From Candidatus Uhrbacteria bacterium (GTDB lineage: Bacteria; Patescibacteriota; Patescibacteriia; 2-12-FULL-60-25): a stretch of DNA of 64,000 nt. The stretch is taken from the NCBI GenBank assembly GCA_020850575.1, contig JADZEJ010000006.1, positions 1-64,000 on the forward strand, given 5' to 3'. How positions within the stretch are numbered: the stretch's first letter is position 1; each line of letters starts with the position of its first letter. Positions 1 through 64,000 of this stretch are shown piece after piece. The notes below the pieces were generated by a model. The model saw only the letters and a list, made by a program, of their open reading frames with translations. It was not told where the DNA came from and did no database searches. The position numbers and the translations under genes are program-made.

Positions 1-46
1 CACAAACGCATTCCCGCCAAAAATTCCCGAATCCAAAAGGTTTTTC
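1..46. repeat. Inverted repeat copy A at recombinase 3' end
   Basis: Bases 1-46 match the reverse complement of 1417-1462 with one mismatch (position 39). The copy lies in the codons for the recombinase C-terminus (WKNLLDSGIFGGNAFV). It starts at the window edge, so its true length is unknown. Confidence 0.9.
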
Positions 47-1485
47 CACGCTCCGCGTGGCTCAAAAAGTACGGTTCGATCCTTAATTTGAAAGTTCGAA
101 CCGACTTTTTTGAACAAATGAAGTTTTGCTTCATTTGTTCCCTCGTTTGCCAATTCCATATTGTATTTCAAAAACTTTTCGGTAAGTTCGAACCGATTAT
201 TCGCTTTTTGCTCAAAAGCCGACAATTTCTCTTTGAGAAGCTGTTTTTGATTGACCAATGCACTTTTAGCGTCTCGATATTCTTCAAGCGACAAAGCACT
301 TTCAAGATAAGCATTCATCAGCTTCTCTATCTTGGAATCCAAAAGAGAAATTTCGGCTTTTGTTGAATCCGCAAAAAGCGTAGACGATTGGGCTTCCACC
401 AATTTGTCCTTTTCATTTTCCGCTAACATCCATTTAGCCCAATCGTCTGGCAAAGAAACTTTTTTGATTTCCTTTTGAATTTCGGAAGTGATGATTTCTT
501 CGCGAGTATATTTTTGTGAGCAAGGATTTTTCCGTTTCGTACATCGTAAATAGTTATGACCTTTTTGCGTTTCGGTGATAATAAAGCAACCACATTCTCC
601 GCAACGGAAAAATCCTCTATACAAAAATGGTTTCAGTCCGCGAGACTTCGGTTTGGACTTTCTCATCATCACTTCCTGAACAGAATCAAAAAGTTTCTTT
701 GAAATAATCGGTTCGTGCTTGCCCTCAAAAATCTCACCATTGTAGAGCATTAAACCTGTATAGATAGGATTTTTGAGAAGTTTTTGATAATTCGACACCG
801 CAAGTTCCTTTCCGCTTTTTCGCTTCAATCCAAGCCCATTAAATTTGTCGCGAAGTTCCCGCAAAGTGAAATTTCCAGTCGCGTAGTCCTCAAATGTTTT
901 CTTGATTAAAGGTGCGATATTCTCATCAGGCACAATACGCTTGTTTTTGTTTACATAGCCAAGGGGAGACATTTGAGGCCATATACCTTCCTTCACTTTG
1001 TTTCTATGTCCACGCTTAATATTCTCACTTAGGTTGTCCACATAATACTTGGATTGCGAAAAAGCGATTGAGAGCATGAATTTGCCTTGCGGTGTCGGAT
1101 CAAACCAAAAAGTTGGAAATTTCATTTCTGCGATTACGCCAGTATCAACGAGGTAGATGATTTTTCCGCCATCTACCGAGTTGCGAGCAAGTCTATCGGG
1201 ATGCCACGCCAAAATACCAGATGCTTCGCCTTTTTCCATTCGCTCCAACATCTCACCAAACACAGGGCGGCCTGGTATTTTGGCGGTCTGCTTTTCGACA
1301 AAGACATCAACAACATCTAGATCTTCTTTTCTTGCTAACTCTTTCAATTCTGAAAGTTGGTCAGAAATACTACGAACTTGTCTGTCTTTGTCATCCGTAG
1401 ACTTGCGAGTATATATGAAAAACTTTTTGGATTCGGGAATTTTTGGCGGGAATGCGTTTGTGTCGCGCCTGCGGCGCGACCCCAT
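1..1485 (-). CDS. Large serine recombinase, C-terminus cut by window edge
   Basis: Site-specific DNA recombinase of the resolvase/invertase superfamily with long C-terminal domains; it would cut and rejoin DNA through a serine-DNA bond. Reading the minus strand from the ATG at 1485 gives 495 open codons with no stop before the edge. Seen: N-terminal resolvase core with FIYTRKST (catalytic Ser in RKS) and HPDRLARN, a recombinase domain (YQKLLKNPIYTGL), a zinc-ribbon CGEC followed by two more Cys, then a coiled coil. The start is the only ATG upstream in frame and has GGAAG a few bases before it. The first ~20 residues, including RRRR, are unusual and are encoded by a hairpin and an inverted repeat. 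It is divergent from the restriction operon. Class is secure; partner sites are unknown. Confidence 0.9.
   Translation of the reverse strand, partial: MGSRRRRDTNAFPPKIPESKKFFIYTRKSTDDKDRQVRSISDQLSELKELARKEDLDVVDVFVEKQTAKIPGRPVFGEMLERMEKGEASGILAWHPDRLARNSVDGGKIIYLVDTGVIAEMKFPTFWFDPTPQGKFMLSIAFSQSKYYVDNLSENIKRGHRNKVKEGIWPQMSPLGYVNKNKRIVPDENIAPLIKKTFEDYATGNFTLRELRDKFNGLGLKRKSGKELAVSNYQKLLKNPIYTGLMLYNGEIFEGKHEPIISKKLFDSVQEVMMRKSKPKSRGLKPFLYRGFFRCGECGCFIITETQKGHNYLRCTKRKNPCSQKYTREEIITSEIQKEIKKVSLPDDWAKWMLAENEKDKLVEAQSSTLFADSTKAEISLLDSKIEKLMNAYLESALSLEEYRDAKSALVNQKQLLKEKLSAFEQKANNRFELTEKFLKYNMELANEGTNEAKLHLFKKVGSNFQIKDRTVLFEPRGAWKNLLDSGIFGGNAFV
112..140. repeat. Perfect 12-bp palindrome inside recombinase gene
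   Basis: GAACAAATGAAG at 112-123 pairs perfectly with 129-140 across a 5-nt loop. It lies within the recombinase coding sequence. A shorter one, CCACGC/GCGTGG with a 3-nt loop, is at 46-60. Confidence 0.85.
1417..1462. repeat. Inverted repeat copy B at recombinase 5' end
   Basis: Reverse-complement partner of 1-46 (45 of 46 identical). It overlaps codons about 9-23 of the recombinase. An 8-bp GC-rich hairpin with a 3-nt loop (1462-1480) abuts it. The pair brackets the recombinase gene, so this could be an element end, a recombination site, or a duplicated gene end. Confidence 0.9.
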
Positions 1486-1514
1486 TTCGGCTTCCGATTC
1501 GGATTTTCAATTTT

Positions 1515-1728
1515 GGCGGTGTGTATTGGACGAAGTTCGAATGTATTTCGGACAAAATCCGCAGGATTTTGACGAATGACACTTGCGCCTCGCCCGTGCT
1601 CGACAAGTTCGCGCGGGGCAAAACCCAAAAATTTCCTATCATTTTTATTTGCGGCTCCCCCCACACCCCCCGCCGCGAAGCGGAAAATTTGAAAGGAAGG
1701 AAATTTTTGGTTTTGCTGCCGCCGCTTC
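1515..1728. repeat. Long inverted repeat, left copy (IR-L, 214 bp)
   Basis: Reverse complement of 7710-7925. The only differences I see are one substitution and a C6 versus G8 homopolymer length change. It encloses the HTH-mod-res-AAA operon. It contains the hairpin CAAAATCC-GCA-GGATTTTG at 1553-1571 and CCGC-GAA-GCGG at 1673-1683. No protein-coding function is supported; open frames across it are shadows. Confidence 0.95.
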
Positions 1729-1759
1729 AATATAAACATACTTGTAATATATCACATTA

Positions 1760-1789
1760 TTGTTATACAACACAATAAATTGCTATACT
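1760..1789 (+). promoter_or_regulatory. Promoter of the restriction-modification operon
   Basis: -35 TTGTTA at 1760-1765 and -10 TATACT at 1784-1789, 18-bp spacer. The expected transcript start is only a few bases before the ATG at 1802, so the mRNA would be almost leaderless. An ATTGT/ACAAT inverted pair (1759-1763 and 1772-1776) sits in the spacer and is a candidate operator for the HTH protein (inference). Confidence 0.6.
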
Positions 1790-1801
1790 ACATCTGTGAA
1801 T

Positions 1802-2008
1802 ATGAAAAGCCCAACATCCAAACTTGGCAAAAACATCAAGCGCATACGCGAGCAAAAGGAAATGTCGCAAGGCGACATTTGCCGCGCGGTCGGCCTTGAT
1901 CGCGCTCAAATGAGCAATATTGAAGCAGGCAAAGGCAATCCCACGCTTGCCACCATTGAGAAAATAGCCCAAGCGTTGGGAGTAACGAGCGATGAGCTTT
2001 TGAAATAA
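1802..2008 (+). CDS. HTH-XRE regulator, likely R-M controller protein
   Basis: A 68-residue Cro/C1-type helix-turn-helix protein. The fold is visible as IKRIREQKEMSQGDICRAVG, then LDRAQMSNIEAGKGNPTLATI and IAQALGV. It fits the size and position of controller (C) proteins that delay or balance expression of restriction genes. The start is set at ATG 1802, just after the promoter; a TTG at 1760 would lie in the -35 box. It is 2 bp ahead of mod, so the operon is probably autoregulated. A perfect 9-bp stem with a 3-nt loop (1860-1880) lies inside the coding sequence at EMSQGDI. Confidence 0.85.
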   Translation: MKSPTSKLGKNIKRIREQKEMSQGDICRAVGLDRAQMSNIEAGKGNPTLATIEKIAQALGVTSDELLK

Positions 2009-2010
2009 CT

Positions 2011-3711
2011 ATGACAGACAATAATTTACAAAAGAAAGTAGCAGAGCTAGAAGCTCAAGTAAGGAAACTCAAGAAAAGCAATCTTGGGCTGGTTTTTGAG
2101 GACAAAACGGAAGATGTCGTAGAGCAATCAAAAACCAAAGTTCCTGTTCTGAAAGAAGTCGTCAAAAACCGCCTCGATTTGAGCGCAGAATATCCGAATA
2201 ATCTGATGATTGAGGGCGATAATTATCTCGCACTTTCGGTTCTTAATTATACTCATAAAAAGAACATTGACCTCATCTACATTGATCCGCCGTATAACAC
2301 CGGCGCGAAAAATTGGAAATACAACAATGATTATGTAGATAAAGACGACGAGTACCGACACAGTAAGTGGCTCTCGTTTATGCGCCACCGCCTCAATCTT
2401 GCTAAAAACTTACTGAAAGATGATGGTGTGTTAATTTGTGCGATTGACGATAACGAACAGGCACACTTGGGCGTTTTGATTGAGCAACTATTCCCCGCAC
2501 ACGAACAACATGCAATCACTATCATTCATAACCCCAAAGGCGTTCAAGGCACAAACTTTTCTTACACTCACGAATACGCGATTTTCGTCGTTCCAAAAAA
2601 TCAAAAAGCAATCGGAGATCGCTCACTTTCTGAAGACGAGATTTATGTTTCAAACTTGCGAAACTGGGGCAATGAGTCCGAGCGAACAGACGCAAAAAAT
2701 TGTTTCTATCCAATTATCATAAAAGATAAAAAGATTGTTGGTTTTGGCGATGTCGCGCCGGACAAAGTTCATCCAAAATCGGCAAACGAAAAACAGAAAG
2801 ACGGAAGTATTTATGTTTGGCCGATTGATGAAAAAGGCGTTGAACGAAAATGGCGATATGCTCGCCAAAGCGTAGAAGAAATAAAAGATATTCTGCAAAT
2901 AAAAGAATCGAGAGGTGGTGTCATTCAAATAATGATCGCCAAGGATTACGGAACATACAAAACCGTTTGGATTGATAAAAAGTATGACGCGAGCGAATAT
3001 GGCACAAAACTGTTGCGCGAAATACTACCAAAATGTGATTTTGATTTTCCAAAATCTCTCCATACAGTTTATGACTGTCTCTTTGCCGTCGTAGGCTCGC
3101 GTCCACACGCAAATATTTTGGACTTTTTCGCTGGTTCGGGAACAACCGGACACGCCGTTTTAGAGATGAATAAAATTGATGGTGGCAATCGCAAGTTTAT
3201 CCTTTGCACCAACAACGAAAACAATAATGGTGGAAACGGCGGAATTGCCGAGTCGGTTTGTTACCCGCGTATCAAAGCAGTTATCAACGGCTACAAGAAC
3301 AAGAAAAGCGAAAAAGTTGCAGGATTGCCTAGCAATCTTTTCTACTACCAAACTGATCTTGTAGACATCGAGCAAATACATAAAGTGCCTGATGACGCGA
3401 AAATCCGCATTACTTACGAAGCGGGAGAAATGATTGCGGTGCGGGAAGATACGCTCGATGAAGTGGAGAAAAACGAATGGTGGCAGATTTTCGAGAGCAA
3501 AGGCAAGTTGACCGCGATTTACTTCAAGGAAGATAAGGCGAAATTGGCAGAACTGATTGCTAAACTTGAAAAGAAAAATCTGCCAACAGCTTTGTATATT
3601 TTCAGTTGGGGCAAAAACGAATACAAGGGCGAGTATTCAACGGCAAATATCAGGGTCGAGGATATTCCAGAGCCGATTATCGAAGTTTATAAAGAGCTTA
3701 ACCGGATATAA
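2011..3711 (+). CDS. mod: Type III DNA methyltransferase (adenine-specific, Mod)
   Basis: Transfers a methyl group from SAM to adenine in a short asymmetric recognition site, protecting host DNA and giving the Res subunit its specificity. 566 residues: N-terminal coiled coil, catalytic DPPYNTG at 92-98, a central variable part that should hold the target-recognition domain, then the SAM-binding FFAGSGTTG near residue 370. The catalytic motif precedes the SAM motif, as in beta-class N6-adenine enzymes of type III systems. It starts 2 bp after the HTH gene and ends 2 bp before res, so translation is probably coupled. Recognition sequence cannot be read from sequence alone. Confidence 0.95.
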   Translation: MTDNNLQKKVAELEAQVRKLKKSNLGLVFEDKTEDVVEQSKTKVPVLKEVVKNRLDLSAEYPNNLMIEGDNYLALSVLNYTHKKNIDLIYIDPPYNTGAKNWKYNNDYVDKDDEYRHSKWLSFMRHRLNLAKNLLKDDGVLICAIDDNEQAHLGVLIEQLFPAHEQHAITIIHNPKGVQGTNFSYTHEYAIFVVPKNQKAIGDRSLSEDEIYVSNLRNWGNESERTDAKNCFYPIIIKDKKIVGFGDVAPDKVHPKSANEKQKDGSIYVWPIDEKGVERKWRYARQSVEEIKDILQIKESRGGVIQIMIAKDYGTYKTVWIDKKYDASEYGTKLLREILPKCDFDFPKSLHTVYDCLFAVVGSRPHANILDFFAGSGTTGHAVLEMNKIDGGNRKFILCTNNENNNGGNGGIAESVCYPRIKAVINGYKNKKSEKVAGLPSNLFYYQTDLVDIEQIHKVPDDAKIRITYEAGEMIAVREDTLDEVEKNEWWQIFESKGKLTAIYFKEDKAKLAELIAKLEKKNLPTALYIFSWGKNEYKGEYSTANIRVEDIPEPIIEVYKELNRI

Positions 3712-3713
3712 CT

Positions 3714-6002
3714 ATGTTTGCGCTAAAACCATTTCAAGAAACGGCAATATCCGAACTCAAAGATCAGTTTTTGAGCTTGTGGAAATTGCCTAATCAAAAT
3801 ATCCCGCTTGTTTTGAAGTCGCCGACTGGAAGCGGAAAAACAATAATGCTGGCGCAATTTTTGCGCGATATCATGAGCGATCCGCGCTTTGCGGGCAACG
3901 ATGTTGCCTTTGTGTGGTTCTCTTTTAGCGAGGATTCATACGAGCAGAGCAAGAAAAAACTTTTTGATTACTATGGCGGCGCAAGCGAGCTGGATTTGAT
4001 TGATCTCAATGACCTTTCGCGTGAGAAACTTCACCAGAACGATGTCTTTTTCATAAACTGGCAGAAAATAAAAGGTAAAAGCAAGGACAGCCGAAAATTG
4101 CGCCGCGAAAACGAACAGGGTTTGACTTTTGATAATTTCATCAACGAAACGCACGAGGCGGGACGCAAAATTGTCGTAATTATTGACGAGGAACACATCG
4201 GAAGCGACACCGACCTTGCGCTAGAAGTAGTGGACGGACTTATCAAACCGAAAATCACAATTCGCGTATCGGCTACTCCGAAATATATCCCTACTCGCGC
4301 AGAAACTGCCGGATATATTGAGGTAAAGCGAAGCGATGTTGTCGAGGCTGGGTTAATTAAAGAAAAAATCGTTTTCCAAACGGAAGAAGACTTGAAACAA
4401 AAATCCGTCAAAAAACTCGACCAAGACGAAATGCTTTTGGAATTGGCGTATGCCAAACGGCAAGAATTGATTGATTTGTACAAAAAGCTCGGTGTTGAAA
4501 TAAATCCACTTGTTCTGATTCAGCTTCCAAACGACGATCAAGCAAGCAAAGAAACAAGCGACACGACCAAGCAAACGATTGTATTGGAATACTTAAAGCG
4601 TAAGGGCATAAAGAGCGACGAAATCGCCGTTTGGCTTTCTAAAGAGAAAGAAAACTTGGAAGACTTGGAAAAACACAACTCGCCAGTGTCATTTCTCTTG
4701 TTCAAGCAAGCCGCCGCTACCGGCTGGGATTGTCCGCGCGCGAGCGTCTTGGTTATGTTCCGCGAAATAAAGAATCCTACCTTTGCGATACAAACTGTCG
4801 GGCGTATTTTGCGTATGCCGTTTGGCACGCATTTTGCCAATCCCGAACTTAATCTTGGCTATCTCTATACTAATTACAAACGCAACGAGGTTTTGGCTGA
4901 ATACGCAAAATCCAAAACTGAAAATCGTCCGGCAATCAATGGTAGTTATCGCAAGAAAAATGTTGAGCCGATCAAATTGGAATCCGTCTTTATGACGCGC
5001 GCGGACTATAACGACTTGGGCGATACATTCCAAAATACTTTCAAGCAAGTGGCGAACAAAAAACTGGATACCAAAAAGCTCAATCTGAAACCGAAAGTTA
5101 CGAACGGCTTAATTGTAGGTGTAGAAATTGATGACTACGACAACTTTACAAAAGAGCTTTTTGAGGAGGGTGGAAGTTATGACGAGGAAATGTCTCGCCA
5201 CGACCTTGAGCGGTTGTATAACTTGCTTTGCTTCAAAATCGTTGCCAAACAAACTGACGAAAACCGAAAATTCGCACCGGAGCGTTCTTGGGGAAAACTA
5301 AAGACCGCGCTCAACATTTATCTGATGGAGAAGCTAAAACTATCTCGCGCGGATGTTTACAAAGTTATCGTAAACGATCTGGTGAGCGAAGCGGGCGCAC
5401 TTGCACCAATTATCGGCGACGCGCTTTTGGCATACCGTCCTATCCGCGAGCAAGAAGTAAACAAAAAGGCGGCACGCGCGAAGCGCGTGGAGCATGTTGA
5501 AATACCACGCGAAGCGTTGTTCTTTACCGATCAATACGAAGAATTGAAGGTCAAGAAATCCGCAATGGAGCCGTTTTGGTTTGAGAAAACTCAAGCAGGA
5601 TTGTTTGGAGGTATAAATAATGAGAGAAAATTTATTGATTTTCTTGAATCGCCCAAAAACAAGAGCGTCGTGTGGTGGCATAAAAACGGCGACACTGGAA
5701 GCGAGCATTTTTCAATTTCCTACTACAATCCCGACGAGAACAAAGAAAAATTATTTTATCCTGATTGGATTATCAAGACCAAGAGCGGCGTTTTGATTGT
5801 TGATACAAAAGCCGGAATTACCGCCGAAAGTAAGGACACAAAATACAAAGCAGAAGCTCTGCAAGCGTGGCTGAAAGGCAGAAAGGGCTTTGATGGCGGT
5901 ATCGTCGTTCAAGACGGACCAAACGGCTGGAAAATCAATCGCAACGCCAAATATTCTTTCGATTCGTCGCTCAAGGGCTGGGATGTTCTAGATTTAACTT
6001 AA
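3714..6002 (+). CDS. res: Type III restriction enzyme, Res subunit
   Basis: ATP-dependent SF2 helicase-like translocase plus nuclease that acts with Mod on unmodified sites. 762 residues: Walker A SPTGSGKT at 36-43, DEEH box at about 158, VSATPKY (motif III) and QTVGRILRMP (motif VI). The C-terminal PD-(D/E)xK nuclease is visible as FYPDWI (Asp near 684) and DTK (697-699). All catalytic motifs appear intact and there is no frameshift, so the enzyme is probably active. A perfect 7-bp palindrome with a GAA loop lies in the coding sequence at 5473-5489 (KAARAKRVE region). It is 2 bp after mod and 4 bp before the ATPase gene. Confidence 0.95.
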   Translation: MFALKPFQETAISELKDQFLSLWKLPNQNIPLVLKSPTGSGKTIMLAQFLRDIMSDPRFAGNDVAFVWFSFSEDSYEQSKKKLFDYYGGASELDLIDLNDLSREKLHQNDVFFINWQKIKGKSKDSRKLRRENEQGLTFDNFINETHEAGRKIVVIIDEEHIGSDTDLALEVVDGLIKPKITIRVSATPKYIPTRAETAGYIEVKRSDVVEAGLIKEKIVFQTEEDLKQKSVKKLDQDEMLLELAYAKRQELIDLYKKLGVEINPLVLIQLPNDDQASKETSDTTKQTIVLEYLKRKGIKSDEIAVWLSKEKENLEDLEKHNSPVSFLLFKQAAATGWDCPRASVLVMFREIKNPTFAIQTVGRILRMPFGTHFANPELNLGYLYTNYKRNEVLAEYAKSKTENRPAINGSYRKKNVEPIKLESVFMTRADYNDLGDTFQNTFKQVANKKLDTKKLNLKPKVTNGLIVGVEIDDYDNFTKELFEEGGSYDEEMSRHDLERLYNLLCFKIVAKQTDENRKFAPERSWGKLKTALNIYLMEKLKLSRADVYKVIVNDLVSEAGALAPIIGDALLAYRPIREQEVNKKAARAKRVEHVEIPREALFFTDQYEELKVKKSAMEPFWFEKTQAGLFGGINNERKFIDFLESPKNKSVVWWHKNGDTGSEHFSISYYNPDENKEKLFYPDWIIKTKSGVLIVDTKAGITAESKDTKYKAEALQAWLKGRKGFDGGIVVQDGPNGWKINRNAKYSFDSSLKGWDVLDLT

Positions 6003-6006
6003 AAAT

Positions 6007-7407
6007 ATGTTTATTCAGAAAATCGCAATCAAAAATTTCCGACTCTTTCCTTCAGATTGCGATTTTGTGATTGATAATATCAATACACCTGACGGCACAA
6101 ATGAGGGTTCGGGGTTGAATGTGTTTGTTGGTGAAAATGGAAGCGGGAAAACCGCACTTCTCGATTCATTTGCGCTTCCGATCTTGGAATATAAGACGGA
6201 AAATTTTGGGATAAATAATTTTAATGATACAGGCAAAAAGATTGAGATAAGCGTTTATTCTAAGGACGAGTTTGAAGTTGATGGAACAATGCCAAAAGGT
6301 TCGTTCAAAGCGAAAGGATTTTCTTTTGAGGCCGGTGTTCGTTCAAGAGGAACGAAAACATACCTTTCTTCAATCGTTGTAAACGATCAAAAATTTATAA
6401 AGGTTGATCCGTCAAAACCAGCAGACAACAGTCCCGATTTGAGGGTTAATGTAAATAATCCATTCAAAGGTAAGCGATTTAGCGAAAATGATGTGCTTTT
6501 TTTGGACAAAAACAGATTATTTCAAACTCGTTCGGGCAATTTCAACACGACACGCTTTGATCGGTTGATGGAAGATTTTAGTTACCAATATCTAAATAAA
6601 AGCTCAACTGCGGGTATTGTGAACCTAAACGAGGACTTAGACGAAAAAATCAAAAAGGATAAAGTTGAAAATAATTTTCTTGGCGAGGCAGTAAAAAAGT
6701 TTGAGGAAATAAGCGGCTCACAAATCAGATTAGATTTTTTGGATAATTATGAGCCATTCAAAGGAGCTTTCTTCGCCACAAAGAAAGACAATCATCAGCA
6801 AATTGCTTTGAGCAATTTAGGTTCGGGATATGAAATGATTTTTGCGCTTTTATATTCTTTCTACCTTGCCCGACAGAGTGGGAAGCAGTTGATTGTCCTA
6901 ATAGACGAGCCGGAGCTACATTTACATCCAAGATTGCAAGAAAAGTTTGTCAGTTTTTTGCTGGAGTTTTCAAAAAGCGCACAAATTTTGCTCGCTTCCC
7001 ACTCTCCGCTTTTGGTAAAACAGCTTTCAGAAAACGATAAAGTTAAGGTAAGGGTTTTAGAAAACAGTGGACAGGAAGTATCAGAAATAGAAAAGCGAGT
7101 TTTGCCTTATATATCCGCGAATGAAACGAATTTTTTGGCCTTCAATCTCGCGACAGAGGAATATCACAATGAGCTTTATGAGGAGTTAAAATCTATCAAT
7201 GGTGCTAGTAAAGATTACAAACCATTTGATAATGATTTTTTCGTTACTGCCAAAGGAGAGCCAAAAAATTCGCCTTGGAAAGGCACACAAAATGAAGTCA
7301 GTATTCATACATTCATTAGAAACCAAATTCATCACCAAAAAGATAATGGTAAAACGGAGTATAGCGTTTTGAAGTCGTCCATCGAGAAGATGCGAGGCTT
7401 CTTTTGA
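6007..7407 (+). CDS. AAA/SMC-like ATPase linked to the type III R-M operon
   Basis: 466 residues of the AAA_21/AAA_15 (ABC-type head) class. Seen: N-terminal IKNFRLF, Walker A GENGSGKT at 42-49, signature SNLGSGYE at 269-276, Walker B LIVLIDEPE at 295-303 and SHSP H-loop at 331. The C-terminus carries IRNQIHH at 437-443, which fits the R-x4-H pattern of HEPN RNases, and ends in a short helix with SIEKMR. Such ATPases accompany restriction or other defence systems; here it is the fourth gene of the operon (4-bp gap), so it is likely an accessory or independent effector. Whether the HEPN-like motif is catalytic is inference. Confidence 0.85.
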   Translation: MFIQKIAIKNFRLFPSDCDFVIDNINTPDGTNEGSGLNVFVGENGSGKTALLDSFALPILEYKTENFGINNFNDTGKKIEISVYSKDEFEVDGTMPKGSFKAKGFSFEAGVRSRGTKTYLSSIVVNDQKFIKVDPSKPADNSPDLRVNVNNPFKGKRFSENDVLFLDKNRLFQTRSGNFNTTRFDRLMEDFSYQYLNKSSTAGIVNLNEDLDEKIKKDKVENNFLGEAVKKFEEISGSQIRLDFLDNYEPFKGAFFATKKDNHQQIALSNLGSGYEMIFALLYSFYLARQSGKQLIVLIDEPELHLHPRLQEKFVSFLLEFSKSAQILLASHSPLLVKQLSENDKVKVRVLENSGQEVSEIEKRVLPYISANETNFLAFNLATEEYHNELYEELKSINGASKDYKPFDNDFFVTAKGEPKNSPWKGTQNEVSIHTFIRNQIHHQKDNGKTEYSVLKSSIEKMRGFF

Positions 7408-7709
7408 TTTGGAGGGAGCCGCCAGCGATAGCAGACGGTTTCTTGTGCGCGCACTGGGTGGGTGGGGCAAGCACAAAGAGTTACCACAGACACCGCCGAA
7501 GCCACAGAGTGAACACGAAGCAACACCGAGCAGGCATCACGAGCGGAGCGAGCGGCCAGTGCGAGGTGTTTGCGAAGTGTGAGCGGACTATCGAATTACC
7601 ACAAAACGCGAAGACGGGAGCGCCTCGCGCCGACGCAAACGACGGAGAAAAGGCGGGCGTAAACTCACCAAAAATGCTAAACTATACTTATTAGCCTTTT
7701 TGGAGGAGT
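7408..7709. other. GC-rich noncoding spacer after the R-M operon
   Basis: About 300 bp between the ATPase stop and IR-R. It is richer in G+C than the flanking genes, with GAGCGGAGCGAGCG-like and CCACAGA-like strings. Short open frames exist in several readings but none has a recognisable domain, ribosome binding site or consistent codon use. I see no gene. Confidence 0.6.
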
Positions 7710-7925
7710 GAAGCGGCGGCAGCAAAACCAAAAATTTCCTTCCTTTCAAATTTTCCGCTTCGCGGCGGGGGGGGTGTGGGGGGAGCCGCAAATAAAAATG
7801 ATAGGAAATTTTTGGGTTTTGCCCCGCGCGAGCTTGTCGAGCACGGGCGAGGCGCAAGTGTCATTCGTCAAAATCCTGCGGATTTTGTCCGAAATACATT
7901 CGAACTTCGTCCAATACACACCGCC
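7710..7925. repeat. Long inverted repeat, right copy (IR-R, 216 bp)
   Basis: Partner of 1515-1728 in opposite orientation, about 99% identical. The outer end of both copies is CTTCGTCCAATACACACCGC plus a final C. The same 8-bp hairpin as in the left copy is at 7869-7887. Flanking DNA differs beyond 7925, so this is a sharp repeat boundary. Confidence 0.95.
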
Positions 7926-8000
7926 ATAACAACTTTTCATCGATGTCAATTCACTTACCTAAGAAGATAGTGTAATTCGGATTCCTAAAGCTATAACTAA

Positions 8001-8028
8001 AAATACACGAGTAATCGTGTATTTTTTT
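8001..8028 (+). terminator. Rho-independent terminator, probably bidirectional
   Basis: AAATACACGA (8001-8010), GTAA loop, TCGTGTATTT (8015-8024), then a T run. Runs of A before the stem make it usable from the minus strand too, where it would follow the VOC genes. Confidence 0.75.
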
Positions 8029-8121
8029 GTCTCCATATTATTTAATCCTTTTTATCTTACCTTTCATTTTTACAATATTTTTGTATTCCAGCTGTATTTT
8101 CTCATTTTTTGTAATTAGCAT

Positions 8122-8217
8122 TTAAGGAGTAGTCCGTTCCATTAAAGGATTAAAATCTATGGCTGTATTCCAAACTTTTTCAAGTGAAGCATTTATTTTA
8201 TATGTAAATTTATTTTT
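8122..8217 (-). pseudogene. Possible START/SRPBCC-like N-terminal remnant
   Basis: Directly after the VOC stop, in the same frame, the minus strand reads about 30 codons including YKINASLEKVWNTAIDF, which resembles the first strand and helix of SRPBCC-fold proteins. It lacks a start codon and ends in a stop. It may be a leftover of a deleted gene; chance is possible. Confidence 0.3.
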
Positions 8218-8223
8218 ATATTG

Positions 8224-8682
8224 TTATTTCTCTAAATCGGCAATTATAATTTTCTTCATTTGATACATTGCTCGCATAGCATAGTCTCTTTTTTCCTTAT
8301 CTCCACTCGTCGAAAGCTCACGTAATTTTTTTGGTTCAATTTGCCAGGAAAGCCCGTATTTATCTTTACACCAACCACAGACACTTTCAGACCCACCATT
8401 TGTAGTAAGAACATTCCAATAATAATCTGTCTCTTCTTGATCATCTGTACTTATTGTGAGAGATATTGCTTCTGTGAATTTAAATAGAGGTCCAGCGGCA
8501 AGCATGTCATAATTTTTACCAAATATCTCTACGGTCGCAAACTGATATTCTCCACCCGGACCATTTTCCAGATCGCCTAAATAGATAACTTTGATATTAT
8601 CTTTAAAAATACTTTTGTAATACTCAATGACATTTGGTAGATCTTTTTCGTACCATAGACATGCATTTATTTTGTTTTGCAT
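8224..8682 (-). CDS. VOC-superfamily protein, PhnB/glyoxalase-like (copy 2)
   Basis: 152 residues of the vicinal-oxygen-chelate fold, close to the PhnB / 3-demethylubiquinone methyltransferase-like group. The family start MQNKINACLWYEK gives the chosen start at 8682; longer starts (8700, 8721) would overlap the upstream gene. YYKSIFKD, DKYGLSWQI and WCKDKYG are typical family positions. The substrate is unknown: members include metal-dependent lyases, dioxygenases and resistance proteins. It lies 4 bp after a second VOC gene, and the two form a pair likely expressed together. They may have arisen by duplication. Confidence 0.8.
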   Translation of the reverse strand: MQNKINACLWYEKDLPNVIEYYKSIFKDNIKVIYLGDLENGPGGEYQFATVEIFGKNYDMLAAGPLFKFTEAISLTISTDDQEETDYYWNVLTTNGGSESVCGWCKDKYGLSWQIEPKKLRELSTSGDKEKRDYAMRAMYQMKKIIIADLEK

Positions 8683-8686
8683 AAAA

Positions 8687-9127
8687 TTATTTCTGTCCAT
8701 GATATTTCTCATCAAAATCAATCATCCATTCAATGCCATATTTATCACGAAGCAAACCAAAGTATGAACCCCAAGGACTCTCTCCAATCGGCATTTCTGG
8801 AATCACTCCAACTGAAAGCGCATTAAATAAAGTATCTGCTTCTTCTTTGCTTTCTGCACTTATTGCAATCTTGCTTCTGTTTTCATTGAGATTATGCGTA
8901 CCCATAGACGACGGAGTGTCGCTTCCCATTAGAATGCTAGATTTTCCGATAGAGAGAGCTATATACATTATCTTTTCTGCTTCTGCTTGTGCATTAGGAT
9001 TACTTGGATTTGGAATATCTTTAAAGCGATATATTGCCATAATTTCTCCACCGAAGATTGATTTATAAAAAGTGAACGCTTCTTCACAATTTCCATTAAA
9101 ATGTATGAAAGGATTAATTGATGCCAT
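8687..9127 (-). CDS. VOC-superfamily protein, PhnB/glyoxalase-like (copy 1)
   Basis: 146 residues with the PhnB-like pattern: INPFIHFNGNCEEAFTFYKS at the start, KIMYIALSIG in the middle and WGSYFGLLRDKYGIEW near the end. It is a single-repeat VOC domain, so a dimer is expected. No substrate can be assigned. Transcription probably starts from the AT-rich palindrome just upstream, which also faces the VIT transporter gene on the other strand. Confidence 0.85.
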   Translation of the reverse strand: MASINPFIHFNGNCEEAFTFYKSIFGGEIMAIYRFKDIPNPSNPNAQAEAEKIMYIALSIGKSSILMGSDTPSSMGTHNLNENRSKIAISAESKEEADTLFNALSVGVIPEMPIGESPWGSYFGLLRDKYGIEWMIDFDEKYHGQK

Positions 9128-9154
9128 AATAATTTATTAATTGTCTTTTTAATG

Positions 9155-9216
9155 ATTCAACTATTATATATATCATTTTTAAACATAAAAACATATCATA
9201 TATATAATAGTTGAAT
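9155..9216. promoter_or_regulatory. 19-bp inverted repeat with mirrored -10 boxes
   Basis: ATTCAACTATTATATATAT at 9155-9173 and its exact reverse complement at 9198-9216, 24-nt centre. Each arm carries TATAAT pointing outwards (9203-9208 on plus, 9163-9168 on minus) between divergent genes. It is a candidate symmetric divergent promoter or operator; -35 boxes are weak. Confidence 0.6.
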
Positions 9217-9260
9217 AAATAGCATGATATTTCAATAAAAAAAGGTATGATAAAGTATAT

Positions 9261-9761
9261 TTGCTAAGAAATCTTATTAGAGATAAAGAATACGTACGAA
9301 GCATCTTGTTTGGTATTGAAGACAGTCTCATCTCAACCACGGGGCTCATAGCTGGAATCAGTATTGGCTCAAACAATAAAAAGTTCATCCTCATGGCTGC
9401 GGTTGTTTCTGTCATCATTGAGGCGGTATCCATGGGTGTAGGAGAATATTTAAGCGATGAAGCTATTCAGGAGATTGATAAGGTAAAACGCCACAGAGAA
9501 AAACCATTCATCAGTGGAGGGCTTTTAACGATGTCATACCTCATAGCTGGTATGGTGCCAATTATTCCTGTTGTCCTTTTTGACTTTCCACTATCTCTTC
9601 TCGTGAGCGTATTTTTTGCCTTCATCTCTCTTTTTCTTATCGGATATATACAAGGCAAGATAATATATACCAAACCATACAGAAGTGGTTTCAAGATATT
9701 GCTTGTTGAAGGAATAGCAACCCTACTTGGTTTATTCGTAGGAATATTTTTTAAGATATGA
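9261..9761 (+). CDS. VIT1/CCC1-family iron/manganese transporter
   Basis: 166-residue membrane protein of the VIT/CCC1 family, which moves Fe2+ or Mn2+ out of the cytoplasm. The family start region FGIEDSLISTTGLIAGIS and the MGVGEYLS segment are clear. About four to five membrane helices can be seen; the short linker between the helix pairs (IDKVKRHREKPFIS) suggests the small form without a large metal-binding domain. The start is TTG at 9261, since no ATG lies upstream in frame before the conserved region and the next ATG would remove the first helix. Confidence 0.8.
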   Translation: MLRNLIRDKEYVRSILFGIEDSLISTTGLIAGISIGSNNKKFILMAAVVSVIIEAVSMGVGEYLSDEAIQEIDKVKRHREKPFISGGLLTMSYLIAGMVPIIPVVLFDFPLSLLVSVFFAFISLFLIGYIQGKIIYTKPYRSGFKILLVEGIATLLGLFVGIFFKI

Positions 9762-9800
9762 AGATATAAATAGTATTTCTGTAAATTGAACTTTGATTAC

Positions 9801-9809
9801 TGGTATACT
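9801..9809 (+). promoter_or_regulatory. Extended -10 promoter before MliC-META gene
   Basis: TGGTATACT is an extended -10 element (TGnTATACT) 8 bp before the ATG at 9818. No good -35 is seen at the usual distance. The transcript would be leaderless or nearly so. Confidence 0.5.
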
Positions 9810-9817
9810 ATTGGTCT

Positions 9818-10528
9818 ATGAATAAAAATATACTTGTAGTAGTTATTATTTTAATAATAACTATTGGTTTTTCCGTTTTCTATAAAGGCAAGAATAAAGA
9901 GCAGGTGGTATCTCCTGCTCCAAGTACTGCCATCACATTTACTAGTCCGGCTTCATCTGAAAAAGTTTCAGTGGTGTTTAATGAAGAGAAATCAACAGCT
10001 ACTCTCACAGGCTTTGGATACACAAACTTGGTATTAACTTCTGAAGTATCTGCTTCTGGAGCTCGATATGTAAACAAATCAGAAAATCTTGAATTATGGA
10101 ATCGTGGCGAAAGCGTAACCCTTTCAAAAGATGGTAAGCAAATATTTTCTGGAAACATTGGTGGACAGAATGACGCCGAAAAAATGACTTCAGCTAAATG
10201 GACATGGCAAGCGACGAGTGAAGATGGAAAAGTAGTTGAGCCAAAAGATAAGATTGCATTTACTATTGCTTTTAATACGGGAGATAAGATGGTAAACGCT
10301 ACCACAGACTGTAACACCATATTTGGTCCGTACACTGTTGATTCAGATAACAAACTCACTTTTGGATCTCTTGGTATGACACGAAAGTATTGTGAAGGAT
10401 CTCAAGAAACAGAATTCGCAAGTGGATTATCAAAAATAAAGAAATTCTACTTTAATGAATCTGGGGCACTTGTGCTGGAGTTCTCATCACCTGATAACTA
10501 TATGTTATTTGAAAAAGAAATGAAGTAA
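9818..10528 (+). CDS. Membrane-anchored MliC-like + META domain protein
   Basis: 236 residues. A single hydrophobic segment (about 4-22) anchors the protein with the rest outside. Residues about 45-110 match the MliC fold (lysozyme inhibitor): VSVVFNEEKSTATLTG, then NLELWNRGESVTLSKDGK. Residues about 125-235 look like a META/HslJ domain (KWTWQATSEDGK, then ATTDCNTIFGPYTV, with a second Cys in KYCEGS). The Cys pair could form a disulfide. The likely role is protection of the cell wall from host lysozyme and stress tolerance, but both domains are assigned by pattern only. It starts a short same-strand run with two enzymes. Confidence 0.75.
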   Translation: MNKNILVVVIILIITIGFSVFYKGKNKEQVVSPAPSTAITFTSPASSEKVSVVFNEEKSTATLTGFGYTNLVLTSEVSASGARYVNKSENLELWNRGESVTLSKDGKQIFSGNIGGQNDAEKMTSAKWTWQATSEDGKVVEPKDKIAFTIAFNTGDKMVNATTDCNTIFGPYTVDSDNKLTFGSLGMTRKYCEGSQETEFASGLSKIKKFYFNESGALVLEFSSPDNYMLFEKEMK

Positions 10529-10545
10529 TAATATACAATACGTTT

Positions 10546-11151
10546 ATGCGAAAAATCCGTGTTATCGATTTTATAACCCTTGATGGTGTCATGCAGGCAC
10601 CGGGCGAATCCAAAGAAGATACAGACGAGGGTTTTACATACGGCGGATGGATGGTGCCTTATTTTGACGATTTTTCTGGCAAAGTTATGAAAAAGCAGAT
10701 GTCGCTAGAACGATGCGAATTGCTTTTTGGTAGAAAAACGTACGAAATCTTTGCGAGATACTGGCCGCACCACGCAGATAACTGGCCAGGCATCAACGAA
10801 GTTAAAAAATATGTTGCGTCCCATGATTCAACGTTCAAGCTCGATTGGAAGCATTCCGTGCTTCTTTCAGGTAACGTTGTCGAAGAAATAAAGAAACTTA
10901 AAAGTGAGGATGGCCCTGATTTACATGTTTGGGGTAGCGGCAACTTGGTTCAGACACTGCTAAAGCACAATATTGTTGATGAATTATGGCTCAAAATTTT
11001 TCCGATAACGCTCGGTACAGGCAAACGTCTGTTTGCCGAAGGCACAACTCCAGCAGCGTTTAAACTAACGGATAGCGAGGTTTCGCCAAGTGGAATTATC
11101 TTTGCTAATTATGAACGTGTAGGAGATGTAAAGATTGGCTCATTTGATTAA
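10546..11151 (+). CDS. Dihydrofolate-reductase-like (RibD C-terminal) protein
   Basis: 201 residues of the RibD-C / DHFR-like reductase family, which binds NADPH. Seen: DFITLDGVMQAPG at the start, LLFGRKTYEIFARYWP, DLHVWGSGNLVQTLL and DELWLKIFPITLGTGKRLF. These match single-domain 'dihydrofolate reductase family' proteins found widely in bacteria; true folate activity is not implied. A TACAAT -10-like box ends 6 bp before the ATG, so this gene may have its own leaderless transcript. Confidence 0.85.
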   Translation: MRKIRVIDFITLDGVMQAPGESKEDTDEGFTYGGWMVPYFDDFSGKVMKKQMSLERCELLFGRKTYEIFARYWPHHADNWPGINEVKKYVASHDSTFKLDWKHSVLLSGNVVEEIKKLKSEDGPDLHVWGSGNLVQTLLKHNIVDELWLKIFPITLGTGKRLFAEGTTPAAFKLTDSEVSPSGIIFANYERVGDVKIGSFD

Positions 11152-11227
11152 AGAATGTGCCCAAAAAACAATAAAAATACAAATAAGATTCAATATTTTG
11201 GAATAGAAATTTCTGCAAAGTACACTT

Positions 11228-11659
11228 ATGAGAAATAAAGCCTTAGCCAAACTAGAGCCACTTCTTGGTGAATGGGAATACACAATGTACAACAGTTGGT
11301 TTTTAGAAAGTATGGAAACGAAAATCAAAGGCTCCACCGTGATTGAGCGGCTACATGATTCTTTCGTCGTAATTCGCAATACCAGTGCCGATAAAAAGCC
11401 AGAAGACATTTGGGTTATCGGCTACAGCGATCCACAGGATAAATATCAGATGTTTTATCATGATCAGCGCGGTGTGGCACGTATTTTCAATATGACATTC
11501 AATGGCAAAAGACTGTTATTCTGGAGAGAGGATAAGGACTTTTACCAACGCATAACCATCGACATTACAGTGGATGGTCTACACTCAGTCGCTGAAGCAT
11601 CTGAAGATAAAGGCAAAACGTGGAGAAAAGATTTAGAAATGGCACACAAAAAAATTTAA
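11228..11659 (+). CDS. Small beta-barrel-like protein of unknown function
   Basis: 143 residues, no signal peptide or membrane segment. The opening ALAKLEPLLGEWEY and later WVIGYSDPQDKYQMFYHDQR resemble DUF1579/lipocalin-like proteins that bind small ligands. The end (EDKGKTWRKDLEMAHKK) is also typical of that group. No catalytic residue can be named. Codon use is AT-rich as in its neighbours. Confidence 0.6.
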   Translation: MRNKALAKLEPLLGEWEYTMYNSWFLESMETKIKGSTVIERLHDSFVVIRNTSADKKPEDIWVIGYSDPQDKYQMFYHDQRGVARIFNMTFNGKRLLFWREDKDFYQRITIDITVDGLHSVAEASEDKGKTWRKDLEMAHKKI

Positions 11660-12376
11660 AAGAATTTACTGCCAAAGAAAAAAACTTGAAATCGTTCTTT
11701 CCATTCAAGTTCACGTTGAGGTTGGCGGAAAAAAGTGTGGAAGAATTCTGTTCGCCAAGCCCAGACAGTTCTGTTTAGACACTTTCAAACAGATATCATC
11801 AATTTATTCGCTCAAAGTGGTAAATTCTCTTGCTAAACAAACCACCGGATACTAAATTACAACAGCTCGAATTTTAAAATAAATTCAAAAATTATCTGAG
11901 ATCATGATGAATGTAAATACATTTACGAGGGCATCGTCGATAACATTAGTAAATTCAGTTTGAAGAAAAACGCCGTTCATGTTGCTAATAAACATATCCT
12001 CATCACAGACCAAGTACTCAGAAGTGGTTTAATAGCAAGAAAAAGTTAGAAAAAATAATTTATGGAAATATACCTATCATTTTTAATATCTTACTAAGCA
12101 TAACAATACCCCTTACAATATTAGTCGCAGCATTCATTAAAAATAAATTGGCTCTTAAGATTGCGGTTATAACGTTGTTTTTGACAACTCTTTCGGTGTC
12201 TATCGTGCTTATATTTTCTATAAATTCGATCTAGATATTTGTGTTATACGAAATTCGGAAGCAAAAAAGGAAAGGAAAGGTTCAAAATCTGGCTCGCATC
12301 TCCCCTCTTTTTTTTGCAGAACGGAAAGCAAGCTAATTTAAAATGAATTTTAAAGTATTTATTCAATAAAGATAAA

Positions 12377-12398
12377 AACTTCGTCCAACAGCACCGCC
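12377..12398 (+). repeat. Partial match to the outer end of the 215-bp repeat
   Basis: AACTTCGTCCAA followed by CACCGCC, with three bases between (five in the long repeat at 7902-7925). Short, so chance cannot be excluded. Confidence 0.35.
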
Positions 12399-12427
12399 GA
12401 GTTTTACATATCAACAAACCAATTAAC

Positions 12428-12448
12428 CCGCTAAACAGGCGGTTTTTT
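12428..12448 (+). terminator. Weak terminator-like hairpin
   Basis: CCGC at 12428-12431 pairs with GCGG at 12439-12442, followed by six T. The stem is only 4 bp. Confidence 0.4.
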
Positions 12449-12629
12449 AGTACCAAATCCAACATACTCTAAATAATCCAAGAATAAATAAAATAGAGTA
12501 ATCCCAAACAACTCAATCGGTATACTCAACAATATGTTGTTAAAAGAGATAAAATTTAATATGCTAACAATAAATAGGCTCAAAAAATACTGAGAATCAA
12601 GCCTTTTCATAACATACTTATTTTACATT

Positions 12630-14093
12630 ATGGAAGATTTTCCAATTTGGCTCCGTGCAAACCACTGGATAAATGCCGTCCTCATGATTTTCATCATCCG
12701 TTCAGGAATACAAATTTTATTCGATCATCCCAAACTCTATTGGAATGACGATTCAACTCCCGGTACTGAATGGTTAAAATTCGGAAAAAAAATAATGCCA
12801 AAAAATAAAATATGGACATCTCACGATGAAGAAGAAGATATAAATTCAATAGTTGCACTCCCTGGAAAAAAAGGAAATCTCGGATCAGGTCGACGGTGGC
12901 ACTTTTTAACGGCATCAATCTGGCTCATAAATGGCATGGTTTATATTGTCTTATTATTTGCAACAGGAATATGGAAACACATTGTACCGACATCTTGGAG
13001 CATAATCCCCGCTTCATTCCAAACATTATATTCGTACGTAACATTTCATCTACCTCCACCAGAAACCTTTACTCCTTTTGATCCGCTCCAACAGCTGACA
13101 TACTTTGCCGTCATTTTTATCTTTGCTCCGCTAATGATCTTAACGGGAATGGCAATGTCCCCTGCTATTGCTGGTAGATTTCCATGGTATACAAAGATTT
13201 TTGGCGGTAGACAGGGCGCCCGTAGTATTCATTTTATTGTAATGATTCTACTCGTATCTTTTATTCCAATCCATATTATTTTAGTACTACTGGCTGGTTT
13301 TCCAAGCAATATTGGAGCAATGACGATCGGACATGATATTTCAGTAAAAACCGGTTTAGTATTGTATACGGGTATTATTGGCGGACTTATCGTATTAAAT
13401 GTATGGGCAACTTGGTATACCTTAAAAGATCAACGCAGATTGCAACTGGCATTTGATACCTATCTCGAACCACTCATACGCAAAGTCTTTGGTCCTCTTA
13501 AATCAAAACAATTTTACAGCAAAAAAGACATTTCTCAATTTTTCAGAATCAATGGATATCCTCCAAAAGATACTGAATGGATAAAAGCGAGTAAAAACAA
13601 TTTTAAAAATTGGAAATTAAAGGTAAGCGGACTTATTGACGGAGACAAGTATTTCTCGTTATCCGACTTAAAAAAATTTCCAAAACAAGAGCAAATTACA
13701 AAACACAATTGTATTCAAGGTTGGTCGGCGATTGCTGAGTGGGGTGGTGTAGAAATTTCAGAATTCATAAAAAATCTACCGATTGATCCAAAAAAAAAGT
13801 TCATTGTTTTTTATGCCTACGACAAAGATGAAAACGGAAAAGAATACTATGGCTCCTTAAGTATAAAGGAAGCGCAATACCCACAATCGTTGCTTGCATA
13901 TGAAATGAATTGGAATACATTACCACTTGAACACGGAGCTCCACTTCGTCTTCGTATGGAATCAAAATTGGGGTTCAAAATGGTGAAATACATTAAAGAA
14001 ATATCATTCGTGGAACAGTTAAAAAACATACATGGCGGTCGTGGCGGATACAAAGAAGATGTCGAACATTACAGCACCGAAGCGTCAATATAA
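12630..14093 (+). CDS. Cytochrome b561-like / sulfite oxidase Moco fusion
   Basis: 487-residue fusion. Residues 1-265 form about five membrane helices of a di-haem cytochrome b561/thiosulfate-reductase type protein, with His in LRANHW, RRWHF, ARSIHF and PIHI as candidate haem ligands. Residues about 300-470 match the molybdopterin-binding domain of sulfite oxidases: ITKHNCIQGWSAIAEWGGV, where Cys361 would bind Mo, and AYEMNW...LEHGAPLRL. It should oxidise or reduce a small oxo-compound and pass electrons to or from the membrane. It leads an operon-like run with DUF488 and a P-type ATPase. No molybdopterin synthesis genes lie in the window. Confidence 0.85.
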   Translation: MEDFPIWLRANHWINAVLMIFIIRSGIQILFDHPKLYWNDDSTPGTEWLKFGKKIMPKNKIWTSHDEEEDINSIVALPGKKGNLGSGRRWHFLTASIWLINGMVYIVLLFATGIWKHIVPTSWSIIPASFQTLYSYVTFHLPPPETFTPFDPLQQLTYFAVIFIFAPLMILTGMAMSPAIAGRFPWYTKIFGGRQGARSIHFIVMILLVSFIPIHIILVLLAGFPSNIGAMTIGHDISVKTGLVLYTGIIGGLIVLNVWATWYTLKDQRRLQLAFDTYLEPLIRKVFGPLKSKQFYSKKDISQFFRINGYPPKDTEWIKASKNNFKNWKLKVSGLIDGDKYFSLSDLKKFPKQEQITKHNCIQGWSAIAEWGGVEISEFIKNLPIDPKKKFIVFYAYDKDENGKEYYGSLSIKEAQYPQSLLAYEMNWNTLPLEHGAPLRLRMESKLGFKMVKYIKEISFVEQLKNIHGGRGGYKEDVEHYSTEASI

Positions 14094-14126
14094 TTTGAAA
14101 TATCAATGTAAAAAAACGTAATACAT

Positions 14127-14477
14127 ATGATAAAACTGAAACGAATATACGAAAAACCAGATAAAAATGATGGATATCGTATTTTAGTTGATAGATTGTG
14201 GCCACGTGGAGTTTCAAAAGAAAGGGCATCACTCGATGAATGGCTTAAAGATATCGCGCCAACCACAGAACTCAGAAAATGGTTTGGACATGATCCAAAA
14301 AGATGGAGTATTTTCCAAAAAAAATACAAAAAAGAATTATTATTACATAAAAACACACTCCAAGATATTAAAAAATTAAGTAAAAAAAACAACACGGTAA
14401 CGCTGGTATACGCAGCAAAAGATGAAGACCACAATGAAGCGATCGTACTAAAAAGTATGTTGGAAGATGCCAAATAA
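14127..14477 (+). CDS. DUF488 family protein (YeaO-like)
   Basis: 116 residues of DUF488. The family hallmarks DGYRILVDRLWPRGVSKE, LDEWLKDIAPTTELRKWFGH and TLVYAAKDEDHNEA are clear. Function is unknown across the family; the conserved WPRG region is thought to be functional. It begins 33 bp after the fusion gene and its stop is 1 bp before the ATPase ATG, which supports co-transcription. Confidence 0.85.
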   Translation: MIKLKRIYEKPDKNDGYRILVDRLWPRGVSKERASLDEWLKDIAPTTELRKWFGHDPKRWSIFQKKYKKELLLHKNTLQDIKKLSKKNNTVTLVYAAKDEDHNEAIVLKSMLEDAK

Positions 14478-14478
14478 T

Positions 14479-16848
14479 ATGTCAAAAACACTTGGACTGA
14501 CAACTGTTGAAGCAGAAGCCTTACTCAAAAAATTTGGTTTAAATGATGTTGAGGAGAAGAAAAATGACATTGTAAAAAAATTTTTTTTACCCCTCATTTC
14601 CCCTATCTCCCTGATGCTTATAACAGCAGCTATTTTATCATATATTAATGGCAAAATTTTTGATTGTTGGTTTATTATCATCTTATTCTTTTTAAATTTT
14701 GTAGTTCAAAAATGGCAAGAATTTAAAGCCAATAAAGCAATTGCTGAATTACGGGAAAAATTAGCGTTTGATGTCTCTGTTTTGCGAGATGGAAAATGGA
14801 TTTCCCTGAATGCGAAATTCCTCGTACCGGGTGACCTTATACGATTGGGTCTTGGTGGAATAATCCCAGCCGATGGAGTTGTAACAAATTCACAAAATCT
14901 TTCCATAAATGAAGCTGTTCTTACAGGTGAATCAATGTTAAAAGACAAAAAAACTGGCGACAAGATCTTCTCCGGTTCATTTATTGCAACTGGTAATCTA
15001 GAAGCGGAGATTACCTCTACTGGAAAAAATACAAACTTCGGAAAAACGATTTTTTCCATCGAAGCACCTGCAGAAAAAAGTATTTTAGAAAAAGATATCA
15101 TTCACATATCTAAATTTTTAACGAAAATCAGCATTGCAGCCGTTGTAATACTAACCATTTCTCTAACCTACAAAGGATTTGATTTGAAAGAATTAATGAC
15201 ACTTGATTTAAGTCTTATCATTGCCGGAATACCAATCGCTTTACCGACAGTGATGACAATAATCTTAAGCATAGGTGCGGCGAAATTAGCGAAACAATCG
15301 GTCATCATTCGTCGATTATCCGCTCTTCAAGACTTAGCGAATGTTAACTTACTGCTAACTGATAAAACAGGCACAATCACAAAAAATGAAATTACCATTA
15401 CACATGTTATTTCATATGATTCAAATTTTAATTCAAACGACATTATTGAATTGGCATATTATGCGACTTCACATGCTACACCAAATGCCATTGATCTTGC
15501 GGTTGTAAAAAAATTTGAACAAACTGGCCGTAAATCAAATGCAATAATTCTTAATCTTATTCCTTATGATTCTGAGAGAAAAAGAACAACTGCATACATT
15601 CAAAAAGAACAAGAAAAAATGGTAATTTCATTAGGAGCTCCACAAATCATTCAACAATTTGATACGAATTCACCACCGGAACAAAAATCTAAATTTGAAC
15701 AAGATGTTCAAGATGCGGCAGCTGATGGCTTCAGAACCTTAGCTATTGCAATAACAAATAAAGGGGAAACGGAAGAACGCATGACTATTGTTGGAATGCT
15801 TTTCTTGACCGATCCGCTTGATGAGGGTGCAAAGGAAACAATTCATTTCATGCAACAAAATGGAATAGAGGTAAAAATCGTAACAGGAGATAACAAGCTA
15901 ATCACAGAAAGAATTACACGTGAATTAGAATTATCAGGAAGTGTATTTTCTCCGAAAGATACCAGATTGTTTTATCAACAGTACAATAAAACGAATAATG
16001 ACAAATTATATTCAGTTGCTGCTTTTTCAGAAATATTACCAAGAGATAAATTTGAACTTGTCTCAAAGCTCAAATCTACACACATTGTCGCTGCTACAGG
16101 CGATGGAATAAACGATATACAAGCATTAAAAGCTGCAAATGTAGGTATTGCTGTTTCAAATGCCGTCAGCGCGCTAAAAAGCTTAGCAGACATCGTATTG
16201 GTAGGTCGAGGAATATCCGTAATTCGTAATGCAATCATAGAATCACGCAAAATATTTATTCGAGTCTATAATTATTCAGTGTATCGAATTTCAGAAAGTT
16301 TTCGTTTGATAATCACTATATTTATTCTCGGATTACTATACGGTTTTTATCCATTAAATCCGTTACAACTTATATTATTGGCGTTCTTAAATGATATTCC
16401 GATCATTTGTCTGGCTGTAGATCGTGTAAAAATAACAACAAAACCATCGAAAATAAATGTAAAAGAAAGATTTAATCTAAGTCTATTATTTGGAACGATA
16501 GGAGTAATAAGCAGCATTACATTGTTTGTACTTATGAAAAATGTTTGGCAATTTTCATTACCGAATATTCAAACGATCTTTTTCTTAAAACTGACGATTT
16601 CTGGTCATATGTTGATTTTTGTCGCCCACACAAAAGAACGGTGGTATACATTTCTTCCAAGCAAAGAAGTGATTATTGCGACAGTAACCACACAAATAGT
16701 AGCAACTACTTTAGCCGTTTCCGGCTTTCTAATGCCGTCTAAAATTTCTTTTTCTTTAGCGGCTCTAGTTTGGGTTTGGGCATTTATATGGATGCAATTA
16801 AGTGATTTTGTAAAAGTTATTCACCGTTCAATGATTCGAAGAAACTAA
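14479..16848 (+). CDS. P-type ATPase, plasma-membrane H+-ATPase type (P3A)
   Basis: 789 residues. It pumps a cation, most likely H+, out of the cell using a phospho-Asp intermediate. Seen: TGES of the actuator domain (149-152), phosphorylation motif DKTGTIT (from 295), GDGIND (from 541) and the membrane motif AGIPIALPTVMTI typical of type III proton pumps. It lacks N-terminal heavy-metal-binding domains. The start at ATG 14479 is preferred to 14467, which would overlap DUF488; spacing to that stop is 1 bp. Ion specificity is inferred from family resemblance. The gene is AT-rich like its neighbours. Confidence 0.88.
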   Translation: MSKTLGLTTVEAEALLKKFGLNDVEEKKNDIVKKFFLPLISPISLMLITAAILSYINGKIFDCWFIIILFFLNFVVQKWQEFKANKAIAELREKLAFDVSVLRDGKWISLNAKFLVPGDLIRLGLGGIIPADGVVTNSQNLSINEAVLTGESMLKDKKTGDKIFSGSFIATGNLEAEITSTGKNTNFGKTIFSIEAPAEKSILEKDIIHISKFLTKISIAAVVILTISLTYKGFDLKELMTLDLSLIIAGIPIALPTVMTIILSIGAAKLAKQSVIIRRLSALQDLANVNLLLTDKTGTITKNEITITHVISYDSNFNSNDIIELAYYATSHATPNAIDLAVVKKFEQTGRKSNAIILNLIPYDSERKRTTAYIQKEQEKMVISLGAPQIIQQFDTNSPPEQKSKFEQDVQDAAADGFRTLAIAITNKGETEERMTIVGMLFLTDPLDEGAKETIHFMQQNGIEVKIVTGDNKLITERITRELELSGSVFSPKDTRLFYQQYNKTNNDKLYSVAAFSEILPRDKFELVSKLKSTHIVAATGDGINDIQALKAANVGIAVSNAVSALKSLADIVLVGRGISVIRNAIIESRKIFIRVYNYSVYRISESFRLIITIFILGLLYGFYPLNPLQLILLAFLNDIPIICLAVDRVKITTKPSKINVKERFNLSLLFGTIGVISSITLFVLMKNVWQFSLPNIQTIFFLKLTISGHMLIFVAHTKERWYTFLPSKEVIIATVTTQIVATTLAVSGFLMPSKISFSLAALVWVWAFIWMQLSDFVKVIHRSMIRRN

Positions 16849-16858
16849 TCAAAAAAAA

Positions 16859-17494
16859 TCAAGCCCCTATCGCTAATGCAAAACCATAAACCTTTGAAAC
16901 GCCTCCCTCTCGCAATACCCGAGCTGCTTCATTCATACTGGCGCCAGTGGTCGTAACATCATCGACTAACACAATCGCATCCGGTAGCTGTCTTAATCGT
17001 AAACGATACACATCTTGTACGTTCACCTGACGTAGCGCAGGATCTTCAAGCGTAACCTGCGCTCTACGTGAATCACATCGAATCAACGCATCTAAAAGTA
17101 CCCCTTTCTCGTGTAAAAAAGGTGAAATCGTTTTTGCGATGAGTTCAGCTTGATCAAATCCTCTTTCACGTTCACGATACTTATCAGTCGGAAGATGTTG
17201 AATAGCGATATTAGCATGTTCCATCCATGGTAATACAACTTCTTGCAGTCTTTTCTCTACAAAAAATTCAAGATACGGTAACAAACAAATTCCATTTTGA
17301 TATTTCAATCCATGAACAACTGCTCGTAAAGTAGGATCATGATACATCCCTAATGCTACAAATCCATCCAATCCGATGACGTCATGCGCTCTCGGTACTT
17401 CAACTGAATCTTGGCATGTTGAACACCACCATTTTCCAAATTTCCCGCAAGAAACGCAAAATGGTGGAAACAAAACATCTAAAAAACTGTTCAT
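16859..17494 (-). CDS. comF: ComF family phosphoribosyltransferase-like protein
   Basis: 211 residues. N-terminal zinc-finger-like Cys pattern (CVSCGKFGKWWCSTC) followed by a PRTase domain with the PRPP-binding IVLVDDVTTTGAS near residue 180. ComF is needed for DNA uptake in naturally competent bacteria, where it works with DprA; dprA is also present in this window. Its start overlaps the stop of the upstream gene by 1 bp (TAATG), so it is the last gene of the secretion-like operon. Confidence 0.92.
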   Translation of the reverse strand: MNSFLDVLFPPFCVSCGKFGKWWCSTCQDSVEVPRAHDVIGLDGFVALGMYHDPTLRAVVHGLKYQNGICLLPYLEFFVEKRLQEVVLPWMEHANIAIQHLPTDKYRERERGFDQAELIAKTISPFLHEKGVLLDALIRCDSRRAQVTLEDPALRQVNVQDVYRLRLRQLPDAIVLVDDVTTTGASMNEAARVLREGGVSKVYGFALAIGA

Positions 17495-18102
17495 TAAAGT
17501 TGTAAATCGGAAACATCAACTGAATCAATCAAGAAATTTCCATCTTCTTGTTTTGTGTAATACCAAACAAGTTTTTTTGCATACTGTTTTCCATTGTCCT
17601 CACGCAAGAAGACCTGCACCGTGACAGAAATTTTAGACTGTGACCATAGAGCTTCTGCTTCGAGCTTCGAAGAAACCGCGCGTGCTGAGACCCCATATGC
17701 AGTTCCACTCATCGGATGAGCGGATTGCATCTTTTGTTGCTCTGAACGCAACCAATTTTTTCCATTTTGCGTAAAATCTTCTGCTACATCTGAATATCCT
17801 GTAAAACCATCGCTATTAGAACCAGAATAAACACGTTCCGTAACCGTCATCGATTTCGTCACAAGCATCTGTAACTTCGCGGAATCATCTACGACAAGTT
17901 CTGAAATTGTAGAACTTGGCGCTTGACCAGGAGGTGGACGCTGTTTCGTTTTCGGTAAGATAGGAGTCGTATTAGACGGTAATTCTGGCGGTTGAGTAAC
18001 GTAACGATCTTCGAGGATCGGCGATAAAAAGAAATACAAGCCAAGACCGAAAAGAAAAAAAACGATAACACCTAGTAAAATGAGTTTAGTGCGTTTTTGC
18101 AT
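17494..18102 (-). CDS. Anchored protein, possible VirB8/NTF2-like domain
   Basis: 202 residues: short basic N-terminus, one membrane helix (about 8-30), a Pro-rich linker, then a soluble domain of about 130 residues outside. The end reads KISVTVQVFLREDNGKQYAKK then LVWYYTKQEDGNFLIDSVDV, the alternating pattern expected for an NTF2-like fold as in VirB8/TcpC of type IV secretion. Position in a VirB4/PrgI locus fits this. No specific family is certain. Confidence 0.55.
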   Translation of the reverse strand: MQKRTKLILLGVIVFFLFGLGLYFFLSPILEDRYVTQPPELPSNTTPILPKTKQRPPPGQAPSSTISELVVDDSAKLQMLVTKSMTVTERVYSGSNSDGFTGYSDVAEDFTQNGKNWLRSEQQKMQSAHPMSGTAYGVSARAVSSKLEAEALWSQSKISVTVQVFLREDNGKQYAKKLVWYYTKQEDGNFLIDSVDVSDLQL

Positions 18103-18120
18103 ATATCAAGTCATTAATAT

Positions 18121-20013
18121 TCATTTTCCCTGGGATTGTTGAAATTCTTTCTTCTCTTGTTCTATCTTTAGGAGCTGGTTCGGGTCGGTTGTCACTATTT
18201 GATCTTCAGTATATGAAGCGACGATTTGAATAGCAGCATGTTTTTGACCGGCAAAGAAAATACCTTCACCTCGACCAGATTCGAGCAATAAATATTTTTC
18301 ACTCTGTGTAAGTAAAAAAACACGAGCAATTAAATCAATTGAAGCGGGAGACTGTTTTAGAAGCAATTGCATTGATGAATTGGTCACAATCGCTTGTCCA
18401 TAAGGTGATGTTAAAAAGTCATTCACATCTTGAGTAATTGTAGTAATTCCTAAGAAATACTTACGACAACGTTTCACTAATGCAAAAACAAATTTTGCGG
18501 AATCTTCATTCTGCATAAGCCACCAAGCTTCATCAATACAAAGAACTCGTTTCTTACGCTCGCTACGAACCACATTCCAAATATAATTTACGATTGTATA
18601 AATAGCGATCGGACGTAGTTCGTCTTCCAAGTCACGGACAGAAAACACGACAAGCTGATTATTCATGCGGACTGTTGTGGGTGAATTGATCAAACCTGAA
18701 AATGTACCCTCGGTAAATTTCTTTAAACGTAATACCAAATCTCCAGTTCCTTCCATGCCTTCTAAAATATCTTGAAAATCTTGCATGATTGGCGGCTCTG
18801 CTTTAGACAAATCAACGCCTGGAACAATATCTTTCTTTGCATATGTTTCCAATAAAGCACGATCTAAAATCGAGTCTTCTGCCACGGTAAGTTTACCTAA
18901 CATTAAACGCAACAAGCCCTTTGTGGTGATTACAGCGCTTCGAATAATATCTTCTGAACTCACCGATTCTCCTGTCGGTCGCGGTAAATCAAATGGATTG
19001 ATTTTTGCCTGTGAAGCTAATGAAATGTTAATAAAAGTTCCGCCAACAGCGTCTGATAAATGTTTATATTCCATTTCAGGGTCAATAACGATAACATCCG
19101 TTCCAAGCATCATCGAACGTAAAATTTCTAATTTTACCGCATATGATTTACCGGCACCTGACGTCGCAAAAACCACCGCATTCGCATTCTGCAATGAAAA
19201 TCGATCGAAAATAATCAAAGAGTTATTATGTCTATTGATACCGTACAAAATACCATTATCACTTGTTAGTTCGGCTGAAGTAAAAGGAAACGAAGAAGCC
19301 AATGGCGAGGTGCTCATGTTAAACGTAATCATGAGTTCATCGTTTCCAACTGGCAATGTCGAGTTGAATCCTTGTTCCGCTTGAAAGTATGCACGTTTTG
19401 TATAAATCAACATTGAACCAAACGTGGACTCAACCGTACTCGATAACCGTTCCAACTCCTCTAAAGAAGTAGAATAAAACGTGCAGTAAAAAGCGAATTG
19501 AAAAAAATGTTCGATGCCTTGCGTCAAATCATCACGCAATTGCTCAATATCACGCAATGCCGTTTCAGAAATTGGATCACGCGGTTTTCCACTTTCTGAG
19601 TCTGTCGTAATTTGCGATTCTAAAATACCGACTTTTTTCTTTAGTTGTTTCAAAATAACATCCGCTTTTATCGGATAAAAGAACATTGAAATATCCATCT
19701 GCGCATTCAAGTTAATGATTGGCGATGCCCAACCAACGGTCACATATCGAGGGTAGGTAATAATAAACAATGTACGCACCCACACATCGCCCAAACGCAC
19801 AAAACTTGGCTCGATTTTCATCGAACTTGGCGCAATCAAATCTTTGATACTGGTAACCCCTTTACGATAAATTCGTTCCTCTTCAAGTGCGCTATGCTCT
19901 TCTTCTTGACGACGTTTTTGCTCTTCTTTTGAAGGCCCCCGTTTAATTCCAACTCCACCGGCTGTAAGAGCGCTTGGGTCAAATCCTTTATTTTCTTGAG
20001 TTTGAAATGCCAT
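18121..20013 (-). CDS. VirB4/TraC-type secretion ATPase
   Basis: 630 residues. A cytoplasmic ATPase that powers assembly or transport in a type IV secretion-like machine. The motor domain has Walker A TSGAGKSY (about residue 285) and Walker B KRVLCIDEAWWLM; the intervening VIVIDPEMEYKHL and YFLGITTITQDVNDFL are typical VirB4 motifs. The N-terminal part is low in similarity to canonical VirB4. It lies 5 bp downstream of a gene encoding a VirB4 N-terminal-like protein, as if the subunit were in two pieces. Confidence 0.9.
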   Translation of the reverse strand: MAFQTQENKGFDPSALTAGGVGIKRGPSKEEQKRRQEEEHSALEEERIYRKGVTSIKDLIAPSSMKIEPSFVRLGDVWVRTLFIITYPRYVTVGWASPIINLNAQMDISMFFYPIKADVILKQLKKKVGILESQITTDSESGKPRDPISETALRDIEQLRDDLTQGIEHFFQFAFYCTFYSTSLEELERLSSTVESTFGSMLIYTKRAYFQAEQGFNSTLPVGNDELMITFNMSTSPLASSFPFTSAELTSDNGILYGINRHNNSLIIFDRFSLQNANAVVFATSGAGKSYAVKLEILRSMMLGTDVIVIDPEMEYKHLSDAVGGTFINISLASQAKINPFDLPRPTGESVSSEDIIRSAVITTKGLLRLMLGKLTVAEDSILDRALLETYAKKDIVPGVDLSKAEPPIMQDFQDILEGMEGTGDLVLRLKKFTEGTFSGLINSPTTVRMNNQLVVFSVRDLEDELRPIAIYTIVNYIWNVVRSERKKRVLCIDEAWWLMQNEDSAKFVFALVKRCRKYFLGITTITQDVNDFLTSPYGQAIVTNSSMQLLLKQSPASIDLIARVFLLTQSEKYLLLESGRGEGIFFAGQKHAAIQIVASYTEDQIVTTDPNQLLKIEQEKKEFQQSQGK

Positions 20014-20018
20014 AATAG

Positions 20019-20708
20019 TTAGCCTTCAACTTGAAGTTTACGAGTATCAATCATGCGCTGACTTTCAAATAAATCTGGATTATACACCGTATAATACAAC
20101 TCAATCAGCGACTGTGTATCCAACATAGCCGCATTCAATGACATTGACTGTAATCCTCCCATAACTGCATTTACGCGTAACATAAGTGACTCTTTATCCT
20201 TCCGAAATTTTTCCTCTGATAAACGAATTGCGATAACGGGAGTTAATATCTCACTTATTCTTTGAAAAAAACCTTTTTGTTTATCCGTAGTCGGATCCAA
20301 CGGAACGGTTACAAAAAACTTTTTTTGCATAATTTCACCCAAGCTCACCAATTGTTTAACGTATTCACGATAATCTCCTATTTGACGACGTAATAAATCA
20401 TTTGCTTGCAATTTTTCTTGTTCATTTAGTTTTCGAATATATTCATCGATATTCATACGACGCGATTGAATGACGATTTGAATTGGAAAATCCAAAGAGT
20501 TCAAAAATTGCATGTACGCTTGAACAATTGCATTTTGTTCATCGACGCTTTTCAAAGAAAAATTAACGGAAGAAACTAAAAGAACTGCGCGTATCGTCCC
20601 GTCTTTCATAATCACCAAATCCTCTTTAATTTCAGCGATATCAAGATAGCGCTGCGAGGGTACGCCTTTTTTAGCACCGGCTAATTTATTGCTTTGCATA
20701 GTATTCAA
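20019..20708 (-). CDS. VirB4 N-terminal/TraC-like protein
   Basis: 229 residues, no membrane segment. IAEIKEDLVIMKDGTIRAVL, VNFSLKSVDEQ and FPIQIVIQSRRMNIDEYIRK look like the N-terminal domain of TraC/VirB4, without an ATPase core. The ATP-binding part is encoded by the next gene. Start overlaps the prgI stop by 4 bp (ATGA-type), which indicates translational coupling. Confidence 0.75.
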   Translation of the reverse strand: MNTMQSNKLAGAKKGVPSQRYLDIAEIKEDLVIMKDGTIRAVLLVSSVNFSLKSVDEQNAIVQAYMQFLNSLDFPIQIVIQSRRMNIDEYIRKLNEQEKLQANDLLRRQIGDYREYVKQLVSLGEIMQKKFFVTVPLDPTTDKQKGFFQRISEILTPVIAIRLSEEKFRKDKESLMLRVNAVMGGLQSMSLNAAMLDTQSLIELYYTVYNPDLFESQRMIDTRKLQVEG

Positions 20709-21148
20709 AAATTCTCATCTTCTGGACGATAAACACCTCCAGTATTCACAACTAATGTCAGATCACGTAATTTACTATTTTCAGGAAGTGGTTTTTGTTT
20801 TGAAACAACGGTAGGTGCAATGACATCTTCACGTTTTATCCAAGCTCGTAATTCAGCATCGGTTGGACGTTTGTCCCAATTACGTAAACTTGGTCGTAAA
20901 GCCGTTTGTAATGCATTCAAAAAAAACACATGAAAAGGTTGTCCGTTAATTTTTAAAAATCCAAAAGTTCCACCAATACCAATAACTAATATAGTAACAA
21001 ATAAAAAAGGAATAAAAGCTAATAAGCGAAACGCGATAAAAACTAAAAAGAAAGAAACCAACATAATTAAAAATTGTCGTACCGTAATTGGTCCAAGGAT
21101 CTGATCCTCTTTGTCAATAAACTGAGGTACGATAAATTTATCTGGCAT
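20705..21148 (-). CDS. PrgI family protein (VirB3-like)
   Basis: 147 residues with two membrane helices (about 25-70) after a conserved opening FIVPQFIDKEDQILGPITVR. These features define the PrgI/VirB3-like family of type IV secretion systems, usually next to VirB4 as here. The C-terminal tail is cytoplasmic and Lys/Pro-rich. It starts 1 bp after the stop of the 600-residue protein gene. Confidence 0.85.
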   Translation of the reverse strand: MPDKFIVPQFIDKEDQILGPITVRQFLIMLVSFFLVFIAFRLLAFIPFLFVTILVIGIGGTFGFLKINGQPFHVFFLNALQTALRPSLRNWDKRPTDAELRAWIKREDVIAPTVVSKQKPLPENSKLRDLTLVVNTGGVYRPEDENF

Positions 21149-21149
21149 A

Positions 21150-22952
21150 TTAGAAGTGTAGCTTACTATTCAATGTAAGGATAGCCGAAATCTCGGATGA
21201 AGAAAGTGTGTTCTCACCTTTTGCACGTTTTTCATCGGCTAAACTCGCTACCTGTTTGCCTGTTTTAAATGATTCAGCCACTAATGACATATACGATCCT
21301 TGCAAAGGAGAAGATTGAAAAGCTTTAATACCCTCAATTCGTCTTTCAAATGTTTCTTGCCCTAAAGTTTCGATTTTCTGCAAAATCTTTTGAACTGCTT
21401 CTTCAGGCGTTTTTGCCATGCGTCTAAATTCTACTAAAGACAATTCCGCCAACTCTCCCACTAAACCAATCAATCTTGGACCAGAGTTATTGACACCAAT
21501 GTTCGAAACGGGAGGCGGTATTACTCCATCCATCCGTGGTTTCATTGGTGCCGTCGCAGTTGATACTTTCACTTCTGGGCGAGCGGCAACCTCAACTGCC
21601 GCTGCCTGTGCAACAAATTGAGCTGCTCCTGCAGCAACCGCTGGAACCATTGGACCAAAACGTTTGTGTTCCAAGTGTTGTTCTTTTATGTCAACAGCCG
21701 AAGTTGGCGCATTTGACTGTACTACAGACTTACTCAAACCAGTCTCAAATTGTTTTTTAAATAATTCTGTCGCTTTAGTCTTACGTTCTTCTTCTTGTTT
21801 TTTTGCTAAAACCTTTTCTTCATACCATTTTGCATGTTCTTCTTTTTCCCTTATTTTTCTTTCTTCTATTTTTTGACGTTGTATGACCATTTGCTCTTCA
21901 AGCTTCTTCTTCTCGTCATTCATTATCGAAGTATGCGACTCTCTATAACTGGCTTCAACAACTTCAATAGCTTCATTCGCCTGATCAACAGTCATGCCAA
22001 CACCGCCTACTTTACTATCACGTAATAAAATTTGACGAAGTTCTAAAGAATTTCTCACATCACGTAAACGTGAAGAAATCGCGTGATTCATACGACGTAA
22101 CAAATACTCATCTGATGGTTTATCAACAATTTTTGATAATACATCCTGAACCGTTTTCTCTAAAACCGTTGGCGGTACCAAGGATTGACTTTTTAATTTT
22201 TGTTTAATTGCCGTAATTTCAGGATCATCAGTATCTTGAACGTGGTCTACTTGTTGCGTTTCAGTTTCTGAAATAGTTTGTTCTTTTTGCGCCTCTTTAT
22301 TAAGCCAATCCGAGTAGTCAGATTCTGACATAATATCAACCGTTTGCAACAAATCATTCAAAGCTCCTATCGTCGCATTAGCTTGGTTTGCATCCAATCC
22401 GATTCCACCGTAATCCTGTGAACGCATCAGCGCTTCTCTAATTTGTGCGTCAACGCGAACTCCTTTTATTTTACTCACAATTAAATCACGCAAACGCTCA
22501 CGTAATTGTGCTCCCATGATCGAAAACCCTGCTTTCTGTGCTAACTCAGTCGCAGCTGATGAATAGGTCAATGGTTTTAATAAAACACGTTCCATCGACC
22601 AACCGCCCGTTCCAATCTGTTGTTCCGACAGCCAAAAACTCAATTCATTCGCAAAAAGATCGCGTATCGGCCAAAATTCCAAACGAATCACATCACTAAT
22701 AAAATCCTTCCACGTAAGTTCAGTAACAATATCCGGATAAACGATTTTTTTAATTTCATCTATCCCATTTTTCAAAGAAATATCATTAAAAATGATATCC
22801 ATGATCGTATCTCCGATATGTTCTATTTTATCGGAAGGGATTTGATATTTTTTTGCTAATTCAAGATCGGCTTCTGAAAATTCTTTAGAAAACAAAAAAC
22901 GTCGCAAGCCTACAGGCATGTCCGAAAAACTGTTAAAGGACGAACGTGGCAT
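21150..22952 (-). CDS. Large cytoplasmic protein with two repeat units, T4SS locus
   Basis: 600 residues, no signal peptide or membrane helix; unknown function. Two related units are visible: about 155-192 (QIREALMRSQDYGGIGLDAN then QAN) and about 289-328 (LELRQILLRDSKVGGVGMTV then DQAN), sharing R-x2-L-x-R, GG(I/V)G and QAN. Between and after them is a Lys/Glu-rich coiled coil (about 340-400), then an Ala/Pro-rich linker and a C-terminal helical part. Position among VirB4, PrgI and TrbL-like genes suggests a role in the same apparatus. Confidence 0.75.
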   Translation of the reverse strand: MPRSSFNSFSDMPVGLRRFLFSKEFSEADLELAKKYQIPSDKIEHIGDTIMDIIFNDISLKNGIDEIKKIVYPDIVTELTWKDFISDVIRLEFWPIRDLFANELSFWLSEQQIGTGGWSMERVLLKPLTYSSAATELAQKAGFSIMGAQLRERLRDLIVSKIKGVRVDAQIREALMRSQDYGGIGLDANQANATIGALNDLLQTVDIMSESDYSDWLNKEAQKEQTISETETQQVDHVQDTDDPEITAIKQKLKSQSLVPPTVLEKTVQDVLSKIVDKPSDEYLLRRMNHAISSRLRDVRNSLELRQILLRDSKVGGVGMTVDQANEAIEVVEASYRESHTSIMNDEKKKLEEQMVIQRQKIEERKIREKEEHAKWYEEKVLAKKQEEERKTKATELFKKQFETGLSKSVVQSNAPTSAVDIKEQHLEHKRFGPMVPAVAAGAAQFVAQAAAVEVAARPEVKVSTATAPMKPRMDGVIPPPVSNIGVNNSGPRLIGLVGELAELSLVEFRRMAKTPEEAVQKILQKIETLGQETFERRIEGIKAFQSSPLQGSYMSLVAESFKTGKQVASLADEKRAKGENTLSSSEISAILTLNSKLHF

Positions 22953-22961
22953 ACGAAAATG

Positions 22962-25900
22962 TTATTTCTTTACGGTCCTACCACTAGCAATGCCTTTTAA
23001 GGCTTTATCCGTACTTTCTAATAATGCGTCTTGAAACTTAATAGCTTCTGCTTCGTATGAACTTCTATCAGCAGATGATTTACCACGCGCTGAATCAGCA
23101 GTTGAAACTATTTCCTTCAAGCGCACTTCTATCTCTTTTTGTTGTTGACCGCTAGCGCTGTTATATGCAGTTTTAAATGCATCGACACCATGTGGAGTTG
23201 ATATATTTAATGTTAACGAAGAAGCAATCTTTTCAGCCGCTCCTCCGCCTTGTCGTAACGCCTTCAGGTCTATATTCGCAATAAATTGTGCTGCTTGGAT
23301 TTTTCTATCACTATCGCCAGAAATAGCATCAGCAAAAGCTTTAGCGAACATTTCACCAATTGCAGCAGCCGTAGCGGCATCAGCATCACCATCTTCGGGA
23401 TAAAGCCCGACATCTCCCGTATTCACACCAGCAGCTTGCGCTTGATACATTTGAGAAATATGATCCGGTGTAAAACTGCGTCCACCTGCAGCCTCGCTCA
23501 TCGCCGGAGCTGCATTGGAAATAACCCTAACTTGAGGTTCAGACAGTGGCGATGAAAAACGTGACGCGCGAGAATCTCGACTTGTTTCAGTACCTCCAAA
23601 TGCTTTTGCAACATCAGATTTTTGATTAGCTGATAAATGAGAAGTCAAATCTGCAAAACCTTGAACAGAACCAATTGTTCCACTGCTTCCGGATTCTGGA
23701 GAAAAATTGGAAGAATACAAATTCACTGAACCAGGAGATTTTGGATTTGGTAATGAGGCTGATGAAACCTTAGTTCCGTCGGTACTGATGGCAGAAAACT
23801 TACGTTCAGCGTCAGCTGCAGCGATTTGTTGCGGGGTTGCTTTATCATGCATTGCAGCCATCTGAATTCTCGCAGAATCTTGGAAACCCTTATACTGTTC
23901 CAATTGTTCTGCATATCTACGTACTAATTTAGCAGCACTTCCGTTTCCAGAAGCAATACCCTTCCATGCAGCTGAGTCTCTATAACCGGCATTCAATTTT
24001 CCATCTTGCCCAATCAATCCCTTCCCTTTCATATATGACAGAAAAACGGCAGAGTCTCCAAAAGCATCTGCTTTAATTCCTTTCGGATCAATTCCAGGCA
24101 TCTCAGTAGCCATCTGCGAATAACTCATGAGCCCGGGATTCTTTAATTTTTCTTCTTTAATTTTATCTAAGGCATCTTCATCTCCCGTTGATTTTGCAAC
24201 ACTTTCATACGAATCTAGATACGATTTCCTCTGAGCAAGAACAAAAGCAGCCAATGACGATTTTTCATGCAAAGCCCTTTGATCCTGAGGCAGGTTTCCA
24301 GGAAGCTTAATTCTTGTTTTTATGTCATCACCTAACGCTTTTGCACCAAACTTTGACATAGCGAGATCAGAAAGCCGTGCCCTTGCATAATTGGGTTCAT
24401 AATTTTCAAAACCAGCCTTTTTTTTCAATCTATCAAAAATTCCACCTGATTTACTAATACCGCCCAATCGATCAAATTTATCTGCAGCTTGCAAACCTCT
24501 TGTTTTCGAATCTAATTTTTCAGCTGCTATTTTCCTTCGCTGTTCTTCTCTCAATCCTTTTTCTTGCAAAACCATCCCACCAAATGCTCCAGCGCCACTG
24601 CCACGCGCCAACGCACCAACTACACCACCTTTAGCCGCTTGTTGATTTGCAAAACGAGCCAATTTTTGAGAACCGGGAATAAATGAAGCCCCCTTCGCGG
24701 CAGCACGTGGCGCTTGTGGAACAGCTTTCGCCGCTTTCCATGCAACGCCTCCGCCTGAATTCAATTTTCCTGCCATACTGCCTAACATCGGATTAGCGGA
24801 TTTTGAAACCTCAACAGCTGTTTTTACTCCAAACAGCATAAAAGCGATTGACACAATAAAGTTCAACATGTTTTCAGGTTTTCCGATATCGGTAATCACG
24901 GCCTGCACCGCTTTTTCATCTTCCGCATTTGTACCAACTCCGCCCACATCCGCAAATGGACTCGGTTTTTCTTGAATAACTGCTAAGGCAAGCCAAAGAA
25001 AAAATGCGACAACCGGACCTCCAGTCAACCAAGCAGATAATTGTTGCCAAAATGATTTGACAGGCTGCAAAACAGCACCAATTTTTGTTGGAACCCCCAA
25101 AGCAAAAAAAGCCAAAGGCGATAAAATCAGTAATACCCACAAACCGACAATACGCGCAAGAAAATAAATCAACATGATAACCAATGTCGTTAATGCGATC
25201 GACATAATCCAAATACCAAAAACCAGTGCCACAATAATATTGCTCGTAGTCGCTAAACCTCCACCACTATTGGTGAGTGCCTGTGTATTTAAACTCAACA
25301 AACTTGGAACTTGAAACGCTTTAGCGAAATTTCCAAAGGCTGCATCTTTAAAACCAACCACAAAAGTCAACGTTATAACTTGTGAAAAATCAATCAAAAT
25401 ACCAACCAACGTTTTAGAAAAGTTAATCAATACGGCATACAATAATAGTTTTGGTAAATTATCCTTAAAATGAAAAGGTTTATACCCGATAATAGTACTG
25501 AAAGCGATCAACAATAACACCACGATAAAAAACATGTTACAAACATCGCGCACCAATGGCCAACCCAATTCTACCGGCTTAGCATTAACAAAATTATTGT
25601 ACTGAGCAACACGAATCACTAAATCTGTAATTAAAGTATTAACAAAAATAAGACCATAAATAACCAGATACAGTACAGTGGCAATCATCGTACCCAATAA
25701 ATTAAAAATATACGATGCACCATCTGCTAATGGACTCGTCAAAATTCCACCTCCATCACCACTGCTTGCACTAGGAGCTGCAGCAGCTGCAGGTGCACTA
25801 GGAGCTGCAGCTCCAGATGCACCGGTTGAACCAGAAGCTGGTGTTGTACCACCACTAGCACCTCCGGCTCCCGTAGAGTCCGCAATGATCATGGCTCGAA

Positions 25901-26039
25901 CAATAAATGGGATCAACCAACAAACAAAAGAGGTCCCAAAAACGGCACTTATTATTCCAAGACGGGATTCAATCTTATCTTTAGGAATAAACAACCGTTG
26001 TTTCAAAGCGGCACGAAAACGCAAAAGGGCTTGTCGCAT
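22962..26039 (-). CDS. TrbL/VirB6-like polytopic membrane protein
   Basis: 1025 residues. One N-terminal membrane helix, a low-complexity Ala/Gly/Pro/Ser segment (about 55-100), then about six or seven membrane helices up to residue 430, followed by a soluble tail of some 600 residues rich in Ala, Ser and Lys. This is the architecture of the channel-forming VirB6/TrbL component in CPR secretion-like loci. The tail has no recognised domain. It is the first gene of the minus-strand operon; a divergent LCP gene lies 115 bp away. Confidence 0.75.
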   Translation of the reverse strand: MRQALLRFRAALKQRLFIPKDKIESRLGIISAVFGTSFVCWLIPFIVRAMIIADSTGAGGASGGTTPASGSTGASGAAAPSAPAAAAAPSASSGDGGGILTSPLADGASYIFNLLGTMIATVLYLVIYGLIFVNTLITDLVIRVAQYNNFVNAKPVELGWPLVRDVCNMFFIVVLLLIAFSTIIGYKPFHFKDNLPKLLLYAVLINFSKTLVGILIDFSQVITLTFVVGFKDAAFGNFAKAFQVPSLLSLNTQALTNSGGGLATTSNIIVALVFGIWIMSIALTTLVIMLIYFLARIVGLWVLLILSPLAFFALGVPTKIGAVLQPVKSFWQQLSAWLTGGPVVAFFLWLALAVIQEKPSPFADVGGVGTNAEDEKAVQAVITDIGKPENMLNFIVSIAFMLFGVKTAVEVSKSANPMLGSMAGKLNSGGGVAWKAAKAVPQAPRAAAKGASFIPGSQKLARFANQQAAKGGVVGALARGSGAGAFGGMVLQEKGLREEQRRKIAAEKLDSKTRGLQAADKFDRLGGISKSGGIFDRLKKKAGFENYEPNYARARLSDLAMSKFGAKALGDDIKTRIKLPGNLPQDQRALHEKSSLAAFVLAQRKSYLDSYESVAKSTGDEDALDKIKEEKLKNPGLMSYSQMATEMPGIDPKGIKADAFGDSAVFLSYMKGKGLIGQDGKLNAGYRDSAAWKGIASGNGSAAKLVRRYAEQLEQYKGFQDSARIQMAAMHDKATPQQIAAADAERKFSAISTDGTKVSSASLPNPKSPGSVNLYSSNFSPESGSSGTIGSVQGFADLTSHLSANQKSDVAKAFGGTETSRDSRASRFSSPLSEPQVRVISNAAPAMSEAAGGRSFTPDHISQMYQAQAAGVNTGDVGLYPEDGDADAATAAAIGEMFAKAFADAISGDSDRKIQAAQFIANIDLKALRQGGGAAEKIASSLTLNISTPHGVDAFKTAYNSASGQQQKEIEVRLKEIVSTADSARGKSSADRSSYEAEAIKFQDALLESTDKALKGIASGRTVKK

Positions 26040-26154
26040 ACATTATTTAGAGTATATCACACAGCATAATTATCATCGCATTACGCACCCTCTCGCCAAA
26101 CAACCTTCTTCCTGCTAAACTGTCCGCAATTCGTTCTTCGTTTTTTTTCTAAAC

Positions 26155-27579
26155 ATGCGTGATCGTCTCAAAATCTGTTTCTTGGATAAAAACCAAGAAA
26201 AAATTGCACAAAAAACCACCGTTCTCATAGCGGCGGTTTTTACGCTAGCCGTAGGTCTTATGGCAGCTCTGGGTGCACACGCTTCCTATCGAGCAAGTAC
26301 TCACGGAACCAGTGTTTTTTCTGAATTTGGAAATTTCTTTAGTTTTGGCAATGTAAACAATCTTCAAAATAACCAAAATAGTGCAAATCCCAATGATCCA
26401 CTTTCAACACCGGATGGACGTCTTAATATTTTATTACTCGGTATTGGTGGCGAAGGGCACGAAGGCTCACAACTCACAGATACCATTATTTTTGCCTCAC
26501 TTGACCGAGAAACAAACAAAATTGGACTCGTTTCCATACCTCGTGATTTAGCCTATCCACTCGGTGAAGGAAGATACCAAAAAATAAATGCCGTTAATGC
26601 CTACGCGGAAAAAGAATTCCCGGGAGAAGGTGCAAAACATACGGCGCAAGAATTTTCGCGACAATTCAATATCCGGATTGATCGAACAATTAAAATTGAT
26701 TTTAAGGGTTTCGCCGCATTTATTGATGCTCTCGGAGGTATTGATGTAGCGATTGAAAACAGTTTTACTGACCACACGTATCCAACGGACGATGACGGTC
26801 CTGATCCGTATAAAGTACAAACAGTGAGCTTTGCGAAAGGTGATGAACACATGTCGGGAAAACGTGCGCTCATCTTTGTTCGTTCTCGCCATGGAAATAA
26901 TAATGAGGGATCCGATATCGCTCGTGGAAAACGTCAACAGCTTATTCTAGACGCCATCCGTAAAAAACTATTAAGCGTTGGGACTTTATCAAACCCAAAA
27001 AAAGTATCTGAAATATGGGCGAGTATCTCAAATCACGTACAAACCGATCTCGGAGCTTGGGATGTTCTAAAATCACTTCCAATGGCAGCTCACTTTTCCA
27101 AGACTAACTTAACAATGAACGTCTTAACGACTGGAGCTACCGGTCAACTCTATGCGCAAAAAACTGAGTATGCGGGAGACCTTTTATTTCCAAAAAAAGC
27201 GGATTGGTCAGAAATCAGGAGCATTGTCGCAGATCCATTCTCAGGGAAGGATACGCAACTTGAAGCCATTAAAACCGAACAACCTATCAATGTAGAAGTA
27301 CGTAATGGTACGAATAAAGTCGGTTTCGCTGCTCAAATTTCAGACAAATTAACCGATGCCGGATACAAAATTGTAGCTACCAGCAACGCACTGCAACATA
27401 ATTTTGAAAAATCAGTTATCGTGGATTATACAAACGGCGCAAATCCAGAAAGTCTTGCCAAACTTAAAACACTCCTCGATGCGAACGTATCCTTAAGTTC
27501 TGCGGAAAAAAATATAACCAGTTCAACGCAATTTCTCATTATCTTAGGTCGATCAAGCGTTAATCTCGTCAATAATTAA
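26155..27579 (+). CDS. LytR-CpsA-Psr (LCP) family glycopolymer ligase
   Basis: 474 residues. Transfers glycopolymers from a lipid carrier to the cell wall in the families studied. N-terminal membrane helix (about 22-42), LCP domain (about 95-330) with NILLLGIGGEG, VSIPRDLAYP, KINAVNAY and VRSRHGNNNEGSD carrying the Arg and Asp residues that bind the polyprenyl phosphate. A LytR_C domain follows (INVEVRNGTNKVGFAAQIS). It faces outwards. First gene of the plus-strand run LCP-der-pth-dprA-topA. Confidence 0.9.
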   Translation: MRDRLKICFLDKNQEKIAQKTTVLIAAVFTLAVGLMAALGAHASYRASTHGTSVFSEFGNFFSFGNVNNLQNNQNSANPNDPLSTPDGRLNILLLGIGGEGHEGSQLTDTIIFASLDRETNKIGLVSIPRDLAYPLGEGRYQKINAVNAYAEKEFPGEGAKHTAQEFSRQFNIRIDRTIKIDFKGFAAFIDALGGIDVAIENSFTDHTYPTDDDGPDPYKVQTVSFAKGDEHMSGKRALIFVRSRHGNNNEGSDIARGKRQQLILDAIRKKLLSVGTLSNPKKVSEIWASISNHVQTDLGAWDVLKSLPMAAHFSKTNLTMNVLTTGATGQLYAQKTEYAGDLLFPKKADWSEIRSIVADPFSGKDTQLEAIKTEQPINVEVRNGTNKVGFAAQISDKLTDAGYKIVATSNALQHNFEKSVIVDYTNGANPESLAKLKTLLDANVSLSSAEKNITSSTQFLIILGRSSVNLVNN

Positions 27580-27585
27580 ACCAAT

Positions 27586-29058
27586 ATGCCAGGTAAACGT
27601 CTCAAATCAATGCCGGTCATCGCTCTCGTAGGTCGAGCGAATGTCGGCAAATCAACGTTATGGAATCGCTTGACCGAAACAGGAAGAGCTATCGTCTCAA
27701 AAGAACCGCACACCACCCGCGACCGTAATTATGCGCCTATTATTTGGCGTGGTATGGCAATCGACTGTGTTGATACCGGAGGTATGGACGCAGATCAAGG
27801 TTCAACCATCGGTCGTGGAATTCGCAACCAAGCCGAATTAGCTGTCAAAGAAGCTGATTTAGTTTTATTTATTGTTGATGCACGGAGCGGCGTAATCCCT
27901 ACTGATATTGATTTTGCAAAAAAAGTAAAATCCATTAATAAAAATATCTTACTGGTAGTCAACAAAATGGACACGCCTCAAATGTTAAGCGATGCCTACA
28001 CAAAAGAAATGCTTGCCATGGGTATAGGTGAACCCATAAACTGCTCAGCTAGTACCGGTAAAGGAACCGGAGACTTATTAGATCGTGTCTTTAAAGAACT
28101 AGAAAAACGCAATAAGCATCCACAGCCAATTCAAGAAGCGAATGGCTTAAAAATTGTCATCATGGGTCGACCGAACGTAGGTAAATCATCAATCGTCAAC
28201 GGCATTCTTGGTGAAGAACGTGTCGTTGTTTCAGCGGAAGCGCATACCACACGCGAACCGATTGATAGCGTATTTGACTGGAATGGCGAACGTTTCAGTT
28301 TAATCGACACAGCAGGAATGCGTAAGCGTTCACGTATCGACAAAGGTATTGAAGAAGAAAGTATTGAAAAAAATCGTGCTGCCCTTCATCGAGCTGATAT
28401 TGCCTTCTTGGTCTTTGATGCCTCTGAAGCGCCAACCCAACAAGACAAACATCTTGCCGGTTTAATGCACGAAGAATCAAAAGGTCTCTTATTGATTGCC
28501 AACAAATGGGATCTCGTAAAAAATAAAACAACGAAATCAACTGATGAATACGAATTAGCCATTCGACGAGCTTTTCCATTCTTACATTGGGCGGATATTG
28601 TCTTTGTTTCAGCCCTGGAACACCAACGCATGGATCGTTTATTGGAGCTCGCACTCCGCATTCGTGAAGAACGCCGACGTGTAATATCGCACAATGCTTT
28701 ACAACGTCTTCTAAAAACCGTTGTCGCACGCAAAAAACCTCTCGCCGATGGCGGAACATTCACACCGTATTTGCATGAAGTAAATCAAATTAAATCTGAA
28801 CCACCAACCTTCTTAATTAGTGTTCGCGGTGAAAAAGCGAGCGTTCACAAAAACTGGATTCATTATTTTGAAAATCGTTTACGAGAAAAATTTGGTTTTC
28901 GTGGTACACCAATCGTAGTGAAAGTTGAATTATTACCGATCCGTTCCGTTGAAGACAGAAACCCAAATGCAATAAACGCAAAACTTGGCAAAGATGGAAA
29001 AAAAATCAACCCGTGGCGTCGAAAGCGACCAATTGGACGCAAAGGTAATCGCTACTGA
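27586..29058 (+). CDS. der: GTPase Der (EngA), ribosome assembly
   Basis: 490 residues. Two consecutive Era-like GTPase domains, a family trait: G1 GRANVGKST (16-24) and GRPNVGKSS in domain 2, with DTGGMD and DTAGMRK as G3, and NKMD and NKWD as G4. The C-terminal KH-like domain follows. It helps mature the large ribosomal subunit. A second ATG at 27610 begins closer to the family start. It starts 6 bp after the LCP gene and stops 1 bp before pth. Confidence 0.96.
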   Translation: MPGKRLKSMPVIALVGRANVGKSTLWNRLTETGRAIVSKEPHTTRDRNYAPIIWRGMAIDCVDTGGMDADQGSTIGRGIRNQAELAVKEADLVLFIVDARSGVIPTDIDFAKKVKSINKNILLVVNKMDTPQMLSDAYTKEMLAMGIGEPINCSASTGKGTGDLLDRVFKELEKRNKHPQPIQEANGLKIVIMGRPNVGKSSIVNGILGEERVVVSAEAHTTREPIDSVFDWNGERFSLIDTAGMRKRSRIDKGIEEESIEKNRAALHRADIAFLVFDASEAPTQQDKHLAGLMHEESKGLLLIANKWDLVKNKTTKSTDEYELAIRRAFPFLHWADIVFVSALEHQRMDRLLELALRIREERRRVISHNALQRLLKTVVARKKPLADGGTFTPYLHEVNQIKSEPPTFLISVRGEKASVHKNWIHYFENRLREKFGFRGTPIVVKVELLPIRSVEDRNPNAINAKLGKDGKKINPWRRKRPIGRKGNRY

Positions 29059-29059
29059 T

Positions 29060-29629
29060 ATGAAACTGATCGTCGGTCTTGGCAATCCTGGAATGACCTA
29101 TGCTCAAACTCGTCACAATGCGGGCTGGATGGTTCTGGATGCATTAGCCAACCGTTTTCATGCTGGATGGACAAAAGATGCAAAACGTTTTGCAAATATC
29201 GCTAAAATCAACCTTGGCGAAGAAACGGTTATACTCGCCAAACCAACCACTTTCATGAATAAATCAGGCGTTTCTGTTAAATCTCTTCTATCCTTCTACA
29301 AGAATATAAAGCCAAATGATCTTCTAATCGTACACGATGAACTCGATATTTTGCCGGGTAGTTTTAAATTCACCCCAAAAGCAGGATCCGGAGGTCATAA
29401 TGGAATCAAGTCTATTTTTGAATTGTATACAGATGACGTTGCACGTCTTCGTATCGGCATCGGTCGACCGTCTATCGCTGGAGAACCTGTAGATAACTGG
29501 GTGTTAGGAAATGCCCAAAAAGAAACAATTGAAACAGCAAAAAACTCAGCGGTTGATGCATTGGAAAATTGGATTACCGAAGGCTTGACTCGTACAATGA
29601 ACCGTTGGAATACGGATACACATAATTGA
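29060..29629 (+). CDS. pth: Peptidyl-tRNA hydrolase
   Basis: 189 residues. Releases tRNA from stalled peptidyl-tRNA. Start is set at ATG 29060 because the family begins MKLIVGLGNPG here; a longer reading would overlap der. The catalytic His19 (TRHNAGW), Asn in FMNKSG and the Asp in HDELDI are present. Spacing to der is 1 bp, so the two are translationally coupled. Confidence 0.96.
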   Translation: MKLIVGLGNPGMTYAQTRHNAGWMVLDALANRFHAGWTKDAKRFANIAKINLGEETVILAKPTTFMNKSGVSVKSLLSFYKNIKPNDLLIVHDELDILPGSFKFTPKAGSGGHNGIKSIFELYTDDVARLRIGIGRPSIAGEPVDNWVLGNAQKETIETAKNSAVDALENWITEGLTRTMNRWNTDTHN

Positions 29630-29660
29630 CATTCAGCTTTATCCATGGCAGCGATGTAAC

Positions 29661-30767
29661 ATGAGCCAATGGAATCGTTCTAGACTCGGATGGCTTGCGC
29701 TTGCGAGTTTTCCTGGTTTCGGATCTTCAACCTTGCACAAACTTGCAAGTATTTTTAAGAATAACGGCGAATATGCCTGGAATATTTCGTATAAAGAATT
29801 GTCGTCTTTCATTCGAAAAAAATCTTGTATCGAAAATTTTATTGTATATCGTTCAAACACGCACCCTGAAAAAATAGCTGCTGATTTGGAAAAAAAACAT
29901 ATTTCCTTTCTCCTGGATACTGATACTGATTTCCCGCATAATCTCAAAACAATCCATCAAGCGCCAAAAGCTCTTTTTTACACAGGAGATATTAAAATAG
30001 CACACGAGCCAAGAATAGCGATCATCGGTACCAGATCAATGACTGATTACGGTATGCATGTTACCCAAGAACTCACGAGAGCATGTGTACAATACGGTAT
30101 AACAATCATTTCTGGACTCGCTCTTGGTATTGATGGATGTGCGCATCAAACAGCAATCGAAGCACAAGGTAAAACCATCGCCATTCTAGGTTCAGGAATT
30201 GATGAAAAAACAATATATCCAAAACAACACATCCGACTTGCAAAACAAATTATCGAACGTGGTGGAGCGCTCATAAGTGAAAACCCTATCGGATACGAAG
30301 CGTACAAATTCGACTTTCCTTTAAGGAATCGTCTTATTTCAGGATTATCGCAAGCAGTACTCGTCATAGAAGGTGCCCATAAAAGTGGCTCTCTAATTAC
30401 AGCGCATCTAGCTTCCGAACAAGGTCGCGAAGTCCTTGCAGTACCAGGAATGATCACTTCAAAACAAAGTCAAGGAACAAATGATTTGATTCAAAAAGGT
30501 GCAATTCCCTGCCTCGGAATTGACAATATCTTAGAAGCACTGCATCTTGAACCTTCCAAGCGAAGAACCCAAACGACAACCGACTTAAACGACAACGAAC
30601 AATATTTTTTAGATCAGATAACCTCACCGCTCACCATTGATCAAGTAACACGTCTCACAAAAATCCCCGTTAATAAAGTCCTCCAACTAATAAGTCGCCT
30701 TGAAATAATGGGTTTTATTCATCGTCTGGATCAAGGGTATATCACACGAACCGTACCAAAATTTTGA
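29661..30767 (+). CDS. dprA: DNA processing protein DprA
   Basis: 368 residues. Binds incoming single-stranded DNA and loads RecA during natural transformation. The Rossmann-like core is visible: AIIGTRSMTDYG, ISGLALGIDGCAHQTAIE, AILGSGID and FPLRNRLISGLS. Residues about 300-365 form a winged-helix domain (TIDQVTRLTKIPVNKVLQLI), and an N-terminal SAM-like region precedes the core. Followed by topA. Confidence 0.95.
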   Translation: MSQWNRSRLGWLALASFPGFGSSTLHKLASIFKNNGEYAWNISYKELSSFIRKKSCIENFIVYRSNTHPEKIAADLEKKHISFLLDTDTDFPHNLKTIHQAPKALFYTGDIKIAHEPRIAIIGTRSMTDYGMHVTQELTRACVQYGITIISGLALGIDGCAHQTAIEAQGKTIAILGSGIDEKTIYPKQHIRLAKQIIERGGALISENPIGYEAYKFDFPLRNRLISGLSQAVLVIEGAHKSGSLITAHLASEQGREVLAVPGMITSKQSQGTNDLIQKGAIPCLGIDNILEALHLEPSKRRTQTTTDLNDNEQYFLDQITSPLTIDQVTRLTKIPVNKVLQLISRLEIMGFIHRLDQGYITRTVPKF

Positions 30768-30802
30768 CGATAAGCCCGGCTCTGGTATCTTTCAACAAAC
30801 GT

Positions 30803-33370
30803 ATGAACCTGGTCATCGTAGAATCTCCAACTAAAGCAAAAACCATTCGTAAGTTCTTAAATGTCAAGAACTACACTATTATCGCCTCCATGGGGCATGT
30901 GCGTGATCTTCCATCTTCACAAGATGAAGTTCCTGCCGCATTCAAAAAAACAACCGCTGGTCAATTGGGCGTAGACGTGGAAAACGATTTCAAGCCAATT
31001 TATATTATCAATAAAGACAAAACGAAAATCGTTTCTGAAATTAAAAAACTCTTAAAAGACGCATCGGCACTTTACCTGGCAACTGACGATGACCGTGAAG
31101 GAGAAAGTATTTCATGGCATCTACTCGATATCTTAAAGCCGAAAATTCCTGTTTATCGCATGGTATTTCATGAAATTACAAAAAATGCAATCGAAACAGC
31201 GTTATCAAATCCACGTAATCTAAATGAAAACCTTGTCCACGCCCAAGAAGCACGTCGAATTTTAGATCGCTTAGTTGGATATGGCGTTTCACCTGTTTTA
31301 TGGAAAAAAATTTCTTTTGGTCTTTCGGCTGGACGTGTGCAGTCACCTTCACTCAAAGCAATTGTGGATCGTGAACGTCTTCGCCTCATGTTCCGTACCG
31401 GTAACTATTGGGATGTTTCTGCTCGTTTAATTCAAGACTCCGGTTCATTTAATGCAAAATTGATCATGACGCAAGGCAAAAAGATTGCTTCAGGAAAAGA
31501 TTTTGACGAACAAACGGGTTCTATTAAAGCCGACGGAAAAAATATCTTGCTTTTGAATGAAGTTTCCGCAAAGAAAATAGCTGATGAAGCCATACGATCG
31601 GAATGGAAAGTAACGGATCTAACGAAAAAAGAAATACACCGAAAAGCGCCTCCACCTTTTACCACTTCGACATTGCAACAAGAAGGCAATCGTAAACTTA
31701 ATTTGTCTTCTCGCGATACGATGCGCGCAGCTCAGTCTCTCTACGAAAAAGGGTTTATCACCTACATGCGTACCGATTCAGTCACGTTGTCTGAGGAAGC
31801 GATCAAAGGAATCCGTGATATGGTCACGAATCGTTACGGCGCAGAATATATCACTGATGCTCCAAAGCAATTTACCAATAAAGAAAATGCTCAAGAAGCT
31901 CATGAAGCTATTCGTCCAAGTTTAACATTCACCCCTCCGCAAGACACTGGACTCATGGGAAATGAACGTGATGTGTATGAACTTATCTGGATGCGTGCCA
32001 TTGCCTCACAAATGCGTGATGCAAAACAATTGCAACAAACCGTGACACTCGAAGTTGCAACTCATCTCTTTAATGCCTCCGGAACGAAAATTGTATTTCC
32101 TGGCTTTTTACGTGCATATGTAGAAGGCGCCGATGATATCGAACAAGCACTCGAAGAAAAAGAAAATGTTTTGCCGGAAATTGAATTAAACGACACACCA
32201 AAATGCCAATCTGCCGAGCCAAATGAACATGAAACCAAGCCTCCTTCACGTTTTACGGAAGCTTCATTAGTTCAATTCATGGAAAAAGAAGGTATCGGAC
32301 GCCCGAGTACATACGCAGCGACTATTTCAACTCTCTTAGACCGAAATTACGTTCACAAACAAGGGAATGCACTTGTTCCGAGTTTTACTGCGTTTGCAGT
32401 AACACAACTTTTGGAAAGTAACATGACAGATTTAGTTGATGTCGGGTTCACAAAAACCATGGAAGAAAAACTGGATCAAATCGCTGACGGAAAAGAATCA
32501 TGGATCCCGTATTTACGTCACTTTTATTTTGGTGATCATGGTTTACGTCAACGGATTGATGAGAGTCTTAACATGATTGATCCGGAACGAGCTAAAATAA
32601 TATCGCTCCCGACACTTCAAGGCTATGTAATAAAAGTGGGAAAATTTGGTCCTTATGTCGAAACGCATCTTCCGATAACAGGTGCCCTCGTGAAAGGATC
32701 GCTTCCTCCCGAGCTCGCACCGTCAGATGTTACGAAAGAAAAAATTGACGAGATTTTAAAAGAAGCGAGCAAAGGACCAACTACTCTTGGTGAAGATCCT
32801 GAATCGGGCTTACTCATCTATCTTCGCACTGGTTCATATGGACCATATCTCCAACTTGGCGAAGATTCTGAAGATCCAAAAATAAAACCCAAACGCGTCA
32901 GTATTCCAAAAAATATTCCACTAGACATTTTAAATCATGAGAAAGCTGTCGCTGTTCTGGCGCTTCCTCGAACACTCGGAATCCACCCTGAAAGCGGAAA
33001 AAATATTAAAGCCGGACTCGGACGCTTTGGTCCATATATTGTTCACGATGGTGATTTTCGTTCGCTTAAAGAAGGTGATGACATTCTCACTATTCAACTC
33101 ACTCGTGCACTCGAGCTTCTGGCGATACCAAAAGGCACACGTGGTGGACGAGGAATGGGCGGAAAAATAATAGGCAATCATCCAACCGACAATAAACCAA
33201 TCACCGTTCATGACGGTAAATACGGAGCTTACGTGAAACACGGAAACTTGAATGCAAGTCTTCCAAAAGACATCAAACCGGAAGATGTAACCATTGAAAA
33301 AGCAATTCAACTGCTCGAAGAGCGTGCTGATAAAAAACCGGCAAAAAAAAGATCAAAAAAAGCGGCTTAG
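30803..33370 (+). CDS. topA: DNA topoisomerase I (TopA), zinc-finger-free form
   Basis: 855 residues. Relaxes negatively supercoiled DNA. Start at 30803, where the family TOPRIM begins (MNLVIVESPTKAKTIRKFL); an ATG 39 bp upstream would overlap dprA. DDDREGE of TOPRIM and the active Tyr in ITYMRTDSV are present. The C-terminus has four Toprim_C repeats (KFGPYVE, SYGPYLQ, RFGPYIV, KYGAYVK) in place of four-Cys zinc fingers, then a Lys-rich tail. The stop codon lies in a terminator loop. Confidence 0.96.
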   Translation: MNLVIVESPTKAKTIRKFLNVKNYTIIASMGHVRDLPSSQDEVPAAFKKTTAGQLGVDVENDFKPIYIINKDKTKIVSEIKKLLKDASALYLATDDDREGESISWHLLDILKPKIPVYRMVFHEITKNAIETALSNPRNLNENLVHAQEARRILDRLVGYGVSPVLWKKISFGLSAGRVQSPSLKAIVDRERLRLMFRTGNYWDVSARLIQDSGSFNAKLIMTQGKKIASGKDFDEQTGSIKADGKNILLLNEVSAKKIADEAIRSEWKVTDLTKKEIHRKAPPPFTTSTLQQEGNRKLNLSSRDTMRAAQSLYEKGFITYMRTDSVTLSEEAIKGIRDMVTNRYGAEYITDAPKQFTNKENAQEAHEAIRPSLTFTPPQDTGLMGNERDVYELIWMRAIASQMRDAKQLQQTVTLEVATHLFNASGTKIVFPGFLRAYVEGADDIEQALEEKENVLPEIELNDTPKCQSAEPNEHETKPPSRFTEASLVQFMEKEGIGRPSTYAATISTLLDRNYVHKQGNALVPSFTAFAVTQLLESNMTDLVDVGFTKTMEEKLDQIADGKESWIPYLRHFYFGDHGLRQRIDESLNMIDPERAKIISLPTLQGYVIKVGKFGPYVETHLPITGALVKGSLPPELAPSDVTKEKIDEILKEASKGPTTLGEDPESGLLIYLRTGSYGPYLQLGEDSEDPKIKPKRVSIPKNIPLDILNHEKAVAVLALPRTLGIHPESGKNIKAGLGRFGPYIVHDGDFRSLKEGDDILTIQLTRALELLAIPKGTRGGRGMGGKIIGNHPTDNKPITVHDGKYGAYVKHGNLNASLPKDIKPEDVTIEKAIQLLEERADKKPAKKRSKKAA

Positions 33371-33381
33371 GCCGCTTTTTT
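33355..33381. terminator. Bidirectional terminator, stops of two genes in its loop
   Basis: AGCGGC at 33361-33366, TTAG loop, GCCGCT at 33371-33376, flanked by A and T runs. The topA stop (33368-33370, TAG) and the opposing gene's stop (33367-33369, TAA) share the loop. Confidence 0.9.
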
Positions 33382-35646
33382 ATGACTCGATGTAGCACGT
33401 GTAAACAATTTATTTGCCGCACTGAACATTTCTTCATCTCCATGCATTGCAAGCGCGACCATGTCGCCAGCTTGTTCAAACCAACCAGGACCGTGTGCAC
33501 CCCCTCCACCCGTATTTTCCGGTTTATATTCCGTATCTTTTACTTTCGAATCTCGATTTTCTAAATTATCTAGATTATTTGCATCTTTACGAATCATGTC
33601 GATCTTTTTATCCTTCTTTTTCCCATCTTCCATCTTTTGCAATTCTTCGATATCTTTTGCACGAGCTTTTACAATACGATCTATATCTCGATACATAGAA
33701 CCAAGTGCTTCTGTAGCCAAACCAATTTTAGCTGCAATTTCGGTCTGTTTTACAATTGCATTCTGTAATTTCTTCGCAAGATCTTCCGGAGCTGCAGTGT
33801 CTTTTTTTGTTTCAGCGCTAGGAACATCAGAAGCTAAAACGAGTGCTTGAGTCGGTGCCTCCGCTAATTGAATATCCGCACTTTTTGGCATTGATTTATC
33901 AATCAAAGCCTGTAGATCACTCACTTCGAGATCAATAACTTGTTTCTCTCGTTTCAATGCAGCAATTTCACGCTTTTTTAAATTTGCATCCATTTGGGCC
34001 CCTAACAACTCTTCTTCATACAACCAAATACCAACTTGTTTTTCAGATTTTGGCGTCCTCTCCGAAGGCTTCTTTCTATAATACGCATTTATGTCATTCG
34101 TCAAAATGGACATGCGTTCCGAGTAAAGACTCGTCAATAATTGTGTAGATTCTTCAATCCTTTCTTCATCCCCGCTCTCTAATACCTCATCAAAAGCAGC
34201 TTCAACCTTAAGAATTTTTTCAGACAATAATTCTGACATAACGCCCATCCGTCGTTCTGTTTCTGCTTTTTCATCAAATTCCTCAGCTTTTTCTCCCGTT
34301 TTCTCTGTTGCCACAGGTGACTCAGGAGTCACTGATGAATGTGCGGCTGTTTGTTCCTGCACTTTCGTCTTTGGCTTATTGACGATACCTTCAGCATGTG
34401 CAAGCTGCGCACGTGCTCCTTGTGCAAAATCAATCGCATATTGCGCCGCACGAGCACGAACTGAAGCATCATTTTTTGGATTGTTGAATTCGGACTGCAT
34501 TTTTTCAACAAATGCATTCAAAACTTCATCGGAATCCAACATTTGTTTATATGCTTCCAACTCAGACTCATCCAATTCACCACCACTTTCCTTCATTTTC
34601 ATGAGATCATCATATAATTCACGCATGCGTAATTTTGCAGATTCGGCAGACCTTTCCAAAGTCCGCATTTGTTTTTCAACGGATGATTCTGCCGACTCTG
34701 AAGATTCTTGTTCTGATGATTCCGCATGACTTGATTCTGCTGACTCTTGTTTTTCTTCTGTATCTGATTGTTTTTCTGTATGCGATTCACTCGTAGCTTT
34801 GGGTGCCTCTTTTTTCTCGCTACTCATTTTTTGTTTTAATGCTTCAAAATCAGCTTCAAAACCTCTCCAAGATCTTGTATCACCGCCAAAAATCATTTTC
34901 AAACGTCCAATCAATGATGCAAATGCCGTTGCTGTTTCTGGCGCACCAGGAAAACGATCTGGATGAGCCGCGACCATCAATTTTTTCAACCGACGCAGTT
35001 CATTTGGTCCTGCTTGAAAATTACTTTTTTTAAAATCATCAATCAAACTTTGCGCTTCAGTAAGATGTCGATCAAAATCTGTTGATTCTTTTTCCTTTGA
35101 TTGATCCGTTGATGTTTCAGTGTGAATTTCTTGTTCTTTCTCCTTAGATGTTGCAATATCTTTAGCCTGCTGCTCCTCCTCTTCTACCGAAGATACTTCT
35201 TCAACCTCTGACTCAACTGCAAGTTCAGTCGTTGGTTTGACAACAGGTGCCTCAGTTGAATCTAACTTGGTAGATTCTGTTAAATCAGAAACAGGTTCAT
35301 CTTTTTTTGCCTCTGGCAACATCAAAACAGAATCAATCTCTTGTTCCGCCTGAAGTTTTGCTTGTCTGATTTTTTCTTCCGCCTCTTGATCTATGGAGGT
35401 AACTTCTTGATTCATCTCCAATGCATCAGGATCATTATCTACTTTTGCCGATTCACTCAAATGAGTCATTTCTTTTTGCGCACTTGTCGCTTCTGCTCCT
35501 AAAGACTCTTTCAAATAATCTATTCGTCCTTCTGCGATACTTTCATCAAGGCTTTCTTTTAGTTTAGATGGTGCTTGTGGAATCTGTTCTACAGCAGGTA
35601 CCGGAGAATGCTCTGCGGGTGAAGGTGAGGATAATGTATCGGCCAT
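33367..35646 (-). CDS. Acidic coiled-coil protein with HPD (J-domain-like) motif
   Basis: 759 residues, very rich in Glu, Ser and Lys, no signal peptide or membrane helix. Residues about 195-255 contain KKLMVAAHPDRFPGAP with His228-Pro-Asp, the signature of J-domains that stimulate Hsp70 ATPase. Flanking regions are disordered or coiled coil (QAEQEIDSV; ESAESSHAES). The C-terminus is Lys-rich (SHKKAA). I do not recognise the family. It could be a co-chaperone or a scaffold. It converges on topA and is divergent from rel with 75 bp between. Confidence 0.65.
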   Translation of the reverse strand: MADTLSSPSPAEHSPVPAVEQIPQAPSKLKESLDESIAEGRIDYLKESLGAEATSAQKEMTHLSESAKVDNDPDALEMNQEVTSIDQEAEEKIRQAKLQAEQEIDSVLMLPEAKKDEPVSDLTESTKLDSTEAPVVKPTTELAVESEVEEVSSVEEEEQQAKDIATSKEKEQEIHTETSTDQSKEKESTDFDRHLTEAQSLIDDFKKSNFQAGPNELRRLKKLMVAAHPDRFPGAPETATAFASLIGRLKMIFGGDTRSWRGFEADFEALKQKMSSEKKEAPKATSESHTEKQSDTEEKQESAESSHAESSEQESSESAESSVEKQMRTLERSAESAKLRMRELYDDLMKMKESGGELDESELEAYKQMLDSDEVLNAFVEKMQSEFNNPKNDASVRARAAQYAIDFAQGARAQLAHAEGIVNKPKTKVQEQTAAHSSVTPESPVATEKTGEKAEEFDEKAETERRMGVMSELLSEKILKVEAAFDEVLESGDEERIEESTQLLTSLYSERMSILTNDINAYYRKKPSERTPKSEKQVGIWLYEEELLGAQMDANLKKREIAALKREKQVIDLEVSDLQALIDKSMPKSADIQLAEAPTQALVLASDVPSAETKKDTAAPEDLAKKLQNAIVKQTEIAAKIGLATEALGSMYRDIDRIVKARAKDIEELQKMEDGKKKDKKIDMIRKDANNLDNLENRDSKVKDTEYKPENTGGGGAHGPGWFEQAGDMVALAMHGDEEMFSAANKLFTRATSSHKKAA

Positions 35647-35686
35647 ATAAATAATTATGAACAGTATAACAATAAACGTACTAAAC

Positions 35687-35715
35687 TTGCCATTCAGACA
35701 TCTCTTTCATATGAT
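35687..35715 (+). promoter_or_regulatory. Promoter of rel
   Basis: -35 TTGCCA (35687-35692), 17-bp spacer, -10 TATGAT (35710-35715). The ATG is at 35722, 6 bp after the -10, so the transcript would be leaderless. Confidence 0.65.
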
Positions 35716-35721
35716 AACCCC

Positions 35722-37221
35722 ATGCCACAAACCATTGATGAACTGAAAAGCATTGTCATAAGCTATGATCCAAAGGCTAAAATTGCCGATATTCATCGAG
35801 CATATACCTTTGCTGCTGATGCCCATAAAAATCAAAAAAGAGCCAGTGGTGAACCGTATATTATCCATCCGCTTGCAGCAGCAATAACATTAGCTGAAAT
35901 GCGCCTTCCGGATACTCTAATCATCGCTGCGCTCCTGCATGATGTCCCTGAAGATACTGCAAAAACAATTGAAGAAATCGAGCAAGAATTTGGTTCAGAA
36001 GTCTCGCATCTCGTCGCCGGAATTACCAAACTTGGAAAAATCAAATACCGCGGAGTCGAGAGGTATATCGAAAATCTTCGTAAAATGTTTTTAGCGATGG
36101 CTGAAGATGTACGAGTAGTTATCATCAAATTTGCAGATCGTCTCCACAATCTCGAAACTCTTGATTCAATTCCACCAAAAAAACAGTATCGCATTGCTCT
36201 TGAAAGTCTGGAAATTTTTGCTCCAATCGCAAATCGTCTTGGAATGGGAGAAATGAAAGGACGCTTAGAAGATGCTGCGTTCAAATATGTGTTACCAAAA
36301 GAATATGAATGGACTAAAAATCTTGCTCAAACGGTCATTCGTCGCTCTGATAGTTACCTTGAACGAGCCATTGTTATCCTTCAAAAAGACTTACAACAAG
36401 CCGGACTGAATATTGCCGACGTCCACGGTCGTACCAAGCATCTCTATTCTCTCTACAAAAAACTCATCAAAAATGAGAGAAATATCGCTCACATTTACGA
36501 TATAATCGCGCTTAGAGTCATCGTGGATACGATCGCGGATTGCTATGCTGTTCTCGGAATCATTCACGGACGTTGGACTCCTCTAAAAGGACGAATCAAA
36601 GATTACATCTCCCAGCCGAAACCAAATGGATATCGCTCTTTACATACGACGGTTTTTTGCGAAGAAGGCGAAATAGTTGAATTTCAAATTCGTACAAAAG
36701 AAATGCATGAAAATGCCGAGTTCGGCATAGCGGCTCATTGGAGCTACGATGAACGAAAAACAACAAAAAATACAAAAAAAGACATTGCTCCGGTCGATTG
36801 GGTAAATCAATTAATAGATCTCCAGCAAGATATATCCGACAAAAAACAATATCTTAAAGCGTTAGACGAAGTAAAAATTGATATTTTTAAAGATCGAATT
36901 TTCGTTTTTACGCCTAAAGGAGATGTGATTGATTTACCGGAAGATTCAACGCCTGTCGATTTAGCCTACGCCATCCATACCGATATCGGAAACACCTGTA
37001 TCGCTGCAAAAGTAAACGACGCTAACTCTCCGCTTGATCGCCCATTAAAGAGCGGCGATATGGTTGAAATTATTATTGATAAAAATCGCAAAGGACCAAA
37101 TCCAGACTGGATCAGCAGCGCCAAAACCCGTCATGCAAAAAGCAAAATCCGACAATTTGCGCGCAGTAAAATTAGTAATTGGATCAAAGGAGTTATCCCA
37201 AACCCGTTCACCAAAAAATAA
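35722..37221 (+). CDS. rel: Bifunctional (p)ppGpp synthetase/hydrolase (Rel), short form
   Basis: 499 residues. Makes and hydrolyses the alarmone (p)ppGpp during starvation. HD hydrolase domain with HDVPEDT (73-79) and RLHNLETLD, synthetase with GRIKDYISQPKPNGYRSLHT and FQIRT, then a TGS domain (DRIFVFTPKGDVIDLPEDS). The RxKD motif in the synthetase is of the type found in bifunctional enzymes. The protein ends after TGS and lacks the helical, zinc-finger and ACT regulatory domains of long Rel proteins. The family usually has HDVVEDT, so the Pro is a variation. Confidence 0.92.
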   Translation: MPQTIDELKSIVISYDPKAKIADIHRAYTFAADAHKNQKRASGEPYIIHPLAAAITLAEMRLPDTLIIAALLHDVPEDTAKTIEEIEQEFGSEVSHLVAGITKLGKIKYRGVERYIENLRKMFLAMAEDVRVVIIKFADRLHNLETLDSIPPKKQYRIALESLEIFAPIANRLGMGEMKGRLEDAAFKYVLPKEYEWTKNLAQTVIRRSDSYLERAIVILQKDLQQAGLNIADVHGRTKHLYSLYKKLIKNERNIAHIYDIIALRVIVDTIADCYAVLGIIHGRWTPLKGRIKDYISQPKPNGYRSLHTTVFCEEGEIVEFQIRTKEMHENAEFGIAAHWSYDERKTTKNTKKDIAPVDWVNQLIDLQQDISDKKQYLKALDEVKIDIFKDRIFVFTPKGDVIDLPEDSTPVDLAYAIHTDIGNTCIAAKVNDANSPLDRPLKSGDMVEIIIDKNRKGPNPDWISSAKTRHAKSKIRQFARSKISNWIKGVIPNPFTKK

Positions 37222-38232
37222 TTACACATCCAAACCGTAATCACCGGACAATTTTTGTACTAATTGAGTAAAATCTTCATCGGTTTGAAACGAAATTCTA
37301 ATCTCCCCTTCTCCTCGTGAATCACGTGAGATCGAAACACGCGCAGCAAGAGCCCCACGTAATCTCGTTTCTGCAGCTGCTACATTCGGATCAAATAAAC
37401 GCGCCTTCCGTGGTCCACGACGGTGTGGAACACGCGCTTCGGCTTGTCTAACGGTAAAATGACCGTCTAACATGTCTTGAAACAATTTCATCTGCTCTTC
37501 ACCATGTAAAGACAACAACGTACGCGCATTAGATGCCGTAATTTTTCCTGTCACTAAAGCTTGTTTCACCTCTTCCGGTAATTGCATTAAACGAATTGTA
37601 TTCGCAACCTGCGGACGACTCTTTCCAACTTTTTCAGCCACTTGTTCTTGCGTCAAATTAAATTCATTCTGCAAACGCAAATATGATTCAGCCTCTTCAA
37701 GAGCATTCAATTGTTGACGTTGAATATTTTCAATAATCGCCAACTCCAATTTTTGCTGTTCGGTTGCCGAACGAATAATTGCGGGAATTGTTTCTTTTCC
37801 TGCAATTTTAGAAGCTCGCAAACGACGTTCACCTGCAATCAATTCATAACGACCATGTGTTTTTTCGGTAACGACAATTGGTTGTAAAACTCCATGTTCC
37901 TTAATTGAAGTTATTAAATCCTCCAATTGCATGTGATCAAAATGACGACGAGGCTGATGTGGATTTGGATCAACTTGCTCCAATAACAAATCATGAATCA
38001 TTTTTGTAGCATCAACAGACATTGCGCTAGTCGGCGTTTTATCCAATACGGCGGATAAGGAATCTGGAGCTTGTACTTCTAAAACCGTTAACGATTCTGT
38101 TTGAAATGAACTCGACTCACCTTCTGAAACAGTCGGTGAAACCGGAATAACAGCGCTATTGTTCATTGTTTGTTTTGGAGGAATCAAAGCTCCCAATCCT
38201 CGTCCTAGTCCACTCTGTTTCCCCAAAATCAT
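37222..38232 (-). CDS. parB: Chromosome partitioning protein ParB
   Basis: 336 residues. CTP-dependent clamp that loads at parS sites. Seen: the ParB/Srx domain with PNPHQPRRHF, ELIAGERRLRA, the HTH AEKVGKSRPQVANTIRL, and a C-terminal dimerisation part. The N-terminus has an Arg/Gly-rich start (KQSGLGRGLGALIPP) that contacts ParA. It ends exactly where rel ends on the other strand. No canonical parS site was spotted in the window. Confidence 0.95.
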   Translation of the reverse strand: MILGKQSGLGRGLGALIPPKQTMNNSAVIPVSPTVSEGESSSFQTESLTVLEVQAPDSLSAVLDKTPTSAMSVDATKMIHDLLLEQVDPNPHQPRRHFDHMQLEDLITSIKEHGVLQPIVVTEKTHGRYELIAGERRLRASKIAGKETIPAIIRSATEQQKLELAIIENIQRQQLNALEEAESYLRLQNEFNLTQEQVAEKVGKSRPQVANTIRLMQLPEEVKQALVTGKITASNARTLLSLHGEEQMKLFQDMLDGHFTVRQAEARVPHRRGPRKARLFDPNVAAAETRLRGALAARVSISRDSRGEGEIRISFQTDEDFTQLVQKLSGDYGLDV

Positions 38233-38253
38233 ATAAAAAAATACAAAATTAAA

Positions 38254-39033
38254 TTAAACGATCAATTTTTGCATTTCGCTCGCTAATATTTCTTGCGCTA
38301 ATCGCTCATATGCTCTCGCACCTTTAGAAGATCCATCAAACATGACAATCGTCCGGCCAAATGATGGAGCTTCAGCTAACCGAACGCTACGAGGAATAAC
38401 GGAACGAAAAATATTATTTGGAAAATATTTATACAGTTCTTGCATCACATCGTCCGACAATTTCGTTCGTCCATCGTACATCGTCAATACTGCTCCTAGA
38501 ACATCTAATTCGGGACGCAAGCGCTCTTTCACCAAATGTACGGTTTCAAGTAATTGCCCTAAACCTTCAAGGGCGTAATACTCGGCTTGAACCGGAATCA
38601 ATACTTCATCTGCCGCTACAATACCATTCAACGTAATCAAACCCAAAGTAGGTGGACAATCGATCAAAATATAATCATAATCATTTCGAATCTCCAGCAG
38701 CGCATCGTACAACTTATACTCACGACGATTCATATCTACCAACTCAATATTCAAACCGGCTAAAGCCGTCGTTGACGGAGCAACACGTAACGTCTCATGT
38801 GCCGTTGGTTGGACAATTTCTCGGATGCGTACCGTCCCTAAAACCGCTTGATATACACCCTGTTCCAAATTTCGATGGTCAATCCCTAATCCGGAAGTCG
38901 CATTTGCCTGTGGATCTAAATCCACAATTAACACAAATTTTCCAGCCTCAGCTAAGTACGCTCCTAAATTAATAGCTGTTGTGGTTTTTCCCACACCTCC
39001 TTTTTGATTCACAATCGAAATAATTCGACCCAT
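38254..39033 (-). CDS. parA: Chromosome partitioning ATPase ParA (Soj)
   Basis: 259 residues. ATPase that positions ParB-bound origins. Deviant Walker A KGGVGKTTT (11-19), the A' motif DLDPQANATSGLG and Walker B DYILIDCPPTLG are visible. It has no extra N-terminal DNA-binding domain, so it is the chromosomal type Ia-like/Soj form. ParB follows 21 bp downstream, in one operon. Confidence 0.96.
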   Translation of the reverse strand: MGRIISIVNQKGGVGKTTTAINLGAYLAEAGKFVLIVDLDPQANATSGLGIDHRNLEQGVYQAVLGTVRIREIVQPTAHETLRVAPSTTALAGLNIELVDMNRREYKLYDALLEIRNDYDYILIDCPPTLGLITLNGIVAADEVLIPVQAEYYALEGLGQLLETVHLVKERLRPELDVLGAVLTMYDGRTKLSDDVMQELYKYFPNNIFRSVIPRSVRLAEAPSFGRTIVMFDGSSKGARAYERLAQEILASEMQKLIV

Positions 39034-39046
39034 AAATATCGGGCTA

Positions 39047-39075
39047 ATTGTACTCTACCAATAGACCTACGACAA
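39047..39075 (-). promoter_or_regulatory. Promoter of parA-parB
   Basis: Read on the minus strand: -35 TTGTCG (39075-39070), 17-bp spacer, -10 TACAAT (39052-39047). The ATG lies 14 bp further. Plausible but the -35 has two differences from consensus. Confidence 0.5.
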
Positions 39076-39147
39076 GATGGTCAAACTCGACTTCGATATT
39101 GACGAAATCTAACCTAAGAGATACCGTTCTGCCACAAAACAAACCAT

Positions 39148-39234
39148 GGGCGAGTGGCGGAATTGGTAGACGCACGGGACTCAAAATCCCGCGGCCGCAA
39201 GGTCATGAGAGTTCGATTCTCTCCCCGCCCACCA
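39148..39234 (+). tRNA. tRNA-Leu (anticodon CAA)
   Basis: 87-nt tRNA with a long variable arm, as expected for Leu, and an encoded CCA end. The anticodon loop CTCAAAA has CAA at its centre (codon UUG). D-arm GGTAGA and T-loop TTCGATT are intact. The acceptor stem pairs GGGCGAG with CCCGCCC with one A-C mismatch at pair 6. Confidence 0.92.
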
Positions 39235-39237
39235 AAC

Positions 39238-39270
39238 AAAAAATCTCCAAATTTGGAGATTTTTTGTTTT
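39238..39270. terminator. Terminator after tRNA-Leu, probably bidirectional
   Basis: Palindrome AAAATCTCC-AAATTT-GGAGATTTT followed by a T run. It also serves the opposing small membrane protein gene, which ends at 39276. Confidence 0.85.
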
Positions 39271-39275
39271 TTTGA

Positions 39276-39689
39276 CTACGACACCTGTTGAGTTGGTGGT
39301 TGAACGGGTGGTTGAGTCGGGGGCAAAACTGCTGACGTCGTCTCTTCTTTAAAATTCCGCTTCACGACAAAATAATAGATGATAGCACCAAGTAAACCAG
39401 TTAAAACAATAATCACAACCCACATTGGACGATTTTCAATTGGCTTTGATGCTGCATGTATAATCATCAAAATCCAAAAAATCGTACCCGCAATCATCAA
39501 GATAAAAAACAAAGCAAACAAGCCAAAACCATATCCAACAGCACTCTTTGCAACCTTACCTAATGATTCACAAGGAACTTCTTGTCCATTTATTTTACAG
39601 GTCGCCGCCAAAGCCATCTGTTGACTAAACAATATCGCCGAAATCACAAAAACCCCAATCGCCAAACCGTATTTTTGAAACAGTCTCAT
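39276..39689 (-). CDS. PLDc_N-like small membrane protein
   Basis: 137 residues. A cleavable-looking signal (FVISAILFSQQMALAA) and two later membrane helices. Residues about 65-110 resemble the PLDc_N domain: GTIFWILMIIHAASKPIENR then a second helix ending in YYFVVKRN. PLDc_N proteins are small membrane proteins of unknown function. The short external part has two Cys (ATCKINGQEVPCE). The Pro/Gln-rich tail is cytoplasmic or extracytoplasmic. ATG 39689 was chosen over 39764, which overlaps the NERD gene. Confidence 0.6.
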   Translation of the reverse strand: MRLFQKYGLAIGVFVISAILFSQQMALAATCKINGQEVPCESLGKVAKSAVGYGFGLFALFFILMIAGTIFWILMIIHAASKPIENRPMWVVIIVLTGLLGAIIYYFVVKRNFKEETTSAVLPPTQPPVQPPTQQVS

Positions 39690-39744
39690 ATGAAATATAA
39701 TAACATAAACTGGAAGAAAAAAAACGAACTCATTAACGATGTTA

Positions 39745-40308
39745 CTATGCCTGATATTTTTCAAAGAGCGTTTTTAACGAATCGATTTCTTGCGAAGATA
39801 CATATCCATCATGTTTAGTTTCTATAAGTAATTTTCTAAGACCTTGGCTTCCAACAATATAAACATTTTTTTGAGGACGAACTCCAAACCAAAGTTTCGA
39901 ATATGGACCAGCGAACACGATAACAGATCGAACCTGAACATCTTTATACTTTTTGCTCCGCAATAAATATTCTACGCTGCTAACTTGCTTCTTAATTTGA
40001 AAAATATAATCCTTATTGTGAAAGAATGGCTTTCCATCGCGAAGTAATGTTCCATTTTCCATTGTAATTTCACCATTTTGATATTTTGTTTCTATAACCC
40101 AAACTCCATTTTTCGTTATCGCAATGTGATCTATATTACCTCGTTTCTTCGCGTCAAGCATGAGGTCGTCTACATGTCGCACACCGTCCTGCCACATCTG
40201 AGACAAAGCTGTACTGACTTTATATTCACCCTTCAAGCCATCGATTCTATTAAGTAGCTCTTCTAACCAAAGTTTTATTGGAAATAACAAAAGAACAGTT
40301 CCGACCAA
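39745..40308 (-). CDS. NERD-domain protein (nuclease-related), N-terminus damaged
   Basis: 187 residues from a TTG start. The NERD domain (about 28-130) is visible: GEYKVSTAL, GNIDHIAITKNGVWVIETKY with the Glu-x-Lys of the PD-(D/E)xK fold, and SVIVFAGPYSKLWF. NERD is a predicted nuclease-like domain in membrane or DNA-processing proteins. Upstream, the same frame stays open to an ATG at 40446 except for a TGA at 40344-40342; the extra residues (MFTLNLSNKDIITRRVFTLL...) encode membrane helices. Thus the product may be a shortened remnant of a membrane-anchored form. Confidence 0.7.
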   Translation of the reverse strand: MVGTVLLLFPIKLWLEELLNRIDGLKGEYKVSTALSQMWQDGVRHVDDLMLDAKKRGNIDHIAITKNGVWVIETKYQNGEITMENGTLLRDGKPFFHNKDYIFQIKKQVSSVEYLLRSKKYKDVQVRSVIVFAGPYSKLWFGVRPQKNVYIVGSQGLRKLLIETKHDGYVSSQEIDSLKTLFEKYQA

Positions 40309-40520
40309 AATAAAAAACTGAAACCATATTTGATTATAGAATCATACTAAAATTCCAAATAGAAATCCGATAAAGTAATACGCAAATAACAAAGTAAAAA
40401 CACGTCTGGTGATTATGTCTTTATTTGAAAGATTTAATGTAAACATACCCCACTATAATACAATATACCATTCTTCTTTTCGACTTCCTTACTCCAATAT
40501 TGTAAGGTACTTAAATTCGT

Positions 40521-41135
40521 ATGCCCTCATTTTCTTGCGAGACCTGCTCAAAGGCTTTCATGGTAACACCCGCAACATTGGCTAAATTTCCCGGTTGGAA
40601 ACCAAAAACCTGTTTAAACTGCAAAAAATCCACTTCAACCAATGGTTCAAAAGAAGAAAACTTAACCACGGCCGAAGTACTCGAAAAATACTCAGGCGGA
40701 CCAATTAATGGCGTTTTTACCGACGGTTCATCAGAACCAAATCCGGGTCCAGGCGGCTGGGGTGCAGTCTATGTCGAAAACGACAAAATCATTTCTGAAA
40801 AATATGGTCACGAAACTCACACCACGAATAATCGTATGGAACTAACGGCACTAATCGCTGCTTGCAAAATGGTACCTCGTGATAAAAAAACAACTGTCTA
40901 TACTGATAGCCAACTTTGCGTAAACACAATTAACATATGGGCAAAAGAATGGGAAAAACGAAACTGGAAAAAAAAGAAAGGTGACATAAAAAATCTCGAA
41001 CTCGTTCAAGAACTCTACCAACTTTTCCACGATCACCCTGGTTTAAAATTAGAATGGATCAAGGCTCACAATGGAAACAAATGGAATGAATACGCTGACT
41101 CTCTCGCGACGGCATATCGAAGAAAAATAAAGTAA
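40521..41135 (+). CDS. rnhA: Ribonuclease HI with N-terminal zinc ribbon
   Basis: 204 residues. Degrades RNA in RNA:DNA hybrids. C-terminal RNase HI domain (about 63-203) has the active-site acidic residues in VFTDGSSEPN, RMELTALI, VYTDSQ and NEYADSLA. The handle loop GWGAVYVENDK is normal. N-terminus adds a Cys4 ribbon: C6-x2-C9 and C31-x2-C34, a domain not in standard RNase HI. It is followed by a good terminator. Confidence 0.92.
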   Translation: MPSFSCETCSKAFMVTPATLAKFPGWKPKTCLNCKKSTSTNGSKEENLTTAEVLEKYSGGPINGVFTDGSSEPNPGPGGWGAVYVENDKIISEKYGHETHTTNNRMELTALIAACKMVPRDKKTTVYTDSQLCVNTINIWAKEWEKRNWKKKKGDIKNLELVQELYQLFHDHPGLKLEWIKAHNGNKWNEYADSLATAYRRKIK

Positions 41136-41138
41136 AAT

Positions 41139-41168
41139 AAAATCCGATGCATTGCATCGGATTTTAAA
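41139..41168 (+). terminator. Terminator of rnhA
   Basis: 12-bp stem AAAATCCGATGC / GCATCGGATTTT with ATT loop (41139-41165). It may serve both strands, since the tRNA-Met gene on the minus strand ends just after it. Confidence 0.85.
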
Positions 41169-41187
41169 ATCACCTTCTGCATGATGA

Positions 41188-41264
41188 TGGTACCGGGAGC
41201 CGGTTTCGAACCGGCGACCTCGGGCTTATGAGTCCCGCGCTCTAACCAACTGAGCTATCCCGGC
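41188..41264 (-). tRNA. tRNA-Met/Ile2 (anticodon CAT), elongator type
   Basis: 77-nt tRNA with encoded CCA. Acceptor GCCGGGA pairs with TCCCGGT (final G-T wobble). Anticodon CAT in loop CTCATAA at 41228-41230. Elongator Met versus Ile with a modified C cannot be told from this alone. The closing pair of the anticodon stem is A-G. Confidence 0.88.
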
Positions 41265-41354
41265 AAATATTTTTACAACCCAAATCAAAACGTAAATCGT
41301 AAATGTGGCGAAAATATACCTCAAGACCACTGCTTTGGCAAGATGGAGCCAGAC

Positions 41355-41753
41355 CTATTTAAGCAAAGGCCAATATCGCAATTGTTCACGACAAATAACT
41401 TCAAATTTCGCAGCATCCAAACCATACTTTTCTGCAATATGATAGAGCTTTTCCGTCTTATGAGGATTTCGAACTTCAGTTAAAGAAACACGAGCATTCA
41501 ACTTTTTACCGACCCGTCGATAAAACAACCAGCGCAGGGTGTACTTCGGAAACATATACAAAAGCCCCCAATAACACATCCAAAATCCAAGAGGATTTTG
41601 AATAGATGCATGCCCAGACCACAAAGCACGAGTATAGGTATACGCCACGTCCGAATATTCACTCCAGCGTGAGATAAATCCTCGAGCTTCTTGCAGCTCT
41701 TTCCATTCAGCAGCAATATCCTCACGATGCCAGGCTTCAGACTTCTTTGGCAT
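41355..41753 (-). CDS. Short Trp-rich protein of unknown function
   Basis: 132 residues from ATG 41753 (starts at 41795 would add an unlikely MYMRCIFRWHDFLR). Contains many aromatic residues in its centre (LGFWMCYWGLLYMFPKYTLRW then LFYRR), a possible membrane-associated helix, and a basic C-terminus. I do not recognise the family. It lies between two tRNA genes, on the same strand as both. Confidence 0.5.
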   Translation of the reverse strand: MPKKSEAWHREDIAAEWKELQEARGFISRWSEYSDVAYTYTRALWSGHASIQNPLGFWMCYWGLLYMFPKYTLRWLFYRRVGKKLNARVSLTEVRNPHKTEKLYHIAEKYGLDAAKFEVICREQLRYWPLLK

Positions 41754-41831
41754 TCGCAGAAAATCATGCCACCTAAAAATACACCTCATATACACTTTAA
41801 TCTACCTGATCACACAATAATACACAAAAAA

Positions 41832-41856
41832 ATCAAAAAACTCCCTTTCAGGAGTT
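41832..41856 (-). terminator. Terminator after tRNA-fMet
   Basis: AACTCC / GGAGTT stem (41839-41856) with a CTTTCA loop; on the minus strand it is followed by a T run. Confidence 0.75.
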
Positions 41857-41863
41857 CTTTGCA

Positions 41864-41939
41864 TGGTTGCGGGAGTCGGACTCGAACCGACGACCTCAAG
41901 GTTATGGGCCTTGCGAGCTGCCAACTGCTCTATCCCGCG
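41864..41939 (-). tRNA. Initiator tRNA-fMet (anticodon CAT)
   Basis: 76 nt. C1 faces A72 (the unpaired 1-72 position that marks bacterial initiators) and CCA is encoded. Anticodon stem is CAAGG/CCTTG around loop CCCATAA; bacterial initiators normally have three G-C pairs next to the loop, here only two. Confidence 0.88.
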
Positions 41940-41971
41940 ATAGACGTTTAATGTAATCGCACTATAGCCGA

Positions 41972-43117
41972 TTAAAGCGTATCCGTCAATGTTTGATACA
42001 CAATCCGAGCACTCCGTTCCCAGGTAAAACCTTGACTCCGAGAAATTCCCAAACGAGCCATTTCAGCCCGTGATACTTCATCCTCAATCAATCCAACAAA
42101 AGCCTCAGCCCAAGCCGAAACTTCCGTTGGAGGCAAAATAATACCCGCATCGGCCACAATTTCAGGCATTCCACCTTCTGACGAAACAATTGTTGCAACC
42201 CCCGCCTGAAGGGCTTCTAAAGCCACCAAGCCAAACCCCTCATGCCAAGACGGTAAAGCCACAATATCTGCTCCTAAAAGCAAGTCCCGCTTATCCTCTT
42301 CTGAAACCGACCGAATCCGATGTAAACGCGACCCCCCCTCCCCAGCATACAAATCAGCCGCTCGAAGAGCTCGATGAATTGGACCTAATTTCCAACCGTC
42401 CTTACCAGCAATTACCAAATCAACAGGACGTGAAAATTGCACTTTTGCCTGCGTCCAAGCCGCAATAACCGTTTCAATATTTTTTCTAGGTTCAACTGTT
42501 CCCATCCATAAAATATAAGACTGAGTTACACCCGCCTGTGCCAAGCGGATCTTAGCTCTCTGTTTAGCTTCAACTAAATCTGTTTGTTTCAAATTTGCCA
42601 AGAATGAATCACCTCCTTCATATGTCACTACTATTTTTTCAGAATCTAGCTTGGTTATCTCAAGCAACTCTTTCTTAGTCGATTCAGACACCGCACAAAT
42701 CATTTGTGATGCGCGCAACCCTTTCAAAAATAATTGCATTGTCATCAAACGTCGAAAAAATGATTGTGGAAACCATGCGCCTGAATGAAAAATAGCCACA
42801 TCATGTACCCATGGGACACAAGGAATCGATAACCCGGGAGGCACACATCCCGATAAAACAAACAACAACTGACAAGGCATGATCTTCAAAGCTCCACGCA
42901 AAGCAGCTCCAGAGTCATTTGCCAAACGAATAACATCACAATAAGGCAATAATTCCGCATCCCGATCCCACACGGCTCCATTAGATAAGTACACTATCCA
43001 TGAAATATCAGGGTAGCGATACACCAAAACTCGCGTCAATTCACGCGCCGCATGTGCTACTCCCGCACCCGGACTTCCATCTTGCGGTAAGCAACGAAGG
43101 TCTATCCCAATAATCAT
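41972..43117 (-). CDS. Glycosyltransferase family 4 (GT-B)
   Basis: 381 residues. Transfers a sugar from a nucleotide donor to an acceptor in the envelope. GT-B pattern: DLRCLPQDGSPGAGVAHAAR opening, ILWMGTVEPRKNIETVIAAW in the hinge, and HEGFGLVALEAL near the C-terminus with the E-x7-E motif of GT4 donors. The acceptor is unknown. It is 3 bp downstream of the D,D-carboxypeptidase gene. Confidence 0.9.
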   Translation of the reverse strand: MIIGIDLRCLPQDGSPGAGVAHAARELTRVLVYRYPDISWIVYLSNGAVWDRDAELLPYCDVIRLANDSGAALRGALKIMPCQLLFVLSGCVPPGLSIPCVPWVHDVAIFHSGAWFPQSFFRRLMTMQLFLKGLRASQMICAVSESTKKELLEITKLDSEKIVVTYEGGDSFLANLKQTDLVEAKQRAKIRLAQAGVTQSYILWMGTVEPRKNIETVIAAWTQAKVQFSRPVDLVIAGKDGWKLGPIHRALRAADLYAGEGGSRLHRIRSVSEEDKRDLLLGADIVALPSWHEGFGLVALEALQAGVATIVSSEGGMPEIVADAGIILPPTEVSAWAEAFVGLIEDEVSRAEMARLGISRSQGFTWERSARIVYQTLTDTL

Positions 43118-43120
43118 GCA

Positions 43121-44029
43121 TTAATTCTCCCATTGGTAAGTCTCAAAGGCCCAAGCTGTCATCGCTTTAATATCCTGATAACGTGAAAAGTGGTTATCAT
43201 TCCCTAATTCTACGGCTACAATCTCATTTCCTTGTGCATTCTTGGTAAGTTGTGCCATGCAATATCCGGCTTCAGGAAGCGATCCCGTTTTTGCTGCAAT
43301 GATTTTATATGGATCTTTATTTAAAAAAGTCTTTAATAACAAATTTGTCGCAGGAATATGAATTATTTTTTTAACATTCTTTAAACCAACATCAATATCT
43401 CCTTGACTGGTAACACGACGAATATCCGGATAACCTGAAGCGATCGATAAAATTGCTGCAACATCAGCCGCACTCGCTTTATTTTCAGGATTGATACCCG
43501 AAGGCTCAACGAAGCTTGGCGTATGTAAACCTAAATCCTTAGTCTTCTTATTCATCGCTTGAACAAATTTTTCCATTCCTAGCGTCGAACGCGCCATAGC
43601 ATTTGCAGAAGCGTTCACTGAACCAATCAATAAAGAACGAAGAAGATCTTCATACGTAATAACATCACCGGGCTTAAAAGGACTGCGACTTTCTCCATCA
43701 AAATCAACTGGTAGGAAAACGATCGTTTTCGTCATATCCGGTTTCTGTTCAAGAAAAACCATCGCAGTAACCAATTTTGTAATACTTGCAATCGGCATGA
43801 CACGATGCGGATCTTTAGCAAATAAAACAGTACCGGATCGCACATCAGCCACAAAAGCCGAAGGCGCGGCTGTTTTTACACCCAAACTTTCCGGTCTTTT
43901 TTTATGCGGGGCATTTACTGTATCCGGAGGTACATCCGATGAAATCGGTAAAGACTGCAAAATCGTTTGCGGCTTATGTAAATCCGGTAGTGCCAAAACG
44001 ATCAAATTACCAAGAAGAAAATCTATCAT
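43121..44029 (-). CDS. D-alanyl-D-alanine carboxypeptidase (S11 family)
   Basis: 302 residues. Trims the pentapeptide of peptidoglycan. Catalytic serine in SITK (82-85), SVN about 137-139 and KTGS about 245; the fold motifs SxxK/SxN/KTG are all there. N-terminus is hydrophobic (FLLGNLIVLAL), consistent with a signal anchor. It lacks the C-terminal PBP5-like domain. It lies downstream of scpB. Confidence 0.92.
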   Translation of the reverse strand: MIDFLLGNLIVLALPDLHKPQTILQSLPISSDVPPDTVNAPHKKRPESLGVKTAAPSAFVADVRSGTVLFAKDPHRVMPIASITKLVTAMVFLEQKPDMTKTIVFLPVDFDGESRSPFKPGDVITYEDLLRSLLIGSVNASANAMARSTLGMEKFVQAMNKKTKDLGLHTPSFVEPSGINPENKASAADVAAILSIASGYPDIRRVTSQGDIDVGLKNVKKIIHIPATNLLLKTFLNKDPYKIIAAKTGSLPEAGYCMAQLTKNAQGNEIVAVELGNDNHFSRYQDIKAMTAWAFETYQWEN

Positions 44030-44036
44030 ACGTAAT

Positions 44037-44627
44037 TTAAACGGATAATTCGGTAGAATCAGATACTGAATGAGACTGAACTGGTACTTCTTCCAATTGT
44101 TTTAAAACATCTTGTATGGATGTGTGTGAACGAAGAGCTTCATAATCTGGTAAAGCTTCCACGCTTGATAAACCAAGATGATTCAAAAAATCAAACGTAA
44201 TTGCATACACCGCCTGACCCAACCGAGTATCTTCTTTTTGTTCTATGAGACCACGCAACAATAGATTTCGTAAAATCATCGAAGACTGAACCCCGCGAAT
44301 CTGTTCCAATTCTGGTCGTGTCATTGGTCCACGATAAGCCAAAATAGTGAGTGCTTCCAAAGCCGGACGACTCAATTCCGCTTGAGCCTCAACCTGCACC
44401 GCCTTTGACACCGCATCCGCACAATCTGAACGTGTAGTTAATTCAAATTCCTGCCCATTTTTTTGTAATTGCAAAGCGCTGCCGGATTGCTCTAATCGTT
44501 CTGATAAAGTGTTGAGAGCATTTTGAATATCTTCGCTAGCAACATCAAACATCTGTGCCAAGCGCGCAATAGTATATGGTTTAGCTGAAGCAAACAACAC
44601 TGCTTCTAAATTCCGTTCTAATGTCAT
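44037..44627 (-). CDS. scpB: Segregation/condensation protein ScpB
   Basis: 196 residues. Winged-helix kleisin partner of SMC. Recognised by NLEAVLFASAKPYTIARL, ALTILAYRGPMTRPELEQIRG and LGLSSVEALPDYEAL. It starts inside the scpA stop (ATGA overlap), the usual arrangement. Confidence 0.95.
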   Translation of the reverse strand: MTLERNLEAVLFASAKPYTIARLAQMFDVASEDIQNALNTLSERLEQSGSALQLQKNGQEFELTTRSDCADAVSKAVQVEAQAELSRPALEALTILAYRGPMTRPELEQIRGVQSSMILRNLLLRGLIEQKEDTRLGQAVYAITFDFLNHLGLSSVEALPDYEALRSHTSIQDVLKQLEEVPVQSHSVSDSTELSV

Positions 44628-45382
44628 ACAAATGATTCTGCAAATGGATCAGTCGTTGGAGGTTCTGGGTGAGCTTCAATCGCAATATCTTGGAAAAGCT
44701 GATCTTGTGAAACCACTAAAAAACGTTGCTTAACTAATTCAAGTAAAGCCAAAAAGGTTGCGACCGCTTCCTGTTTGCTCGCCGCCGATCCAATAAAAGT
44801 CGTAAATGTCGCCTTAGCTTGTGCTCGAATATGACGATACAATAAACCAATTTTTTCTTGTACTGTCACGATGCGTTGAATAACTGCTTGTGGTAAAACT
44901 TTTTGTGGTACCAAGCGTGCGATAACACGCAACATCAACTCATGCATTTGAACAACTCCAAAATCTTGTGGAGGACGAAACCCAATCTCAACTTTTAGCA
45001 TCAAAGGCTTTACGCGCGGAAAAGACTGCATTCCTTGCTTCCATAAATCATCAATCATTTTCGAAGCTCCTACAAACGCTTTGTAGGTACGTAATTGCAT
45101 TTCCAAATCCGGTCCTTCTTCCATCTCTTGAACCGACAATTCCGGCAATAACAACTTTGATTTCAAATAAACCAATTTTGACGCAATGACCAAAAAATCA
45201 GCCATTTCTTCAAGCGATATCTGCTTCGAGGTATGAACATATGCAACAAATTGATCCGCAACTGTTGCCAAAGAAACCTGCGAAATATCTAATTTTTGTT
45301 GTTCTACTAACTGCAAAAGCAGATCCAATGGACCCTCAAATTGCGCAACCTGAAATAATACCGGCACCGTAATACTATACAA
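44624..45382 (-). CDS. scpA: Segregation/condensation protein ScpA (kleisin)
   Basis: 252 residues. Bridges SMC heads. N-terminal FEGPLDLLLQLVEQQKLDIS, VADQFVAYV and the EMADFLVIASKLVYLKSKLL segment are hallmark. C-terminal winged helix TFIGSAASKQEAVATFLALL. It precedes scpB with a 4-bp overlap. smc itself is not in the window. Confidence 0.95.
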   Translation of the reverse strand: MYSITVPVLFQVAQFEGPLDLLLQLVEQQKLDISQVSLATVADQFVAYVHTSKQISLEEMADFLVIASKLVYLKSKLLLPELSVQEMEEGPDLEMQLRTYKAFVGASKMIDDLWKQGMQSFPRVKPLMLKVEIGFRPPQDFGVVQMHELMLRVIARLVPQKVLPQAVIQRIVTVQEKIGLLYRHIRAQAKATFTTFIGSAASKQEAVATFLALLELVKQRFLVVSQDQLFQDIAIEAHPEPPTTDPFAESFV

Positions 45383-45435
45383 TAAAAACCCAATAAAACA
45401 AATTAATCAATCAATAATAATTAAAATCTTTTTCA

Positions 45436-46833
45436 TCATTTTTTACGAATATCAATATGCGCCTCTCGCAAACGTTTTTCTTCAATTTCGGATGGAGCCC
45501 CCATAAGTGGATCCCGTGCATCACCTGTTTTTGGAAAAGCGATCACTTCACGAATATTTGGTTCATTTGCCAACAACATGACAATGCGATCAATACCGGG
45601 AGCCATTCCACCATGGGGAGGCGCACCATATTCAAAAGCTTCAAGCATATGACCAAATCTAGCCTGAATTAATTCATCAGGAATACCAAGCAATTGAAAA
45701 ATCTTATTCTGTAAATCACGATGATGAATACGGATCGAGCCGGAAGACAATTCATATCCATTCATCACCAAATCATATGAAGCGGCACGAACTTTAAGCG
45801 GCTCAGTATCCAATAATCCAACATCTTCAGGATGTGGCATACAGAATGGATGGTGCGCGGCTTGAATACCCCCTTCTCCATCAGTTTCAAACATCGGAAA
45901 ATCAACAATCCAAGCAAAAGCCAATTCATTTGGATCAGTCTTATCTTGACGTAAATCAGGCTTATCATTTCCATACTTCTCCATCGAATCACGATAACTA
46001 ATACGTGGAAATGGTACTTGCAAAATCTTTTTTTCAGGCGCAACCGTCTTCACTAGCTCAATCATCATTTTTTCATTCAATGCCAAAACATCTTCTTGTG
46101 TTACGAAAGACATTTCCAAATCGAGCTGCGTAAACTCTGGTTGACGATCTCCGCGTTGATCTTCATCTCGAAAACAACGCGCGATTTGGAAGTATTTTTC
46201 CATGCCGCCAACCATAAGCAGTTGCTTGAATTGTTGTGGAGATTGCGGAAGCACGTAAAACTTTCCATCATGCAAACGTGACGGTACCAAATATTCACGA
46301 GAACCTTCAGGAGTTCCTTTTGTTAAAATTGGCGTTTCAAATTCAATAAATCCTTCTCGATGCAAAAAATCACGAAAAAATGTAATCACTTTATCGCGTA
46401 GAATAATATTTCTCCTCATGCGATCTGTGCGCAAATCCAAATAACGATACTTCATGCGTAGCTCTTCATGTATGTTCTTCGTATCTCCTAATTCAAACGG
46501 TGGAGTCTTTGAGAGATTAAAAATTTCAATATCTTTCGCCAATAATTCAACAGCGCCCGTTTCAAGGTTTGGATTAATCTGTTTTTCACCACGCTTATTC
46601 ACAATCCCTGTAATTTTTAAACAATATTCCAAACGAATATCCGACATCAAACCTAGCGCACGTTCGGATAATTCTGCCGGTACTAAAACAACCTGCATCA
46701 AACCGGAGCTATCTCGCATATCTAAAAACGCCAATTTACCCATATCACGACGACTATTTACCCAACCAAAAATAACGACCTCTTGTCCGAGGGCTTTAAC
46801 GGTTTCACGAATAGGAGTTCGAAGTTCCAGCAT
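45436..46833 (-). CDS. aspS: Aspartyl-tRNA synthetase lacking the GAD domain
   Basis: 465 residues. Charges tRNA with Asp. N-terminal OB-fold (VVIFGWVNSRRDMGKLAFLD), class II motif 2 region (GMEKYFQIARCFRDEDQRGD) and motif 3 (GMAPGIDRIVMLL) are intact. Bacterial AspRS of about 580-600 residues has an inserted GAD domain between the DKPDLR and WVVDFPMFE positions. Here KYGNDKPDLR is joined by only about 10 residues to AWIVDFPMFE (about 287-315), so the insertion is missing. The rest looks bacterial-type. Whether it is discriminating is unknown; asnS is present nearby, but no glutamine amidotransferase is seen. Confidence 0.95.
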   Translation of the reverse strand: MLELRTPIRETVKALGQEVVIFGWVNSRRDMGKLAFLDMRDSSGLMQVVLVPAELSERALGLMSDIRLEYCLKITGIVNKRGEKQINPNLETGAVELLAKDIEIFNLSKTPPFELGDTKNIHEELRMKYRYLDLRTDRMRRNIILRDKVITFFRDFLHREGFIEFETPILTKGTPEGSREYLVPSRLHDGKFYVLPQSPQQFKQLLMVGGMEKYFQIARCFRDEDQRGDRQPEFTQLDLEMSFVTQEDVLALNEKMMIELVKTVAPEKKILQVPFPRISYRDSMEKYGNDKPDLRQDKTDPNELAFAWIVDFPMFETDGEGGIQAAHHPFCMPHPEDVGLLDTEPLKVRAASYDLVMNGYELSSGSIRIHHRDLQNKIFQLLGIPDELIQARFGHMLEAFEYGAPPHGGMAPGIDRIVMLLANEPNIREVIAFPKTGDARDPLMGAPSEIEEKRLREAHIDIRKK

Positions 46834-46874
46834 AATTTTATCTGGATAACGTTAACCCGATCTCTAAAAAAAAG

Positions 46875-48305
46875 CTAGGGTTTACGCCAAGACCTCAAAA
46901 CATGATCAGCAAAAATATCAGTCAACCGAATATCTCGAATATCCAATGGAATTGCCGATTTATCAGCCATTTTTTCCATCCAACTTCTCATAATTTCTTG
47001 CTGTTGATTGGGAAGCGTTGGAAGCAAGGCGATAATGGTTGGCCACGCAGCCGGAGTTGTTTCCATCACATAGCTCATATCATAAGAAGGTCCATAAATA
47101 ACAGTCATGCGTTTCAAATTATACCGAACCACAGTAGCTTCAACATTCCATAATAAAAGGAAGGACGGAAGACTCAACATGCCAATAAATAACACCTTTG
47201 TAGCATGCACCGCTGAAAAGCGAAAAAGGAAACTCATACTAACAAAAACCAACAATAATCCTACATACGCTATTCCGGCATATGCCCAAAAACGCATCAC
47301 TGTCATTCCATACTTATCCACATACAATCCCAAACGCATCGTCGCTGAAAGTAAAACAACCGATGTTTGTACAATCAAAATCAAGGCGGCAATACGTACC
47401 AATGTGTGACTCGCTGTTGTTGTCTTAATATACACAAACCATGAAATCGAAAACACGATACTCGCCACAATGAGTAATTGAAAAAATCCACCTCTTGCAT
47501 ATTCTGCATACGAAATACCTGCTGCACGAAGTACCTGTTCGCCACCAAAAAAATACGTAAATTGAAATATAAGAAAAACAAAAAATAAAATATTCAAAAC
47601 ACTCAAAAAAGATACAAACACTATTTGAGAAATAGGTGCACATTTGATTGAATGTGTAGTCCGAATCTCTTCAGATTTTGCACGTTCAATCAATAACCAA
47701 GAAGAACCGGAGACATAACAAATAATAAAAACATCAATCAAAAATCGGGCAAATAAACCTTCTTCAAAAAAAGAACCAATCGATTCATCAAAAAAATGAC
47801 GGAAAAATGGATCGGCGGACGAAAATAAAGCGACAAACAACACGACAAAAGGAAATGCTAGTACTATACCTTGAAGAATTTTTGATCCACGTTTAAACAC
47901 ATAAATATCTTTTACAATACGAGGCAAAACTCGAAATGGGAATACCGTATCTCGCCAAAACTCAAGAGGTATCAAACTCCGAACAGCAAATAAAGATGGT
48001 ATATGCTTTGCATGCCAAAAAACAAACAAGGCTAAAGAAATTCCAATGGCGAAAGGTGCAAAGATTGTCACTACAATATGCGAGTACAATATGGATCCAC
48101 CGATACCGCAAAACGCCGGAAACAAAAAAAGAAACGGCCAAGCATATTGCTTTTTTCGAACCAAAAATCGAAGACCGACAGAAAAAACGATACAAAACAA
48201 TCCTATCAATGCTAAAGGCCATCCGTAAAAATGATTCGCCACTAAAACATGATAAATGATCGCAATGATCAAACCCGCCACACATGAAATAATGGCATTT
48301 TTCAT
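46875..48305 (-). CDS. DUF4153/DUF4173 multi-pass membrane protein
   Basis: 476 residues with about 10-12 membrane helices. Segments such as VLFVALFSSADPFFRHFF and YFFGGEQVLRAAGISYAEYA are typical of the DUF4153/4173 family, whose function is unknown. Start set at ATG 48305; a start at 48401 would overlap the upstream gene. The tail (residues about 430-476) is soluble. Confidence 0.7.
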   Translation of the reverse strand: MKNAIISCVAGLIIAIIYHVLVANHFYGWPLALIGLFCIVFSVGLRFLVRKKQYAWPFLFLFPAFCGIGGSILYSHIVVTIFAPFAIGISLALFVFWHAKHIPSLFAVRSLIPLEFWRDTVFPFRVLPRIVKDIYVFKRGSKILQGIVLAFPFVVLFVALFSSADPFFRHFFDESIGSFFEEGLFARFLIDVFIICYVSGSSWLLIERAKSEEIRTTHSIKCAPISQIVFVSFLSVLNILFFVFLIFQFTYFFGGEQVLRAAGISYAEYARGGFFQLLIVASIVFSISWFVYIKTTTASHTLVRIAALILIVQTSVVLLSATMRLGLYVDKYGMTVMRFWAYAGIAYVGLLLVFVSMSFLFRFSAVHATKVLFIGMLSLPSFLLLWNVEATVVRYNLKRMTVIYGPSYDMSYVMETTPAAWPTIIALLPTLPNQQQEIMRSWMEKMADKSAIPLDIRDIRLTDIFADHVLRSWRKP

Positions 48306-48351
48306 AAACGTAATAATACCGATCAAACGAATAATATCACTTTGTATGACA

Positions 48352-49083
48352 TTAACGATCTGCTTGAATCGATAATCGTGCCGAACTAAACTCAACGCCA
48401 CGATACGCTATAACATCAATCACGCCGTCCAAATTAATCGGAATCTTCCAAACATAATCAAATTTTCCGCCATCGTTTTTCTTTGCTTCTCCAAGGATTT
48501 TATCATCTAACTTAAAAACGACACGCTCTGCATTAGTAGCTTGAACATGAAACGTAATTTTAGTTTCAGCAGGGGCATGGTAACCACCCTCCGCAGGAAA
48601 CATGCCTTCCGCTTTAACCGAAACAATAAATGGCGCTTGCTCGTTTAATTTTGAGCAAAACATCAAGCCTTTGTTTTGTGCATCTTCTCGACAAAATAAA
48701 CCGGGACCACAAACTGGTAAATCAGCTCCACAAACTTCACCAAATTGCAATGGCATTTTACCTTTTTGAGCTTTTGGATCCTTCACGCATGATCCTTGAG
48801 ACACTCCGTCCGTCGGAGCATCACAAATAAGTCCTGGTTTACATGGTAACCGTTTAACACCACCACACGAGCTCCCCATCTCACCCAAAAAACCAGTATT
48901 CGTTTCTGGAACACTATTCGAATCTCTGATAATTGACTGGTCTCGTTCCGTCTCTGAAATATGAGGTAAAAAACGAACCGTTAAGTACGAAGTAAAAGCA
49001 AATGCGACGAAAATTAAAACGATTCCTAAAACAAACAAAATTCTAAGTAAAAAAATATCTGAACCTACTATTCCTCTCTTCAT
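48352..49083 (-). CDS. Anchored Cys-rich envelope protein
   Basis: 243 residues: an N-terminal membrane helix (about 10-33), then two Cys-rich units (SSCGGVKRLPCKPGLICDA and EVCGADLPVCGPGLFC), then an Ig-like beta domain (about 150-240, ITFHVQATNAERVVFKLDDK). The Cys patterns probably form disulfides outside the cell. Exact function unknown. It shares a strand and spacing with the next anchored protein. Confidence 0.55.
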   Translation of the reverse strand: MKRGIVGSDIFLLRILFVLGIVLIFVAFAFTSYLTVRFLPHISETERDQSIIRDSNSVPETNTGFLGEMGSSCGGVKRLPCKPGLICDAPTDGVSQGSCVKDPKAQKGKMPLQFGEVCGADLPVCGPGLFCREDAQNKGLMFCSKLNEQAPFIVSVKAEGMFPAEGGYHAPAETKITFHVQATNAERVVFKLDDKILGEAKKNDGGKFDYVWKIPINLDGVIDVIAYRGVEFSSARLSIQADR

Positions 49084-49088
49084 AATAA

Positions 49089-50129
49089 TTATTTAGATAC
49101 ATAATACAGGTTTACCGCTCCTTCGGGAATAGCTCCGATACGTACTACTTTACCGTCTTGTTTTTTACGTAACATGAGATCAAAACCATCTCTATAAATT
49201 AAATCACTGCTTTCAGTAAAAAGAAGCGGTCGTATTTTACCTAATGTTGTAGGTTTTCCTTTTTCTACCAAAATTGCAACACCAAGATCATTCACGTAAA
49301 CAAATTCATCTGAATCAAGTTTTGACTGATTTGACACAAAAGCATTAATAACGGAATCAGATGTAAAAACCGAGCCCTGTGTTTCAGCATGAAACACATA
49401 TACTTCGGATGGTCCGTGTGGTGCATTCTCAATACCTTTATCTTGTACTGCCGTTGTCACATATAGTTTACCGTGTGACAAATTCAAATATAAAACAGAA
49501 TCGGGTAAATCACCCAATGATGATATCTTCCCATCAAGATGAACACTATACACGGCTCGAGCTGAAGCATTTAATGCAATAACTGCTAATTCTTCAGAAT
49601 TAAACCAACCAAGCAACTGTACATCCTTAAGGGGTTTATCCCCAATACGAAGAACGATATCGCGTCCTGCCTGTTTTGGTCGAAGTAATTCAATCACACC
49701 CGCGCCATCTGGCTTTGATTCTTTTAAGACAGCTCGAAAGACCCGATCCGGAGACAAGAGCCCTTCCGGGACTTCCACATCTACGCCTCGAATTTCAAAT
49801 GGCTTTTCTTGACCAGTCGCAACATCAATTCCTCGACTTGGCCATGTTGATGAATCCGGATTTTTTGAAAGAAATTGCGGATATGTAATACGTTCCATGA
49901 GTCCATTGGCGTGAACCAAAAGTACTGCGGACTCATTAGTCAAGACAAGCGAAGGAATAAGCTCTGTTGAAGTATTGTCCGTAACGGTAGGAGAATTCTC
50001 AATCGGTTTTTGTACTCGCTTTTGCGTTAAATAAGACGTTGTGACTACGCCAAATACCACCAAAACCGTAATAAAAACAACAACAACTGGATTGATTTTT
50101 TTCGTCATAGCGGATGAGGAATGCGACAT
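49089..50129 (-). CDS. Membrane-anchored protein with beta-rich external domain
   Basis: 346 residues: one N-terminal helix (about 13-35) and about 300 residues outside, with repeated short beta stretches (LLVHANGLMERITYPQFL, GKLYVTTAVQDKG, EFVYVNDLGVAILVEKGKP) suggestive of a beta-propeller-like fold. No enzyme motif. I do not recognise the family. Five bp upstream of the Cys-rich protein gene, so they form a pair. Confidence 0.5.
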   Translation of the reverse strand: MSHSSSAMTKKINPVVVVFITVLVVFGVVTTSYLTQKRVQKPIENSPTVTDNTSTELIPSLVLTNESAVLLVHANGLMERITYPQFLSKNPDSSTWPSRGIDVATGQEKPFEIRGVDVEVPEGLLSPDRVFRAVLKESKPDGAGVIELLRPKQAGRDIVLRIGDKPLKDVQLLGWFNSEELAVIALNASARAVYSVHLDGKISSLGDLPDSVLYLNLSHGKLYVTTAVQDKGIENAPHGPSEVYVFHAETQGSVFTSDSVINAFVSNQSKLDSDEFVYVNDLGVAILVEKGKPTTLGKIRPLLFTESSDLIYRDGFDLMLRKKQDGKVVRIGAIPEGAVNLYYVSK

Positions 50130-50165
50130 AAGATAGTAGTAGTATGTACTATGTAAAAAGTTAAA

Positions 50166-51458
50166 CTATGGTTCTAACCGATTAATCAAACGTGGAAAAG
50201 GAATCGTTTCACGCACATGATGCAAACCACAAATCCAAGCTACAATACGTTCAAGTCCATATCCAAAACCTGAATGTGTCACCGAACCGTATTTTCGCAA
50301 GTCAAGATACCAACGAAAAGCTTCAACGGGTAAATTATGTTCACGTATACGCTCCAATAACTTGTCATAATTATCTTCACGTTGCGAACCTCCACTGATT
50401 TCACCGTATCCTTCTGGTGCCAACAAATCAGAATTCAGCACGCGCGTTTCATCTTGCGGATCACGTTTCATGTAAAATGCTTTCACGGCTGTAGGATACT
50501 TTTCAATAAACAACGGTTTGTCGTACAGCTTAGTCAAGGTCGTTTCATCATCCGCACCCAGATCATCCATATCACCAATATCGCTACCGAGTTCATGGAG
50601 CTTAGAGATTGCTTCGGCATGAGTCAATCGATAAAAAGGTGCTTTAACGTTTTCCAATGGCTTTACATCACGTTCCAAAATCGTCAATTCAGCTCGACAT
50701 TCTGTGAGCACTTTTGACACGATATGTTCAATCAATTGTTCTTGAATTTTCATGTTCTGTTCGTGGTCTACAAAAGCGGCTTCCGCATCCATCATCCAAA
50801 ATTCAATCAAATGACGTCTCGTCTTTGATTTTTCAGCTCGAAATACCGGACCAAAATCAAAGCAGCGACCTACTGATGCGATAGCCGCCTCAAGATATAA
50901 TTGCCCGGATTGAGACAAGTAAGCTGAACGTTCACCAAAGTAATCAATTTCAAATAATTCCGTTGTTCCTTCGCACGCGCTTGGTGTCAAAATTGGCGAA
51001 TCGATCTTGACGTAATCATGTTGATGAAACCACTCGTATGTCGCACGAATAATACAATCACGAACACGTTGCACTGCCCATTGTGATGGCGCACGCAACC
51101 ATAAATGACGATTGTCTAACAAAAAATCTGGACCATGTTCTTTTTTACCAAGCGGATATTCTTCTGCCCTTTGTAAAAGCAAAATCCTTGTCACCTGTAA
51201 CTCATATACTCCTGGCTGTTTTGGATGTTTCGCTACCAAACCCGTCACTTCAACGGAAGATTCCATTGTTGCAGAAGTAGCTGCTGTCCAAGACGCTTCG
51301 TCAACCAATGCTTTTGAAGCCACTGCTTGCACAAAACCAGAACCATCACGCACCTGCAAAAAAACAATACTACCTGAAGAACGCACATGTTGCACCCAGC
51401 CACGAATCGTAACTTCTTGGTCCACCAAATTAGAAAATGTAGAAATGAGGGAATCCAT
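50166..51458 (-). CDS. asnS: Asparaginyl-tRNA synthetase
   Basis: 430 residues. Charges tRNA with Asn directly. OB-fold (VTIRGWVQHVRSSGSIVFLQ), class II motif 2 (FDFGPVFRAEKSKTRRHLIE), and motif 3 (GFGYGLERIVAWI) are present. The ELRR..-like Asp/Asn-specific loop is seen as GGSQRED. It overlaps the end of the upstream coding sequence by 29 bp. Confidence 0.96.
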   Translation of the reverse strand: MDSLISTFSNLVDQEVTIRGWVQHVRSSGSIVFLQVRDGSGFVQAVASKALVDEASWTAATSATMESSVEVTGLVAKHPKQPGVYELQVTRILLLQRAEEYPLGKKEHGPDFLLDNRHLWLRAPSQWAVQRVRDCIIRATYEWFHQHDYVKIDSPILTPSACEGTTELFEIDYFGERSAYLSQSGQLYLEAAIASVGRCFDFGPVFRAEKSKTRRHLIEFWMMDAEAAFVDHEQNMKIQEQLIEHIVSKVLTECRAELTILERDVKPLENVKAPFYRLTHAEAISKLHELGSDIGDMDDLGADDETTLTKLYDKPLFIEKYPTAVKAFYMKRDPQDETRVLNSDLLAPEGYGEISGGSQREDNYDKLLERIREHNLPVEAFRWYLDLRKYGSVTHSGFGYGLERIVAWICGLHHVRETIPFPRLINRLEP

Positions 51459-52302
51459 ATACTATAAATATACACAAAACTGTATACAAAACAACCCCTG
51501 ATGTCCACGGGGACTCAGGGGCTAAAACGAATAAATGACGAAGATGCTGTGGAATGTTCGAATAACGCTGACGTCCTTTCGTAATATCACCCTTTGATTT
51601 CCCGACTTTCTTTTGATGTGCCTTAAACTTTCTCGGTGTCTGAAGCGCCACAATACGTACGCCTGAAGCTTTTGATTTGTCCAATATCAGAAAACACTTT
51701 GTGCGTTTCTCTGTACCGATCAGACACATCACAGCTTCATATCCCTTGGTAGAACGATTACATACTGGAAGGCCTGTTTGTGCCAATTCAACCAAACGAA
51801 GTTCAACGGCACGAATAACTCCAAGAGCGATTTTTTCCATATCAATCCGAAGAATTGAGGCGATTTCTTTCGTCAAAATCGCTTCATATGTCTTCGCATC
51901 GACAGGCTTCTTATCCAATGCCCTGAGAATTCCACTGAAATGAGATAGTTTTTTATCGAGCGCATGCCGCAATTCACGTTCAATGTAGTACTCAGAAGCA
52001 TCCGTTTTAAGCATCAACGTATGACGACAAAAAGCATTAAAAACATCACGAAATCCCGTAAAAGCCTCTTTAGTCACAGCAGTGTACGAACGCAACGCGA
52101 ATTCAATAGCTCGCCTCATACGCAACTGCAAGCGCCTCATGAAATGATCATGCGTACCGTTAGAGTTCTCATATTCCGTAGAAAACTCATGCTTCTCAAG
52201 AAGAATCGCAAGCTGCTCCTTGATCGATTCAATTTTTTGATCTTCTAGAGCTTGAAGACGTTCTTTCGCTTTTTTATCACGAAGTTTCTGCTTCCACCCC
52301 AT
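51430..52302 (-). CDS. Coiled-coil protein of unknown function
   Basis: 290 residues from ATG 52302, the first start giving a hydrophilic N-terminus (starts at 52353 and 52413 are possible). Helical, Lys/Arg-rich, with KQKLRDKKAKERLQALEDQK as coiled coil and IDMEKIALGVIRAVELRLVE amphipathic. The last 25 residues are hydrophobic and are encoded by a terminator-like hairpin region, so the true C-terminus may be earlier. It overlaps the asnS start. Lies between asnS and recO. Confidence 0.5.
   Translation of the reverse strand: MGWKQKLRDKKAKERLQALEDQKIESIKEQLAILLEKHEFSTEYENSNGTHDHFMRRLQLRMRRAIEFALRSYTAVTKEAFTGFRDVFNAFCRHTLMLKTDASEYYIERELRHALDKKLSHFSGILRALDKKPVDAKTYEAILTKEIASILRIDMEKIALGVIRAVELRLVELAQTGLPVCNRSTKGYEAVMCLIGTEKRTKCFLILDKSKASGVRIVALQTPRKFKAHQKKVGKSKGDITKGRQRYSNIPQHLRHLFVLAPESPWTSGVVLYTVLCIFIVYGFPHFYIF
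51495..51521 (-). terminator. Strong hairpin at the 3' end of a coding region
   Basis: CCCCTGA/TCAGGGG outer stem with GTCC/GGAC inner stem and ACGG loop. On the minus strand it is followed by TTGTTTTG. It is inside the open frame that ends at 51430. Confidence 0.6.
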
Positions 52303-52448
52303 ATGGGGACGAGTAGATTGAGAATGAACGGTCGACGACCAAAAACGAGTCATGCACGCTCCAAGTGTCGTGGTTGTACAAAAAAACGACGAACAGAGGA
52401 AAGCTACGTCCAAATACGAAAAGTGTCAATACGTAAAGTAACAAAATA

Positions 52449-53129
52449 TTAAACTAAAGAACGCAACATTTTTAAACCTTTTGGCTCTTCTTGCAACGAT
52501 GTATTACGCAAAGCATCTTCAACAAAAACACAAACCTGGCGTAACACCTCAACCGAAACCGTTACTCGTAACACATCGATCAGAGAAGATCGACGAATGA
52601 ACGAAAGCAGAACCAAACTAGGAACCGGTGTAGTTAAATTGCGTGCTGAAGCAGGAGCTGTAATTGGTGGACCAAAACCCAAAATATCTAACAACTGTAA
52701 AGCAGCAGCAGCAAATAACAATCGTGTACGCTCAGAGCTGAGTTCTTGCGACAGATGCGCTACCGTTTGAATCAACTCACGTAATAACAAAAATATACGC
52801 GCATCACTCACACCTGGTCGTATCAAGTTCAATAGTAAATCTGAAAACGCACCACACACCGACAAACCAGCTAAAGTCCGCGGACAATCCGTTGCCGCAT
52901 TTATTTGATGCGCGACCGCTAATTTATCAAACACGCTCCCTTCCGCAATCATAATGTCACTTTCTGTAAATGGCTCCAAATGCCCTGCTTGTTTAGACGT
53001 ACGCAAACTCGCCCCTCGAGCAACCGCACTAAGCAAACCATACTCTTTTCCATACATCACATAACGACGATCTTGCTCACGAAAAGGTTCTTTTTTTAAA
53101 ACAATCACCACATCACGAAGATAAGACAT
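52449..53129 (-). CDS. recO: DNA repair protein RecO
   Basis: 226 residues. OB-fold at the N-terminus (VVIVLKKEPFREQDRRYVMY) then a helical domain with LNLIRPGVSDARIFLLLREL. Works with RecF/RecR to load RecA on gaps. Start 53129 is the family start (MSYLRDVVIVLKKE); the longer version from 53174 overlaps ruvX. No zinc Cys pattern is seen in the centre. Confidence 0.85.
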   Translation of the reverse strand: MSYLRDVVIVLKKEPFREQDRRYVMYGKEYGLLSAVARGASLRTSKQAGHLEPFTESDIMIAEGSVFDKLAVAHQINAATDCPRTLAGLSVCGAFSDLLLNLIRPGVSDARIFLLLRELIQTVAHLSQELSSERTRLLFAAAALQLLDILGFGPPITAPASARNLTTPVPSLVLLSFIRRSSLIDVLRVTVSVEVLRQVCVFVEDALRNTSLQEEPKGLKMLRSLV

Positions 53130-53146
53130 ACATCTTACACAACTGT

Positions 53147-53584
53147 TCATGCCACTGATTTTCGATCCAACCAAGTCTGTAAAATACTTGCGGCAGCCAA
53201 ATCATCTCTTTTTTCTATTGCTCCAGCACCACGTTTTCTTCCACGCTCGACCGGAGACGCATGCGTAACTTGTTGTAAAGCAAGCTTAGATGACATGGCT
53301 TCATCCTCCTCAAAAACTGGTAAACCAAATCGTTTTACATCTTCAATAAACGATTTTGTGATCCGTACCTGAAGATTCACTTTACTCGAATCTTTCAAAG
53401 GTCGAGGTACACCTATCACCACAGCCTCTACAAAATCTCTCTTCATCACATCATGCAAACGCGAGAGCAAAGCTAAACGATCAGACTCTGTAATGACTCC
53501 CCATGGACTAGCAATACGACTCTCCGTATCACCCAATGCCAAACCAACACGAACCGTACCAAAATCAATTCCAAGAACACGCAT
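53147..53584 (-). CDS. ruvX: RuvX/YqgF RNase H-like nuclease
   Basis: 145 residues. RNase H-like fold involved in pre-16S rRNA processing. GIDFGTVRVGLALGD at the N-terminus has the catalytic Asp, VVIGVPRPLKDSSKVN follows and DEDEAMSSK-like acidic part (VFEEDEAMSSKLA) is visible. Short spacing to the map gene (3 bp). Confidence 0.92.
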   Translation of the reverse strand: MRVLGIDFGTVRVGLALGDTESRIASPWGVITESDRLALLSRLHDVMKRDFVEAVVIGVPRPLKDSSKVNLQVRITKSFIEDVKRFGLPVFEEDEAMSSKLALQQVTHASPVERGRKRGAGAIEKRDDLAAASILQTWLDRKSVA

Positions 53585-53587
53585 ACA

Positions 53588-54370
53588 TCATGTCACATCT
53601 GGCCAAGGAGTAAGCAATTCATATCCATCTTTCGTTACAGCAACAGTCACCTCAAAATGCGCAGCCAATGAACCGTCACGCGTCGCAATCGTCCACTCAT
53701 CCGGCTTCAGAATAACACGCCAATCGCCCAAACTCACCATCGGTTCAATCGCAACCACCATTCCTTCTTTGAATTGAACTTTTGGAGTACGTGATTCGCG
53801 ATAGTTTGGAATTTGTGGATCTTCATGCACCGCATGACCAACTCCATGCCCAACCAAATCTTTTACAATTCCATATTTCTTTGGCTTCAAAAAATCTTCG
53901 ATTGCCGCGCCCACATCTCCGATTAAAGCACCTTCTTTAATAGCCTCGATACCTAAAACCAACGACTGACGAGTATCTGCAACCAACTTTCTTACTTTAT
54001 CCGTAACATGACCAACGATAACCGTAGTCGCCATATCCGTACACAATCCTTCATACCAACAACCAATATCTAATCCAACAATATCTCCGTCATGAATAAT
54101 CCGTGCAGGAATAGCTGGACCATGTACTACTTCATCATTAATAGAAATACAAAGTGTTGAAGGAAAAGGTGGATCTCTCGGATCGGTTTTATAGCCTAAA
54201 AATGATGGTTTAGCACCCTCAGATTCCATTGAAACTCGAGCAGCCGTATCAATTTGTTCAGTAGTAGCACCAATAACACAAGCCTTCATCGCAGCTTGTA
54301 ATGCTCGAGATAAAATAGCTCCACCGGCACGAAGTTTTTCAATTTCTTCCGTTGTTTTGATATGACTCAT
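53588..54370 (-). CDS. map: Methionine aminopeptidase type I
   Basis: 260 residues. Removes N-terminal Met. Metal ligands: Asp pair in GLDIGCWYEGLCTDMAT, His in GHGVGHAVHEDP, Glu in MVVAIEPM and in AHFEVTVAV. The order adk-map after secY is the usual one. It sits between adk and ruvX. Confidence 0.96.
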   Translation of the reverse strand: MSHIKTTEEIEKLRAGGAILSRALQAAMKACVIGATTEQIDTAARVSMESEGAKPSFLGYKTDPRDPPFPSTLCISINDEVVHGPAIPARIIHDGDIVGLDIGCWYEGLCTDMATTVIVGHVTDKVRKLVADTRQSLVLGIEAIKEGALIGDVGAAIEDFLKPKKYGIVKDLVGHGVGHAVHEDPQIPNYRESRTPKVQFKEGMVVAIEPMVSLGDWRVILKPDEWTIATRDGSLAAHFEVTVAVTKDGYELLTPWPDVT

Positions 54371-54408
54371 AAGCGCTTTATATCAAAACCCCTAATTCTT
54401 GTCACGTA

Positions 54409-55065
54409 CTAACTAAAACCTAATTTTGCCATTTTTTTGACGATATCATGAAACACTTCGCTCGCAGTTTGTTCAGCTTGAATAGTCAAAAGAGTTCCTT
54501 TCTGACGATAAAATGAAACCAATGGTTCTGTAATGAAATGAAAGGTTGCTAAACGACGAACAATAGTTTCTTCCTCATCATCTTCGCGTCGTATCAATGG
54601 GGCATCACACATCGAACATTCATCTCCTTTCGGCGATGGGATATCCGTTACATGAAAATTTGCACGACATTGCCCACATTGCCGACGCCCCAATAAACGA
54701 CGCATAGCTTCTGTATCGGACATACGCAAATACAATGCCAAATTAATTTTTAACAAACGCTCCAAATGTTGTGCTTGTTCAACATTACGTGGATACCCAT
54801 CCAAAATAAATCCTTTACTTAAATCTATTTTCTTTAAACGATTAGTAATTACCGCATTAACCAACTCATCAGGCGCAAGTGATCCGTGATCGACATATTC
54901 TTTCACCATAAATCCCAACCTTGTACCATCAACAATTTCTTTTCGAAATAAATCTCCTGCGCCAATAAGCGGAATATTAAAACGCTCCGCAAGCATCTGT
55001 CCTTGCGTCCCCTTTCCTGATCCCTGAGGACCAAACAACACAATGCGTAACTTCTTGCGACTCAT
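54409..55065 (-). CDS. adk: Adenylate kinase with zinc-binding LID
   Basis: 218 residues. Interconverts ATP + AMP with 2 ADP. P-loop GPQGSGKGTQ (start MSRKKLRIVLFG), AMP site GAGDLFRKE and the LID with a four-Cys site (CGQC...CSMC), which is the Gram-positive-like zinc form. Start 55065 overlaps the upstream stop (ATGA). The upstream reading of 45 residues is not coding for this protein. Confidence 0.95.
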   Translation of the reverse strand: MSRKKLRIVLFGPQGSGKGTQGQMLAERFNIPLIGAGDLFRKEIVDGTRLGFMVKEYVDHGSLAPDELVNAVITNRLKKIDLSKGFILDGYPRNVEQAQHLERLLKINLALYLRMSDTEAMRRLLGRRQCGQCRANFHVTDIPSPKGDECSMCDAPLIRREDDEEETIVRRLATFHFITEPLVSFYRQKGTLLTIQAEQTASEVFHDIVKKMAKLGFS

Positions 55066-55970
55066 GTAAAAAAATAGCCAATCAACTGCATACCTACAAA
55101 TGGGATAACAACACCCATATTGAGTGCCGCTATCACATGCCGAGGATGAGAACTGGATTGAGAAAGAAAAATTCCGCCGATCATAAGCCCTATCACGCAA
55201 TACGTTCCCAATCGAACGTCAATCATCGATGCACGTAAGATTAAGGAGAGAGGTAAAACGACATCAATTGCTCCCAATAAACCCATATGAACCAAACCTA
55301 AATTTTGATACAATCGACGTTCTTCTTTATCAACATCAAATTCTTCTCCTGTAGAATCTTGATTCTGCAATCTCTCTGAATTCACTATTGGTTTTTGCGC
55401 AACTCGATCCAATGATTGAAACAGTCCAACAAATGTGGGCGGCAAAATAAATCCTGGAACAATTCCACTCCTCACTAAATGTTGAGCCAAAACGCCAATC
55501 GCGCCATCAGGGTGCGCCGCGAGCATATCATATACCGTAAAAGCTACCAAAAGTACGACCAAAGCCTCAACACCCAACCAACCAGCGATCGTCAAAGCCA
55601 AACCCAAACTCCCCAAGACAAAAAACATATTATGCCACAACACATTTCGCAAAAAGATCTCTCCTAGAATCAAAGCTAAACTTAAAAAAACAGCGATCTT
55701 CCAAGGAAAAAACACAAAAAATAAATACCACATCCCCAAAATCACTGCCACTAAGAATACAAGTTCCCACACCAAACGTTTCGAAAATTTCGTCACCAAG
55801 GTTATCGTCACACCAATTCCAATCAATACAATCAAAACTTGACGCCCAATAACCAGTAATCCAGGAGAAATCTCAGTCAAGCGAAGCATCATCTCATGTC
55901 CCAAAACCACACTCAAACAACCCAAAATCAGGAAGAGAAAAAGAAGAAAATGTCGAAGAAAGGAAGACAT
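55062..55970 (-). CDS. Polytopic membrane protein, unknown
   Basis: 302 residues with about 8-9 hydrophobic helices and a central charged loop (about 195-225, RLQNQDSTGEEFDVDKEERR). No family recognised; no catalytic motif. Its stop overlaps adk (4 bp), so it is co-transcribed with adk and map. Confidence 0.6.
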   Translation of the reverse strand: MSSFLRHFLLFLFLILGCLSVVLGHEMMLRLTEISPGLLVIGRQVLIVLIGIGVTITLVTKFSKRLVWELVFLVAVILGMWYLFFVFFPWKIAVFLSLALILGEIFLRNVLWHNMFFVLGSLGLALTIAGWLGVEALVVLLVAFTVYDMLAAHPDGAIGVLAQHLVRSGIVPGFILPPTFVGLFQSLDRVAQKPIVNSERLQNQDSTGEEFDVDKEERRLYQNLGLVHMGLLGAIDVVLPLSLILRASMIDVRLGTYCVIGLMIGGIFLSQSSSHPRHVIAALNMGVVIPFVGMQLIGYFFT

Positions 55971-55981
55971 GGGAAATAAAA

Positions 55982-56405
55982 TTATACTTCCATATCCAAA
56001 GCACGTATCTGTTGCACGATCTCCATCGTACGAAGATCAGGCTTATTTTCAATCATCGCAATAACACACCTGCCAATGTGATACCCAAGATTCACAGGCA
56101 CAGCATTACCAATTTGTTTATACTGTTGTGCGACTGAACCAACAAAATGCCAGTCATCGGGAAAAGTCTGAATGCGAGCATACTTTCGCTTTTAATATTT
56201 TAAAATGATTTTCGCCGACAGGATTAGATCCAATCAGTTTTTCATGGGTGCGCAAAACCTCATGAAGATCAAAAACCCTATAATTATTTTCTTCCCTAGT
56301 TTCTTTAATAAGCCCCTTTTTTTCCCATCTTCGAATAGTATCCGTAGAAACTCCAAGTTTTTCTGCGACACCTACAACGGTCATGAGTGTAGACATAGTA
56401 TTCAA
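55982..56405 (-). pseudogene. C5-cytosine methyltransferase remnant with MerR-like HTH
   Basis: Two pieces in different frames. The first (56405 down to about 56190) encodes a MerR-like HTH (VAEKLGVSTDTIRRWEKKGL). The second (56191 to 55982) encodes the C-terminal end of a cytosine-5 DNA methyltransferase: ARIQTFPDDWHFVGS and QYKQIGNAVPVNLGY (motifs IX-X region). SAM-binding and catalytic PCQ motifs are absent, so a large internal deletion plus frame change has removed the core. It follows the Eco47II-type remnant and is presumably its former partner. Confidence 0.8.
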
Positions 56406-56484
56406 ATAAAGAGCTGTTCAAAAATCTATTATAGAAGTAACCAATACATTAAGCAATGGTTACTTATCAACAAGGATTTTTTCG

Positions 56485-57205
56485 TTATCTTCTAGAACTG
56501 CTTACGGTATGCTTTAGAGAAAACTCATTAAAAAGAGGATCTTTTGCAATAGAACCGGCATGATTGCCGATAATATCGGAAATAACTCTAGGTAAAGCCA
56601 TGTACAAATCCTTTAACGCATCCTTCTGACCCGTCGCAATCTCATAAAAGCTATACCCATCAATAACCTTTATATTTGGCACGCTTAGTTTACGTTGCTT
56701 TTTCTTATTATCAGAAGGCGTGAATTCTTTATTATATCTCAAACCATTCGAAGGAATAATCTCAACATAGTAGTCAGTAAAATCGCAATACTGAGATTTC
56801 GCCAATTCATTCTGAAGGTCATCGTAAATTTTTAATTGTATCGCTCCCTTTTGTTATATTAAACTTACTCTTTACTTCAGCCAAAATCTTATATTGAGTG
56901 CTTTCCAAATCCAAAACATCACCAACTCCTCTACTCTGCCAACCGGAAACACTGCCTAGTATTTCTTGATACAACCTACCCAAGGCATTCTGCATGCTCT
57001 TTTGAATTTGTCTCACGTTTTCAAAATTCGTCCATTCTTGAAGAGAAATGCCATGAAATGACGCGTCAATAACCGCAGAGAACGGATCGATAATATTCTT
57101 GTGCAATTTCTTATCTGAATTTTTTTTCGAGACTTAAAGAACACTTATGGCATGCTCTACGCAATGGAACAAAACCTCATCCGGAAGGAAGTTTACATAC
57201 GGCAT
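56485..57205 (-). pseudogene. Broken Eco47II-type restriction endonuclease
   Basis: Matches the RE_Eco47II (Sau96I-like, GGNCC) family: start MPYVNFLPDEVLFHCVEHAI, then HKNIIDPF, AEVKSKFNITKG, then YDDLQNELAKSQ, TDYYVEIIP and FTPSDNKKKQRK, and DGYSFYEIATGQKDALK. Two lesions: an in-frame TAA at codon 24 (57134-57136) and one extra base in a T5 run (plus strand 56829-56833), which breaks the frame between KGSDTIK and YDDLQ. The protein cannot be made intact. Assignment from family pattern. Confidence 0.85.
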
Positions 57206-57266
57206 ATTCCAACAAGCCTTTCATCTTTCATAGTTAATTGCATGAAAAAAACAAATAGATAAATCA

Positions 57267-57293
57267 AAAATCCCCAGGTTTCCCAGGGGATTT
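57267..57293 (-). terminator. Terminator after secY operon
   Basis: AATCCCC / GGGGATT stem with an inner GG/CC pair; on the minus strand it is followed by a T run. Confidence 0.85.
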
Positions 57294-57325
57294 TCTTTCA
57301 TTCTTTTTTTTAACTTTTTTTTCAC

Positions 57326-58600
57326 TTATGCAGCTTCGTAGTCGTGCATTGAGAGTTGTGATTCAACTTGTTTCACACTTTCAATAACCACAGAAACAAC
57401 GATCAAGAGCGAAGTACCACCAATCGCGAGCAAACGATTACCACCTGCTCCCTGAGCAACGATCGGCAAAACAGCAATCACGCCGAGGAACAAAGCACCA
57501 ATCAAATTGATACGATTGATCACATAAGTTAAATACTCTGATGTCGGCTTACCCGGGCGAATTCCTAAAATAAATCCGCCTTGCTTTTGCAAATTCTCTG
57601 CAATTTGATCCGGTTGAAAGACAATTGCCGTGTAGAAGAATGTGAACGAAAGCACGAGTACAAAATACAAGACACCATACACCGCTTGATTTTGCATGAC
57701 AGCAATGATCCACTGAGCGGCATTCGCAAGCCATGCCGAACGGGCATAGACAAAGAATTGAGCGACCACCGTAGGAAACATCAGAATCGAAATTGCAAAA
57801 ATAATCGGAATAACACCACTCATGTTCACACGCAGAGGTAAATGAGTTGAAACGCCGCCCACCGATCCGGTACCGCCACGCACTTGGCGCGCGTATTGTA
57901 CTGGAATATTGCGCTGACCTTCTGTCACAAACACCACACCTACCACCGTCGCTACGGCAATTGCGGCATAAATCGCATAGGTAAGGAATTGCGATGAATC
58001 ATATGCTGAAATCAACTGGCTCAAATTCTGAGGCAAACCAGCCAAAATACCGGCAAAAATGAGAAGCGAAATACCATTTCCGACTTTCTTTTCTGAAATA
58101 AGTTCACCAATCCACATAAGCCAAACGCTACCTGCAGTCACTGTCACAATCAATGTGATGGTATGAAGCAAATCCGTACGCGTCAAAATCTCAAACTGGG
58201 ATTGACGCATAATCTGAATCAAGCCAAAAGACTGCAAAATCGCAAGTGGAACTGTCGCATACCGCGTCCACTGATTAATACGCTGACGACCGGCTTCTCC
58301 GTCTTTCTGAATTTCTTCCAAACGTGGAATAATCATTGCCAACAATTGGAAAATAATCGAAGCGGTAATGTATGGCGTCACACCCAAAGCGACAACTGCA
58401 AAATTTCGTACCGTACCGCCGGAAAATAAATTCAAGAGACCAAGTACTTGATTCGCTTGAAAATAACGATGCAAAGCATCAAGATCAATCCCCGGTAAAG
58501 GAATATGTGCTGTAATACGGAACAACAGCATCATAACAAAAACAAATAGCAACCCATTACGGACTTCTTTCACGCGCCACATGGCTTGGAGTTTTTCCCA
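57326..58600 (-). CDS. secY: Preprotein translocase subunit SecY
   Basis: 424 residues with ten membrane helices; forms the protein-conducting channel. Typical positions seen: IPLPGIDLDAL, ALGVTPYITASIIFQLL, RQINQWTRYAT-like GRQRINQWTRY and GGTGSVGGVSTHLPLRVN. Start 58600 (MWEKLQAMWRVKE) chosen over 58654 in the short gap. Last gene of the spc operon. Confidence 0.96.
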   Translation of the reverse strand, partial: WEKLQAMWRVKEVRNGLLFVFVMMLLFRITAHIPLPGIDLDALHRYFQANQVLGLLNLFSGGTVRNFAVVALGVTPYITASIIFQLLAMIIPRLEEIQKDGEAGRQRINQWTRYATVPLAILQSFGLIQIMRQSQFEILTRTDLLHTITLIVTVTAGSVWLMWIGELISEKKVGNGISLLIFAGILAGLPQNLSQLISAYDSSQFLTYAIYAAIAVATVVGVVFVTEGQRNIPVQYARQVRGGTGSVGGVSTHLPLRVNMSGVIPIIFAISILMFPTVVAQFFVYARSAWLANAAQWIIAVMQNQAVYGVLYFVLVLSFTFFYTAIVFQPDQIAENLQKQGGFILGIRPGKPTSEYLTYVINRINLIGALFLGVIAVLPIVAQGAGGNRLLAIGGTSLLIVVSVVIESVKQVESQLSMHDYEAA

Positions 58601-58657
58601 CATAAATATTCTCAAGCACGCAAATGGCTCGAATTTCTTCGAGCCAACTTGCAAGAT

Positions 58658-59164
58658 TTAGTTCTTCTTATGTTGATTTTTACCTTTACTGTCCTTTAGT
58701 TTTTTTGCCTTCGGTATTTTCTTCATGAGAAAAGTTCCACCGGCTTTTTCAATCGCTGCTTTAGCTGACGCTGAAGCGACGATGTTCACAAACGTTAAAG
58801 CCGATGTAACTTCAGCCGAACCGATCAATTTGGCGCGTTCAGCCATCTTTGGAAGAAGACCCTTAGCGATCAAACTTCTAATGTCTATTTTTGCTGTTGC
58901 TGTATACACTTCAGCGACTCGTTTGAGAGGTAAACTATATACCGTTGTAAACTTACTCTGAAAACCACGATTTTTTGGAAAACCAAGAATCATTTGCTTA
59001 ATACCCTTGAGTTTCAAATTCTTGCGACCACCGGTACGGGCACGTTGTCCCTTAGTACCACGGCCAGCAGTTTTACCGCGACCAGATCCTTCACCGCGAC
59101 CTATACGAAAACGTTTAGTGCGGGCGCCCTTATTCGGAGCGATTGTATTGAGGGTCAATGCCAT
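58658..59164 (-). CDS. rplO: 50S ribosomal protein L15
   Basis: 168 residues. L15 assembles late on the 50S subunit. Start 59164 gives the family start MALTLNTIAPNKGA; RGTKGQRARTGG follows. It directly follows rpsE; rpmD (L30), normally between them, is absent. Confidence 0.96.
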   Translation of the reverse strand: MALTLNTIAPNKGARTKRFRIGRGEGSGRGKTAGRGTKGQRARTGGRKNLKLKGIKQMILGFPKNRGFQSKFTTVYSLPLKRVAEVYTATAKIDIRSLIAKGLLPKMAERAKLIGSAEVTSALTFVNIVASASAKAAIEKAGGTFLMKKIPKAKKLKDSKGKNQHKKN

Positions 59165-59168
59165 ATAA

Positions 59169-59867
59169 TTAGTTTTGATCATCTACTTTTTCCTTTTCTG
59201 TCTTCAACGTTTCTCCTGATTTACGAGGAATGCGTAACATTTTCAAAGCGGCAAATGTTGCTTTAACATTATTAAGTTTACTCCCAGAACCAAGAATTTT
59301 AGAAACCACATTTGGCACACCGGCAAATTCAAGCACGATACGAACGGCACCACCTGCTTTAATTCCAGTACCTTTTGGAGCTGGTTTTAAAAGAACCCGA
59401 GCAGCAGCAAATTTAGCCTCCACCGGATGTGGAATCGTTTCATTGCTTAACGGAACAGTAATTAGTGCTTTACGAGCCTGAGCTGTTGCCTTAGCTGTTG
59501 AGCCTTGAACATCAACCCCTTTTGAAAGTCCGTAACCAACACGACCCTTGCGGTTACCAATCACGGTCAAAACACGGAAACGCATACGCTTACCACCCTT
59601 GGTCACACGCGTCACGCGTGAAACTTCAACATTCTTTTCATCATAATCGGATTCAACCGGAACTTCACCTTGTTGTCCGCCTGGACCATTACGGCGAGGA
59701 CCGCGATTTGCACCACCTGGACCATTACGGCGATTTCCACCCATTCCTGGGCGACCACCACCTCCACCTGAACGACCACCCATTCCTGGGCGACCACCCA
59801 TCGAACGAGCAGCTTGAGGAGCTGCGGATTCTGGGATTACTGAAGTTTTCTTCTGTTCGTCACTCAT
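59169..59867 (-). CDS. rpsE: 30S ribosomal protein S5, Gly-rich N-terminal extension
   Basis: 232 residues. The S5 domain (about 75-220) is normal: VTRVTKGGKRMRFRVLTVIG and GIKAGGAVRIVLEFAG. An N-terminal extension of about 70 residues is Gly/Arg/Pro-rich with GGRPGMGG repeated; the DNA repeat CCCATTCCTGGGCGACCACC occurs twice. Such extensions are disordered. Confidence 0.96.
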   Translation of the reverse strand: MSDEQKKTSVIPESAAPQAARSMGGRPGMGGRSGGGGGRPGMGGNRRNGPGGANRGPRRNGPGGQQGEVPVESDYDEKNVEVSRVTRVTKGGKRMRFRVLTVIGNRKGRVGYGLSKGVDVQGSTAKATAQARKALITVPLSNETIPHPVEAKFAAARVLLKPAPKGTGIKAGGAVRIVLEFAGVPNVVSKILGSGSKLNNVKATFAALKMLRIPRKSGETLKTEKEKVDDQN

Positions 59868-59873
59868 AATCGT

Positions 59874-60230
59874 TTAAAATTCAAGGCCTGCTTCACGGGC
59901 GGCATCGGCCAATGCCTTTATGCGACCATGGTACCGCTTATCACGGCGATCAAAAACCACAGTCTTTACTTTCTTTTCAAGTGCACGTGCGGCAACAATT
60001 TTACCAACTTCAGCAGCAACATCAGACTTCTTCAAGCCGGTTGTTTTTACATCAGCATCAGAAGCTGCAGCCAATGTTTTTTGTGTAGTATCATCAATCA
60101 CCTGTGCATAAATATGCGCGAGTGAACGACGCACGGCAAGCCGTGGACGCATAGTCGTTCCGTTAACCTTCGCACGGACACGATTGATACGACGTCCACG
60201 TGCAAGATTTTTTTGAATAGCTTTTTTCAT
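59874..60230 (-). CDS. rplR: 50S ribosomal protein L18
   Basis: 118 residues. Binds 5S r[23 protein letters not shown] and [19 protein letters not shown] are typical. Lys/Arg-rich N-terminus. Confidence 0.96.
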
Positions 60231-60241
60231 ACTATGAAAGT

Positions 60242-60796
60242 TTATGCGCCCTTAGAAGCAGCCTTACCTGCCTTACGGCGGATCACCTCATCGGTGTATT
60301 TTATTCCTTTACCCTTATACGGCTCCGGAGGTTTGATGCGACGCACTTGTGCGGCAATCTCACCAACCAAACGCTTATCAATACCCGTTAAGGTTAATAC
60401 TTGTTTCTCAACCTTAGCTTCAATTCCCTTTGGAAGAACAAAAGAAACTGGGTGAGAAAAACCTACTTCAATATTCAACTTATCCGAGCCTACGAGTGCA
60501 ATCTTAAAACCAACACCGACAAATTCAAGAGATTTTTCAAATGGCTTCACAACGCCGTTCACCGCATTTGCAACCAATTGGCGGGTCGTCCCCCAAAGTG
60601 CACGTTGCGATTTATCATTTTCGTTCTTAACGGCAACCGTGAGCGCCTTTGGCTCAGTACTGAGCTCAACGCGCACGTCCGGGTGGACCTCCACCGTGAG
60701 GGTACCTTTCGGACCCTTCACCGTCACCGTCTGGCCACTCACGGACGCTTCAACGCCGCTTGCCAGTGGAATGGGTTTCTTTCCGATACGTGACAT
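60242..60796 (-). CDS. rplF: 50S ribosomal protein L6
   Basis: 184 residues, start [11 protein letters not shown] at 60796. Two L6 repeats; end [20 protein letters not shown] is the conserved C-terminal signature. An upstream-extended reading to 60862 overlaps rpsH and is rejected. Confidence 0.96.
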
Positions 60797-60830
60797 AATT
60801 ACAATACAATAACAAACAATGAAATATGAA

Positions 60831-61223
60831 TTAATAAATCGTACAAATAACTTCACCACCAAGCTTGCGTCGACGAGCTTCCTTATTCGTCATGACACCG
60901 GCAGATGTCGAAACGATCGCAATTCCAATGTCAGACAAGACACGTGGTAATTCGGTTGCGCCGCGATATACACGGCGACCTGGGGTCGAGACGCGCGCAA
61001 TGGCGCGGATTTGTGGCTCCTTACCCTGATAAATGAGACCAATCGAAAGTGTTTTTTTAACACCCTCTGTTTGCTCTGAAACTTTACCAACAAAGCCTTC
61101 TTTCTCAAGAATCTTTGCGATCGCAAATTTCATACGCGATGATGGCATCACAAGCGCATCGTGATGCGCAGCTTGCGCATTACGAATACGTGTCAGGAGG
61201 TCGCTAATTGGGTCGGTATGCAT
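60831..61223 (-). CDS. rpsH: 30S ribosomal protein S8
   Basis: 130 residues. MHTDPISDLLTRIRNAQAA at the start and GIAIVSTSAGVMTNKEARR near the end are characteristic. Binds 16S helix 21. Confidence 0.96.
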   Translation of the reverse strand: MHTDPISDLLTRIRNAQAAHHDALVMPSSRMKFAIAKILEKEGFVGKVSEQTEGVKKTLSIGLIYQGKEPQIRAIARVSTPGRRVYRGATELPRVLSDIGIAIVSTSAGVMTNKEARRRKLGGEVICTIY

Positions 61224-61227
61224 AGAT

Positions 61228-61416
61228 TTACCAGCTGGATTTCTTCACGCCGGGCAATTCCCCGCGGTTGGCAAGTTCACGTACACAAATACGGCACATA
61301 CCGAAGTCACGAAGAAATCCGTGACGTCGGCCACATCGCCAACATCGGTTCACCGTCCGAGTGCTGAACTTTGGCTTATGCTTAAAAGTTTTAGCCATTT
61401 GAGATTTTGTTGCCAT
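61228..61416 (-). CDS. rpsN: 30S ribosomal protein S14, zinc type (type Z)
   Basis: 62 residues with two CxxC pairs (Cys25/28 and 41/44). [20 protein letters not shown] is the zinc-binding signature. Short form, without the insertion of long S14. Confidence 0.96.
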
Positions 61417-61419
61417 AGT

Positions 61420-61959
61420 CTAGTCTTTTTTGAAAGGAAAACCGAGGGCTGTAAACAACGCCTCGCCCACCTTCTTATTACCGGCTGTGGTGCTGATTGT
61501 CACCTGTAAGCCATGAACACGTTCGATTTCTTCTGGACGAATCTCTGGAAAAGGTAAAAATTCCTTAAAACCAATACTCATATTTCCACTCTTATCCAAA
61601 AGCTTTGACGAAATACCACGAAAATCGCGAACGCGAGGGAAGGTCACGTTCAACAATTTATCAAGGAATGACCACATGCGTTCTCCACGCAATGTGACAC
61701 ATAAACCAACTACCATACCTTGGCGAATCTTAAAATTTGAAATTGAAATTTTCGCTTTGGTCTTCACTGGTTTTTGTCCAGTAATACGTGTTACCACGCT
61801 TTCCGCAATTTCGATGAACTTTGGGTCCTTTAGTCCTTGCGACAAGCCGACAGCGACCGTCACCGAAACAACCTTCGGCAAAGCCATAGGATTCTTAATC
61901 CCAAGACTGTTTGCTAAGGATGGACGGATTTCTTTATTGTACCGTTCTTTGAGGGTCAT
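61420..61959 (-). CDS. rplE: 50S ribosomal protein L5
   Basis: 179 residues. Binds 5S rRNA. Family segments: VVSVTVAVGLSQGLKDP, TGQKPVKTKAKISISNFKIR, RDFRGISSKLLDKSGN. Confidence 0.96.
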   Translation of the reverse strand: MTLKERYNKEIRPSLANSLGIKNPMALPKVVSVTVAVGLSQGLKDPKFIEIAESVVTRITGQKPVKTKAKISISNFKIRQGMVVGLCVTLRGERMWSFLDKLLNVTFPRVRDFRGISSKLLDKSGNMSIGFKEFLPFPEIRPEEIERVHGLQVTISTTAGNKKVGEALFTALGFPFKKD

Positions 61960-61962
61960 AGA

Positions 61963-62199
61963 TTATTTTTGCTTGTCGACAGACTTTACATTAGAAGCAT
62001 GAATTGGCATGGAAAATTCCACAACCTGCCCCTTTTGTCCTTGCTGCTTGGTCTTGAGATGACGCTTCGATTGGTTCACCCCTTCAACAACCACGCGGTT
62101 GAGCTTAGGAAAAACTTGAAGCACCTTACCCGTCTTTCCCTTATTCTTTCCAGTGAGAACTTTGACCATATCACCGGATTTAATGTGGAGTTTAATCAT
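61963..62199 (-). CDS. rplX: 50S ribosomal protein L24
   Basis: 78 residues, the short bacterial form. KOW motif region: GDMVKVLTGKNKGKTGKVLQ. Ends with KSVDKQK. Confidence 0.95.
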   Translation of the reverse strand: MIKLHIKSGDMVKVLTGKNKGKTGKVLQVFPKLNRVVVEGVNQSKRHLKTKQQGQKGQVVEFSMPIHASNVKSVDKQK

Positions 62200-62204
62200 A
62201 TAAT

Positions 62205-62576
62205 TTACACCACTTCAGGAGCAAGAGAAATAATTTTTGCAAAACCCTTGCTACGTAATTCGCGAGCAACAGGTCCAAAAATACGAGTACCCTTTGGATC
62301 TTTCGACTTTTTATCAATAATGACAGCGGCATTGTCATCAAAACGGACATAGGTTCCATCCGCACGGCGATATTCTTTATGAGAACGCACCAGCACGGCA
62401 TGTACCACATCCGATTTCTTTACTGTGCCGCGAGGATCAGCTTCTTTCACCACGCATGTGATGATATCTGCTAAACCTGCGGTACGCTTTTGAAAGCCGC
62501 CAAGTACGCGGACACATTGAAGCTTTTTAGCTCCAGTATTATCAGCGACTTTAAGCATTGTTCGATGTTGTACCAT
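62205..62576 (-). CDS. rplN: 50S ribosomal protein L14
   Basis: 123 residues from ATG 62576 (family start [16 protein letters not shown]). [18 protein letters not shown] is typical. A longer reading to 62672 overlaps rpsQ. Confidence 0.96.
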
Positions 62577-62583
62577 ATAAGGT

Positions 62584-62847
62584 TTAAGCCTGAGCTTGTT
62601 TAACCGTCGAAACGTACTTCCAGCATTTGTCTTTTGACAAATGACGGGTTTCCTCGATTTCAACGACATCACCTAGCTTTGCGGCACCTTTTTCATCATG
62701 CGCCTTAAGCTTAGTCGACAAAGTGAAGTATTTTCCATACTTCGCATGGGCGACACGTCGATCAATGCGAACTACGATAGTTTTCGCCATCTTGTTCGAC
62801 ACGACCGTGCCTTGTAGCCGGCGATGGATTTTAGTTGGAGTCGTCAT
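62584..62847 (-). CDS. rpsQ: 30S ribosomal protein S17
   Basis: 87 residues. [20 protein letters not shown] and [20 protein letters not shown] match S17. Binds 16S rRNA early. Confidence 0.96.
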
Positions 62848-62850
62848 ACA

Positions 62851-63036
62851 TTATTTTAGATTGGCGAGAGTCGCAATAACGCGAGCCAAGGTTTTACGAG
62901 CCACACGAAGCGAGCGCACGTGACGCAAGCTACGGAGATGGGCTTTAAAACGTAGGTCTTGAATCTCTGTTCGAAGTTCTTGTGCCATACGACGAAGTTC
63001 TTCAACATTTTTTTGGCGGAGTTCCTTGATATCCAT
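62851..63036 (-). CDS. rpmC: 50S ribosomal protein L29
   Basis: 61 residues from ATG 63036 (MDIKELRQKNVEELRRM). Helical hairpin; a longer frame to 63144 overlaps rplP. Confidence 0.95.
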   Translation of the reverse strand: MDIKELRQKNVEELRRMAQELRTEIQDLRFKAHLRSLRHVRSLRVARKTLARVIATLANLK

Positions 63037-63040
63037 ACGC

Positions 63041-63460
63041 TTAAATTTGGGTATTTGAGACGTATTTAACAGTGCATGGCAACTTATATCCGGCAAGAAG
63101 CAATGCTTCTTTTGCGGAGGCTTCTGGAATGCCATCCATTTCAAACATTACAGTTCCGATTTTAACGGGAGCAACATAATGGTCAACTGCACCTTTTCCA
63201 GAACCCATTGGCACTTCATTTCCCTTTTTTGTAATTGGCTTGTCTGGAAAAATACGAATCCAGATTTTTCCACCACGTTTAGTGTAACGTGTGAGTACAC
63301 GGCGAACGGCTTCAATTTGGCGCGAAGTAACCCACGCAGGAGACGTTGCTTTAAGACCAAAGCTCCCAAAAGAAACTTCGATTTTATCTGTCGCCTTACG
63401 AATATTCCGAGCGCGGCCTTTATGCCACTTGCGGTGTTTGACTTTTTTTGGAATCAACAT
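63041..63460 (-). CDS. rplP: 50S ribosomal protein L16
   Basis: 139 residues. [19 protein letters not shown] at the start and [19 protein letters not shown], with family Arg81-type region [18 protein letters not shown]16 contacts tRNA at the A and P sites. Confidence 0.96.
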
Positions 63461-63472
63461 ACATGAGTGGGT

Positions 63473-64000
63473 TTAGGCTTGTTCTTGAGTTGGAGCTGGA
63501 GCAGTGGCTGGAGAAGATGCGGGACCGCGATCTCCACGTCGTGAACCACGACGATCAGAGAAGCGCCCGCCTTGTCCTGGACGGCGGTTACCATCTTGCG
63601 GAGCTCGACGATCGCGACTTGGCGTCGTTGGCTGATAGACAGACAAACGATCTTGTTCAAAGATATCACCACGATAAATCCAGACCTTCACGCCTATAGC
63701 TCCTGCCATAGTGCGAGCTGTATCACCAGCATAATCGATATCTGCACGCAAATTTGTAAGAGGGATTTTACCCCAACCTAACCATTCGCGACGAGCAATT
63801 TCAGATCCATTCAAACGACCGGAAACAGCGATCTTAACGCCCAAGGCACCAGCCTTTTTAACACGCTCAATCGCCATCTTCAGTACGCGACGAAATGGCA
63901 TACGGCGTTGTAAATCTTGCACGACTTGTTGAGCGACAATCGATGCTTCCAAAGTTGGTTTACCAATTTCAGTAACATTTAATTGAAATTGAATTTTCTT
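63473..64000 (-). CDS. rpsC: 30S ribosomal protein S3, N-terminus off the window
   Basis: C-terminal 175 residues of S3; the KH-domain-containing N-terminus lies beyond 64000. Visible: VQDLQRRMPFRRVLKMAIER, GVKIAVSGRLNGSEIARREW and WGKIPLTNLRADIDYAGDTA. A C-terminal extension of about 45 residues is rich in Arg, Gly, Pro and Asp (DRRAPQDGNRRPGQGGRFSD). Confidence 0.95.
   Translation of the reverse strand, partial: KKIQFQLNVTEIGKPTLEASIVAQQVVQDLQRRMPFRRVLKMAIERVKKAGALGVKIAVSGRLNGSEIARREWLGWGKIPLTNLRADIDYAGDTARTMAGAIGVKVWIYRGDIFEQDRLSVYQPTTPSRDRRAPQDGNRRPGQGGRFSDRRGSRRGDRGPASSPATAPAPTQEQA

Follow-up and report, generated by a model that had tools for sequence, protein, structure and literature searches.

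The restriction-modification (R-M) operon and the large serine recombinase (LSR) found at the left end of the window, by which we mean the whole 64,000-nucleotide stretch of Candidatus Uhrbacteria DNA analysed here, most probably form a single integrative element (we put this at about three chances in four). This element would be driven by its own LSR and inserted at the 3′ end of a tRNA-Ser(TGA) gene; its integrase gene would truncate itself upon integration, with an inverted spare copy of the lost tail kept inside the element. The mobile unit extends from the 3′ end of the tRNA-Ser gene, located on a second contig (C2), to a right edge at position 7925.

The first base of the window is base 1 of its contig (C6) and therefore a contig end. 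C6:1-89 is the reverse complement of C2:1-89, and this 89-bp overlap allows the two contigs to be joined. The joined order is tRNA-Ser | R1′ - recombinase - R1 | R2 - HTH - mod - res - AAA - R2′ | host, with the following features on the window:

1..1485, minus strand: large serine recombinase, reading leftwards, with its 3′ end on C2, antisense into tRNA-Ser(TGA)
1417..1519, plus strand: R1, on the N-terminal side of the recombinase; inverted copy (98-100% identity) of C2:44-146, which directly follows the tRNA-Ser 3′ end
1490..1545, plus strand: attI, putative internal intact attP-type site R1|R2 (outer limits approximate; core GGCGG at 1515-1519)
1515..1729, plus strand: R2, left repeat copy, whose first codons are the predicted recombinase C-terminal tail RCVLDEVRMYFGQNPQDFDE-stop
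1517..1579, plus strand: R2-coded recombinase tail, continuing the reading frame of the recombinase end through the core, within ORF 1157-1579
1802..2008, plus strand: small HTH protein of the Xre family, encoded by the first gene after R2 (Pfam HTH_3)
2011..3711, plus strand: Type III DNA methyltransferase (Mod), cargo (PADLOC MTase_III, 3.2e-67; Pfam N6_N4_Mtase)
3714..6002, plus strand: Type III restriction subunit (Res), cargo (PADLOC REase_III, 3.1e-17; Pfam ResIII)
6007..7407, plus strand: AAA ATPase (AAA_15/AAA_21, AriA/PtuA/GajA-like), cargo (PADLOC and Pfam)
7709..7925, minus strand: R2′, right repeat copy and outer P arm of the element (repeat search)
7890..7960, plus strand: attR region, ...TTCGAACTTCGTCCAATACACACCGCC|ATAACAAC, with the element edge at 7925 (outer limits approximate)

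A preliminary description of this DNA had reported an inverted repeat of 214 and 216 bp enclosing the operon, with a large serine recombinase directly to its left. The enclosed operon and the adjoining recombinase were both recovered, and the repeat exists far beyond chance, with sizes of 215 bp (1515-1729) and 217 bp (7709-7925) according to the repeat search and a count on the sequence. The two arms differ by a single substitution and a single change in the length of a C-run (the repeat search itself returned 161 nt at 99% and 73 nt at 97%). Only these two full-length copies were found in the organism's own 1.04-Mb genome, together with shorter matches at two places on C2. The inverted repeat is one half of a larger design, in which a putative attP is made up of R1 on one side and R2 on the other. 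R1 abuts R2 at the core GGCGG, and the resulting attI is inverted with respect to the attP expected in an excised circle. Mobility with the adjacent recombinase, also proposed initially, is supported by the tRNA-Ser target, the att-type core at both ends, the existence of element-free tRNA-Ser sites and the near-identical recombinases associated with different cargo. The stretch between the repeats is not the mobile unit as had been suggested, since that unit begins at the tRNA and takes in the recombinase as well.

After joining of the contigs, the complete recombinase has about 520 residues and displays the Pfam domains expected of an LSR (Resolvase, Recombinase and Zn_ribbon_recom). The element is bordered by attL and attR sites with a shared core, and the unit is absent from the corresponding site of relatives; for the window itself this comparison is made with the left block, and for other elements empty sites were found in some relatives, not all. 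The core is CCGC, in which the central dinucleotide could be CC, CG or GC; a palindromic central dinucleotide was considered and not retained for that reason. In R2, the attP arm, the T-arm block TTCGAA lies 5 bp farther from the core than it does in the tRNA (attB). For 17 tRNA-Ser elements, the match between attB and attP arms was 0.597 at a shift of 5, 0.425 at a shift of 4 and at most 0.353 elsewhere, the best shift being 5 in 13 elements, 4 in three and 6 in one. From what is known of the family, the recombinase would read the T-arm of the tRNA as attB, its zinc ribbon making contact 5 bp closer to the core there than in attP. The attP arm of the Listeria integrase, and with it the zinc-ribbon contact, is reported to be likewise shifted by 5 bp relative to attB (PMC3783163).

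The frame of the recombinase crosses the R1|R2 junction, which places attP (R2′|R1′) within the 3′-terminal part of the gene. The last residues ahead of the core are encoded by R1; R2 then supplies a conserved tail of about 16-20 amino acids and prolongs the recombinase frame as listed above in the window and as RCLLDKVRNYFEQNPND, RCFLDEVRTFFEQNPQ and similar sequences elsewhere. A stop codon occurs after 14-27 codons in frame 0 (mostly 16-20) in 94 of 103 unique R2 sequences, as compared to 2% and 33% for the same stop window in the other two frames. Past the scanned pattern, pN/pS was 0.26 in frame versus 1.05 and 1.25 in the shifted frames (32 clusters), for sequences that had passed an in-frame filter, which removed 6 of the 103 and is biased toward coding; unfiltered values were 0.33 versus 0.99 and 1.15 (38 clusters). 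Entropies at the three codon positions beyond this pattern were 0.55, 0.49 and 1.27 in the 97 filtered R2 sequences. In the first of two sets found by protein similarity (see below), 15 of 17 distinct loci have the tail motif after the internal junction, and the two exceptions, the window and L195, are tail-like by eye. The second set gave 15 of 17 as well, with L261 (tail-like) and L267 (not tail-like) as exceptions.

When the recombinase ends at a tRNA, antisense-tRNA residues such as RDSNPR take the place of the tail. Seventy recombinase ends, including some places fetched twice, were classed: 63 are without the tail, one has it (L107) and 6 are cut by a contig end. The tail is also kept, as judged by eye, in L275, in L194 and in the first recombinase of L052, the latter two having been classed without tail; the elements of L052 are arrayed in tandem, the second recombinase running into the R2′ of the first element. 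No tRNA was called at the recombinase end of the tail-bearing loci L107, L194 and L275, and no clear tail was seen in five other loci lacking a tRNA (L174, L177, L191, L266 and L267). The recombinase is thus whole only where R1 joins R2, the end of the gene being rewritten by integration, and a second complete, in-frame attP-type site with its predicted tail is kept inside the element in inverted orientation. Integration swaps only the last 11-20 residues or so. The tRNA-tailed protein may still be active, since its catalytic, recombinase and zinc-ribbon domains remain intact. The tail forms a low-confidence helix (pLDDT 35-44) in an AlphaFold model with a pTM of 0.31.

Relatives of the element were searched in two ways. 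A scan for the R2 edge in genome contigs from 84,980 species gave at least 117 stretches. Among the 80 matches listed, 67 were from named Patescibacteria/CPR, a phylum known mostly from metagenomes, 7 from other phyla and 6 from unspecific or unclear sources, as judged by titles; many are located 100-150 bases from a contig end. In a set of 140 motif occurrences with 3 mismatches allowed, the window and one C2 stretch included, the 138 with enough sequence are preceded by one R1 type in 29 cases, by another in 10 and by other DNA in 99. The loci L020-L136 had been picked by the R2 motif, and we therefore put more weight on the two protein-found sets, which consist of the best-scoring matches per search (100-43% identity) and are not a random draw: 30 loci from 379 genomes of the phylum and 24 further loci from 380 genomes of the class.

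A tRNA is present at the 3′ end of the recombinase in 23 of the 27 first-set loci with flanking sequence and in 21/24 of the second set, the targets being tRNAs for Ser, Gln, Asn, Trp, Ile, Leu, Arg and Lys. No tRNA was called in seven flanked loci (L174, L177, L191 and L194; L266, L267 and L275), and among these only L194 and L275 have a full tail. R1, the inverted copy of the post-tRNA sequence, was found on the N-terminal side in 22 of the 25 first-set loci whose sequence includes the N-terminus plus 120 bases or more past it (all except L177, L179 and L191), and in 19/20 of the second set. In another set of 50 rows (recombinases of at least 56% identity), most of them drawn from the motif scan and several being repeat retrievals of a single contig, R2 was located at most 341 bases from the aligned N-terminus in 42; in the remaining 8 rows, corresponding to 4 places fetched twice, the contig ends within 171 bases. 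R1 is mostly 75-145 bp long, and R2 is about 200 bp in most tRNA-Ser modules. Among six loci checked for an inverted R2 at the far end, it measured 39 bp for tRNA-Asn (beside masked bases), 141 bp for tRNA-Gln and 47 bp for tRNA-Ile, the last two being distant modules, and 229 bp for tRNA-Ser (L203); L212 (Trp) showed only 19 bp, where its contig ends, and the L209 sequence stops at the junction. Wherever the far end is visible in relatives, R2′ and varied cargo are found. The best-scoring Patescibacteria relatives (100-43% identity) thus mostly share the recombinase half of the predicted layout. Recombinase homologues (E ≤ 1e-30) are present in 205 of the 379 Patescibacteria genomes sampled, the layout having been checked in the best-scoring ones.

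The layout and the loss of the tail can be read in the sequences themselves, and from them we infer the following cycle. In an excised circle, the full-length recombinase would be made across R2′|R1′, and this full-tail protein would join attP to the 3′ end of the tRNA. The integrated gene would lose its tail, and integration would change or silence the recombinase. The inverted spare is most simply explained if the integrated element sometimes needs the full protein. Inversion of the recombinase gene between R1′ and R1, by homologous recombination or by the recombinase, would fuse it to the R2 tail and place it behind the tRNA promoter. We suggest, quite tentatively, that the spare might serve as a resurrection switch, the flip returning the tail to the recombinase gene, bringing it under the tRNA promoter and acting as an on-switch for excision. 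Neither an excised circle nor an inverted isomer was seen in the assemblies. Equal use of both attP copies in the circle predicts that half of the integrants should be flipped; as none was seen, selection or a block must be assumed. The absence of the flipped isomer fits a rare or self-removing state, and equally fits a lack of inversion.

In a first alternative, possible although in our opinion rather unlikely, the element is an ordinary LSR genomic island whose internal attP copy never inverts and serves only as an operator/promoter, for autoregulation by bound integrase. The recombinase and the cargo indeed diverge from the R1|R2 junction, and a tRNA was found on the N-terminal side of the recombinase in 0 of the 20 second-set loci. 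However, an operator alone leaves unexplained why the repeats reach well past the att site, and why the internal copy has an in-frame tail. The same count of 0/20 led us to reject a chromosomal inversion between the internal attP and a second tRNA-Ser, which predicted a tRNA at the N-terminus of the recombinase.

The two copies of each repeat are much more similar within an element than between elements. Over the first 100 bp, the median identity of R1 pairs was 1.00 within 18 elements versus 0.68 between elements, and that of R2 pairs was 0.99 within 21 modules versus 0.65 between modules. Mismatched pairs were nevertheless found for R1 (L066 and L054) and for R2 (L026, L064 and L085), and look like mosaicism at the sequence level. 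Near-identity within elements combined with such mismatched pairs indicates that something homogenises or exchanges the inverted copies. The repeats could be sites of homologous recombination that let co-resident or incoming elements trade cargo (R2..R2′) and recombinase (R1..R1′) modules, the inverted order avoiding loop-out deletion. The mosaic pairs, the tandem array of L052 and locus L068, whose recombinase is 95% identical to that of the window and accompanied by different cargo, all argue for such exchanges, but a general homology role alone does not predict the conserved frame of the tail. We consider module swapping an unlikely explanation when taken by itself; it is compatible with the self-truncating integrative element that we favour and not exclusive of it.

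Integration of this self-truncating element at tRNA genes can be compared with sites that lack it. Three cases of an element-free tRNA-Ser 3′ end running into a homologue of an element's right flank were found (L220, L238 and L231). L220 has the same isoacceptor as L197, the flank alignment beginning 11 bases in. Among seven loci of the genus compared to L197, only L220 has the tRNA directly before the flank; the tRNA lies near the flank in the opposite direction in L218, L219 and L223 and about 500 bases off in L222, and none was in reach of the L197-type flank in L221 and L224. L238 has the same isoacceptor as L204, with the flank aligned from 35 bases in. The L231 flank aligns with that of L199 from base 1, and its tRNA-Ser, read by eye and cut at its 5′ end by the contig, is of a different isoacceptor. 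For the left block of the window, six out of six loci of the family with tRNA-Ser(TGA) beside the DUF gene are without the element. In another relative (L149), an R2-like sequence is located 34 bases past a tRNA-Ser. The window recombinase is 92% identical to one from another family (G222), whereas the neighbouring host protein shows 41-63% identity within its own family, which points to horizontal movement.

The R-M/AAA genes are exchangeable cargo. In the window, the predicted N6_N4 methylase Mod and ResIII helicase Res make up a putative type III R-M system, and the AAA protein is present in 5 of 379 genomes. The 21 complete modules range from 2.0 to 6.4 kb, and five of them carry R-M genes: type III in the window, an EcoRI-type methylase with GmrSD/HNH in L068, CfrBI in L063, MvaI/BcnI in L064 and HpaII in L197. 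Other cargo comprises transporters, methyltransferases, a lipoprotein, a carbamoyltransferase and genes without Pfam match (the Pfam scan covered 38 of 48 cargo ORFs of at least 130 aa). The preliminary description had included the HTH gene in the R-M operon; it looks rather element-borne, since a similar small HTH opens 15 of 21 modules with different cargo (these recurrent proteins of 65-82 aa were judged by eye, that of the window alone being run through Pfam). It had also suggested that the cargo inverts as a unit, an idea that now finds little support: in the 20 modules whose recombinase side is known, 41 ORFs of at least 130 aa point away from the recombinase versus 3 toward it, the four ORFs of L034, whose side is not known, being excluded. 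A single module out of 20 appears flipped (L208), and it is not R-M; R-M cassettes in both orientations were not found.

In a transposon-like unit, the cargo would move alone, in trans, between terminal inverted repeats. R2..R2′ does resemble such repeats, and L034 has R2..R2′ without a recognised R1 on either side; but the sequence of L034 starts 285 bases left of R2, so that its neighbour is out of view, and no transposase was detected by Pfam in the window cargo, which makes this reading improbable. Least credible of all is a phase-variable R-M operon that inverts, or moves in one piece, between the repeats at its own ends. The near-perfect inverted repeats and the neighbouring serine recombinase suggest it, but the ORF orientations, the element-free tRNA sites that lack both recombinase and cargo, and the single att-site half carried by R2 all speak against it.

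The self-truncating element shares its LSR domain order and its attL/attR edges with serine-integrase islands and prophages of the phiC31/Bxb1/A118 type, which recombine attP with attB. It differs from that class by an attP within the recombinase gene, a second, inverted attP, a target at a tRNA 3′ end and a small size. In the integration-dependent immunity of mycobacteriophages, attP lies inside the repressor gene and integration changes the C-terminus of this control protein; in these phages it is the repressor that is cut, whereas here it is the recombinase, and we know of no inverted spare in their case. As in Islander-type tRNA islands, the site is at the 3′ end of the tRNA, which is kept whole; integration of such islands is usually catalysed by a tyrosine integrase (PMC4383910). 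An att site within the integrase gene, and alteration of the gene by integration, are also features of the archaeal SSV-type 'suicidal' integrases (SSV1, pTN3, pT26-2). These are tyrosine recombinases, termed exclusively archaeal in a review (PMC8371274). SSV-type integrases are split in two, whereas the bacterial enzyme described here has serine recombinase domains instead, its catalytic domain is not separated by integration, it loses only its tail, and an inverted spare is kept.

No description of this element was found among the titles and abstract openings covered by the literature search, which lay outside bioRxiv and most subscription journals. In Patescibacteria the element may be one of the principal routes of gene traffic, also for defence genes. 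It offers a case, open to testing, in which an integrase gene is rewritten by the reaction of its own product, a behaviour described as exclusively archaeal in the review mentioned above (PMC8371274). The resurrection switch, if true, would represent a solution, bacterial and of the serine type, to the maintenance paradox that suicidal integrases pose. The element further suggests how a single recombinase fold could read the T-arms of many different tRNAs, and could account for predicted recombinases that end in 'RDSNPR' as well as for contig breaks at R1/R2 repeats.

A second element is located at the right end of C2, its remainder falling outside the assembly. No Rfam match was obtained for positions 1-8300 of the window up to E = 1. 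The possibility of a conserved RNA in R2 was also considered: as DNA, the window arm shows strong folding (z −3.17), yet hairpins vary between R2 types, and we therefore do not claim an RNA for R2. Sigma-70-like promoter sites numbered 2, versus 0.9 expected.

The R2 arm of the window (positions 1511-1731), the repeat that makes up half of attP and encodes the C-terminal tail of the recombinase, adopts a strong single-stranded DNA fold (z -3.17). Long hairpins are also found in other R2 types, but they differ from those of the window. At L028 (1364-1400), one of the loci fetched from other genomes, a solitary perfect hairpin is formed by an R2 edge and its own reverse complement, with no element recognised around it.

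L052 (1-8000) carries two elements in a tandem array at a single tRNA-Ser. Inspection of this locus showed that the second recombinase runs into the R2' outer edge of the first element, and as a result it retains a tail. L127 (2147-3103) harbours a mini-element consisting of a tRNA-Ser, a short remnant of the recombinase end and, about 0.8 kb apart, an R2' edge, with no recombinase match between them.

The only large cargo gene of L208 (9531-11615) encodes a carbamoyltransferase and is oriented toward the recombinase, the only complete module of that kind, and the cargo between the R2 copies of L060 includes an IS1595-type transposase gene (5239-6033).

Another R2 edge, of a type different from that of the window, is located on a second contig of the same genome (C2:318269-318408, L006). 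Its neighbours are genes that by eye look copper-ATPase-like and CsoR-like, after which the contig ends; a second element has probably been left unassembled. R2 edges were also present in MAG contigs named Bacteroidetes (L038), Gallicola (L049), Lentisphaerae (L051), Actinobacteria (L068), Caldisericales (L071), Deltaproteobacteria (L077) and Legionella (L086), which are perhaps misbinned Patescibacteria contigs.

In three relatives (L218, L219 and L223) of the host of L197, an element at tRNA-Ser, the homologue of the right flank has the same tRNA-Ser(GCT) nearby, but with the tRNA facing in the opposite direction. Elsewhere in the window, an ORF (12630-14093) appears by eye to encode a fusion of a cytochrome b561-type membrane protein with a molybdopterin-type domain, which is unusual for a genome this small.

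Follow-up and report, generated by a model that had tools for sequence, protein, structure and literature searches.

The locus examined here raises the question of how a membrane haem protein joined to a molybdopterin domain comes to stand in a small bacterial genome, and whether it could work there. The source genome comprises 1.04 Mb on 7 contigs and is 100% complete, and the window, meaning the whole stretch analysed, is the initial 64 kb of contig 6. The features of the locus are the following.

12428..12442, + strand: terminator-like hairpin upstream of the putative operon, weak and not above chance
12630..14093, + strand: CYTMO, a membrane cytochrome b561/molybdopterin-domain oxidoreductase of 487 aa (PF01292 and PF00174, full-length homologues, AlphaFold2 model)
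12630..13490, + strand: predicted five-helix diheme cytochrome b-type domain of CYTMO (conservation, hydropathy and charge, Foldseek to FdnI/HyaC)
13572..14093, + strand: sulfite-oxidase-fold molybdopterin domain of CYTMO with the HxCIQGW loop (PF00174; relatives 1xdq and 2blf by sequence and fold)
13710-13712, + strand: codon of Cys361, the invariant Cys of the HxCIQGW loop
14127..14477, + strand: DUF488 protein of subclade N3i, 116 aa (PF22752, E 1e-40)
14467..16848, + strand: P3A proton-efflux P-type ATPase, 793 aa (TIGR01647 above cut-off; Pma1/AHA2 alignment)

The fusion, the DUF488 gene and the P3A-type ATPase had all been named in a preliminary description of this DNA, and each was confirmed at these positions with Pfam and TIGR01647. 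The distances between the genes, 33 bp from CYTMO to DUF488 and -11 bp (an overlap) from DUF488 to the ATPase, suggest that the three form one operon, in which the DUF488 protein and the pump are probably co-transcribed with CYTMO. A promoter and terminator scan around the operon gave no excess over shuffled sequences. Misbinning or contamination of the contig was ruled out, since core genes (der, topA, secY and a ribosomal protein cluster) share the same 64 kb and a close homologue of the Saccharibacteria type occurs in two further genomes of the phylum. The GC content of the block is 0.33-0.36 compared with 0.403 across the window, so the dip reported earlier is real. Its use as evidence of transfer was dropped, because at third positions the three genes have GC values (0.32, 0.26 and 0.25) within the range of 0.18-0.42 found in neighbouring core genes and are thus host-like, making low GC a poor sign of foreign origin.

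CYTMO is encoded by a single uninterrupted ORF (12630-14093) and matches PF01292 (cytochrome b561) at residues 4-231 (E 1e-24) and PF00174 (Oxidored_molyb) at residues 324-463 (E 7e-30). The AlphaFold2 model has a mean pLDDT of 88.7 and a pTM of 0.86. In the membrane half, the four candidate haem ligands of a two-haem b561 protein, His12, His91, His201 and His215, are invariant or nearly so in the homologue alignments, and haem binding is predicted on this basis. A sequence profile of this half gave no match in the PDB; Foldseek weakly matched its helices to FdnI (1kqf_C, E 0.12, prob 0.99) and HyaC (6g94_A, E 0.18, prob 0.97), diheme cytochromes b that share with CYTMO the b561-family helices and four His. 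The 14 residues between His201 and His215 equal what we take to be the spacing of two haem His within one helix of FdnI. FdnI and HyaC are separate subunits of formate dehydrogenase or hydrogenase, whereas the corresponding part of CYTMO is fused to a SUOX-fold domain. That domain carries the Oxidored_molyb family match, the fold and the Mo-ligating Cys of its superfamily, with SorA (2blf) as the best Foldseek match (E 2e-11) and further matches to MsrP, sulfite oxidases and nitrate reductase. Cys361 lines up with the MsrP cysteine in sequence alignment, is common with the four His to 8/8 sequences of the first alignment, and is invariant in alignments A1 and A3 and present in at least 95% of 89 homologues. 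PruR structures were also among the fold-search matches, and a domain of that kind would bind plain pterin as a redox sensor with no molybdenum, so that the need for the molybdenum cofactor (Moco) would vanish. PruR has a Trp in place of the Mo-ligating Cys (PMC13259868), while CYTMO retains the invariant Cys361, as do the stand-alone molybdopterin domains of Patescibacteria that can be aligned through the region, which leaves a PruR-like role extremely improbable.

Conservation across the whole chain bears on whether CYTMO still functions. Of the 63 columns with 95% or more identity across 89 homologues, CYTMO keeps 62, including the Mo-ligating Cys and the four haem His, and ranks mid among 90 sequences. 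Because these positions are kept, with cofactor ligands among them, we regard CYTMO as being under selection, and their retention despite a long branch, longer than that of most homologues, argues for a functional protein that still binds its cofactors. The same branch length, together with the lack of the tested genes for Moco and haem synthesis, could instead point to a protein that is made yet idle or cofactor-free, as a decaying or repurposed relic, but with every cofactor ligand in place and both ORF and operon intact we think this quite improbable.

The name sulfite oxidase, given to CYTMO in the preliminary description, applies to it as a superfamily name only. The equivalog models for sulfite oxidases and dehydrogenases scored far under their cut-offs of 420-600 (SoxC 45, SorA 43 and SorT 35 bits), CYTMO has no counterpart of the insertion seen after the Cys of plant sulfite oxidase, and the Cys loop differs, being MsrP-like (CIQGWS compared with CVEAWS in MsrP). 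MsrP (YedY, 1xdq), part of the methionine sulfoxide reductase MsrPQ, has the same type of loop and is the nearest sequence relative among solved structures, and the MsrP equivalog NF003767 scored 81.8 bits against a cut-off of 207. MsrPQ and CYTMO are alike in concept, with electrons fed from the membrane by haem b. MsrP, however, is exported to the periplasm by Tat and has MsrQ as a separate protein, whereas CYTMO is a single chain whose haem domain is of another family and whose active site is predicted to be cytoplasmic. This placement derives from five hydropathy peaks and positively charged loops at 33-91, 179-202 and 262-320, a charge pattern that would put the N-terminus on the outer side of the membrane and the molybdopterin domain in the cytoplasm, and the lack of a twin-arginine signal at the N-terminus fits. 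The chemistry would then most likely be cytoplasmic.

Cofactor supply was assessed pathway by pathway through one or two marker families each, PF06463 and PF03453 for Moco and PF00762 for haem, and the following absences are to be read at that resolution. The MoaA C-terminal domain (PF06463) was found in none of 77 genomes, the window genome and 76 relatives, in none of the 12 Patescibacteria with a molybdopterin domain in the phylum sample, and in none of the 6 Saccharibacteria-type genomes and 1 Chlamydiae genome reached through the loci. MoaA was present in the Ktedonobacter control genome, and MoeA in both Ktedonobacter genomes checked. In the window genome MoeA (PF03453), ferrochelatase (PF00762), the haem-copper oxidase COX1 and bd oxidase were likewise not found. 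Ferrochelatase was also missing from 8/8 Saccharibacteria-type genomes with the gene, all 8 of which have COX1 or bd oxidase as a quinol-oxidase candidate. As far as these markers reach, the earlier description of a genome lacking respiration and cofactor synthesis holds; neither full cofactor synthesis with a respiratory chain nor genes tracking the species tree appeared. Synthesis through unrecognised enzymes, or genes in an unassembled remainder, would explain the same absences, given that the assembly has 7 contigs and that PF06463, PF03453 and PF00762 were the sole families searched. The completeness of 100% and the absence of MoaA from 77/77 genomes and 12/12 Patescibacteria with a molybdopterin domain speak against it, and we consider it very unlikely. 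Since the Moco markers, ferrochelatase, COX1 and bd oxidase are absent, haem and Moco are probably taken from other cells, and quinone probably too, and the "cofactor from a host" of the preliminary description is the best explanation that we infer.

The fusion in itself proved common. With tblastn, 385 plasmid records matched CYTMO, 161 of them over at least 80% of the query, and relatives are encoded on 577 of the genome stretches scanned, the best 80 of which belong to Nitrospira, Ktedonobacteria, Acidobacteriota, Planctomycetota, Bacteroidota, archaea and others. Identity to CYTMO is 36-50% among the full-length matches listed. These include the single-chain "molybdopterin-dependent oxidoreductase" proteins of Rhodococcus, Mesorhizobium and Halobaculum, which have the same PF01292 and PF00174 architecture with conserved cofactor ligands; their hosts come from large-genome groups, unlike the present one. 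No annotated function was found among the fused homologues, a literature search by domain names for the fused family returned nothing, and the family, known and widespread, is apparently uncharacterised. A b561-molybdopterin fusion is therefore not new, being common in soil bacteria and archaea, and the unusual part is the host, as the preliminary description held. The full-length protein occurs in 1/381 genomes of the class, the window genome, with 5 others having the molybdopterin domain alone, and in the phylum sample (n=380) 3 genomes have the full-length protein and 9 the molybdopterin domain only; these samples overlap and their counts are not to be summed. Among the 144 nearest genomes PF00174 was found in the window genome and in G034 only, where the match, the sole other one among 143 relatives, sits at the end of a 1,645-bp contig and is likely to reflect misbinning or contamination.

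Phylogenetic analysis places CYTMO with 2 Nitrospira and 8 Saccharibacteria-type sequences (support 100/98). This grouping, together with the absence of the protein from the rest of the class, indicates that CYTMO was probably acquired laterally, in keeping with what had been proposed earlier. A single origin of all Patescibacteria copies appears in 10% of bootstrap trees and is not rejected by the AU test (p 0.36). Related genes recur in Saccharibacteria, and two genomes from the phylum of the window genome, in another class (G402 and G285), carry homologues inside a clade of named Saccharibacteria, which identifies the phylum as Patescibacteria. A viral origin was also considered and set aside, as a scan of viral contigs, which reaches close relatives only, contained no relative of CYTMO.

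The ATPase scores 632.7 bits against TIGR01647 (cut-off 615.5) and aligns with Pma1 and AHA2, and its nearest solved structures are fungal and plant plasma-membrane H+-ATPases. It keeps DKTGT as well as the Asp in M6 and the Arg in M5 that align with the proton-acceptor pair of AHA2. In distinction to Pma1 and AHA2 it is a bacterial form from a sparse Patescibacteria lineage. TIGR01647 exceeded its cut-off in 3/134 relatives, and the nearest relative, 64% identical, comes from a different family of the class (G084) and shares its clade with 2 more class members; within this class, then, the ATPase has its own sparsely populated lineage. The idea that the block was imported in one piece did not stand, as the ATPase and the oxidoreductase differ in their nearest relatives. 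Because those of the ATPase lie in its own class and those of CYTMO in Saccharibacteria and Nitrospira, the two were probably joined after separate histories. At the 87 loci of homologues examined, no P3A gene adjoined the homologous gene, and a DUF488 gene lay near it in 10/87 compared with 0/14 control stretches, a small control from one group (two Ktedonobacter genomes). Pfam describes subclade N3i of DUF488 as inactive, the protein gave no structure match, and titles and abstracts yielded no informative paper on its function. For the linked pump and DUF488 protein, a role can be suggested from the operon only.

Taken together, we consider it on balance probable that CYTMO is a working, laterally acquired, quinol-fed and cytoplasm-facing molybdenum reductase that runs on scavenged haem, quinone and Moco, its substrate and direction being those that we infer. 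The protein would oxidise quinol within the membrane and relay the electrons across its two b haems to a molybdenum centre on the cytoplasmic side, where they would reduce a small oxyanion, S-oxide or N-oxide. Haem, Moco and probably quinone would be imported from other cells, and CYTMO, the DUF488 protein and the P3A pump may together help a bacterium that has none of the tested terminal oxidases to balance its redox state or to cope with acid stress. FdnI/HyaC-type cytochromes feed electrons into quinone, which counts for the reverse direction, a dehydrogenase (of sulfite, for example) passing electrons through the haems into quinone, as do the sulfite dehydrogenases within the superfamily and the SorA 2blf top match. 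The MsrP-like loop without the plant insertion, the scores of 35-45 bits for the SoxC, SorA and SorT models and the lack of any oxidase of the tested kinds as an electron sink weigh against this direction, which we regard as unlikely. For the favoured reductase, neighbouring genes give hints of the substrate. Most Saccharibacteria loci have, after the gene or close to it, a histidine phosphatase and an MFS protein of NarK type, whose best model, that of the NarK nitrate/nitrite family, scores 189-211 bits and stays below its cut-off of 311.7. On a haloarchaeal plasmid nirK adjoins the homologue; NarK does not adjoin CYTMO at the window locus. The NarK-type transporters and nirK hint at a nitrogen oxide, whereas the MsrP-like loop and an MsrB-molybdopterin fusion encoded by a class relative hint at methionine sulfoxide. 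The neighbouring NarK proteins and the quinol-oxidase candidates in Saccharibacteria would fit an enzyme that is linked to quinol and acts on an oxyanion or nitrogen oxide.

Moco outside proteins is unstable, and we know of no bacterial uptake system or route for it. Moco does move between organisms through the diet of C. elegans (PMC9793310), Saccharibacteria have been proposed to scavenge haem and quinone (PMC6031116), and bo3 oxidases have been reported in otherwise anaerobic-looking soil Patescibacteria (PMC8407418). Orphan molybdoproteins, in which a molybdoenzyme gene occurs without a complete Moco pathway, are a described category (Peng et al. 2018, PMC6147048), mostly from the DMSO-reductase and xanthine-oxidase families and with incomplete assemblies as a concern. 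The window genome belongs to this category by the absence of MoaA and MoeA, and differs from those cases in having a sulfite-oxidase fold, a 100%-complete genome and recurrence in one phylum. CYTMO is thus an ordinary-looking enzyme in an unexpected host, and a clean, recurrent orphan-molybdoprotein case in Patescibacteria. A wider idea, which we put forward tentatively as possible, is that Patescibacteria have gained self-contained molybdenum enzymes again and again and fill them with complete Moco, and with haem, taken from the cells they live on, a form of interbacterial Moco piracy. The locus is of interest for the recurrence of such genes across Patescibacteria and because Moco uptake can be put to the test; Saccharibacteria that have the gene alongside quinol oxidases and a NarK-type transporter offer a direct entry, as some of them can be cultured with hosts. 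If the enzyme is active, its bacterium, which seems able to make neither Moco nor haem, must take up both in finished form; Moco would then be a shared good between bacteria, and one host dependence of Patescibacteria would be revealed. The locus also points to an abundant and apparently uncharacterised family of membrane molybdoenzymes in soil microbes.

The fused oxidoreductase, in which a cytochrome b561 domain and a molybdopterin domain form one chain, is also encoded in the Chlamydiae MAG KR126_chlam_2 (L021, 1158-2636), where it lies near genes resembling those of the lysine/diaminopimelate pathway. Ferrochelatase is present in this MAG. Neither of the molybdenum cofactor markers MoaA and MoeA was found in it, and because the fused oxidoreductase is thus present without them, KR126_chlam_2 is a further orphan case. 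In the Saccharibacteria-type loci L016, L020, L023, L043, L044, and L095/L135, the fused oxidoreductase forms a cassette with a NarK-type MFS transporter and a histidine phosphatase. The histidine phosphatase is missing from L134, in which the oxidoreductase and transporter genes lie at a distance, and a Crp-type regulator is located close by in both L134 and L043.

Upstream of the operon, the window carries a type III restriction-modification-like pair (DNA methylase and ResIII) together with an AAA ATPase (2011-7407), possibly a defence island, and a series of small accessory genes (8224-11659) encoding two VOC-type proteins, VIT1, a META/MliC lipoprotein-like protein, RibD_C, and a DUF1579-like protein. 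In G109, a relative from the same class, one in-frame TGA interrupts the gene for the P3A ATPase (L133, 5081-7471).

Molybdopterin-domain proteins lacking the cytochrome b561 half also occur in Patescibacteria. In G435 (L138, 5844-7185), the gene immediately downstream of one encoding such a stand-alone protein contains an NAD-binding reductase domain. In G584 (L144), a 351-amino acid open frame comprises an MsrB (SelR) domain, a transmembrane segment, and the molybdopterin domain. This sharing of one frame by MsrB and the molybdopterin domain suggests that the stand-alone Patescibacteria proteins may have a role involving methionine sulfoxide.
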